A DNA stretch of 39,372 nucleotides, from NCBI GenBank assembly GCA_019456225.1, contig VRUI01000047.1:1-39372 (forward strand), read 5' to 3'. The translations under genes and the position numbers were made by a program. Below the pieces are notes generated by a model. That model saw only the letters and a program-made list of their open reading frames with translations. It was not told the DNA's origin and ran no database searches. The stretch's first letter is position 1, and each line of letters begins with the position of its first letter. Origin of the DNA: Planctomycetota bacterium. GTDB lineage: Bacteria > Planctomycetota > Phycisphaerae > Sedimentisphaerales > Anaerohalosphaeraceae. This document shows positions 1 to 39,372 of the stretch, in pieces.

Positions 1-1
1 T

Positions 2-3000
2 AGTCAGAATTACCAGTGGCACGAGGCAGCCGAAACTGCGGAAAAACTTTTCGCAAGCAAAGGCGGTTCCAACAGCCAGAATGCCAAAAAGCTCGTTACT
101 CTCTACAGAAAATCCCTGCAAACCGATAAGGCTATCAAATGGGTGAACCGCTGGAAGGAACTTTCGCCTGGGAGCACTACTCCGTGGATGGTTCACGCCG
201 ATATTCTCTATGCAAACGGAAAATCTACCGAGTCGATCAATACTTTGCGAATTGCGGTGCGTAAATTCGATGCCAATGAAGAACTGCTTACCAAGCTCGC
301 TCAAAACTACAGAAATACCGCCAGGTATGCAGACGCTAAGCGTATCTACTGGAAGATGTACGAAAATAGCGAGTCGATCTCAGACAAGCTCACCTGGGTC
401 GAGCAGCTTGCAAGCATCGCGAGAGAAACAGGTACGTTAAATACGCTTACCGAACAGTTCAAGCAGAGAAAACAGCAGGACAGGATCAGCGTTCTGCCGA
501 GGCTTGCGCTTGCCCGGATATATAACCGTTCGGAAGATTACGAGCTTCGGCGGCGTGAGCTTATCGAAGTTAGCCGTCTTAAACCGGACGATATCTCTGT
601 GATCTATGAGATCGCGAAACTTGAGGAAATGGCAGGCAGATGGCAGGACGCGATTACCACTCTTAAAAAGGCCAAAGAGTTTGACACTACGACCAAGACC
701 GATTACAAGATCGCTCGTCTTCATATGGAGTACGGTAATGAGGAACAGGGCATAAAAATGCTTCTGGACCTTGCCGGCGGATACGACGCTGACCCTCGCC
801 AGGCGGAATCACTTGCCGATATGCTTATCATGGGCGGGTATCCTAAGATGGCGGTGAAATATCTCGACGAAATAATCGCCAAGTATCCGGCTGACTGGCG
901 TATTAAGTATCTTCGCGCGATTGCCTTAGAGGAGCAGGATAAGGTTACAGAAGCAGTGGAGATTTACTTGTCTTTGCTTGGCGAAGACACGGAGATTAAG
1001 CTTGGAAAGAGCAAACAGAACAACCCATACGCTGCGCAAGCACATTATTTTGTCGAGCTAAAGCGTATCGTTCCTCCGCGTGCGGTCGATTTCTGGATGA
1101 ACATGAACTACTCCCACATGGCATATTCGTATATGCAGCAAAGGAATCATTACCGCGGTCCGAGTATGTCGGCAAGGCAGCCGCTGATACAGATACCGCA
1201 AACTCTTGAGATGCTCAAGTCGTTTAGCGTTGTTCATATCCTAAGCATAAAGAGTTATCTTGACGAGGACGAGGGTAAACAGATCGGCGAGAAACTGTCA
1301 GAGGCGGGGATATCAAATGCGGAACTTTTCGCCGAGCTTACCCTGGACGGCAATAACTACTTTAACCAGAATACGGCGATGATTCAATTGCTTGAAAAAT
1401 ATCCGGATCATGAGATTCCGCTTGCTCTGTCGGCGTGGATGGGACATCAAATGATCGATCCGAATTTATGCCTGAGGCAGATTAATAAATTCAAAAAGAG
1501 CTACCCTTTCCTTGCCGCGATAGCCGGTATTAAGTATTATTCGATCGCCGATGAAAAAGACGAGAAGATTCTTGCCGAGTCCTTTAAGATGCTTGGAAGC
1601 ATTGAAAAGCCGACATTGATGGGCGTTCAGCTGCTGATACAGAGCGCCCAGAGGTTTATGAATGATAACTCCGATGAAAATAAATCTGCTCAGAAGAAGC
1701 TTTGTTCCCTGCTGATCGATTGGAGTGAAAAATACGTAGATACACAAAATCAGAGTTATATGCCCCAGTATATTTTTTCGACGATCTCGCAACTGGCGAT
1801 CAAGGGCGGCGACTACGAGATGTTTGCCGAGTTAATTAACAAAGAGTTGGCGAGATTTAAAAAGAAGGCCGCTAAGGCAGGACCGCAAAATATTAATATT
1901 TACTCCGGAGGTTATGGAAGTGTTACCGTCTTCGGCAGCGGCAGGCATGGAAACAATCTTTTTATACCACTGACTTTTCCTCCGATGCAGCTTCCTGGTT
2001 ATCCCAACTATTTGCTACAGTTGCTTGCCGGGATGAACAATGATCACTATATCAGGCAGATGAATCTTGATCTGGATGAACTGGTTAAAATTGCCGACAA
2101 GATCGAAGATCCCCTTCTTAGAGTTTACCTATATCACTCGACCGGCAAAACCGAAGAAGAGGAAAAACTCTTTACCAAACTTGCTAAGGACTCGCCGAAA
2201 GACGGTGCCGTGACGATGTACAAGGCGGCGAGAGCCTTTAGTAAAGAACAATTCCATATCGCCGTAACTGCAATAGATACGATCCGGAAATCGACCGGCA
2301 ATCGGAAAATAAAGCAGGGTTACGACAAGGTATTAGCAAGTGCGGCGGTAAGCTTTTTCTCTCTTGGGGCAGAGGAACAAGCGAAAAAATGCACGGATGA
2401 GGAACAAGCGAAGATAAAAGAACTGGGTCAGAAGGCTCTGCTTCGTTTGCGTAAATCCACTCTTGCAAGCAATCAGAAAGCTCAACTCTCTGAAGCGATG
2501 CGAACTCTTGGCCTGGCAAAAGAAGCCAATAAGATGGACAAACTAATAGCCGCCGCGGCAGCGACCAGTCACGCACCGGCCCCTTCTTATAGCGGCGGTA
2601 TTATGCCTTCGAGGAATATGAGCTATGACCAGGCAAAAATCGAAAAACTAATTGCTTCGGGTAAGACAGACGAAGCGTTTAAAAAACTCAAGAAGTTCTT
2701 CGAGGGTCACGCAAAGAACGACCTGATGAATATGGGTAACAATAGTTACTACCAGGTCAGGAACCCTAAGCAGTACCTCCAGCAACGGAGCCTTCTTAAG
2801 GAAATGGTTGCCGTTTGCAAACCAAAAAACAATACTTCCTCGAGGGTCTGGCAGGTTTATGCGAAAGTTTGCGAATACCTCGACCAGACCGAAGAGCTTA
2901 AAAAGGCGTGGGCAAAGGTGCTTGAGCTTAAGCCGAAAGATCCGCAGGCGAATCTTTACGCGGCGATGTACGCGCTCGATGACGACCCTAATACCGCCGC

Positions 3001-6000
3001 CGATCACATCAAGAAGATACGCAAAAACAGAATCCCGATGATGTTACAGAGTCTCGATGCGATGTTTAATTATTCGCATGAGAATTATAAGATGCGTTTT
3101 ACGGCGTGCAAGCTGGCAATCGCCCTGCTCAAGCATCCGGGTATCGATGGCAGGACGGACCTGAGCTATTCTTCCAGGGTGCTGCAGCATATGGAAGGCT
3201 CGTTATATATACGCACCCAAAATAAAAGCTTTAACATCAACGGTATTTTTACTAAAGCACAAAAACTTGACCCGGACTCTCAGAAGATATGGGACGAACG
3301 AGAAAAGCTTTTTAAAGAACTACTCGACATTCTCTATGAAATACCGAGCGTATGCGACCGGGCATATATCTGCAAGATCAGGCTTGCCAGGAGCCGTGGA
3401 ACTTATGACAACAACAAGGCTATCGCTATGGCCGAAGAAACGTTGAAACGCTATAAGTTTGCTCAGCAAAGGCATTCATACAGCAATTCCATGAATTCCA
3501 CAGCCCCGATATCTGCTTGTGAGATACTGCTTGAAAAGGCATTGAAGGACGGAAACGTAGATGAGAAATGCGCAGAGATCGTCGAGATACTCAAGAAAAA
3601 CAGAAACACAAATCATGCCAGGCAGTTTAAGGCTCTGGTGAAACTGTATACCGTTTCAGCGGAAGAATTTGGCGAGGCAGCAGCGAAATACGGTCAACAG
3701 TTCCCCTATAGCTATCAGTCTGTGATCGTCTCGGACAAACAAGGATATAAGCATACGTTCATTATCGCCGGTAAACGCAAAGATATTGACCAGACAAGTT
3801 TTATTTGCAAATTGCTGCAAAACAAAAGCAAAAGATACAACATGAATATTCAGTACAATGATCTTACCGTGCTTGCTCAACAGGTACTCAAGGACAAAGG
3901 TGCAGACAAAGCCGAAGAGTTCGTCGAAAAGGTCTCAACGGCGCTTACCACAACCGCCGACAAACGCAAGGCTTATTGCGATAAGAATTACAATCCGAAC
4001 CAGAGTCATCAACAAGGTACGAAGAACTACATGGTCTATACTTATTACAACTTCCTGAACTACCTTACCAATAACAACGATCCGGATCTGACCAGGATCG
4101 TGTTTGGGCATATAAAGTATATACCCAGATTGCATATGGACAGGGTTCGCAATATCTCGAGCAGAATATATAGCGTCATACGTAGCAGCGATACCAATAA
4201 GAGCAAAGAGCTTATAGTCAAGATCGGGCTGGTTGGTACGCCTGAAGAGATGATCTTTACTCCGTATGTCAGAAACAGCGAACCCTACCTTACTATTAAT
4301 AGTTACATCGTAAATAGACTCAGGGGCAGCAGTTCGTATAAAAAAAGATTTGTTGAAGCACTTGGCAAATGCCCGGACAGTTTCGGTAAAAAGCTGGTAT
4401 TGGCAGTTGTCGAACGCAATAACTCCAAGGCTCACTCGGCGCTTAAGGAGAATTTCGAGGCGATCAAGAAACTAAGCGCTAAAAAGCAATCCGATCTAAT
4501 AAGCTTCATACGCGAAACGACCGGGGCAATTAAAGGTTTAGGCGATATTGATAAAGATCCCGACGAAGTCGATAAGTGGTACGCCTCTATCGTAAACAAA
4601 GCGATCAGTGAAGAACTCGAAAGTTTCATGAAAATGACGCCGGCGAAGTTATTTACCAACAATATGCATGAAAGCCGTTTCCATGATATGGTTGCCAAGA
4701 TAGCTATAACGGTAATCCATGATCCGAACAGCTTCGATAAGCTTATGGCCCGCGCCGACGAGATGTACAAAAAAGGGATCCGCCGGAGAAGTTTCTCCAA
4801 GATCCAGGGGCATTACAGGAATACTTTCATAGAGAGGTATATCGACCGCAGTTCAAATCAGAAATCGCCGGCTGTCTGCAAGTTTTATGTCGATATAATA
4901 CGGAAAAAAGGCTGCACGCTGCGCGAGATCAATGATTACAGGATAAGGCGGTTGTTCGAGGGGCATATCCGGCAGAACCGTGATTCTTATAAGCCCGGAG
5001 ATAACAAAAAAGCTTTCACTTCCCTTGTCAACTTTGTCGGGCAGGTTTACGGCAATAAGAATGCCACCATCGGTTTCGGAACTACTTTAAGAAGCTATGT
5101 TTTCGATTACTACAGAACCACGGACGATTTTACCAAAGTGGTTACAATGCTTGAAGGTTTAAAGAAAGAGAGCAAGTATCCGGTTATCGTTGACGAACTT
5201 ATCATAAATGCCAAAAACCGGTGGAGTGAGAGAGAACGCGACAAGGATAAGCAAAAGAAATTATACGATGATGTATATAAGTATTACCTTGCCATTCTTT
5301 CAGACGAGGAATTATCTGCGCCTTGGCGTTTTGCAGTGCACTACAATATGAAAGGTTATATTCGCAGCAAAGAAGGAAAACTAGCGTTTACACTGAAGGC
5401 TATGGATGTACTCATTAAGTACATGCAAGCCGGTAATTGTCAATATTACCAGGTATACAGGATATCCGAGAATATTATGAACAGTTATATAAGTGTCGCA
5501 CACACAGAGGAGTGGAAAACAAAAGCAAACCAGTATATCGAACTGTATTTCCAGGTTTGGTCAAAGATGCAGAAATCATCAAGTCGCTCCAGTTCTAACG
5601 ATAATCTCATATTTAAACTCCTTCGGCTTCATTTTGAAGCGAACGGCGGAGAAAAGCCTGACGTTGTGGACCGTTTAGTAAGGGTCTCGGGGGGCAATCT
5701 ATGGAAGACACCTGAGATCTACGCGATCATGGTTAATTACGGCCAGCATGACAGGGCTCGCAAGGCTTTGGTCAATAATAAGCATACCTGGAACTTAAGC
5801 TCGTCCAGTAATACTATCAGGATGACTAAGGAATTTGAGGCAAAATCTGATGCCTTCATCGACAGCTTTGACAACCCGGAAGACGCACTTTTCGCGAAAA
5901 TCACCATGTGGCTGAGAAGCGACAGCGGTAGTAATCTAAAGATAAAAATGAAGGACAGGGTCATCCAGCTGGCGAAAGATTATCTTGAGCTTGTCGAGAG

Positions 6001-9000
6001 TAAGTCGTCACAGGGTAATATTTCGATAAATTCGGATTTGGTAATGCAGCGTCTTCTTGCATATGACTATGTTTACCCGGTTCTTAGGAAACGAATATTC
6101 AAGTTGTGCAAAGACAAAGACATCCTGGCATCGATGGCGAATGATAATTCCAAGTTGAAAAGTTACAACCAGGCATTGGCGACCGCTTATTTTAATATCT
6201 GCTCAGCAGAAGGAAATGTTGAGCCGCTTATCAAGACCATCGAAAAGATGGGTGTTTACTGCACTCCAAACGGTCGTTATCGTTACGAAGTTACCAGCTG
6301 GGTACGGACCTGGACAAGAAGTATATATGATAAGATCAGGAGCAAAGGGGTAAAATCGACAAAGCAATTAACCGCATGTTCCAAGCTTTTCGAGGCAACA
6401 TTCAATGAGTCGCTTAAACTTGGGAGGAATTACCGGGGGAATTTATCCCTTGGCAATCTCGGCAGAAGCTACGGCACTATCGCCCTTGCGTCCGGTGAAT
6501 TCGATAAATTCGAAAAGACGATAAGCAAATTGAACAAGCAGGATATGAACGATGTCAAGGGATACGTTAACCTTAGCTCGCTGCTTTCTGAATATCGCCA
6601 GCTTAGCAGATATGCTACTCTTGACCCTGTTCTGCTTAGTAAAAGCCTGGCGAACATGCACAAAAGCGAATACTTTAAGAACGATTTCAAGAATCAGGGA
6701 ATCGGCGTTACCACAAGCATTTACTCACACATGAAGCAAAGATACAGTATCGACATCAAGTACCTGATCAAATGTGTTGAGAAGGAAAATAAATACATCA
6801 AGCCCATTGATGCGGGGTACCTGTACTTTGCCGCTAAAGATCCGGCCAAGGCTATCGCGGCGTGCAGCAAAGGGATCAAAGAAGCGAAGACCGACCTTGA
6901 AAAGACATCGCTGCTGATCGACATGGCTACCTACAGCGTCAAGAGCGATCCTAACAGTTATGAGCAGTGCTGGAATGACATACAGCCTTATAAGGACAGG
7001 CTGGACCAGAGGCTTAAGGAAAAATATAACAACACTTTCAGGGGTAAGATCAGTGAGGCCGTCAAGAAGTTAAACGACATAGCTAATAATATTAAAACCG
7101 GCAAGAATTTGATCGATATGCTTAATGACGATAAGTTGACTTTGACAGAGAGACTTACTGTTTACAGCAGTATGGCACACAGGACCAATCAATTAAAGGA
7201 CCGTGATAATGATGCTATTCTAAATGCTATTATGGATACGCACCTGAAATTCATGCAGGACGGCGACCTTGATTTTGCCCTGCCATACAGCATCTCTAAT
7301 CATTTCGTCATGGACTTCGCAAACCTTCAGCACACAGATAAGTGGAAGGAAAAAGCCAATCAGTTCATGGATCTGTTTTTCCAGCATTGGGAAAAGAGAC
7401 AAAAATCAAGGCATCGCATCGCAACGAACGGTCCTATCGTATTTAAGTACCTGCGCCTTCATTTCGCGGCTAACGGCCAGGGAAAACCGGAAGTTATCGA
7501 CCATGCACAGAAAATGTCGGGAGGCGGTCTCTGGAGAATCCCGGACACTTACGCCATGATGGTACAATACGGTCAGCAGGACAGGGCTTGCGAGGCATTG
7601 ATGAAACACAAACACCTAATATTTACGGGGTCAAATAATTTCTTCAAAATGTCTCCTGAATTTGAGGCCAAAGCCGCCGCATTTATCGACAGTTTCGAAA
7701 AGCCCGAAGCCGCCCTGGTCGCAAAATTGGCTATGTGGGTAATAAACGACGAGACGAAAGATAATCAGCATGAAAAGCTTAAGCTGAAAAGAAATGAAAG
7801 GCTAATCCAGCTAGCAAAGGATTATCTGGAATTGACGACAGGCGAAGACGGCAAGATCAAGACCAATGCCACGTACGATTCGGTATTCCTGCATCTGCTG
7901 GCACAGCAACATGTTCGCCCGATCATAAAAGAACGGATTTTTAAGTTGTTCAAGGGGCAGGATTTCTTTGCTTTGATGACGAAGGCGGATAATAACTCTA
8001 AGAGAAATTACTACCTGGCCCTGTCGAACGTATATTTTAGGATTTGCATTGAAGAGGGTAACGCCAAACCCCTGACCGACACTATCGCAAAGATGATGGA
8101 TTACTGCACACAGGATAATAACAGAAACTATAGCAAAGTCACCGGATGGGTGCGGAATTGGATACAACCTTTCTATGACAGTTTTATACGGGATAAGGAG
8201 CTTAAAGAAAAATATTTAACTTCAGTATATCAGATATACCACGCGACCTTCATCAGTGCAGAAAAGATTGAAAGAAATTACCGTGGGAATTTGTCTTTGA
8301 GTGATATCGCAACATACTACCGGGTTCTGGCGATGGCTGAAGGGAAAATGGATGAATTCCTGAAATCGGTAAGCAAACTCAACGACCGGGATAAGCGGGA
8401 TATCGATTATTATATCAGGCTTAGTAAAATGCTTCGGGATTTCCGCAGCGGAAGTATAATTAATAAAATCACTCCCGCGAAATTCAGCAAGGGTATCTCT
8501 GACATTTGCGCCAGTGAAGTTTATAAAGCCGAATTGAAGAAGGCCGGCGTCGGTGAGATATTGAGCGTTTATTATTATCTTCAGCAGAATCATAGATATG
8601 ACATTAAGTACCTGGTCAAATGTCTCGATGGTGAAAATAAATACTTAAAACCTATCGATGCCGGATACCTATACTTCAATGCAAAAGATACGAAAAAGGC
8701 AATCGCCGCGTGTGACAAGGGAATCAAAGAAGCAACGACCGACCTGGAAAAGACGGCGCTGATCATCGATAAGGCGACCTATAGCATGAACTCCGACCCT
8801 GACAGTTTTGAGCAGGCCTGGAAGGAAATACAGCCTTATAAGGACAATCTTGACAGCAGACTCAAGCAAAGATTCGATACTGCTTTCAGTAAGATAGCTG
8901 AAGATCACAAGAAACGGCTGTTGCTAATTTCCAAAAAAATAACCACAGAAAAGGCCTTTGTCGAAGCCGTAACTGACGAAAAACTTTCTTTGAGCGAGCG

Positions 9001-12000
9001 GCTTACTATTTATCAAAAAGTCAGGTCCGGTGGATACGACTTCAGGATTCATAATAAAGAGGCAACCGGTCATGTCGTTATGGATATGCAGCTTAAATAC
9101 ATGCAGCAGGATAACCTGGATTTGAAACTTGTGTACAAGGCATCTATAAATTTCATCGAAGACTATATCACCCTTGAGCATACTGACAAATGGAAAGAAA
9201 AAGCTAATCAGTACCTCGAACTGTTTTACCAGCGATGGGTAGAGATGCAGAAATCAAGCGACAGCTTTTCAACGAGCAAATATCTTATTTTCAGGTATCT
9301 TATGCTTCATTTCGAAGCGAACGGAGTCGAAAAACCGGAAGTTCTCGACTATGCACTGAAAATATCAGATGATACTCTCTGGAAGATTCCGGAAACTTAT
9401 GCAATAATGGTTAATTGCGGCCTGTATGACATGGCCAGGAAGACGCTTCTTGACAACAGGCAGAAATTACACAGTCACTCATATCAGATTTTAAAAATGA
9501 CGCCGGAGTTGGAGGCAAAATCTGCTGCCTTTATCGAAAGTTTCGAAAGTCCCGCAGACGCCCTGTTCGCTAAACTGGTTATGTGGACCCAGCGTGACGA
9601 TACGAAGGATGCTCTGTATGAAAAACTCAACTTAAAGCAGGATGAAAGAATTGTCCGGTTAGCGACTGATTATCTTGAGGTGACAACAAATCCGGATGGG
9701 AGTATTCAGTCAGATGACAACCTGAAAAGGCTGTTTATGCATTTGCTTGCCAGTTACGGCAGCACCTATCCTATCCTTAAGGAACGCGTTATCAAATTGG
9801 CCGAAGGACAGGATTTCCTTGCTCAGATTTCGAAAAACCGCGATAGCCGGCTGAGAGCATACTACCAGTACCTGGCACAGGCGTATTTTACTTATTGTGT
9901 CGAAGAAGGTAATGCCAAGCCCATGGTAGATACAATGGCAAAAATGGAGGGCTACTTAAAACCCGGTGATGGGGCCTATACTTCAGTAGTTAGTTATGTT
10001 CACAATTGGATGCATCAACTTGTCGGCAATTTTTATAACACCGACGAGATTCCAGAAAAGCAATTAACCGCGTTATATCAGATATGCCATGCGGCTTTTA
10101 ATAATACAACAAAGCACGAAATGAATCGGCATTTTGGCAGCCTTACGGGCTATTATGCAGATATGTCGATGGTTGAAGGTAAAATGGATGTATTCTTAAA
10201 ATCGATAAGCGAACTGAGTAGTCAAGATATGCGGGAAGTAGCAAATAGTATCAAACTTAATACCTTGCTTGAGAACTTCTGCAAGCATGGAGTATTGAAT
10301 AAAATTCCACCTGCCAGATTCAGCAAGGGTATTTCTGAAATTTGCGGCAGTGAACTCTACAAGGCCGAATTGCAGAAAAACGCGATCGGCGAAATTGAGA
10401 GTATTTATTTACATCTTAACGAGGAATATAAATATGGTATTAATTACCTGGTGAAATGTCTTGAGGGCGATAAGAAGTATCTTAAGCCTGTAGACGCTGC
10501 TTTCCTGTATTACCATGCTAAAGATATGGAAAAATGTATCGCAGCCTGCGACAAGGGGATCAAAGAAGCAAAGACCGACCTGGAAAAGGCAGCGTTGATC
10601 ATCGATAAGGCGACCTATAGCATGAACTCCGACCCTGACAGTTTTGAGCAGGCCTGGAAGGAAATACAGCCTTATAAGGCTAAACTGAGCAAGAAGCAGA
10701 CGGAAAGATTCAATACGCTCTTTAAGGAAAAGATCACCCAGACTGAAAAGCAGCCTGTAGAGCCGAAGAAAACCGCGGCACGTTTGAGTAAGGAAATGAC
10801 AGTCGCAAAGCATTTACTCGGTTTCCTGAAAGACAATAAAATTTCCGAATTAAAGCGGCTCGCCCAGTACAGGAATCTGCCGAAAGAGATCAAGTACCTC
10901 AATGCAGAAGATACCCTCCATGGAGTTATGGACCTGAACCTGCAATATTTGGAGCAGGATAACACGGAATTTTCTGAAGAATACAAAAAGACTTTGTGTT
11001 TTGTCGAGGGGTACATTAAGCTTGAACATACCGAAAAATGGAAAGAGAAGGCCCGCCGTTACCAACGGCTGATTAACGAGAAGTACCTGAAGTCAAATAG
11101 CCGTTCCAGTTTTATTCATGGAGTATTCGCGCTCAATCTTCTTCGTCTTCATTTTGAGGTAAATGGCAGTGAAAACCTGAATGGGGCTGAGGATATATTG
11201 GTAATGTCTAAAGGTTCTCTATGGAGAACGCCTGAAACCTACGCTATTATGGTTAAGTACGGCCAACAAGACAGGGCACATAAAGAGTTGGTCGCTCAAA
11301 AATCGCCATGGGTATTCCATTGGGGCTACACTTTTAGCATGACTCCGGAATTTGAGACCAAGGCCGAAGCTTTTATCAAGAGTTTTGAAAAACCTGACGA
11401 TAAGTTTAATGCAGCACTAGCCATGTGGTTAAGAGACGATGGCAACGGGAAACTTAAGCTTTCCAGGCAAGCCAGAATTGCCAGCATCCTTGAGGAAGCC
11501 AAAAAACCGGCATCTAAACCGGAAATCCTGAAAAATATTCAAAAAGCCGCTTCGCTGTACTGGGGGCATGTCAATGATCCGGATAAGGACATGATGATGT
11601 GCGAAATAGCCATTGCAGCGGCCCAGAAACCGCTTGATCGGGCCCGGCTCCTAATTCAAAAGGCCAATCTCGCTAAAAAAATGAATAAAAAAGATGTCGT
11701 AGAGGCTGCATGGCGGGAAATTCAGGCGATTAAAGATAAAATAGTGGATAAAAAGCTGATCGAAGAGTATAATAAAGTTTTTGCCGAGCAGATAAAAAAA
11801 CAGGCTTCCGAGCAAGAGAACAACAGTGAGGCATCGCGAGAAGATAAAATAAAAGCTGTAAACGCACGGTTGCGAGAATTGGCTGAGCAAATGAACGAAA
11901 AAGCAAAGGAAGGCGCAGAGGTTGAAGCAAGGATGAAGTCAATATCTGAAGATGTACACAGGACACTAAATGACATAAATCGAAAAGTTGATGAAGATAA

Positions 12001-12097
12001 AGCAAAAAAAGAAGAAGAGGCCAAACGAAAAGCAGAGGAATTAAAAAAGCAAAAACAGGTAAAAGGATTTGTCTTTAAAACTATAATAGCAGCATAA
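2..12097 (+). CDS. Giant TPR/alpha-solenoid repeat protein (5' end outside window)
   Basis: The frame is open from base 2, so this is the 3' part of a longer gene; the GTG at 143 is internal and should not be read as the start. At least about 4030 residues are visible. The first ~400 residues show classic tetratricopeptide spacing (for example helices around LAQNYRNTARYADAKRIYWK and around YEIAKLEEMAGRWQDAI). The C-terminal half consists of four copies of a ~610-residue unit (listed separately), and the last ~90 residues are a charged coiled coil rich in Lys and Glu. No catalytic motif was recognised. The stop is 17 bases before the next start, and the MoxR/DUF58/VWA genes follow on the same strand, so it probably works with them, perhaps as an envelope scaffold or substrate-binding solenoid. 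That role is inferred. Any signal peptide would lie upstream of the window. Confidence 0.85.
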   Translation, partial: SQNYQWHEAAETAEKLFASKGGSNSQNAKKLVTLYRKSLQTDKAIKWVNRWKELSPGSTTPWMVHADILYANGKSTESINTLRIAVRKFDANEELLTKLAQNYRNTARYADAKRIYWKMYENSESISDKLTWVEQLASIARETGTLNTLTEQFKQRKQQDRISVLPRLALARIYNRSEDYELRRRELIEVSRLKPDDISVIYEIAKLEEMAGRWQDAITTLKKAKEFDTTTKTDYKIARLHMEYGNEEQGIKMLLDLAGGYDADPRQAESLADMLIMGGYPKMAVKYLDEIIAKYPADWRIKYLRAIALEEQDKVTEAVEIYLSLLGEDTEIKLGKSKQNNPYAAQAHYFVELKRIVPPRAVDFWMNMNYSHMAYSYMQQRNHYRGPSMSARQPLIQIPQTLEMLKSFSVVHILSIKSYLDEDEGKQIGEKLSEAGISNAELFAELTLDGNNYFNQNTAMIQLLEKYPDHEIPLALSAWMGHQMIDPNLCLRQINKFKKSYPFLAAIAGIKYYSIADEKDEKILAESFKMLGSIEKPTLMGVQLLIQSAQRFMNDNSDENKSAQKKLCSLLIDWSEKYVDTQNQSYMPQYIFSTISQLAIKGGDYEMFAELINKELARFKKKAAKAGPQNINIYSGGYGSVTVFGSGRHGNNLFIPLTFPPMQLPGYPNYLLQLLAGMNNDHYIRQMNLDLDELVKIADKIEDPLLRVYLYHSTGKTEEEEKLFTKLAKDSPKDGAVTMYKAARAFSKEQFHIAVTAIDTIRKSTGNRKIKQGYDKVLASAAVSFFSLGAEEQAKKCTDEEQAKIKELGQKALLRLRKSTLASNQKAQLSEAMRTLGLAKEANKMDKLIAAAAATSHAPAPSYSGGIMPSRNMSYDQAKIEKLIASGKTDEAFKKLKKFFEGHAKNDLMNMGNNSYYQVRNPKQYLQQRSLLKEMVAVCKPKNNTSSRVWQVYAKVCEYLDQTEELKKAWAKVLELKPKDPQANLYAAMYALDDDPNTAADHIKKIRKNRIPMMLQSLDAMFNYSHENYKMRFTACKLAIALLKHPGIDGRTDLSYSSRVLQHMEGSLYIRTQNKSFNINGIFTKAQKLDPDSQKIWDEREKLFKELLDILYEIPSVCDRAYICKIRLARSRGTYDNNKAIAMAEETLKRYKFAQQRHSYSNSMNSTAPISACEILLEKALKDGNVDEKCAEIVEILKKNRNTNHARQFKALVKLYTVSAEEFGEAAAKYGQQFPYSYQSVIVSDKQGYKHTFIIAGKRKDIDQTSFICKLLQNKSKRYNMNIQYNDLTVLAQQVLKDKGADKAEEFVEKVSTALTTTADKRKAYCDKNYNPNQSHQQGTKNYMVYTYYNFLNYLTNNNDPDLTRIVFGHIKYIPRLHMDRVRNISSRIYSVIRSSDTNKSKELIVKIGLVGTPEEMIFTPYVRNSEPYLTINSYIVNRLRGSSSYKKRFVEALGKCPDSFGKKLVLAVVERNNSKAHSALKENFEAIKKLSAKKQSDLISFIRETTGAIKGLGDIDKDPDEVDKWYASIVNKAISEELESFMKMTPAKLFTNNMHESRFHDMVAKIAITVIHDPNSFDKLMARADEMYKKGIRRRSFSKIQGHYRNTFIERYIDRSSNQKSPAVCKFYVDIIRKKGCTLREINDYRIRRLFEGHIRQNRDSYKPGDNKKAFTSLVNFVGQVYGNKNATIGFGTTLRSYVFDYYRTTDDFTKVVTMLEGLKKESKYPVIVDELIINAKNRWSERERDKDKQKKLYDDVYKYYLAILSDEELSAPWRFAVHYNMKGYIRSKEGKLAFTLKAMDVLIKYMQAGNCQYYQVYRISENIMNSYISVAHTEEWKTKANQYIELYFQVWSKMQKSSSRSSSNDNLIFKLLRLHFEANGGEKPDVVDRLVRVSGGNLWKTPEIYAIMVNYGQHDRARKALVNNKHTWNLSSSSNTIRMTKEFEAKSDAFIDSFDNPEDALFAKITMWLRSDSGSNLKIKMKDRVIQLAKDYLELVESKSSQGNISINSDLVMQRLLAYDYVYPVLRKRIFKLCKDKDILASMANDNSKLKSYNQALATAYFNICSAEGNVEPLIKTIEKMGVYCTPNGRYRYEVTSWVRTWTRSIYDKIRSKGVKSTKQLTACSKLFEATFNESLKLGRNYRGNLSLGNLGRSYGTIALASGEFDKFEKTISKLNKQDMNDVKGYVNLSSLLSEYRQLSRYATLDPVLLSKSLANMHKSEYFKNDFKNQGIGVTTSIYSHMKQRYSIDIKYLIKCVEKENKYIKPIDAGYLYFAAKDPAKAIAACSKGIKEAKTDLEKTSLLIDMATYSVKSDPNSYEQCWNDIQPYKDRLDQRLKEKYNNTFRGKISEAVKKLNDIANNIKTGKNLIDMLNDDKLTLTERLTVYSSMAHRTNQLKDRDNDAILNAIMDTHLKFMQDGDLDFALPYSISNHFVMDFANLQHTDKWKEKANQFMDLFFQHWEKRQKSRHRIATNGPIVFKYLRLHFAANGQGKPEVIDHAQKMSGGGLWRIPDTYAMMVQYGQQDRACEALMKHKHLIFTGSNNFFKMSPEFEAKAAAFIDSFEKPEAALVAKLAMWVINDETKDNQHEKLKLKRNERLIQLAKDYLELTTGEDGKIKTNATYDSVFLHLLAQQHVRPIIKERIFKLFKGQDFFALMTKADNNSKRNYYLALSNVYFRICIEEGNAKPLTDTIAKMMDYCTQDNNRNYSKVTGWVRNWIQPFYDSFIRDKELKEKYLTSVYQIYHATFISAEKIERNYRGNLSLSDIATYYRVLAMAEGKMDEFLKSVSKLNDRDKRDIDYYIRLSKMLRDFRSGSIINKITPAKFSKGISDICASEVYKAELKKAGVGEILSVYYYLQQNHRYDIKYLVKCLDGENKYLKPIDAGYLYFNAKDTKKAIAACDKGIKEATTDLEKTALIIDKATYSMNSDPDSFEQAWKEIQPYKDNLDSRLKQRFDTAFSKIAEDHKKRLLLISKKITTEKAFVEAVTDEKLSLSERLTIYQKVRSGGYDFRIHNKEATGHVVMDMQLKYMQQDNLDLKLVYKASINFIEDYITLEHTDKWKEKANQYLELFYQRWVEMQKSSDSFSTSKYLIFRYLMLHFEANGVEKPEVLDYALKISDDTLWKIPETYAIMVNCGLYDMARKTLLDNRQKLHSHSYQILKMTPELEAKSAAFIESFESPADALFAKLVMWTQRDDTKDALYEKLNLKQDERIVRLATDYLEVTTNPDGSIQSDDNLKRLFMHLLASYGSTYPILKERVIKLAEGQDFLAQISKNRDSRLRAYYQYLAQAYFTYCVEEGNAKPMVDTMAKMEGYLKPGDGAYTSVVSYVHNWMHQLVGNFYNTDEIPEKQLTALYQICHAAFNNTTKHEMNRHFGSLTGYYADMSMVEGKMDVFLKSISELSSQDMREVANSIKLNTLLENFCKHGVLNKIPPARFSKGISEICGSELYKAELQKNAIGEIESIYLHLNEEYKYGINYLVKCLEGDKKYLKPVDAAFLYYHAKDMEKCIAACDKGIKEAKTDLEKAALIIDKATYSMNSDPDSFEQAWKEIQPYKAKLSKKQTERFNTLFKEKITQTEKQPVEPKKTAARLSKEMTVAKHLLGFLKDNKISELKRLAQYRNLPKEIKYLNAEDTLHGVMDLNLQYLEQDNTEFSEEYKKTLCFVEGYIKLEHTEKWKEKARRYQRLINEKYLKSNSRSSFIHGVFALNLLRLHFEVNGSENLNGAEDILVMSKGSLWRTPETYAIMVKYGQQDRAHKELVAQKSPWVFHWGYTFSMTPEFETKAEAFIKSFEKPDDKFNAALAMWLRDDGNGKLKLSRQARIASILEEAKKPASKPEILKNIQKAASLYWGHVNDPDKDMMMCEIAIAAAQKPLDRARLLIQKANLAKKMNKKDVVEAAWREIQAIKDKIVDKKLIEEYNKVFAEQIKKQASEQENNSEASREDKIKAVNARLRELAEQMNEKAKEGAEVEARMKSISEDVHRTLNDINRKVDEDKAKKEEEAKRKAEELKKQKQVKGFVFKTIIAA
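5398..7060 (+). repeat. Unit 1 of the ~610-residue protein repeat
   Basis: First of four homologous units in the giant TPR protein. Anchor motifs are HTEEWKTKANQY (from 5501), SGGNLWKTPEIYAIMVNYG (from about 5686) and DAGYLYFAAKDPAKAIAAC, ending near YKDRLDQRLKEKY. Limits are approximate. Confidence 0.8.
7228..8890 (+). repeat. Unit 2 of the ~610-residue protein repeat
   Basis: Second unit. The HTDKWKEKANQF anchor lies 1829 bases after its counterpart in unit 1. It carries SGGGLWRIPDTYAMMVQYG and ends with a segment (8760-8843) that is identical at DNA level to one in unit 3. Confidence 0.8.
9077..10730 (+). repeat. Unit 3 of the ~610-residue protein repeat
   Basis: Third unit. Its HTDKWKEKANQY anchor lies about 1849 bases after that of unit 2. 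It ends with DAAFLYYHAKDMEKCIAAC and the 84-base block (10596-10679) shared with unit 2. Confidence 0.8.
10925..11790 (+). repeat. Unit 4 of the ~610-residue protein repeat, internally shortened
   Basis: Fourth unit. It begins like the others (HTEKWKEKARRY, then SKGSLWRTPETYAIMVKYG) but about 260 residues of the middle are missing. The terminal helices (LDRARLLIQKANLAKKMNKK) follow directly, and then the C-terminal coiled coil. Confidence 0.7.
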
Positions 12098-12114
12098 TAG
12101 AAAGGGACAGGATT

Positions 12115-13752
12115 ATGAAGCAACACGAAAACATTAAACATTTTCTTCATTCGGTACGGGATCGTCTTAACAAAGCACTGCTGTTTCGCACGGTTCAATG
12201 GTCGTTTTTGGGTACAGGTATTGCCCTGCTTCTCATAGCGAGCGTGTTTATAATCTTCGGCAGAGCAGTACCGACGTGGATTTATTTCACGGGTCTGCTA
12301 TGCACCGCGGTCGCGATCCTTGCCGTTTGGGCGATCAAACGTTTCGATCTCGCCGGAGCATGCCATTTCGCCGACAACTTCTTTGATCTCCATGACGGTG
12401 TGGTATCCTTTACGAAGTTTGAATCACAAGGAAGAGATAGCGGTTTTTACGAACTTCAGGCCGACCAGGTAGAAGACTGTGTAAACCATTCCGATAACCC
12501 CGCACATATCCCGCTGGGACTTTCGCGGCGAGTTTGCACGATCGCACTTGCACTGATGATCGCCGCACTTTCGATGGGTTTTATCGACGACAGCGATGCC
12601 GTTAAGGAGCGAAGACTGCAGGAAGAGCTAACCCTCTCAAAGACTGAGCAGGTAAACGCTGAGCTTAGAAAAGAACTCGAAGACGTTCTAAAGGGCCTGG
12701 AAAAAGAACAGGCCGAGGATCCCGATGCAAAGAAACAGCTTAATGACCTGAAAAGAATGGTCAAGGAGCTAAAGATCACCGAAGATCAGAAGAAGGCACT
12801 AAGCCAATACGCAAAGCTCGAACGCGAACTGCACAAAATGCTAAACAGCGCACAGCAGCGAAAAGACGAACTACTGCTGGACAGGGTCGGGGAAAAGCTT
12901 AAAAGTATCAGAGACGGCCGACAGCTTGGAAATAAGCTCTCCAAGAAAGATTACAAAGCTGCTGCCGAAGAACTGAAAAAACTCAAACTAAAGTTCGATA
13001 AAAAGGGCAGCAAGGAAGAAAAAAAGAAATTAGCAAAGCTAAAAAACATTTCGCAGCAGATGGCAGCGGCAGCGGAGTCTTCACTGTCAAAAATGTCGGG
13101 AAAAAACAACGAAAGCCAATCGCCTGACAATATTAGCAAGATGAGCAAAAGCGGAAAATGCACCCCGCAGGAAAGCTCGTCGGAGAAGTCAGACTCGCAA
13201 AAAAGTCTGGCCCAGAAAATGGCAGAGTTGAAAGAGGCTACCGAGAATTACAAGAAGAGCCAATGCGAAATGGGCTCCGAAGAGGCCAATGCAAAAATGG
13301 GTAAACTAGGCGATGCACTGTCTAAGCTTGGAAGCAAACGCTTGATGCAGATGAAAATGAAATCGCTGTCGAAAAAACTCGGTCAGTGCCAGGGCTTTAT
13401 GACCGGTGGAAAAGGCAAGAGTCTTGCCGCATGCATCAGCCAAATGGAAAGCCCGGATGCCGGCGGTAAAGGGATTGGAATGGGCACGTCCAACAAAACG
13501 TCAAGCGAAAAAACCCCGGACAACGACAATGGCAACATAACATCCATCGAGGGTATTAAAGGCGATGGCCCCTCGGAGGTCACCACTGAAGAAGCAAACT
13601 CCGGTACCGGCAGTGCATCGAATGCAGCCGCCAGGCGTCAGCTCCAATACCGAAAACAGGCAGAAGCGTATATTCAAAGACAAGACGTTCCCTCTGAAGT
13701 TAAACAGGGAGTAAAACATTATTTCGAAAATATTCACCAAACAGAAAACTAA
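12115..13752 (+). CDS. Membrane-anchored coiled-coil protein of a MoxR operon (DUF4175-like)
   Basis: A 545-residue protein with predicted membrane helices near residues 29-48, 54-73 and 137-157. A long Lys/Glu-rich coiled coil follows (about 165-350), then a low-complexity Ser/Lys/Gly stretch, then a conserved-looking tail (RRQLQYRKQAEAYI, ending at a short YF-containing helix). The layout resembles the DUF4175-type proteins found beside MoxR and VWA genes in Planctomycetota; I base this on architecture and position, not on a search. The ATG at 12115 has AGGGACAGG just upstream, and only 17 bases separate it from the preceding stop. It probably tethers or contacts the solenoid and VWA partners in the envelope. 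No enzymatic motif was seen. Confidence 0.7.
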   Translation: MKQHENIKHFLHSVRDRLNKALLFRTVQWSFLGTGIALLLIASVFIIFGRAVPTWIYFTGLLCTAVAILAVWAIKRFDLAGACHFADNFFDLHDGVVSFTKFESQGRDSGFYELQADQVEDCVNHSDNPAHIPLGLSRRVCTIALALMIAALSMGFIDDSDAVKERRLQEELTLSKTEQVNAELRKELEDVLKGLEKEQAEDPDAKKQLNDLKRMVKELKITEDQKKALSQYAKLERELHKMLNSAQQRKDELLLDRVGEKLKSIRDGRQLGNKLSKKDYKAAAEELKKLKLKFDKKGSKEEKKKLAKLKNISQQMAAAAESSLSKMSGKNNESQSPDNISKMSKSGKCTPQESSSEKSDSQKSLAQKMAELKEATENYKKSQCEMGSEEANAKMGKLGDALSKLGSKRLMQMKMKSLSKKLGQCQGFMTGGKGKSLAACISQMESPDAGGKGIGMGTSNKTSSEKTPDNDNGNITSIEGIKGDGPSEVTTEEANSGTGSASNAAARRQLQYRKQAEAYIQRQDVPSEVKQGVKHYFENIHQTEN

Positions 13753-13791
13753 AGGCATTCAAATAATTTGTAACCGAGAGGAATTTGTTTA

Positions 13792-14781
13792 ATGGAATTT
13801 AATACTCAAGAGGCACAAGCAGCGGCAGCACAGTTTCGTGAAACGTTCAACCGTATCAAGAGCGAAATTCAGAAATTCATGGTAGGACAGGAAGACATTA
13901 TAGACCATGTAATGATCTCAGCAATATGCGGCGGAAACGTACTGCTCGAGGGCGTTCCCGGTCTTGGGAAAACCGCTCTCGTCCATACATTTGCGCAAAC
14001 GCTTTCACTGAAATTCAGCAGGATACAATTCACACCTGACCTGCTTCCGGCTGACGTGGTAGGCACAAACATCCTCATCGAAAAAGGCGGCGAGAAGGTT
14101 TTCCAGTTCCAGCGGGGACCGGTATTCTGCAATATTCTCCTTGCCGACGAGATCAACCGCGCGACGCCAAAGACCCAGTCTGCCCTGCTGGAAACAATGC
14201 AGGAAAGAGCCGTCACCGTCGCCGGCACTACTTACCCCCTCGACAAGCCATTCTTTCTGATGGCGACACAAAACCCGATCGAGCAGGACGGTACGTACCC
14301 CTTGCCCGAAGCTCAGCTTGACCGTTTCTTCTTTAAATTGTATGTAAAGCTGCCAAACCACGAGGAATTTTCCGAGATACTCTACAGAACCAGCGGGCTC
14401 ATACAACCGCAGATAAACCAGGTTGCCAAGGGCGAAGACATCCTAGACATGGGCAAAACGTCGTGTCAGATACCTATCGAGGAAAGTATACAGGACTATC
14501 TGATCAAAGCCGTCCGCAATACACATCCCGAAAATAACGAGAGTCCAGAGATGGTCAAGAAATACGTCCGCAACGGAGCGTCGCCAAGAGCGGCACAGAC
14601 CATCCTCGCAGGTTCGAGAGTGCGTGCCCTGCTCAAAGGCCGCTACCACGTAGCACGCGAAGACATTAACGCCCTTGCAGTCCCTGCGATGCGTCACCGT
14701 CTGGTCCTGAGCTTCGAAGGCGAAGCAGACGGAATCAGCCCCGACCAGATCATAGAAGACGTTCTAAGCAAAATTAACTAA
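13792..14781 (+). CDS. MoxR-family AAA+ ATPase
   Basis: A 329-residue AAA+ protein of the MoxR branch, a class of chaperone-like ATPases that work with VWA-domain partners to mature or remodel protein complexes. Visible motifs are Walker A GVPGLGKT (residues 54-61), the MoxR signature FTPDLLPADVVG (80-91), Walker B ILLADEIN with D119-E120, a sensor-1 region with ATQNP, and EAQLDRFFF. The lid domain follows, containing GASPRAAQ. Length is normal for the family. The start ATG has GAGAGG about ten bases upstream. It sits between the coiled-coil membrane protein and DUF58, the usual MoxR-DUF58-VWA order, so it is very likely the motor of this operon. The substrate is unknown. Confidence 0.95.
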   Translation: MEFNTQEAQAAAAQFRETFNRIKSEIQKFMVGQEDIIDHVMISAICGGNVLLEGVPGLGKTALVHTFAQTLSLKFSRIQFTPDLLPADVVGTNILIEKGGEKVFQFQRGPVFCNILLADEINRATPKTQSALLETMQERAVTVAGTTYPLDKPFFLMATQNPIEQDGTYPLPEAQLDRFFFKLYVKLPNHEEFSEILYRTSGLIQPQINQVAKGEDILDMGKTSCQIPIEESIQDYLIKAVRNTHPENNESPEMVKKYVRNGASPRAAQTILAGSRVRALLKGRYHVAREDINALAVPAMRHRLVLSFEGEADGISPDQIIEDVLSKIN

Positions 14782-14804
14782 AGACTAAAAACCAGAGACT
14801 AATT

Positions 14805-15677
14805 ATGAGCGAACTTCTGACAGACGCGGCATTTATACGAAGACTGGAAAGCCTCTGGCTCCTTGCCCGTAAGGTGCTCAGCGGCTCTCTCCAATCGGAC
14901 CGCAAGAGCATCAAAAAAGGCAGCGGGATAACCTTTGCCGATTATTCCGAATATTCCCTCGGCGACGATTACCGTTCGATAGACTGGCGGGTTTATGCAA
15001 GGCTCGGCACGCTGATGGTCAAACTTTTCGAGCGTGAAGAAGATGTCACGATCTATTTCCTGCTCGACGCGAGCAAAAGCATGGAGAAAAAATTCCTCCT
15101 CGCCCGCCAGCTAACCGCGGCACTGGGTTACATCGGTCTGAACATTCTCGACCGCGTAGTAATTTACGGTCTCGCCGACGAACTGGCCACGATAATGCCA
15201 AAGAGCCAGGGACGAGGTAAAGCTTTAACAATGCTAAAGGCCCTGGAAAACGCAAAAACCTTCGGCAAGGATTCCGATTTCACCACCTGCTGCAAACAAC
15301 TCCAGGCCCGCCACAGACAACGCGGAGTGGTCATCATCGCAAGCGACTTTTTGTTCCCGCAGGGTTACGAAGACGGCCTGAAACTCCTGAAATGGTGCAA
15401 TCATGACATCTTCTGCATGCAGGTGATGGACAAGACCGACCTTACGAGCAATCTTCGCGGCGACGTCGATCTGCATTGCGTAGAATCCGATCGCAACATG
15501 AAAATCACTGTCACGCCATCGCTGTCGGCCCGTTACGAAGCGACGATCAAACAGTACAACGAAGACTTCCAAAGATATTGCGCAAGGCAGGGAATCGGCT
15601 CCATCTACACAACCACAGACACACGGTTCGATGACATCATACAGAAAGTACTTCGCAGGGGAGGATTGGTAGCTTGA
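14805..15677 (+). CDS. DUF58 domain protein (VWA-like)
   Basis: A 290-residue protein with the typical DUF58 core: GSGITFADYSEYSLGDDYRS, then IDWRVYARLGTLMVKLFERE, leading to a VWA-like strand with LLDASKSM, a DxSxS metal-site motif. DUF58 proteins are almost always encoded next to moxR and are thought to be its direct partners. No membrane helix is evident. Its start is 23 bases after the moxR stop. Its TGA overlaps the TTG start of the next gene (TTGA), which suggests translational coupling. Confidence 0.93.
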   Translation: MSELLTDAAFIRRLESLWLLARKVLSGSLQSDRKSIKKGSGITFADYSEYSLGDDYRSIDWRVYARLGTLMVKLFEREEDVTIYFLLDASKSMEKKFLLARQLTAALGYIGLNILDRVVIYGLADELATIMPKSQGRGKALTMLKALENAKTFGKDSDFTTCCKQLQARHRQRGVVIIASDFLFPQGYEDGLKLLKWCNHDIFCMQVMDKTDLTSNLRGDVDLHCVESDRNMKITVTPSLSARYEATIKQYNEDFQRYCARQGIGSIYTTTDTRFDDIIQKVLRRGGLVA

Positions 15678-17686
15678 GTTTTCTACAACCATTATTCTTC
15701 TGGGCGTCTGCACTTATCATACCATTGGCGGCGATCTATTTCCTTAAGGTTCGTCCGCGCAGAGACACAACAACGGCGATTTTTCTCTGGCAGAAAATCT
15801 ATCAGCAGAAACAGGCGTCGAGCCTGCTTAACCGTCTGCGTGACCTGCTGAGCCTGCTGTTGCTGATTCTTGCATTTATGCTGCTAACCTTTGCGATGGC
15901 CAAACCGCATTTTGTCTCCGAGGACGGAAACGATCTTCTCATACTTATTGATAACAGCGCATCGATGGCTGCCAAGTCAAAGACAGATTCCAAAACCCGC
16001 CTCCAGCAAGCGTGCAAACAGGCGAGGGATATCGTAACCGGTTTAGGTGCCGGCAAACGCGCCGCAATCGCAACCGTCGCCGATCAGATCGACTACAAGT
16101 CATATCTAAGCGACAACTCAAAACAGCTTGTCCGCGCGATCAACGAAATTGAACAAACCGAAATCGCTTTCAACATCGAGGCCCTCGAAAAAGCATCCGG
16201 CAGCCTCGGCTCACAAAAGAGCTCTCGCGTAATCCTCATCAGTGATGCAGCTGCCTTTACCGTCGATACGATAGTCAATGGCGAAACACTGTCGCTGATC
16301 GAACAGGACAAAAGCAGTGACGATCCAAACAGCACCGATAAACCTGCTATTGACGATAAGACTAAAAAACCCGATCGTCAACTCCCTGGCGGCATTGAGC
16401 TTGTCAAGATCGGCTCGGAGGCGGAAAATGTCGGCATAGTATCCTGCGACCTTCAGGAAGTTGTTACCGAAAACGGCAAGATGAGCTTCTATTGCCGCCT
16501 TGCAAACTCTGGCGAGAAAACCATCGAAGCGGACCTGCTGCTGTATCATATGGACAAGGACGAATCGGCGGAACAATTACGTCGACTCGAACAGGGTCAA
16601 TTCGATAAAGTGCCTGGAAGGCTTATAAAGGCAATGCCGGCCACGATAACCCCGGGCCTCAATGATCCGATGTTTTTCCATCTCGCCGACAATCTTCCGG
16701 GAAGATACATCGTCCTGCTCGACCATTCCGACGCAACGGCTGCCGACAACGTGGCATATCTGACCATCGGCGATCGAGACCCGATCCGCATAGGAGTACT
16801 CAACCAGGACAGGTTCTTCTTCGAGCACAGCATACAGGCATTCTCCCAGAGTACCGGTCTCATTGAACTTAAGCGTCTTTCAACGACCGACGGCGACGAC
16901 GCGACCGAAATTTTCCTCGCCGAAGGCAATATTACGCCGGAGCAGATTGCCGGTTATGAAACTTCGTCCGGCAAACGTAAATTCGCCGCGATTATTTTCA
17001 ATCCCGCCGGTGAATCGGACTGCTGGACGCTGACGGAGAATACATTAAACGCCGACGAGATAGTCCCGAAACTCATCGACAAGGATCACCCTGCCATCCG
17101 CTACTACGATCCTACGGTAATCCCATTCTACGGTGCAAAGGAACTGATACTGCCGCCCGAAGGCCAGGTTATCCTGGAAACAGACACCGGCGTAGCACTG
17201 ATCTGGCGGGTTAACAGTCCCGACAAGGACATTATCGTTGTAAACATCGACCCGTCGCAGGGCGAGTTCTACTACAGCCCATTCTTCCCGGTAATGGTAT
17301 ACAGAATGGCACTGACACTGGCCGGCCGCGAAAAGATCGCAGTCTCAACATGCTCGACAAACGATTCTTTACCCGAGCATATTAGAAAGACGGCAGACCC
17401 CATCGCAATGACCACCCCGCTGTCATATACAACCGAGTCGCTGCAGCCTCAGAATTTACCGGCACTTACTACCGCAGGTTTTTACACGCTTAACCAGCGT
17501 AACCAGGCAACAGACATTTCCTGCAGCCTGCTGAATACAAAAGAAACCCTGTTAAATGATTCGATACTAAAATCGGACGCCGGGCCAATAAGAAAGGGTC
17601 ATTCGCCGTCATACTGGCTTACCCTGCTGGCACTTGCAATAGTCGCTACCGAAAGCATACTCTACCATCGAAGAAAGGTCGGGTGA
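15674..17686 (+). CDS. BatA-like VWA membrane protein
   Basis: A 670-residue protein. The N-terminus has the BatA pattern: a membrane helix at about 6-24 followed by KVRPRRDTTTAIFLW, a second helix at about 57-76, then a VWA domain whose metal site reads DNSAS (residues 93-97). A long extracytoplasmic region follows and a last membrane helix lies near the C-terminus (LTLLALAIVATESILY). The start is TTG at 15674, overlapping the DUF58 stop by four bases, with GGGGAGG at 15658-15664 as a strong ribosome binding site. Within the operon it is a probable client or effector of the MoxR-DUF58 pair at the membrane. Confidence 0.88.
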   Translation: MSFLQPLFFWASALIIPLAAIYFLKVRPRRDTTTAIFLWQKIYQQKQASSLLNRLRDLLSLLLLILAFMLLTFAMAKPHFVSEDGNDLLILIDNSASMAAKSKTDSKTRLQQACKQARDIVTGLGAGKRAAIATVADQIDYKSYLSDNSKQLVRAINEIEQTEIAFNIEALEKASGSLGSQKSSRVILISDAAAFTVDTIVNGETLSLIEQDKSSDDPNSTDKPAIDDKTKKPDRQLPGGIELVKIGSEAENVGIVSCDLQEVVTENGKMSFYCRLANSGEKTIEADLLLYHMDKDESAEQLRRLEQGQFDKVPGRLIKAMPATITPGLNDPMFFHLADNLPGRYIVLLDHSDATAADNVAYLTIGDRDPIRIGVLNQDRFFFEHSIQAFSQSTGLIELKRLSTTDGDDATEIFLAEGNITPEQIAGYETSSGKRKFAAIIFNPAGESDCWTLTENTLNADEIVPKLIDKDHPAIRYYDPTVIPFYGAKELILPPEGQVILETDTGVALIWRVNSPDKDIIVVNIDPSQGEFYYSPFFPVMVYRMALTLAGREKIAVSTCSTNDSLPEHIRKTADPIAMTTPLSYTTESLQPQNLPALTTAGFYTLNQRNQATDISCSLLNTKETLLNDSILKSDAGPIRKGHSPSYWLTLLALAIVATESILYHRRKVG

Positions 17687-17740
17687 CCGGTTTGCGATTT
17701 AATAATTTGATAAAATCTCATAAGAGGCTTGCAATATAAT

Positions 17741-20251
17741 ATGGAACTAATGACATTAAAACCCCTCTGGTGGATCATCGCTCTAATCGGGCTGGTATTC
17801 GTATTTCGCAGCAGCCTGGTAAACAGGCCGGCGCACCTCAAGTTCATCTCCTTTCTGCTTCGCATCGGGGCAATGGTACTGCTTTTACTTGCCCTTTGCA
17901 GACCGTTTCTGGTATCCTCAAGCAATTCCCTGCATGTCGTTTACATACTCGACGCATCCGAATCGGTGGACCTGGATTCGGCAATAAAAGCGACAGACGA
18001 CATCGCCGCCTCGATCAAGGAGCTTTCGTTAAGCGACTCGTACAGCCTGTTCCTTGCCGGCAGCCGCTTACGCCCATTCGACAATACCGAAGATATGAAG
18101 GAACTGCTAACCAACTGGAAGAATGGTATTTCCGACAGCGAATTCAGATCTGCGTCGCCATTGCCCGAGTTGATGCTTTCGGCACGTTTTGCATTCCCGG
18201 CAAACAAGGCCAGGCGAATGGTTTTGATCAGCGACGCGGTACCTACAACCGGCGAAACGGCAAAAGCTCTCGGCATACTTGAATCGGAAGACGTCGATCT
18301 GCAATTTACAAAACTTAAGCCTCTGACAGTACCTGAAATTGCGATAGCGGCACTAACCCCGTCGGTATCGACAGCATACAAGGGGCAGATGGTTCGTCTA
18401 AACACCAGTGTAACATCCAACACCGATTCCGACGCTATTGTTACACTTTTGCACAAAGGTGTGATCGTTCAGCAAAAGCCTGTCGAGCTCATCGCCGGAA
18501 AAACTCAAAATGTCAGCTTTGACGTAAGGATGCAGCAAAACGGTTCGGTTTTCTTTACCGCCCAGATAGTGTCTGAGAAAGATCATTTCGCGGTAAACAA
18601 CCAGGCAAGCTGCACGGTAACCGTCAAGGGACAGCCCCGTATTCTTATCCTGCATCAGAAACCGCAGGAGATGCGTCTTTTTGCAAGGGCTTTGGAGCAG
18701 CAGGACTTCGAGGTCGACACACGCGGAAAATACGGAATGCCCGCTTCGATGCAGGCATTGCTCGCTTTCGACGCTGTTATTATCGCAGACGTACCGGCAA
18801 CCGATTTTACCGTCTCACAGATGCACATGCTCAAAAGCTATGTGACAGACTTCGGCGGCGGACTGGCGATGTTTGGCTCTAACAACAGTTACGGTCTCGG
18901 AGGATACTACAAAACGCCGGTCGAGCAAACACTGCCGCTTATTTCACGGTTCGAGAAGGAAAAAGAAAAACCCTCGCTCGCCATGGTTATAGTCATTGAC
19001 AAATCAGGATCAATGGGCGGACAGAAGATATCCCTTGCCAAACAAGCAGCAAAGTCTGCCGTCGAGCTGCTCAGCGCACGCGACCAGATCGGCATCGTCG
19101 CATTCGACTCGCGAGCGCGCGTTATCAGTGAGATGCGAAGCGCTTCCGACAAAGAAACCATCAAAGGCGATATCGATACTCTCGCAGCCGGCGGCGGAAC
19201 ATGTATGTATCCCGGTATGAATATGGCTTATGAAATGCTGCAGCAGACAACGTCAAAGATAAAGCATGTTATTCTATTGGGTGATGGCCGCAGTCAACAA
19301 GCCGACCACCAGGGACTTGCTTCGGAAATGTCCGATTTTGGAATTACCGTATCCACCGTCGCTATGGGTGCCGGGGCCGACCGGGCGCTGCTGTCGGCGA
19401 TCGCAGAGATCGGCAAAGGTCGATACTACGAAACAAACGACCCCGAGAACGTACCCCAGATATTTACACGTGAAACAATGCAGGCTTCAAAGTCGGCGAT
19501 CAAGGAAGATATCTACGCACCGCTTATTATTAGCGACCACCCAATGTTCGCCGGCGTCGCCGAAGACGAACTGCCCTTCTGTTTCGGGTATGTAATGGCA
19601 AAACCAAAGCCGACGGCGCAGGTTCTTCTCGCTGCCGAAACAGGCGACCCGCTGCTTGCGATTTCGCGATTTGGCCTCGGAATCGGGATGGCGTATACGA
19701 GTGACGTAACCGAAAAATGGGGCGGCGAATGGCTGGCGTGGGATAAGTGCGGAAGCTTCTGGGCGCAGGTGTTCAGGAGTGTCGTAAAACGAGCCGACAC
19801 TGAAGGGATATACATCACCTCACAGGCGGTTGGCAACAAGTGGGTCGTTGACATTAAACGACAGGACCCGGACTCAAAACCCATCAATGCCGCAAATCTC
19901 ATGCTCAGATCCGTCGACCAGAACAACTCGACCCAGGAGATAAGCGTCGAGCAGATCGGACTTGGAATATACCGGGCGATAGTGCCCCTGGAAGGTGTCA
20001 TCAGTGCTTCGCTAAGCATTCAGGATGTCGACTACGAAAAGGCAGCCGTCATACACTACAACCGGCCATACCACGCCGAATATGATCTGACGTGCCAGCC
20101 AAACGAAAGACTCGTCGCCCAGGTCAATTTCGTCCCGTCACAAATAAAAGAAAACATCCAGCCGATAGACAATTACTCTTCGGCAGCCAACCCGCTAACC
20201 ATCGCGGCAATGGTGATGTTCATAGGGAGTGGTTTGCTGAGGAGGATTTAG
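17741..20251 (+). CDS. Large membrane protein with two VWA domains flanking a GATase1-like domain
   Basis: An 836-residue protein. Two N-terminal membrane helices (about 10-23 and 38-54) precede a first VWA-like domain with DASES (71-75). The middle (about 300-390) resembles the class I glutamine amidotransferase-like fold often found in such proteins (RILILHQKPQEMRLFARALE, then DFGGGLAMFGSNNSYGLGGY). A second VWA domain has the full metal-site motif DKSGS (420-424) and a threonine-containing loop (AAGGGTCMYPG). A helix ends the protein (LTIAAMVMFIGSGLL). I chose ATG 17741 over the in-frame TTG at 17729, because that TTG is only one base from the GAGG at 17724-17727. This is the last gene of the operon. 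Partner binding through the VWA domains is expected; the function is unknown. Confidence 0.85.
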   Translation: MELMTLKPLWWIIALIGLVFVFRSSLVNRPAHLKFISFLLRIGAMVLLLLALCRPFLVSSSNSLHVVYILDASESVDLDSAIKATDDIAASIKELSLSDSYSLFLAGSRLRPFDNTEDMKELLTNWKNGISDSEFRSASPLPELMLSARFAFPANKARRMVLISDAVPTTGETAKALGILESEDVDLQFTKLKPLTVPEIAIAALTPSVSTAYKGQMVRLNTSVTSNTDSDAIVTLLHKGVIVQQKPVELIAGKTQNVSFDVRMQQNGSVFFTAQIVSEKDHFAVNNQASCTVTVKGQPRILILHQKPQEMRLFARALEQQDFEVDTRGKYGMPASMQALLAFDAVIIADVPATDFTVSQMHMLKSYVTDFGGGLAMFGSNNSYGLGGYYKTPVEQTLPLISRFEKEKEKPSLAMVIVIDKSGSMGGQKISLAKQAAKSAVELLSARDQIGIVAFDSRARVISEMRSASDKETIKGDIDTLAAGGGTCMYPGMNMAYEMLQQTTSKIKHVILLGDGRSQQADHQGLASEMSDFGITVSTVAMGAGADRALLSAIAEIGKGRYYETNDPENVPQIFTRETMQASKSAIKEDIYAPLIISDHPMFAGVAEDELPFCFGYVMAKPKPTAQVLLAAETGDPLLAISRFGLGIGMAYTSDVTEKWGGEWLAWDKCGSFWAQVFRSVVKRADTEGIYITSQAVGNKWVVDIKRQDPDSKPINAANLMLRSVDQNNSTQEISVEQIGLGIYRAIVPLEGVISASLSIQDVDYEKAAVIHYNRPYHAEYDLTCQPNERLVAQVNFVPSQIKENIQPIDNYSSAANPLTIAAMVMFIGSGLLRRI

Positions 20252-20276
20252 AAAACAGTGAATTCGAGTTTACGGC

Positions 20277-20305
20277 ATGGGTGAAAGAAACGCATTTTCA
20301 CCCAT
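20277..20305 (+). terminator. Candidate hairpin terminator of the MoxR/VWA operon
   Basis: A perfect 10-base inverted repeat (ATGGGTGAAA and its complement, loop 20287-20295) begins 26 bases after the last stop of the operon. No T-run follows, so intrinsic termination is uncertain; it could instead protect the mRNA end. Confidence 0.4.
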
Positions 20306-20340
20306 CCTACCAGACTGCGTTGACAGATCATATTATAAAG

Positions 20341-20396
20341 CTAGTTACTTCTTCCTCTGTATTTATTGCTGTCCTGAGGGACCACAACGATATTAG
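20341..20396 (-). pseudogene. Detached prepilin 3' end (tail fragment)
   Basis: On the minus strand this stretch reads NIVVVPQDSNKYRGRSN followed by a stop. It closely parallels the C-terminus of the prepilin on the other side of the IS66 remnant (NIVVTPQDSHRYMGRS). About 35 of 49 bases match, and several of the differences are at third codon positions. It directly abuts the element end GTAACCGTTCACAGG. It is either the original 3' end of that prepilin, displaced by the insertion, or the remnant of a second prepilin gene. Confidence 0.6.
20387..20396 (+). repeat. Left direct repeat flanking the IS66 remnant
   Basis: ACGATATTAG lies immediately outside the left element end and recurs at 21297-21306. 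The inner eight bases (GATATTAG) fit the 8-bp target duplication typical of IS66. Because both sites also encode the same pilin residues, shared ancestry is an alternative explanation. Confidence 0.5.
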
Positions 20397-21298
20397 GTAA
20401 CCGTTCACAGGGCATAAATGTGGATTATGGCCCCAGTAGTGATGAAAAAGGCTGATTGGAGAAATGAGCTTGGATAGACTGGTATATAAAATCGAATGCA
20501 TTTCGGCCCTGGCTGGCACAGGTTGCCATTACGGTCCAGATGCGTTCACTCCAGTTCCTGCCGTTTTCGCTGCGGGTTCCCTGGGTAAGATAACGGTCTA
20601 TAACAACAAATCGTATCGCCTGTTCAGCGAGTTTACTCAACTGCCCACGAGAGATGGTCACACCGACAACATCACGCAGAAACTTGCGAATGGTCGAAAA
20701 CGAACAGTGACAGGCGCCTTTCATATAAGCAATGGTTGCCATAAGACGCGGCCCAACCAACTGGCCTTTGTCAATGTGAGCCGGCATGGGCGCATCGTGA
20801 AACTTTTGACAATGTTCGCACCAGTAGCGAAGACCTGTATGTTGTTCAATATGAGTCGGTTTTTGAACAATTTCAACCTGTTGAACGATTTTTTCGGCCC
20901 CTTGAACCTCTTCGAGTTTACCGCCACCATCAGGGCAAACATCAAGTGTATGGGTTTGAAATGTGTCGATTTCTTCTGTGGTAAAAGGGTCTCTTTCATG
21001 CTTTGGATGTCCGGGTTGACCGCCAATGTTGCGAGAACCGTTGTTCTTTTTCTTTCGCGGCGGCTTGACAATATCCGACGATGGCGGTTTGGAAGAGGTG
21101 GACGAATTCTTCGACAGTTTAGCTACCTTGAATATGCTATAATTCATCAAAAACATAGGGATTTGCATTTGATCGAGTCGAAAATGGGCATTTTGACATT
21201 GAGTGCGTTGCTCAATACGCTCAAAATTCCCGTCAACGCCAATCAATTTGCTCAGTACTTCTTCCCATGTATCTGTGACTGTCCTGAGGAGTTACGAC
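20397..21298 (-). mobile_element. IS66-family insertion element, internally deleted
   Basis: The left end reads GTAACCGTTCACAGGGCA, about 25 bases past the transposase stop, as expected for an IS66-type terminus (GTAA start). The right end, read inward on the minus strand, contains GTAACTCCTCAGGACA, an imperfect match to the left end. Direct repeats ACGATATTAG flank both sides. At about 900 bases it is far shorter than a complete IS66 element, because the transposase is missing its core. No tnpA or tnpB is present. The exact right limit is uncertain: 21295 if the end is GTTAC, 21298 if the 8-bp repeat defines it. Confidence 0.6.
20425..21246 (-). pseudogene. IS66-family TnpC transposase remnant lacking the catalytic core
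   Basis: The frame is 273 residues against roughly 450-520 for intact TnpC. The N-terminal part is typical: LSKNSSTSSKPPSSD, IGGQPGH, and a Cys/His zinc-binding segment ending in CEHCQKFH. The C-terminal part is also typical: RFVVIDRYLTQGTRSENGR, ERIWTVMATCASQGRNAFDF. The central DDE domain between them is absent; the sequence passes directly from GQLSKLAEQ to AIRFVVIDR with the frame kept. A short repeat such as AEQA at both edges may have mediated the deletion (inference). The start is unclear: TTG 21246 is the first candidate after an upstream stop and has no evident ribosome binding site. The product cannot transpose alone. The frame overlaps the end of the prepilin frame by 14 bases. Confidence 0.85.
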
Positions 21299-22048
21299 GA
21301 TATTAGACCCATCGAGCAAAAGCGCATTTGCAGATCCAGTATTGTATACGCCATATCCATCCGGAGTTTCAGGAAGCTGACCGGAAAACTTCGCTTTCGA
21401 GACCTTGTGGAAACTGGCGAAACTATCGATTGGATCGGTGGCGTCGATAAAAAACCTTACTACCAATGCATTATCATTGAGCACGTAATTGGACAGAATC
21501 GTTGTGCCGTCTGCATCTTTCATCTTCCACATGTTTTCTTCCGACCACAAAAATGTTTCGCTTGGCGAAGAATTTATCTGTGATCTTTTGACTCCTTTAC
21601 TGTCGGTTCCTGTGATGAAACCGTTCATACTGTAACTGAATTGCGGAACAATTGGAATTGAAGAGTTGTGACCCGGATGGTTTGTGCCGAACTTACGCGC
21701 AAAAGTTGCTAATGTGGGGCAGACATTGAGTTTTTTATTTGAGATATATGGCCAGTAAGGGCCCGCATTGGAGGGCAATACATCAGGGCTCTGGCTTTCA
21801 TCATGCCACGTGCAACCAGAACTGGTTGTTCTATAAAGACTACGCCATGCAGGTGGAAATCTGTCGTCATTCTCATTGGCATATAATTCTGTGGCAAGAT
21901 AGTATTGGTGCATGTTGCTTTTGCAAAGGATTTCCTGGGCGATAGACTTTGCTTTTGAAAGTGCGGGCATGAGAATAGCCAATAACAGAGCTATAATGGC
22001 AATTACAACTAACAATTCGATCAGCGTGAAGCCTTTTTTAGTACTCAA
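21233..22048 (-). CDS. Prepilin-type protein (pseudopilin) with altered C-terminus
   Basis: A 271-residue protein. The start is TTG at 22048; an in-frame TAG two codons upstream rules out a longer form, and GGGG lies about ten bases upstream. The N-terminus MSTKKG-FTLIELLVVIAIIALLLAIL is a class III signal: cleavage after Gly6, Glu at +5 of the mature protein, then the hydrophobic stalk helix. The globular part is of the kind common in Phycisphaerae and Lentisphaerae. The end (NTGSANALLLDGSNIVV) matches the H-X9-DG processing-associated motif with Asn in place of His. The last codons run into or beside the IS66 remnant, so the final residues (STEQIDWR) may not be native. Such pilins occur in large families; the role of this one is unknown. 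Confidence 0.85.
   Translation of the reverse strand: MSTKKGFTLIELLVVIAIIALLLAILMPALSKAKSIAQEILCKSNMHQYYLATELYANENDDRFPPAWRSLYRTTSSGCTWHDESQSPDVLPSNAGPYWPYISNKKLNVCPTLATFARKFGTNHPGHNSSIPIVPQFSYSMNGFITGTDSKGVKRSQINSSPSETFLWSEENMWKMKDADGTTILSNYVLNDNALVVRFFIDATDPIDSFASFHKVSKAKFSGQLPETPDGYGVYNTGSANALLLDGSNIVVTPQDSHRYMGRSTEQIDWR
21297..21306 (+). repeat. Right direct repeat flanking the IS66 remnant
   Basis: Second copy of ACGATATTAG, matching 20387-20396. It lies within the prepilin coding sequence, at the codons for Asn-Ile-Val. Confidence 0.5.
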
Positions 22049-22110
22049 AATCTACCCCAAATTTAACTAAACAACAAATATTTTTAAAATTATTTGTAAA
22101 ATCTATGTAA

Positions 22111-22139
22111 AATATACCACAAAGTACCGAGTATTACAA
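22111..22139 (-). promoter_or_regulatory. Candidate sigma70 promoter for the prepilin gene
   Basis: On the minus strand TTGTAA (22139-22134) is followed after 17 bases by TATATT (22116-22111). This leaves an untranslated leader of roughly 55 bases before the TTG start at 22048. Confidence 0.5.
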
Positions 22140-22178
22140 GTTTAAATTAAGTTTTCATGAAAAAAAACAAGAAATGTG

Positions 22179-22206
22179 TTGTCGATATTTGCTTTTCTGT
22201 TATATT
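22179..22206 (+). promoter_or_regulatory. Candidate sigma70 promoter for the gcv operon
   Basis: TTGTCG (22179-22184), 16 bases, then TATATT (22201-22206). Transcription would begin near 22213, about 30 bases before the first riboswitch aptamer. It runs away from the prepilin promoter. Confidence 0.45.
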
Positions 22207-22242
22207 TCACTCGTCGATGTTGTTTTCGGCATACCGTAATAC

Positions 22243-22432
22243 GGACGAGAGAGATACCCTCACTTGATGGGGGAGCCGAAGGTGCAACCGGTTTTGGCCG
22301 GGAAACTCTCAGGCAAAAGGATCTCGGCCTTGCGGGCAATACCGGTTGGTATAAGCCCTGACGGTCCTCTGGAGAACTCGTTAAATCGGGTACCGAAGGG
22401 TTAACGCTCTCAGGTAAACGGACAGAGGCACA
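22243..22432 (+). promoter_or_regulatory. Tandem glycine riboswitch (gcvT motif)
   Basis: Two glycine aptamers lie in series upstream of the glycine cleavage genes. Aptamer 1 (about 22245-22328) has P1 CGAGA paired with TCTCG, and the conserved blocks GCCGAAGGTGCAA and AAACTCTCAGGCAAAAGGA. Aptamer 2 (about 22364-22430) has P1 CCTCT paired with AGAGG, and the blocks TACCGAAGGG and GCTCTCAGGTAAACGGACAG. The 35-base linker contains a hairpin: GGGC (22334-22337) pairs with GCCC (22355-22358), and ATACC with GGTAT. After aptamer 2, GGCACA can pair with TGTGTCC, and GGACA with TGTCC, which may form the expression platform before the start at 22483. No strong T-run is present. Glycine binding normally switches gcv genes on; that direction is assumed here from the family. 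Confidence 0.95.
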
Positions 22433-22482
22433 TAATGGATATTGTGTCCGATATGTCCCTTTTGCGAGAATAGGATTTTAAT

Positions 22483-25131
22483 ATGGATCAGTTACGGAAA
22501 ACCGTTTTTTATGACAGACATTTTCAACTCGGAGCAAAGATTGTAGACTTTGCCGGCTGGGAAATGCCGATACAATACTCCAAAGGAATTGTCCACGAAC
22601 ATCTGGCAACTCGTAAAACCGCGGGATTGTTTGATGTTTCACACATGGGCAGGTTTGTATTTCGCGGCGATAGCCTGCCCTTTTTGCAGCATGTCCTCAG
22701 TAATAACGCCGCGGCACTGGATGTCGGCCAAAGTCAGTACACTTTTATCCCAAATGAAACCGGCGGTGCGATAGATGACGCATATCTATATCGTTTCACT
22801 GAAGATGAATATCTGCTGGTGGTAAATGCCTCCAACCGGCAAAAGGACTGGGAGCACTTTGAGAGTTTGATCGGGGATTTTGAATCCGTTGAAATGTCCG
22901 ACCGCACAGAAGATATCGTAATGCTGAGTGTGCAAGGGCCCAAATCCAAACAGATCGTCAGTTCGCTGATAGAAGCCGGTCCATTGCCGGAACCTATGCG
23001 AAATCGTCTTAGCACGGTGACGATAAATTCTAAAGAGGTTTTGGTCGCAAGGACAGGATATACCGGCGAGCCGGTTTGTTTTGAACTTTTCATAGATGCT
23101 GCCAATGGGCCCGAGATTTGGGATTTGCTTACCGAAGCAGGTGCTGAACCCATTGGCCTGGGAGCACGCGATACCCTCCGGCTGGAGGCGGGGCTTCCCC
23201 TCTATGGGCATGAATTAGGCAAGGACAAATACGAGCGTGAGATACCGATTTTTGCGTGTGAACTGGCAAAATTTGCGGTCAGCTTCTCATCCTTAAAGGG
23301 CAACTTCGTTGGTAGAGACGCTCTGAGCAAACAGTTTGCCGCTTTCAGGAAGATCAAAGACGGCGATTACTCGCTGCTTGAATATCTGCCGCAAATGATC
23401 CGGCCCGTAGCGGTATCGGGTAAGGGTATCGCCCGTCAGGGCAGCGGTGTGTTTACCGATGGCAAAGAGGCAGGTTATGTTACCAGCGGTACCATGGTGC
23501 CTTATTATAAATATGTTGGCGAAGGTTTGTTCAGCGAGATGACCGAAGAAAAAAAGATGCGTTCTGTATGCCTGGCACTGGTCGATAGTGACATTGCCGA
23601 CGGAGACCGGCTCGAGATCGAGATCAGGGGCAAGAAGACCGATGCGGTTGTTGTGCCTTACCATTTGAGAGGCGAAGCGCCGCCGTATGCCAGACCTATT
23701 GTTTATGACAATCTTTTTAAGGAAAAAGAATCCGCCCGCGTATCCGACGATTTACCGGCAAAGGCACTGACATTGCTGAACAAGACCGTCGATAACACCA
23801 GATGGCGGCAAAGCGAGTGCATCAATCTTATTCCCTCCGAACAGACGCAGTCGTCTATGTCGCGGCTGATCTCGATAATGGACCCTTCCGGCAGATATGC
23901 CGAGCACAAAGCTGTGAAAGCATTTTCCGAAGCTGAGGTTTTTTATTACCAGGGAACGGATTTCATCGCTGAGGTTGAACGGCTTTTGGCAGAACAAATG
24001 CAGATATACCTTGGCTGTATGGAAATCGAGGCCCGGGTTATCAGCGGCCAGATGGCTAACGCGGCGGTTTTCAGTTCGTTGGTTGATTATCTAAACAGGT
24101 CCAACCGCAAGATCGAACCGAGGCGAATTTCCAGGGTATTGAACCATCATATTATCAAGGGCGGCCATCTCAGTGCTCAACCGATGGGTGCGCTGCATGA
24201 TTTCGTGGCACATGATCCAACGACCGAAAGAGCTGCTGTGGTTAATTTCCCTGTTTTGCCTGACAATCCATACAAAGTTGATGTCGCGGCCTGTCAGGAT
24301 GTGCTCGCAGAATATAAGCCTGAGTTGATCATTTTAGGTAAGAGCCTTGTCCTGCATAGAGAACCTGTGGCCGAGATTCGCTCTATGGTCGATGAAATGT
24401 CGCTCGATTGCGTGGTTATGTATGATATGGCACATGTCCTGGGATTGGTTGGGCCTTATTTCCAGGAGCCGTTCAAAGAGGGTGCAGATATTGTTACCGC
24501 CTCGACGCATAAGACGTTTTTCGGAACTCAGCGTGGAATAATAGCTTCAAATTTCCATCGAGACGACCACAAGTGGCCCCTGTGGGAAACTGTTTGCCGA
24601 AGGGCGTTTCCGGGCAGTGTAAGCAATCATCACCTCGGTACTTTGCTGGGCTTGCTGATGGCAGCATACGAGATGAATCATTTCAAGGACGAGTATCAGA
24701 AAAAAGTAATCGCCAACGCTAAAGCATTCGCCCTGGCGCTCAAAAACACCGGCCTGGACGTCGCCGGAGATGCCGGGATCGATTATACCGAAACCCATCA
24801 GGTAGTCTTAAATGTCGGATACAGCAAGGGACCCCAAATAGCCCGCCTTCTGGAAGATAATAATATTATTGTAAATTATCAGGCAAGTCCCGAGGAAGAG
24901 GGTTTCACCGCCGCCGGATGTCTGCGGATGGGTGTTGCGGAGATGACACGATTTGGGATGCAGGAAAAAGATTTCCAGCAGTTGGCTCAATTGATTTGCG
25001 ATCTTGTTAACGGAACAAAAAGTGTTAAAGAAGAAGTGACCGCATTTAGAAAACGATTTACTAATATGAGATACTGTTTCTCGGGTGAAGAATTTACCCC
25101 TGTAATGGAAAAACTGTATCAGCTTATTTAA
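22483..25131 (+). CDS. Fused aminomethyltransferase (GcvT) - serine hydroxymethyltransferase (GlyA)
   Basis: An 882-residue protein joining two enzymes. Residues 1 to about 395 are GcvT, the T-protein of glycine cleavage, which releases ammonia and methylene-THF from the H-protein intermediate: FAGWEMPIQY, FDVSHMGR, LVVNASNRQKDW, ARTGYTGE, GARDTLRLEAGLPLYGHEL. Residues from about 420 to 882 are a PLP enzyme of the SHMT family, which interconverts serine and glycine using the same folate: NLIPSEQ, GGHLSAQPMG, DMAHVLGLV, and the PLP lysine K677 in TASTHKTFFG. The loop that in SHMT reads YAEGYPGKRYYGG is changed and longer (see findings). The start has AGGA about nine bases upstream. It is the first gene after the glycine riboswitch, with gcvH, gcvPA and gcvPB following. 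Substrate coupling between the halves is inferred. Confidence 0.93.
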   Translation: MDQLRKTVFYDRHFQLGAKIVDFAGWEMPIQYSKGIVHEHLATRKTAGLFDVSHMGRFVFRGDSLPFLQHVLSNNAAALDVGQSQYTFIPNETGGAIDDAYLYRFTEDEYLLVVNASNRQKDWEHFESLIGDFESVEMSDRTEDIVMLSVQGPKSKQIVSSLIEAGPLPEPMRNRLSTVTINSKEVLVARTGYTGEPVCFELFIDAANGPEIWDLLTEAGAEPIGLGARDTLRLEAGLPLYGHELGKDKYEREIPIFACELAKFAVSFSSLKGNFVGRDALSKQFAAFRKIKDGDYSLLEYLPQMIRPVAVSGKGIARQGSGVFTDGKEAGYVTSGTMVPYYKYVGEGLFSEMTEEKKMRSVCLALVDSDIADGDRLEIEIRGKKTDAVVVPYHLRGEAPPYARPIVYDNLFKEKESARVSDDLPAKALTLLNKTVDNTRWRQSECINLIPSEQTQSSMSRLISIMDPSGRYAEHKAVKAFSEAEVFYYQGTDFIAEVERLLAEQMQIYLGCMEIEARVISGQMANAAVFSSLVDYLNRSNRKIEPRRISRVLNHHIIKGGHLSAQPMGALHDFVAHDPTTERAAVVNFPVLPDNPYKVDVAACQDVLAEYKPELIILGKSLVLHREPVAEIRSMVDEMSLDCVVMYDMAHVLGLVGPYFQEPFKEGADIVTASTHKTFFGTQRGIIASNFHRDDHKWPLWETVCRRAFPGSVSNHHLGTLLGLLMAAYEMNHFKDEYQKKVIANAKAFALALKNTGLDVAGDAGIDYTETHQVVLNVGYSKGPQIARLLEDNNIIVNYQASPEEEGFTAAGCLRMGVAEMTRFGMQEKDFQQLAQLICDLVNGTKSVKEEVTAFRKRFTNMRYCFSGEEFTPVMEKLYQLI

Positions 25132-25177
25132 ACAATTGAAAGAGTGCAAAAATATAATTTATTATCAGGAGCAAAGA

Positions 25178-25561
25178 ATGATCCCGCAAGAATTAAGGTA
25201 TTTAGAATCACATGAATGGGCAAAACTCGACGGAGGCTCAGGCATTGTAACCGTAGGCCTTTCCGATTACGCGATTGAGCAACTGGGTGATATCGTTTTC
25301 CTTGAACTCCCTGCCGTTGGTGACAAAGTTGTCAAAGGATCCGAATTCTGCACCATAGAATCCGTAAAAGCAGCTTCGGATTTGTACGCTCCGGTTAGCG
25401 GCGAAATTGCAGAGGTAAACGATGAGTTGCCCGAGAATCTGGATTTGTTCAAAACCGGCGCGTATGAAGACGCCTGGATCGCAAGGATCAAGGCTGACGA
25501 CATCGCTGAACTTGAAACCTTGATGAACGCCGAAGATTATGAAAATCTATTGAAGGAATAG
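25178..25561 (+). CDS. gcvH: Glycine cleavage system H protein
   Basis: A 127-residue lipoyl carrier, normal length for GcvH. It shuttles the aminomethyl group from P-protein to T-protein and is then reoxidised by E3. The sequence shows YLESHEWAKLDGG at the start, GLSDYAIEQLGDIVFLELP, and the lipoylation site ESVKAASD with K64. I use ATG 25178, not 25136, because AGGAG lies seven bases upstream and the family begins here. It is 46 bases after gcvT-glyA and 6 bases before gcvPA. LipB (31130-30450) is the likely source of its octanoyl precursor, and LpdA its likely oxidase. Confidence 0.97.
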   Translation: MIPQELRYLESHEWAKLDGGSGIVTVGLSDYAIEQLGDIVFLELPAVGDKVVKGSEFCTIESVKAASDLYAPVSGEIAEVNDELPENLDLFKTGAYEDAWIARIKADDIAELETLMNAEDYENLLKE

Positions 25562-25567
25562 TCGAAC

Positions 25568-26899
25568 ATGCCTTTTATATCTAATACTGTCGACCAGCAA
25601 AAGCAGATGCTCAGCGAAATAGGCCTTTCCATGGAAGATTTGTTTTCCGATATTCCGCCCGATCTGATGGGCAGACCTCTGGAAATCCCTGCCGGACTTA
25701 GCGAGATGGAAATTCACCGTCGGTTTAGTGCACTTTCAAAAAAGAACGCCACAGATCTTACTTGCTTTCTGGGCGGCGGAATTTACGACCATTTTTGCCC
25801 GTCAGCGGTTGGCGCAATACTTTCGCGAAGCGAGTTTTACACTGCTTATACGCCCTACCAGCCGGAAGTGTCGCAGGGTACGCTGCAGGCGATCTATGAG
25901 TATCAGTCGATGATCTGCAGGCTGACAGAGATGGAAGTTTCCAACGCGTCACTCTATGACGGCGGCACGGCCCTGTACGAGGCAATGATGATGGCGCTTC
26001 GGATAACTCGCAAAAACAAGATAATCCTCGACAGCAGTGTCAACCCGATCTATCGCAAGACGATACACTCGTATACCCAAAATCTTAAGATCGCCCTTGA
26101 CGAAACTGAATGCGTAAACGCCCTTGCCAACCGCTCAGAAATCCTTAACCAGCTTGACAAAAGCACCGCGGCCGTCATCGTACAAAATCCAAATTTCTTC
26201 GGCTGCATCGACGACCTTACAGACATCGCAGACGCCGCACACGCAAACGGTGCATTGCTGATCGTCTCGAGCTATCCTATGAGTCTGGGTATCCTCAAGA
26301 CTCCCGGTGCGATGGGCGCCGACATAGTTACCGGCGAAGGCCAAAGCCTTGGGATACCTCTTTCGTTCGGCGGACCGTATCTGGGTTTCATGGCGACCAG
26401 AAAGAAATATGTTCGCAAGATGCCCGGCCGCGTTGTCGGCAGAACAACCGACTGCAACGGTAAAGACGGTTTTGTCATGACCCTCCAGGCAAGAGAACAG
26501 CATATCAGAAGAGCCAAGGCAACTTCAAACATCTGCTCCAACGAGGCGCTTTGTGCACTCGCCGCTTCGATATATCTGTCGCTGCTTGGCAAAGAAGGAT
26601 TCAAGCGAACGGCACAGATGTGTGCACAGAAGGCAAACTATGCATTTAAACGACTAACCGCGATAGAGGGAGTCACGTCACACTTCAGGCAAAAATGGTT
26701 CTTCAACGAATTCGTCCTTGACCTGCCAAAAGACGCCAGAGATGTCGTTGCGAACCTGATCGAAAAGGGATTCAGTGCGGGATTTCCGCTAAGCCGGTAT
26801 TACGAAGGAATGGAAAATTCAATCCTTATCGCAGTCACCGAAAAGAGAACAAAACAGGAAATAGGAATGCTCGCAGAATGTCTGGAGGCCGCATTATGA
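25568..26899 (+). CDS. gcvPA: Glycine dehydrogenase (decarboxylating) subunit 1
   Basis: A 443-residue N-terminal subunit of the split P-protein, which decarboxylates glycine and passes the aminomethyl group to lipoyl-GcvH. Family features are FLGGGIYDHFCPSAVGAILS, YTPYQPEVSQGTLQAIYEYQ, NASLYDGGTALYEA and FGGPYLGFMA. This subunit lacks the PLP lysine, which lies in subunit 2, as is normal for the two-gene form. GAAGGA lies ahead of the ATG. Its TGA overlaps the ATG of gcvPB (ATGA), so the two are probably translationally coupled for stoichiometric assembly. Confidence 0.97.
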   Translation: MPFISNTVDQQKQMLSEIGLSMEDLFSDIPPDLMGRPLEIPAGLSEMEIHRRFSALSKKNATDLTCFLGGGIYDHFCPSAVGAILSRSEFYTAYTPYQPEVSQGTLQAIYEYQSMICRLTEMEVSNASLYDGGTALYEAMMMALRITRKNKIILDSSVNPIYRKTIHSYTQNLKIALDETECVNALANRSEILNQLDKSTAAVIVQNPNFFGCIDDLTDIADAAHANGALLIVSSYPMSLGILKTPGAMGADIVTGEGQSLGIPLSFGGPYLGFMATRKKYVRKMPGRVVGRTTDCNGKDGFVMTLQAREQHIRRAKATSNICSNEALCALAASIYLSLLGKEGFKRTAQMCAQKANYAFKRLTAIEGVTSHFRQKWFFNEFVLDLPKDARDVVANLIEKGFSAGFPLSRYYEGMENSILIAVTEKRTKQEIGMLAECLEAAL

Positions 26900-28335
26900 A
26901 ACTAATATTTGAAAAGAGTGTATCTGGCCGAAAAGGTGTCATGCCGGGCAAGAGTGATATAAAAGAATCTATCAAGCTTGACAGCAATTTACTTCGTGAT
27001 AATGATGCTGAATTATGTGAGCTTAGCGAGCTTGATGTCGTTCGACATTTTACAGAGTTGTCCAAACGAAACTTCGGGGTTGATGACAACTTCTACCCGC
27101 TTGGTTCATGTACGATGAAGTACAATCCAAAGGTTGCCGAACGCGTCGCATCATACGATGGGTTTGCAAATTTGCACCCGCTTTTGCCCCAACTCAGAGG
27201 CGGCGGAATGTTAACGCAAGGAGCCCTGGAGGTTCTTTATGAGATGGACATGCTGCTTCGGGAGATCACGGCGATGGCCGCATATACGCTTCAGCCGCTA
27301 GCCGGTGCCCATGGCGAACTTACCGGCATCATGATCATGGCAGCATACCACAAGGACAGAGGCAATGATAAAACGACGATTCTTATCCCCGACAGTGCTC
27401 ATGGAACCAATCCATCAAGTGCCGCGATCGCCGGGTACAAAGTTGAGACTGTCCCCAGTAAAGACGGCGTTATGGATATCGACGCACTCAGGTCGATGGT
27501 AAACGATGAGACAGCAGGTCTTATGCTGACGTGTCCGAATACGCTTGGGATCTTCAATCCGCATATCAAGGAGATCTGCGACATTATTCACGACGTTGAC
27601 GGGCTGACTTATTATGATGGCGCAAATCTCAACGCTATCGTCGGAAAAGCAAAACCCGGTGATTTCGGGTTTGACATACTCCATCTGAATCTGCATAAAA
27701 CTTTCGCAACGCCGCATGGCGGCGGCGGACCGGGCGCCGGACCTGTCGGAGTTGTAAAAAGACTTGAACAGTATCTGCCGATTTCAGTGGTTGTTAAACG
27801 CGAGGACGGAACGTACGCGGTGGAGTATGACCGGCCAAAGAGCATCGGGTATATCGCTCCATTCTACGGCAACTTCGGCGTTATCCTGAGGGCGTACGCG
27901 TATATACTAATGCTTGGAAGAGAGGGGCTCGAGCGGGTTGCAGAGAATGCCGTCATCAACGCCAACTATATCAAGGAAAAGCTAAAGGACTATTACGACC
28001 TGCCCTATCCGGGGATTTGCAAGCATGAATGTGTTTTCAGTGCATCGCGACAGGCGAAAAATGGAGTCCATGCCATTGACATTGCAAAGGCACTGATCGA
28101 CAGGGGTTATCATCCGCCGACGATCTATTTCCCGACTATCGTCCAAGAGGCGATAATGATCGAGCCAACAGAAACTGAGAGCAAGGAGACGATTGACGGA
28201 TTTATCGCCGCAATGATCGACATCGCAAAGCAAGCCGAAACCGATCCGGAAAGTTTTAAGGATCTGCCAAAAACTACCCCGGTAGGCCGGTTGGACGAAA
28301 CCAAAGCCGCTAAGCAATTGGATCTGGCCTATTAA
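26896..28335 (+). CDS. gcvPB: Glycine dehydrogenase (decarboxylating) subunit 2
   Basis: A 479-residue C-terminal subunit of the P-protein, carrying the PLP site: HLNLHKTFATPHGGGGPG with the Schiff-base lysine in LHKT. Other family segments are FYPLGSCTMKYNP, AHGELTG, PDSAHGTNPSSAA and YYDGANLNAI. An upstream in-frame ATG at 26878 exists, but ATG 26896 has GGAGG at 26882-26886, begins with the usual MKLIFEKS, and overlaps gcvPA by four bases, so I prefer it. This is the last gene of the operon. The E3 component is not in the operon; lpdA lies 2.8 kb downstream on the other strand. Confidence 0.97.
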   Translation: MKLIFEKSVSGRKGVMPGKSDIKESIKLDSNLLRDNDAELCELSELDVVRHFTELSKRNFGVDDNFYPLGSCTMKYNPKVAERVASYDGFANLHPLLPQLRGGGMLTQGALEVLYEMDMLLREITAMAAYTLQPLAGAHGELTGIMIMAAYHKDRGNDKTTILIPDSAHGTNPSSAAIAGYKVETVPSKDGVMDIDALRSMVNDETAGLMLTCPNTLGIFNPHIKEICDIIHDVDGLTYYDGANLNAIVGKAKPGDFGFDILHLNLHKTFATPHGGGGPGAGPVGVVKRLEQYLPISVVVKREDGTYAVEYDRPKSIGYIAPFYGNFGVILRAYAYILMLGREGLERVAENAVINANYIKEKLKDYYDLPYPGICKHECVFSASRQAKNGVHAIDIAKALIDRGYHPPTIYFPTIVQEAIMIEPTETESKETIDGFIAAMIDIAKQAETDPESFKDLPKTTPVGRLDETKAAKQLDLAY

Positions 28336-28389
28336 GGTGTGAAAGCTAACGTGTGAAAATAATCGTTTGAAAAAAACGTGTGAAAGGTG
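28336..28389 (+). repeat. Short tandem repeat after gcvPB
   Basis: About four imperfect units of 13-14 bases built on CGTGTGAAA (GGTGTGAAA, CGTGTGAAA, CGTTTGAAA, CGTGTGAAA) start at the base after the gcvPB stop and reach the terminator A-run. No coding role was seen. Confidence 0.6.
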
Positions 28390-28392
28390 TAC

Positions 28393-28425
28393 AAAAAAAT
28401 ACCGCCGACATTTTGCCGACGGTAT
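28393..28425 (-). terminator. Rho-independent terminator of the sugar kinase gene
   Basis: Read on the minus strand, ATACCGTCGGC pairs over 11 positions (two G-U pairs) with GTCGGCGGTAT around a 5-base loop and is followed by seven T. It starts 33 bases past the kinase stop. In the plus direction the stem has two mismatches and no T-run, so it serves the kinase mainly. Confidence 0.85.
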
Positions 28426-28457
28426 TGTGTAAATCGAATAGTATTTCATCTTATGGC

Positions 28458-29960
28458 TTATTGTTCTGTCAGGGCAACAAACTTGTCCATATACGCTTTG
28501 ATGTCAAGAGCCGGTGCCGCCTCAACGTCGATCGCTCCGATCTCTACGGCTGTTGTTAATTCGTCAGGCCGTTTGTTTTCAAGAAGTGCCAATCCGCAGA
28601 TCGCTGACCCCAGAGCGGTCGCTTCCTTGATATCGGTAGTGCAAACCCTGCTTGCCGGGTAGAGAGCCTTCAGCAACGTCAGATAGGGCTGATTATGCCT
28701 GAATCCGCCTTCGACGAAAATCGTATCGCCGTCTTCGATATCGGCATAATCAAATGCCTTTGCAGTCTGGATAGCAAGCGACAGGATCAAAACCGCACAC
28801 GTCCTGTCAAAATCTTCCATAAACGCAGGAGCATCTTTTGCAGCCTTTAGATCCTCCAGGCCTACGACCGTATCGCCGTCAACAACACGCGGTAATGATT
28901 GCGGGAATATTCCAGTGCCTTTTGTTACGGAAGGAAGAATAAACTCCGAGCACTTATCGACAACAGACTGATAAACATCCCCATCAAAGTCAGGCAGTTC
29001 TTTTGAGGGGAACTTTTCTTTCAACACGCCCATATACGTTTCATATTCAAGCCCGCCCATGAAGATGGAAGTCTTAACGAGGTTCTTGAAAATGTCCATG
29101 TTATAGAAAACCAGCTTGCCGATCTCATCTTCGGTGAATGCGACTTTTTCAGAAGGTCTCATCGCAACGCACCATGTTCCGGTAGAGTTAAGGATGAACT
29201 TTTTGCTGCCGGAAATCAGGTACGGTATCAGGCTGGCATTGGAATCATGAAGGCCGTAAGTGACTACACACCCGGGGTCAACGCCGGTTTTTGCGGCGAT
29301 ATCGGCTGAGACTGTGCCGAGACTCTCCCATGAATTATTTACTGTCGCCGGGAGTTTGTCAACGACGTCAAGTTTTTCGGCGACCTCGGAATAAGTGTGT
29401 TTATGCGGGTCGAACAAGTAGCTGTGGCAGCCCAGCATCGTAGGTTCCGCCCCGGCGCTGCCGGTAAGCTTAAAGCCAAAGTACTGTGGATAGCTGAGTA
29501 TCCATTTGGTCGCATCCATTTCGGCGGGGAAATTCTTTTTGAGGTAATAAACCATTTTGCCGGCATTGATCAGATCGCCGACTTCGGCAGTTGCGGTGGC
29601 TTCCTGAAGATGGTCGCGAGTTCCGAACTTGCTGTAAAACTCGTCTGCGAATCCGGGTTCGGTGGTATTGGTATAACTTAGCGGCGGTGCTGTAAGGTTT
29701 CCGGCATCGTCGACGCAAGCGATAGTCGCTCCGTGGGTGGTTACCGAGATAGCCTTGATAGCGTATTTTTTACTGAAATTGGCGAGAGTGTCGCATAACC
29801 AACTGAAAACCGCTTCGGGCTGTTCGTGCTGTAAGCCGCCGATTTCGATCTCGGGGAATGATTCCGTACTGCTGACAAGAACATTAAACTGAAGGTCATA
29901 GATCAGAACTTTCTTGTTCGTTTTACCAACATCAAGTACCGCAATAGTATCAGGTTTCAT
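28458..29960 (-). CDS. FGGY-family carbohydrate kinase
   Basis: A 500-residue sugar kinase of the FGGY/actin-like ATPase fold, which phosphorylates a sugar, ketose or polyol in the cytoplasm. Visible are the phosphate-1 motif LDVGKTNKKVLIYD, SVTTHGATIACVDDAG, GLHDSNASLIPYL, the NSTGTWCVAM adenosine-side segment, and the C-terminal FVEGGFRHNQPYL with ATALGSAICGLAL. It is nearest in feel to rhamnulokinase or fuculokinase-like members, but no sugar-pathway gene is adjacent, so I do not name a substrate. It is a single-gene unit with its own promoter (30044-30017) and terminator. The ribosome binding site is weak (GAAGTTG). The DeoR-type gene 2.6 kb away could in principle respond to its product, but nothing here links them. 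Confidence 0.88.
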   Translation of the reverse strand: MKPDTIAVLDVGKTNKKVLIYDLQFNVLVSSTESFPEIEIGGLQHEQPEAVFSWLCDTLANFSKKYAIKAISVTTHGATIACVDDAGNLTAPPLSYTNTTEPGFADEFYSKFGTRDHLQEATATAEVGDLINAGKMVYYLKKNFPAEMDATKWILSYPQYFGFKLTGSAGAEPTMLGCHSYLFDPHKHTYSEVAEKLDVVDKLPATVNNSWESLGTVSADIAAKTGVDPGCVVTYGLHDSNASLIPYLISGSKKFILNSTGTWCVAMRPSEKVAFTEDEIGKLVFYNMDIFKNLVKTSIFMGGLEYETYMGVLKEKFPSKELPDFDGDVYQSVVDKCSEFILPSVTKGTGIFPQSLPRVVDGDTVVGLEDLKAAKDAPAFMEDFDRTCAVLILSLAIQTAKAFDYADIEDGDTIFVEGGFRHNQPYLTLLKALYPASRVCTTDIKEATALGSAICGLALLENKRPDELTTAVEIGAIDVEAAPALDIKAYMDKFVALTEQ

Positions 29961-30016
29961 ATTTTCAACTTCATTATAAATTATCAGTTACCTGTATTCA
30001 TTTAACATCGTATATG

Positions 30017-30044
30017 TTTATAGTAAATTTGTGGAAATTGTCAA
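30017..30044 (-). promoter_or_regulatory. Candidate sigma70 promoter for the sugar kinase
   Basis: On the minus strand TTGACA (30044-30039) is followed after 16 bases by TATAAA (30022-30017). Transcription would begin about 50 bases before the kinase ATG. Surrounding DNA is A/T rich. Confidence 0.6.
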
Positions 30045-30449
30045 TTATAATATGTTTGTTACACGCAAATGTGTAGGGGATTTGCCTAAGCCGCCCCCTG
30101 AGCAGCAGGCAGCATCGCTCACTCCGTCACATTCACAGTGGCACCTTCAAGCGTAGCCTGCCGATGCACTAAACAAGGCAAACAGGAGCAATCGACCGCC
30201 GCAAGTTGACAATGCCAGGTCCCGATTTCTTGAGTCTCTGCGAATAGCTGTTTCTGTCCAACCTGAAACCCCTAACAAATCCCTCCCTCTGATACCATCA
30301 GCCAATCAAACCGAAAATTAAAATTCAACCAAGAATCATAACCCAAACAACGCGCACTATGTCCACGAGTGACATTCCGGGTCAACGTATACTATTGACC
30401 CTGTAACTAACTATATTTGCCGTAAAATTGGATAAACAAGCCAATGCTT
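30045..30449. other. Non-coding stretch between sugar kinase and lipB
   Basis: No convincing gene was seen here on either strand. From about 30075 to 30300 the composition is unlike the flanks and richer in C. The minus-strand frame ending near 30160 is open for about 35 codons but resembles nothing I recognise; it may be a decayed fragment. A perfect inverted repeat lies at 30379-30401. Confidence 0.5.
30379..30401. repeat. Inverted repeat GGGTCAA-N9-TTGACCC
   Basis: Perfect 7-base arms (30379-30385 and 30395-30401) around a 9-base spacer, about 50 bases past the lipB stop. It has no T-run in either direction. It could be an operator or an mRNA 3' hairpin. Confidence 0.6.
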
Positions 30450-31130
30450 TTACGCCCAAAGGGCCATAATTATGTCGCCGAGTCTCTGTTTTGTCTTTTC
30501 TGTGTCGATTGGTGTTTGAGTTTCCCGCTCGGCAGAAGTCATCTGGACATTTTCAATACCGCAGGGGATTATATTGCTGAATATGCTTAGGTCGTTTGAG
30601 AGGTTTATTGCCATGCCGTGATAAGTTATGTGCCTTTTGACCTTGACGCCGAGGGATGCGATTTTCTTTTCACCTACCCAGAGGCCGGGCAGACCTTTGC
30701 ATCTTTCGGCGGAGATTGAAAGCGTTTTAAGAAGTTCGATCCCGATGCCTTCGAGTTGGCGAACATAATTGCTGATTCCCAGCCCGAGGGACGTCAGCGA
30801 GATTATCGGGTAGATTACCAGTTGACCGGGATTATGAGCAGTTGCCCCCCCGCCGCGGCGAATATCTATAATGTCAATATTTTCATCGGCAAGATTTTCC
30901 CTGGTTTGCAATAGAATATTTTTAGTATTGTTGGCGCCAAGGGTTACAGTCGGATAGTGTTCCAGCAGCAGAATGGTATTTTCGATCTCCCCTGCGATCC
31001 TCTTTTCAACAAGATCAAGCTGGATATCAAGCATAGGCCGATACTCAGTTATCCCGCAATCATATATCGAAAGCGGAGTGCCCTCGGTGGATTGCCGTAA
31101 AAGTTTTTTCTCAATTGCTGTTTCCATCAT
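30450..31130 (-). CDS. lipB: Octanoyltransferase (lipoate biosynthesis)
   Basis: A 226-residue LipB, which moves an octanoyl group from acyl carrier protein to the lipoyl domains of GcvH and E2; lipoyl synthase then adds sulfur. Seen: RRGGGATAHNPGQLVIYPI (substrate site, with ATAHNP replacing the usual VTYHGP), KIASLGVKVKRHITYHGMAI with the catalytic-type lysine, and IIPCGI with the catalytic cysteine. It lies 29 bases after lpdA in the same direction, so it is likely cotranscribed. No clear ribosome binding site precedes ATG 31130; the spacer holds repeated TATAATG. No lipA is in the window. Its targets are encoded on both sides (gcvH and E2). Confidence 0.93.
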   Translation of the reverse strand: MMETAIEKKLLRQSTEGTPLSIYDCGITEYRPMLDIQLDLVEKRIAGEIENTILLLEHYPTVTLGANNTKNILLQTRENLADENIDIIDIRRGGGATAHNPGQLVIYPIISLTSLGLGISNYVRQLEGIGIELLKTLSISAERCKGLPGLWVGEKKIASLGVKVKRHITYHGMAINLSNDLSIFSNIIPCGIENVQMTSAERETQTPIDTEKTKQRLGDIIMALWA

Positions 31131-31159
31131 TATACATTATACAATAATCATTATATATT

Positions 31160-32533
31160 TCAAAGCGTATGCACCGGCAACCCTTCCCATCCCTCGGCAG
31201 CTTCTGCGACTGCTTCGATGAAGGTTGGATGTGGATGGATGGTCTGGCTGATCTCTTCGACGGTTAGCTCGTTTTTCATCGCTAACGCAATTTCCTGAAT
31301 AGTATCCGTAGCATGCGGGCCGATAATGACAGCGCCGAGAATTTCGCCGTGTTCGGGGTCGGCCATCAGCTTGACCATACCATCTGTTTCGCCGTATGCC
31401 TGTGCGATCCCGCTAGCGCTGTATGGGAACTTGCTGATCTTGACATTGGGGCATTTTTCCTTTGCCTGTGGCTCGGAAAGTCCTACCGAGGCAGCTTCAG
31501 GATGCGTATAAATGCCGGACGGCACGATAGTCCTGTCGTCAGAAGCGGCGTTGCCGGTCGCATTGTCAGCGGCTACCATTCCCATTTTACTGGCAAGGTG
31601 TGCATACTGAATAACTTCGGCAGCGTCACCGATAGCGTAGATACCATCGACGTTGGTTTTGCATTGCTCGTCGACAACGATGATGCCGTTTTCGGTTTTA
31701 ATGCCCAGCTCTTCCAGGCCGATGCCTTCGATGTTTGGAGTTCTGCCGATCGCTACCAGTACTTTTTCGACGGTTACTTCGGATCCGTCTTCTAGTTTTG
31801 CAGTGGCACTATCCTTGCCGGCCTCAATCGTAAGAAGTTTGGTAGATGTTTTCACATCGACCTTACGCTTCTTAAGACTCTTTTCTACGGCCTTTGATAT
31901 CTCACCGTCAACATTAGCGACGAGATTGTCAAGCATTTCCACAAGAGTAGTTTCAATTCCAAGTTCCGAGTATACTGTGGCGAATTCGCAGCCGATCACG
32001 CCGCCGCCGAGAATGAGAACGCTCTTTGGCAAGTTCCTGGCTGTCGTAGCTTCATCGGTGGTCATCAGGCGGTCAGAGTCCCATGGAAGAAAGCCCGGTT
32101 TTGCAGGCTTTGAACCGGTAGCGATTATAATTGATTTCGCCTTGATCTCTTGAGTCCCGTCTTTGGTGGTAACTTCGATCGTATCCTTTGCGGTAAGTTT
32201 GCCCCGTCCGTCTACGACATCAACGCCGCGTTTCTTGAGGAGAAAACCTACACCACCGGTCAAACCGGCGACGACCTTGGAGACTCTTTTCATGAAAACA
32301 GAGTCATCGAAATCGCTTTTCTTTGAAGTGATCCCAAACTCGCTCGCGTTATGCATATTGTGATATATCTCACTGCCGTGAAGCATAGCTTTTGTCGGTA
32401 TGCAGCCGACATTGAGGCATGTACCGCCAAGATATTTTTCTTCGATAATACACACCTTTGCCCCGCGTAATGCCGCGCGAAGTGCTGCTACATAACCGCC
32501 AGGACCTGCTCCCAATACTGCAACATCATACAT
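31160..32533 (-). CDS. lpdA: Dihydrolipoyl dehydrogenase (E3)
   Basis: A 457-residue flavoprotein disulfide reductase that reoxidises dihydrolipoyl groups with NAD+. The FAD site is VLGAGPGGYVAALRAALRG near the N-terminus, and the redox disulfide is GGTCLNVGC with C39 and C44. The NAD domain shows LILGGGVIGCEFATVYSELG, a second FAD segment is GIYAIGDAA, and the C-terminal His-Glu pair lies in HPHPTFIEAVAEAAEG. Length is normal. AGGAG sits seven bases before the ATG. It follows the deoR-type gene by 46 bases and precedes lipB. It is the only E3 in view and so plausibly serves both the pyruvate-dehydrogenase-type complex and the glycine cleavage system. Confidence 0.97.
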   Translation of the reverse strand: MYDVAVLGAGPGGYVAALRAALRGAKVCIIEEKYLGGTCLNVGCIPTKAMLHGSEIYHNMHNASEFGITSKKSDFDDSVFMKRVSKVVAGLTGGVGFLLKKRGVDVVDGRGKLTAKDTIEVTTKDGTQEIKAKSIIIATGSKPAKPGFLPWDSDRLMTTDEATTARNLPKSVLILGGGVIGCEFATVYSELGIETTLVEMLDNLVANVDGEISKAVEKSLKKRKVDVKTSTKLLTIEAGKDSATAKLEDGSEVTVEKVLVAIGRTPNIEGIGLEELGIKTENGIIVVDEQCKTNVDGIYAIGDAAEVIQYAHLASKMGMVAADNATGNAASDDRTIVPSGIYTHPEAASVGLSEPQAKEKCPNVKISKFPYSASGIAQAYGETDGMVKLMADPEHGEILGAVIIGPHATDTIQEIALAMKNELTVEEISQTIHPHPTFIEAVAEAAEGWEGLPVHTL

Positions 32534-32579
32534 TTTACTACTCCTGAATATTAATTTTTTTATAAGTTACTCTAAGTCA

Positions 32580-33374
32580 CTATTTCTTGTTTGAATGATT
32601 CTTGTTATTTCCAGCGATGACAACTTTTACGTCATTCTTGTCAAACGCAGAGGCATCTTTTTTGCTTAATTCCTTATCCGTTACAAACACATCGATCTGG
32701 CTGGTCTTAAGTACTCGTATCAGTGCTTTTTTACCGATCTTATTTGCATCGGCAAGAAGATAGACCTTGTCGGATCGCTGGGCGGCAAATCGTTTTGTGT
32801 ACCCGTTAAACGCGGCATTTTCATAAGTGCCCTCTTCGGGTATAAGACAAGTGCTGGAAAAGAATGCCTTATCAATATGGAAGGAATCTGCCTGTGAGTC
32901 CGGCTCAAAGCCGACAAATGAATAGGTCTCACTGTCAAAAACACCGCCCAAACCGATCAGCCGGATATTTTGAGCCTTAGCAAGTTCCAGCGATATCAGC
33001 AAAGAATTCGTTACAATAGTTACCTCCGGATCGATCTTTGCCAGGTTTATAGCGAGAGAGCTGACAGTCGTCGATCCGTCAAGAAAAATAGAGTCGCCCG
33101 GTTCAATAAACTGCATCGCACAATCGGCTATAAGTTCCTTTTCCCTGGGGTTGATCTGAAGCCGGTTTACGATCTGAGCCTCACGAAACTGGGTCGGAGA
33201 TTCGATCTTCTGAATAGCGCCCTTAACACGAAGAACAAGATGCGATTTAGCCAGATAATCTGCGTCCCGGCGTATAGTAAACGGGGAAACACCAAATATC
33301 ACACCTAGATCGGCAAATGAAGCGATTCCGACTCTATTTACATATTCTACGATTTTTTGCTGACGTTGTCTCAT
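32580..33374 (-). CDS. DeoR/GlpR-family transcriptional regulator
   Basis: A 264-residue regulator. Residues ~1-57 form the DeoR helix-turn-helix (RQRQQKIVEYVNR, then VSPFTIRRDADYLAKSHLVL). The rest is the DeoR sensor domain, which usually binds a phosphorylated sugar: DGSTTVSSLAINL, VTNSLLISLELA, GLGGVFDSETYSFVG, DKAFFSSTCL, VYLLADANKIGKKAL. It is the first gene of the leftward lpdA-lipB unit and is divergent from the E1-E2 genes, with both promoters inside the ~230-base gap. Control of itself and of the ketoacid dehydrogenase genes is therefore likely, though inferred. DeoR regulators usually govern sugar catabolism, so a link to carbon status is plausible. The ligand is unknown. Confidence 0.93.
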   Translation of the reverse strand: MRQRQQKIVEYVNRVGIASFADLGVIFGVSPFTIRRDADYLAKSHLVLRVKGAIQKIESPTQFREAQIVNRLQINPREKELIADCAMQFIEPGDSIFLDGSTTVSSLAINLAKIDPEVTIVTNSLLISLELAKAQNIRLIGLGGVFDSETYSFVGFEPDSQADSFHIDKAFFSSTCLIPEEGTYENAAFNGYTKRFAAQRSDKVYLLADANKIGKKALIRVLKTSQIDVFVTDKELSKKDASAFDKNDVKVVIAGNNKNHSNKK

Positions 33375-33447
33375 TTTAAGACTCTTGCCTGGCTTTAACG
33401 AACAATTATTTTACAAAACAGCACCCGCATGACCCTGATTATTGTCA

Positions 33448-33475
33448 ATTATACACTATTTTTTTAAAAATTCAA
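33448..33475 (-). promoter_or_regulatory. Candidate promoter for deoR-lpdA-lipB
   Basis: On the minus strand TTGAAT (33475-33470) is followed after 16 bases by a consensus TATAAT (33453-33448). Transcription would begin near 33441, about 70 bases before the regulator start. Confidence 0.55.
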
Positions 33476-33493
33476 TATCTTTTTTAAATTTTC

Positions 33494-33521
33494 TTGACAA
33501 ATTTGACGTTTCCTTTACAAT
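33494..33521 (+). promoter_or_regulatory. Candidate promoter for the E1-E2 genes
   Basis: TTGACA (33494-33499), 16 bases, TACAAT (33516-33521). The leader is about 75 bases. The sequence TTGACAAATTTGAC contains a TTGAC direct repeat, and the -35 box lies 18 bases from the -35 box of the divergent promoter, so a single bound regulator could affect both. Confidence 0.65.
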
Positions 33522-33605
33522 ACATGTCGGTGTTGCTTATAAATGCAGCGCTAAACCCGTAAAAAACAAATAAATTTCAGTTTTTAGCTAATTGGAGAAT
33601 TTTGT

Positions 33606-35876
33606 ATGTCAATGAAAGATATAACCAACAAGCCGGATTTTACCAAAAAAACGCTTACTTTCGGTGAAGTCCCGTGTTACCAATATGACAAATCGCTCGC
33701 AGACGAGCTTAAAGGCGATATGACGGCAGACGATGCCATGTTCCTGTACAAGCAGATGCAGTATATCCGTGCTTTTGAGTCGGTAATTATCAAACTTCGC
33801 AGCGGCGAGCTCGTACCTTTCGAAGGATATAAGTTCTCGGGCGCTACCCACCTTTCTATCGGCCAGGAAGGCTCTGCCGCCGGTGCAAACGCTGCTCTTC
33901 GCGGCGACGACTATATTACAAGTTCCCACCGCGGTCACGGCCATGGTATCGCAAAGGAAAGTTATGCTTTGCGTTCTATGAGCAAAAAACAACTCAAAGA
34001 ATTTATCGAAGGCGTTAGCTACAAGAGTACCAAGAAAGATCTGCTCGACCAGGCACTGGATGTTCACATTTACCGTACAATGACCGAATTCATGGGTAAA
34101 GAAGAAGGTTACTGTCGCGGACGCGGCGGCGGAATGCATATCGCTGACTTCAACGTCGGCCACCTCGGCGCAAACGCTATCGTAGGCGGATCCCTGCCGA
34201 TGGCAACCGGTGCCGGCATGAGCATGAACTTCCAGGGCATCGACCGTGTCACACTTTGCTTCTTCGGCGACGGTGCATCGAACAACGGCGTTTTCTGCGA
34301 ATCGCTCAACATGGCCTGTATGCCACAGTTTGATAAGGGTGCTCCGGTAATCTTCTTTATCGAAAACAACCAGTTCGGCATGACAGGCAGATCTCGCGAT
34401 GAGATCACCGCTGTCGACTATCTCGCAAGACGCGGCTGGGCGTACAATGATGTCGGAATGCACGCAGAGGTCGTTAACGGCATGAATCCTCTCGCCGTTC
34501 AGGACGCTGTCAAACGCGCCGCCGAAATTTGCCGCAAAGGCGAAGGCCCTGTGCTCCTCGAAGCAATGACCTACCGTTACATGGGCCACTCGCTCAGCGA
34601 TCAGAACCGTTATCGCAACGAAGAAGAGATCAACGCATGGAAGTGCGAAGACGCTATCGGCGGATTCAAGCAGGAAATGGTAAAAGCCGGTATCGCCGAA
34701 GCCGACGAACTTGAGAAGATCGAACAAGATATCTATGCCGACATGGAAGAGATCACCATCGCGTCGGCAAAGAGTGCATTCCCGGACCCATCAACAATTT
34801 TGGAAGGCCTCTACTCAGACACAACCAGTGACGACATCCCCGCCAAGCTCAAAACCACCAAGTACAACAAAGAGCTGGTAAAAGACGCAAGAGACGGCAA
34901 AGGCAGAATGCCATACAGAAAAGCTGTCGTCGAAGCAATGACCGAAGAAATGATCCGTGACAAACGCGTTGTATTCTACGGCGAAGACGTCGCAGAGCAC
35001 GGCGGTGCGTTCGCGGCGACACTTGGCCTGGTCGAAACATTCGGAAGAAAACGCGTATTCAACGCTCCGATCTCAGAAGTCGCTATTTGCGGTTCTGCGG
35101 TAGGCATGGCCATGACCGGCATGCGTCCGGTAGTCGAGCTTATGTATATTGACTTTATTCTTATGAGCATGGACCAGCTTGGCAACCAGGCAGCCAAGAA
35201 CAAATACATGTTCGGCGGCAAGGCAAAGGTTCCGATGGTTTGTCGCACAGCGATCGGCGGCGGCAAGGGTTACGCCGGCCAGCACTCACAGAGCCTCGAA
35301 GCAATAGCAACACAGATTCCGGGCCTTAAAGTCGTCGCTCCTTCAACCCCAGCCGACGCAAAGGGCCTGCTAAAGACAGCTATCCGCGACGACAACCCGG
35401 TTATCTTCCTCGAGCATCAGCTCCTCTACGGCGACCGTGACGTTGTACCCGAAGGTGATTTCACAGTACCGTTCGGCAAAGCAGCCGTCCGTACTGAAGG
35501 GACAGATGTTACTATCATGGCGTACTCCTACATGGCAAAGATTGCCCTGCAGACAGCCGACATGCTCGCAGAAAAGGGAGTATCGGCAGAAGTCATCGAC
35601 ATCCGAAGCCTTATCCCGCTCGACACCGACACCATCGTCGAATCGGTTAAGAAGACAAACTACGCCGCTGTTATCTCCCAGGCACCCGGAACCGGTTGTT
35701 ACGGCGAGCACATCGCATTCGAGATTCAGCAAAAGGCTTTCGACTATCTCGATGCCCCTGTTGAATTGATCGCTGCGTACGAATGTCCGCCTCCGATGGC
35801 ACCGACTCTCGAAAAAGAATTTATGCCGAACGCCGAAAAGGCAACCGCAAGAATTCTTGCAATGCTTGGCAAATAG
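33606..35876 (+). CDS. Pyruvate/2-oxoacid dehydrogenase E1, alpha-beta fusion
   Basis: A 756-residue thiamine-diphosphate enzyme that decarboxylates a 2-oxoacid and transfers the acyl group to E2. Residues ~30-400 are E1 alpha (SSHRGHGHGIAKE, GRGGGMHIADFNVGHLGANA, and the ThDP motif beginning GDGASNNG at 221 and ending near ENNQFGMTG). Residues ~434-756 are E1 beta (YGEDVAEHGGAFAAT, QHSQSLEAI with the active-site His, FLEHQLLYG). The two chains are usually separate genes; here one frame covers both with a short linker (SDDIPAKLKTTKYNKEL). GGAG lies upstream of the ATG. It precedes E2 by 135 bases, a gap containing a small hairpin. Pyruvate is the likeliest substrate, but acetoin or branched-chain use cannot be excluded from sequence alone. 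Confidence 0.92.
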   Translation: MSMKDITNKPDFTKKTLTFGEVPCYQYDKSLADELKGDMTADDAMFLYKQMQYIRAFESVIIKLRSGELVPFEGYKFSGATHLSIGQEGSAAGANAALRGDDYITSSHRGHGHGIAKESYALRSMSKKQLKEFIEGVSYKSTKKDLLDQALDVHIYRTMTEFMGKEEGYCRGRGGGMHIADFNVGHLGANAIVGGSLPMATGAGMSMNFQGIDRVTLCFFGDGASNNGVFCESLNMACMPQFDKGAPVIFFIENNQFGMTGRSRDEITAVDYLARRGWAYNDVGMHAEVVNGMNPLAVQDAVKRAAEICRKGEGPVLLEAMTYRYMGHSLSDQNRYRNEEEINAWKCEDAIGGFKQEMVKAGIAEADELEKIEQDIYADMEEITIASAKSAFPDPSTILEGLYSDTTSDDIPAKLKTTKYNKELVKDARDGKGRMPYRKAVVEAMTEEMIRDKRVVFYGEDVAEHGGAFAATLGLVETFGRKRVFNAPISEVAICGSAVGMAMTGMRPVVELMYIDFILMSMDQLGNQAAKNKYMFGGKAKVPMVCRTAIGGGKGYAGQHSQSLEAIATQIPGLKVVAPSTPADAKGLLKTAIRDDNPVIFLEHQLLYGDRDVVPEGDFTVPFGKAAVRTEGTDVTIMAYSYMAKIALQTADMLAEKGVSAEVIDIRSLIPLDTDTIVESVKKTNYAAVISQAPGTGCYGEHIAFEIQQKAFDYLDAPVELIAAYECPPPMAPTLEKEFMPNAEKATARILAMLGK

Positions 35877-35890
35877 GTGCCAAATGGCAC
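35877..35890 (+). other. Small hairpin between E1 and E2 genes
   Basis: GTGCC-AAAT-GGCAC is a perfect 5-base stem, starting at the base after the E1 stop. It is too weak and lacks a T-run for confident termination. It may mark an RNA processing point between the two cistrons. Confidence 0.3.
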
Positions 35891-36011
35891 TATTAATTAC
35901 GCGAATAAATCCGTTCGTGGTTTGTTAGAATTAGACCGCGTATTAAGTTAATTTGTTTTTGCAAATGTTATATACGCAAACACTAACACTTAGCATAGTG
36001 GAGTTTTATAT

Positions 36012-37820
36012 ATGGCTATTGAACTTAAAGTTCCAATACCCGACCAGACGACCGAAGAGGTTCGCATAGTCGAGTGGAAGAAAAACGTCGGCGATGCGGT
36101 CAAGCACGGTGACATCATACTCGAGATCGAGACCGACAAAGCCGTCATGGAAGTCGAATCGACAGGCGAAGGCACGCTTATAAAGCAGCTTGTCATCGTC
36201 GACGACATGGTGCCGGTAGGCCAGGTTATCGGCTTTATCGGCGAAGCTGGCGAAGTTGTCGATACGGCCGCTCAAGCCCCCCCATCGGCAAAATCTGCAC
36301 CGGCTCCGACAGCAAGCGTAAGCCCAATTGCCGCACCAGCCGCCGTTCAACTCGACGAAAATGTAACAGAAGTCAAGGTTCCAATACCCGACCAGACCAC
36401 CGAAGAAGTTCGCATAGTCGGCTGGAAAAAGGCTGTCGGCGATGCTGTCAATCACGGCGATGTGATCCTCGAGATCGAAACCGACAAAGCGGTCATGGAA
36501 GTAGAATCAGCCGGCGAAGGCATACTCTTGCAGCAACTCGTCGCAGTTGACGACATGATCCCGGTCGGCCAGGTAATCGGCTTTATCGGTCCGGAAGGCA
36601 CCGCCGTTCAGGCTGCCCCTGCCGCACAAGCCAAACCAGCCGCTCCGCCTGTTACGCAAGCAGCACCTTCAGATGTCACCGAAGCACCGGCAAGCCCACT
36701 TGCCCGGAAGATCGCCGCAAAGACCGGCGTTAATCTTGATAGCATACAAGGCAGCGGCGCTCACGGCAAGATCATGCGTAAGGACGTAGAAGCCGGTCCT
36801 GCAAGTGCAAGTCTCTCGGTCTATGGCGGCAGACTCTTCGCCTCGCCAAACGCTAAACGTCTGGCAAAAGATATGGACGTCGACCTAATGGATGTAATCG
36901 GCACCGGGCCAAACGGCAGGATTATCGGCACCGATGTAGAAAGTTATGGCGCCCAGATGCCTGCAAGCTCTGTTCACGGCGGCAGATTGTTTGCCTCACC
37001 GAACGCTAAAAGGCTAGCTGGCGAACTCGCCGTTGACCTGCTCGCTATCACAGGAACAGGCCCCAACAACAGGATCATCGGCGCTGATGTAATTGCTTAT
37101 GCCGAAGCGAATCCTGTCGGCGCAGTCGCTGCCGCACCGGGTCAGCCTGTTCCGGGCACAGAGGTCGAGCTTACAAAGATGCGTCGTGCAATAGGTATCA
37201 ACCTGCAGAACAGCTTCCGCGACACTCCGCACTTTAACGTTACGATGTCGTTCGACATGACAAAAGCGATGAAGGTTCGCAGCCAGCTGAACAAGGGCAA
37301 AGAAAAACCCGAGAAGGTTTCGGTCAACGACCTCGTCGTCAGGGCATGTACAGTCGCACTGAAAAAATACCCCGCCGTAAACAGCAAGTTCCTTCAAGAC
37401 AGGATCAGGTACGAAGCCGACATTAATGTCGGAGTCGCCACTGCCGTTGAAGCCGGGCTTATTGTCCCAGTGGTGCTAAACGCCGACACGCTAGGCTGGA
37501 AAGAACTGGCTGCGGCGACGAAAAATGTCGTCGGACAAGCCAGAGGCGGCAAACTCATCGGACTGGGCAAGGGAACATTCACAGTTTCAAACCTTGGAAT
37601 GTTCGGCGTTGACAATTTCACCGCGATCATCAATCCTCCAGAGGCCGCGATCCTGGCCGTCGGCGGACTGAAGGAAACAGTCGTCGCGATTAATGGAATG
37701 ATCAGCGTAAAACCGATGATGACAGTCACCCTTTGCAGCGACCACCGCGTAGTTGACGGAGCCCTTGCCGCACAGTTCCTCGGGGCGATTAAGCTTTATC
37801 TCGAAGAAGAAATTTCTTAA
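36012..37820 (+). CDS. Dihydrolipoamide acyltransferase (E2) with two lipoyl and three E3-binding domains
   Basis: A 602-residue E2 core enzyme. Two lipoyl domains (about 1-78 and 117-194) carry lysines K43 and K159 in identical ETDKAVMEVES contexts and are joined by Ala/Pro-rich linkers. Three peripheral-subunit-binding domains follow at about 227-262 (ASPLARKIAAKTG), 277-312 (ASPNAKRLAKDMDVDL) and 328-363 (ASPNAKRLAGELAVDL), each with its G-x-G-x-x-x-(K/R)-I-x-x-x-D-V ending. The catalytic acetyltransferase domain covers ~375-602, with the final DHRVVDGALAAQFL active-site motif. One binding domain is the norm, so three is unusual. GGAG precedes the ATG by about eight bases. It forms the inner core of the complex with the preceding E1 and with LpdA. 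Confidence 0.95.
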   Translation: MAIELKVPIPDQTTEEVRIVEWKKNVGDAVKHGDIILEIETDKAVMEVESTGEGTLIKQLVIVDDMVPVGQVIGFIGEAGEVVDTAAQAPPSAKSAPAPTASVSPIAAPAAVQLDENVTEVKVPIPDQTTEEVRIVGWKKAVGDAVNHGDVILEIETDKAVMEVESAGEGILLQQLVAVDDMIPVGQVIGFIGPEGTAVQAAPAAQAKPAAPPVTQAAPSDVTEAPASPLARKIAAKTGVNLDSIQGSGAHGKIMRKDVEAGPASASLSVYGGRLFASPNAKRLAKDMDVDLMDVIGTGPNGRIIGTDVESYGAQMPASSVHGGRLFASPNAKRLAGELAVDLLAITGTGPNNRIIGADVIAYAEANPVGAVAAAPGQPVPGTEVELTKMRRAIGINLQNSFRDTPHFNVTMSFDMTKAMKVRSQLNKGKEKPEKVSVNDLVVRACTVALKKYPAVNSKFLQDRIRYEADINVGVATAVEAGLIVPVVLNADTLGWKELAAATKNVVGQARGGKLIGLGKGTFTVSNLGMFGVDNFTAIINPPEAAILAVGGLKETVVAINGMISVKPMMTVTLCSDHRVVDGALAAQFLGAIKLYLEEEIS

Positions 37821-37855
37821 GCAGATTTCCGAAAATACTCACAATGCTTGACAGG

Positions 37856-37888
37856 TCGCCGCTGATAGTAGATAATCCTCAGCGGCGA
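37856..37888 (+). terminator. Candidate terminator after E2
   Basis: TCGCCGCTGA and its perfect complement TCAGCGGCGA form a 10-base stem with a 13-base loop, 35 bases after the E2 stop. The following ACTTTATATATT is only moderately T-rich. It separates E2 from the PHP gene. Confidence 0.55.
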
Positions 37889-37916
37889 ACTTTATATATT
37901 AAGAAGCAAAAACAAA

Positions 37917-39245
37917 ATGGACAAAAAAGAAAAACTTGAATTACAGCTGGACAGTTTCAATGCGGCCGAAAGAAAAGAAGCTTTACTCGCTCTCTGGCAA
38001 ATGGTCCAGTCAGGCGAGATCAAACTACCCTCAAGCACCACAGACGTAAATCTCCATCTGCACACGTTTTACTCATACAACGCATGCGGATACTCCCCAA
38101 GCAAAATCGCCTGGAAAGCACGCAACCGCGGACTAGCCGTCACAGGCATTGTAGACTTCGACGTATTCGACGGTCTGGAAGAGTTCCTGGTGGCCGCAAA
38201 ATTGATCGGGCTTAAAGGCTCTGTCGGCATGGAGACAAGAGTCTACGTCCCGGAGTTTGCCGACAAAGAAATAACATCGCCCGGCGAACCGGGGATCACC
38301 TATCACATGGGAGTCGGATTTGCCGAAAGTGTTGTCCCGGACGCTTTCATAAATTTCAAAAGCAACTTAAAAGAAACCGTCCAAAATCGAAACCGCGACC
38401 TGATCACCAGAGTAAACGAATACCTTTCTCCTGTCGAGTTAAATTTCGAAAAGGACGTCTGCCCCCTGACCCCGTCCGGCAATGCAACCGAAAGACACAT
38501 CTGCCTGGCTTATGCAAAAAAAGCACGCTCAATATTCACCGATGACAAAGCACTCGCCAACTACTGGCACGAGAAGATCGGCATAACGATCGATGACCCT
38601 GCTCAGCTTGAAGGAGCCAACCTGCAAGGAACCATCAGGTCAAAAACAATGAAGCGCGGCGGAGTTGGTTACGTACAAGCCGGCGAAGGTTCATTCCCGA
38701 CAATGAGCGATACCAACAAATTCATCCTTGGAGCAGGCGGAATCCCGACGTTTACCTGGCTAAACGGTCTAAGCGACGGCGAAAAGGAAATCGAAAAACT
38801 CCTGGAAATAGCAATGTCCACCGGAGTCGCGGCGATCAATATTATCCCCGACAGAAATTTCACAGCGGGTGTCAAAGACGAAAAGCTCGCAAACCTGCAG
38901 CACGTCGTAAAACTCGCCGTCAGCCTTGATCTGCCAATCATCGTCGGAACAGAGATGAACAGCCCGGGCCTGAAGTTTGTCGACGATCTTGACTCCGATG
39001 AACTTTCGCCAATGGCACCGATCTTCCTCAAGGGTTGCCATATAGTCTACGCTCACTCTGTAATGCAAAAGCAGTTAGACCTCGGATATTTAAGTGACTG
39101 GGCAAAAGACAATTTCGCCACAACCGCGAGCAAAAATGATTTCTACGAAAAAGTCGGAAAACTTTTGGATCCGGCCAAAGAAGACTCGCTAAGCGAACTA
39201 AAAAAACCTAAAATTACACCAAAACAAATTATCGAAAAGCTATAA
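37917..39245 (+). CDS. PHP-domain protein (predicted metal-dependent phosphoesterase)
   Basis: A 442-residue protein with a polymerase-and-histidinol-phosphatase (PHP) type metal site: HLH at residues 47-49 (NLHLHTFYSYNACGYSP), D80 in GIVDFD, E106 in VGMETRVY, then a His in ITYHMGVGF and further candidate ligands in GTEMNS and YAHS. PHP proteins of this kind hydrolyse phosphoesters such as phosphonucleotides or sugar phosphates; the substrate is not evident. The protein is longer than simple PHP phosphatases (~270-300) because of a central insert (about residues 140-270) that I do not recognise. The ribosome binding site is weak. A hairpin separates it from E2, so it may be a separate unit, and no functional tie to the dehydrogenase genes can be shown. 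Confidence 0.75.
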   Translation: MDKKEKLELQLDSFNAAERKEALLALWQMVQSGEIKLPSSTTDVNLHLHTFYSYNACGYSPSKIAWKARNRGLAVTGIVDFDVFDGLEEFLVAAKLIGLKGSVGMETRVYVPEFADKEITSPGEPGITYHMGVGFAESVVPDAFINFKSNLKETVQNRNRDLITRVNEYLSPVELNFEKDVCPLTPSGNATERHICLAYAKKARSIFTDDKALANYWHEKIGITIDDPAQLEGANLQGTIRSKTMKRGGVGYVQAGEGSFPTMSDTNKFILGAGGIPTFTWLNGLSDGEKEIEKLLEIAMSTGVAAINIIPDRNFTAGVKDEKLANLQHVVKLAVSLDLPIIVGTEMNSPGLKFVDDLDSDELSPMAPIFLKGCHIVYAHSVMQKQLDLGYLSDWAKDNFATTASKNDFYEKVGKLLDPAKEDSLSELKKPKITPKQIIEKL

Positions 39246-39328
39246 CAAAAGCGCGGGAGCGCAAGGGCGTGTTGCCCAATTAGCTCCATAAATCTAAATT
39301 TTATATATTAACTTTTCACTGTATATGT

Positions 39329-39372
39329 TATAATCTCCATGTTAATTAGCATGGAGGCTTTAATTATGATGG
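39329..39372 (+). promoter_or_regulatory. Promoter -10, palindrome and start of the next gene at the right edge
   Basis: A consensus TATAAT (39329-39334) with only a weak -35 (TTAACT at 39308) precedes the perfect inverted repeat CTCCATG-N8-CATGGAG (39335-39356). Its right arm overlaps the ribosome binding site GGAGG (39353-39357) of an ATG at 39366. Only the first codons of that gene are in the window. Confidence 0.5.

Follow-up and report, generated by a model that had tools for sequence, protein, structure and literature searches.

What does a protein of more than 4,000 residues do at the head of an operon for a MoxR ATPase and VWA proteins? In the Bat operon (BatI, Bacteroides aerotolerance), the gene order is MoxR-DUF58-BatA-BatB-BatC/E-BatD, and BatC/E is a TPR protein. 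The window, the whole stretch of 39,372 nucleotides analyzed here (G000:C99:1-39372), is the start of contig C99 in a 4.45 Mb genome of 152 contigs, and it opens with an operon of six genes (table 1). The initial annotation described a TPR-like solenoid of over 4,000 residues just ahead of a coiled-coil (CC) membrane protein, MoxR, DUF58, and two VWA membrane proteins. Both points hold, with 4,031 sense codons in the open reading frame (ORF), TPRs recognized by Pfam, helical structure models, and the genes following in that order on the same strand, separated by 17, 39, 23, −4, and 42 nt from the giant gene through the VWA/GATase gene.

Table 1. Coordinates in the window of the operon genes and of the parts of the giant protein.
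Feature	Position	Strand	Description
Giant alpha-solenoid/TPR protein	2..12097	+	4,031 residues present, 5' part cut by contig end
Conserved core, residues 1-1730	2..5191	+	TPR superhelix in residues 1-330, more alpha-solenoid after; Pfam, 14-sequence alignment, AF2, Foldseek
Unit 1, residues 1731-2340	5192..7021	+	Self-comparison
Unit 2, residues 2330-2955	6989..8866	+	Self-comparison; AF2 all-helical solenoid, pLDDT 85.5
Unit 3, residues 2946-3568	8837..10705	+	Self-comparison
Partial unit 4, residues 3562-3846	10685..11539	+	Self-comparison
C-terminal tail, residues 3847-4031	11540..12094	+	Unit-end remnant, then Lys/Glu-rich coiled-coil-like stretch
CC membrane protein, 545 aa	12115..13752	+	Three predicted TM segments, coiled-coil C-terminal half, conserved C-terminal motif; system marker
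MoxR AAA+ ATPase, 329 aa	13792..14781	+	Walker A GVPGLGKT and Walker B LLADE intact
DUF58 protein, 290 aa	14805..15677	+	Without TM segment, VWA-like, MIDAS DASKS
BatA-type membrane VWA protein, 670 aa	15674..17686	+	TTG start as listed, MIDAS DNSAS, two TM segments
VWA/GATase membrane protein, 840 aa	17729..20251	+	Two VWA sites, DASES and DKSGS; GATase1-like domain

The genes downstream of the giant encode recognizable parts, except for the CC protein, which matches no family in Pfam or NCBIfam. MoxR matches AAA_3 (Pfam, 8e-62) and its closest solved sequence is 2r44; the DUF58 protein matches PF01882 (2e-36), and the BatA-type protein matches PF07584 (1e-10) and VWA. Hydropathy indicates membrane segments in the CC, BatA-type, and VWA/GATase proteins and none in MoxR and the DUF58 protein. 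Across relatives, the Walker A and B motifs of MoxR and four MIDAS motifs (one each in DUF58 and BatA-type, two in VWA/GATase) are conserved in nearly all rows compared.

Directly past the operon is a fragment like an IS66-type transposase (20425-21246, minus strand; DUF6444 match), which is adjoined by a prepilin-like gene (21233-22048). A gene at 22483-25131 (plus strand) encodes an 882-aa fusion of glycine-cleavage T-protein and a serine hydroxymethyltransferase domain; a GcvH-like frame and split GcvP genes come after it. At 36012-37820 (plus strand), a dihydrolipoamide acyltransferase (E2) has two lipoyl and three E3-binding stretches, and its last two repeats have a VHGGRLFASPNAKRLA-like segment in common.

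The giant ORF is open on its 5' side, and that limit is the end of the contig, not the start of the gene. Residues ~612–656 of relatives align with residues 1–6 of the window giant, and a search of the same genome with the N-terminus of a relative returned only the window itself and weak TPR matches. Thus, ~620 residues are missing from a protein with a predicted full length of ~4,650 residues, and, judging from these searches, the missing 5' stretch is absent from this assembly. Contig C137 of this genome (L007, 1-13678) has a second giant gene, of which 2,202 aa are present, that is also cut by a contig end in the same region. Across the first 1,000 residues of the window giant, the two proteins are 63% identical. 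The neighbors of the C137 gene, in convergent orientation to it, were read as MlaA, an RND/MMPL-type transporter, and MlaC. In the DNA common to the two giant genes, the first 60 bases are the same in both, and two of the next 60 differ. Near-identical 5' DNA of two paralogs would act as an assembly repeat, which probably accounts for both contig breaks, and the identical 60 bases also suggest gene conversion of the 5' part.

Because the gene breaks at a contig end and its paralog starts at a contig end in the same region, the ORF could in principle be an assembly artifact or a decaying repeat gene, the latter being an alternative that the initial annotation had raised. But the near-identical 5' DNA accounts for the breaks, and uninterrupted homologs of up to 4,663 codons are present in independent genomes. 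Furthermore, pN/pS is 0.255/0.639 between the window giant and its C137 paralog and 0.30–0.37/0.59–0.70 between units within the window giant, indicating that the gene is maintained under purifying selection. ORF length and pN/pS reflect neither chance nor decay. An artifact or a decaying gene is therefore rejected, with a probability that we regard as negligible.

The giant is predicted to be helical throughout the parts that were modeled. Pfam recognizes TPRs in residues ~1–330, has weak matches at a few later places, and finds almost nothing in the C-terminal units. An AlphaFold2 model of residues 1–999 (14 sequences) is an all-helical solenoid with a pLDDT of 80, to which Foldseek matched TPR superhelices (Ski3, IFT-A, and OGT; E 4e-9). 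The initial annotation had proposed predicting the fold of one unit, and the model of unit 2 (11 sequences) likewise is an all-helical solenoid. The models thus point to a superhelix of helical hairpins, an alpha-solenoid, in both the N-terminal part and the units. The fold of unit 2 was also searched with Foldseek and VIA for hints to function, and only generic importin/HEAT/ARM-type matches were returned (E ≥ 1e-3, Z ≤ 9.9), none of which stands out, so they were not read as pointing to a function. Hydropathy indicates no TM segment in the window giant, of which the N-terminus is missing. Giants do not have a common theme in net charge, as their pI spans from 4.7 to 9.7.

Units are a property of particular giants. 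Fragment self-BLAST resolves residues 1731–3846 of the window giant into 3.5 tandem units of about 601–623 residues each that are 34–50% identical, so the ~610-residue units that had been described in its second half are a real tandem. The C137 paralog, however, has one unit, at its C-terminus, and in many relatives, the short ones (1,850–2,040 aa) included, no unit is recognizable. By these comparisons, the units are a local amplification in the window gene rather than a feature of the system. A 4,663-residue giant in genome G042 (L043, 4988-18979, minus strand) has three tandem units of ~780–830 residues, and their relationship to the units of the window giant is no more than distant. Its amplification is apparently independent, suggesting repeated amplification of the C-terminal part in separate events. 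Large solenoid units therefore appear to have been amplified independently in a predicted exported bacterial protein, to 3.5 copies in the window and to three of another length in G042.

The combination of genes recurs well beyond the window. Among 161 genomes of the order searched for giant homologs, strong matches are in the window genome and 12 genomes of a sister family, and the family to which the window genome belongs otherwise yielded TPR-level matches only. Sister-family operons keep the order giant-CC-MoxR-DUF58-BatA-VWA/GATase wherever the contig allows, and giants of this family range in length from 1,854 to 4,663 residues. Named relatives are from Phycisphaerae and Sedimentisphaerales MAGs and, more distantly, from Verrucomicrobiota including Prosthecobacter. 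The full six-gene order is also present in Verrucomicrobiota and in other Planctomycetota (G503 and G177). We found no common seventh gene among the downstream neighbors of relatives.

As an independent route to further loci, genomes were screened with a profile built from the CC protein only. The profile matched in 6 of 392 Planctomycetota genomes and, in surveys based on the Prosthecobacter record, in 12 of 397 genomes of its class and 14 of 288 of its phylum. From the class and phylum surveys, 16 loci were newly fetched. In 15 of these 16, a giant of 2,963–3,882 aa is immediately upstream on the same strand, and several have 4-nt overlaps, which are typical of translational coupling; the exception is L129, which has no giant within 14 kb upstream and in which a six-frame search found none. 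MoxR, DUF58, BatA, and VWA/GATase come next as far as each stretch reaches (the DUF58 frame of L139 is unlabeled and the contig of L134 ends after CC). Conversely, CC is present in eight of nine verrucomicrobial genomes that have a giant. Divergent arrangements also exist. In L097, a TPR giant of 2,355 aa is transcribed away from MoxR and CC is last; L099 has CC-MoxR-DUF58 without a giant; and in L117 the giant is after the VWA/GATase gene and the CC gene is split by a stop. The recurrence of giant and MoxR in conserved order, which the initial annotation had suggested looking for across Phycisphaerae, thus extends to other Planctomycetota and to Verrucomicrobiota.

Divergence is also correlated among the genes. 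Over 27 operons, the pairwise divergences of giants correlate with those of CC (r = 0.91), DUF58 (0.87), and MoxR (0.83), and none of 1,000 permutations was as high as the correlation between MoxR and giant. This pattern indicates co-inheritance and is not by itself a sign of contact.

Export of the giant is predicted from its relatives. Complete giants have a signal-peptide-like N-terminal stretch followed by a conserved motif, RYxxLLxKRPxxGxLFDRFYxAWLDT (sequence and hydropathy). The window giant's own 5' end, proposed as the place to look for a signal peptide, is not in the assembly, and the complete relatives were used in its stead; the window giant is therefore predicted to be exported by a signal peptide like theirs. 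Its periplasmic placement is predicted from hydropathy and the positive-inside rule. A first gene of ~1,900–4,700 codons with this N-terminal motif is a diagnostic handle for the system.

Not all giants are in operons. Copies away from MoxR include that of C137, those of L040 and L042, and verrucomicrobial copies in L070, L072, L074, and L075, some in tandem. About ten genomes have two or more giants, and pairs of giants may be common. In L131, a second giant is in tandem upstream of the operon giant, and in L140, a second giant is divergent. The initial annotation had held that giants unlinked to moxR in relatives would speak against its reading; unlinked giants were found as extra copies only, nearly always in genomes that also have the linked operon. 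Giants may also act away from the operon, given these unlinked copies.

With a confidence somewhat better than even, we suggest that the operon encodes an undescribed Bat-like, trans-envelope MoxR/VWA system of Planctomycetota and Verrucomicrobiota, the signature of which is a giant exported alpha-solenoid serving as a periplasmic scaffold or arm. Both phyla are noted for unusual cell envelopes. The gene set, gene order, co-inheritance, signal-peptide-like N-termini of relatives, and intact ATPase and metal motifs are read from sequence, and the fold from models. MoxR would form a cytoplasmic ATPase ring with the soluble DUF58 protein as its adaptor and would power cyclic conformational changes of a complex formed in the inner membrane by the CC, BatA-type VWA, and VWA/GATase proteins. 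The metal-site VWA domains and the coiled coil are predicted to face the periplasm, given their charge distribution and the BatA-like BB0173 of Borrelia, an inner-membrane protein with a periplasmic VWA domain (PMC5700661). In NorQ/NorD, remodeling of a membrane client needs ATP hydrolysis by MoxR and an intact VWA MIDAS (PMC9976466), and by analogy VWA domains would relay hydrolysis to a client in the membrane. From the topology and this analogy together, we propose an ATPase machine that is Bat-like, spans the envelope, and includes a giant solenoid in the periplasm.

In this machine, the giant, exported by its signal peptide, would be held by the VWA domains as a periplasmic scaffold or recruiting arm. 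It would stand in for BatC/BatE, the small TPR partner encoded in ordinary Bat operons, and many envelope clients could be bound, remodeled, or assembled together on it. We infer complex formation, membrane-protein topology, ATP-driven remodeling, and the scaffold role from sequence and analogy. Topology and co-inheritance agree with the unusually large envelope machine that had been envisaged from the window, and its existence as a single physical machine is the inferred part of that idea. More tentatively, the exported solenoid of 0.2–0.5 MDa could be a long arm or ruler that is moved by the MoxR ring through periplasmic VWA proteins and that evolves in length by amplification of C-terminal modules; we regard this as possible but doubtful. 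As a conserved variant of membrane Bat/MoxR-VWA operons, the giant operon is easy to recognize by its giant, which offers a clear bait for pull-downs and a clean target for knockouts.

The main rival to a machine is that the giant is a client. MoxR, DUF58, and the VWA proteins would then be devoted, as chaperones, to folding, assembling, or displaying an oversized envelope protein, with unlinked giants as additional clients. The extra giants are mildly in favor of this, since the genomes with at least two, some of them unlinked or in tandem, nearly all also have the operon, and the best-known role of MoxR/VWA pairs is that of chaperone to specific clients (PMC9976466). But the strict first-gene position of the giant and its covariation with CC and MoxR suit a structural partner equally well, and TPR proteins of Bat operons have been suggested to act in complex formation (PMC5700661). 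Present data separate machine from client poorly, and we consider a client role rather unlikely.

Less probable still is that the locus is an ordinary Bat operon with an enlarged TPR protein, conferring the same general aerotolerance or stress resistance as in Bacteroides or Riemerella. The kinds of domains are the same (MoxR, DUF58, BatA N-terminal domain, VWA, and TPR), and the Bat-operon MoxR of Riemerella influences survival of heat and oxidative stress (PMC11834572). However, contig C47 of the window genome has a complete, ordinary Bat operon with a BatB-like, a small TPR BatC-like (468 aa), and a BatD-like protein (names from reading the sequences), and the two types of operon lie next to each other in G548, a verrucomicrobial genome (ordinary Bat-type operon at L110, 15062-19999). 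In addition, MoxRs of giant operons form one clade (support 99/99) apart from Bat-type and C108-type MoxRs, in a tree with only two Bat-type rows and long outside branches, and, according to Pfam, the six operon genes encode neither a BatB-like nor a BatD-like protein. A ternary conflict (immunity) system with the solenoid as sensor is very improbable and was rejected. Planctomycetes and verrucomicrobia do have such systems, in which MoxR and VWA proteins occur together with TPRs (PMC7159879), and there are weak matches to bpMoxR (1e-11) and EAD11 (3e-4, below the cut-off). But the AAA_3 match of MoxR is far better, the signal-peptide-like N-termini of giants are unlike cytoplasmic sensors, Pfam recognized neither an effector domain nor a third component (beta-propeller, VMAP, STAND, or FtsH), and PADLOC returned one weak AAA match and no system.

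We found no paper on such an operon in the literature searched, which covered few subscription papers. Among the described systems closest to it is Bat. Both types of operon have MoxR, DUF58, a BatA-type membrane VWA protein, a TPR protein, and likely periplasmic VWA domains. In the giant operon, however, the TPR protein is predicted to be exported, is encoded first, and has ~1,900–4,700 aa rather than a few hundred; a CC membrane protein without a Pfam family is added, VWA/GATase is in place of BatB, and BatD is absent. An operon on contig C108 of the window genome has a similar middle block, MoxR-DUF58-BatA-VWA, and ends with a coiled-coil membrane protein and a small terminal protein (names from reading the sequences). 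It differs in having no giant, a different MoxR, a different coiled-coil protein (37% probability in hhalign with that of the window, over the coiled coil only), and the extra small protein, the like of which is not in the window operon. MoxR-vWA ternary conflict systems have the same MoxR and VWA core (PMC7159879), whereas the giant operon has a predicted exported solenoid and membrane VWA proteins, with no beta-propeller, VMAP, iSTAND, FtsH, or effector recognized. NorQ/NorD and RavA/ViaA likewise pair a MoxR AAA+ motor with a VWA/MIDAS adaptor, but these chaperones consist of two proteins, are cytoplasmic, and lack an exported scaffold. The parts of the giant operon are of known kinds, and their combination is a distinct, conserved variant.
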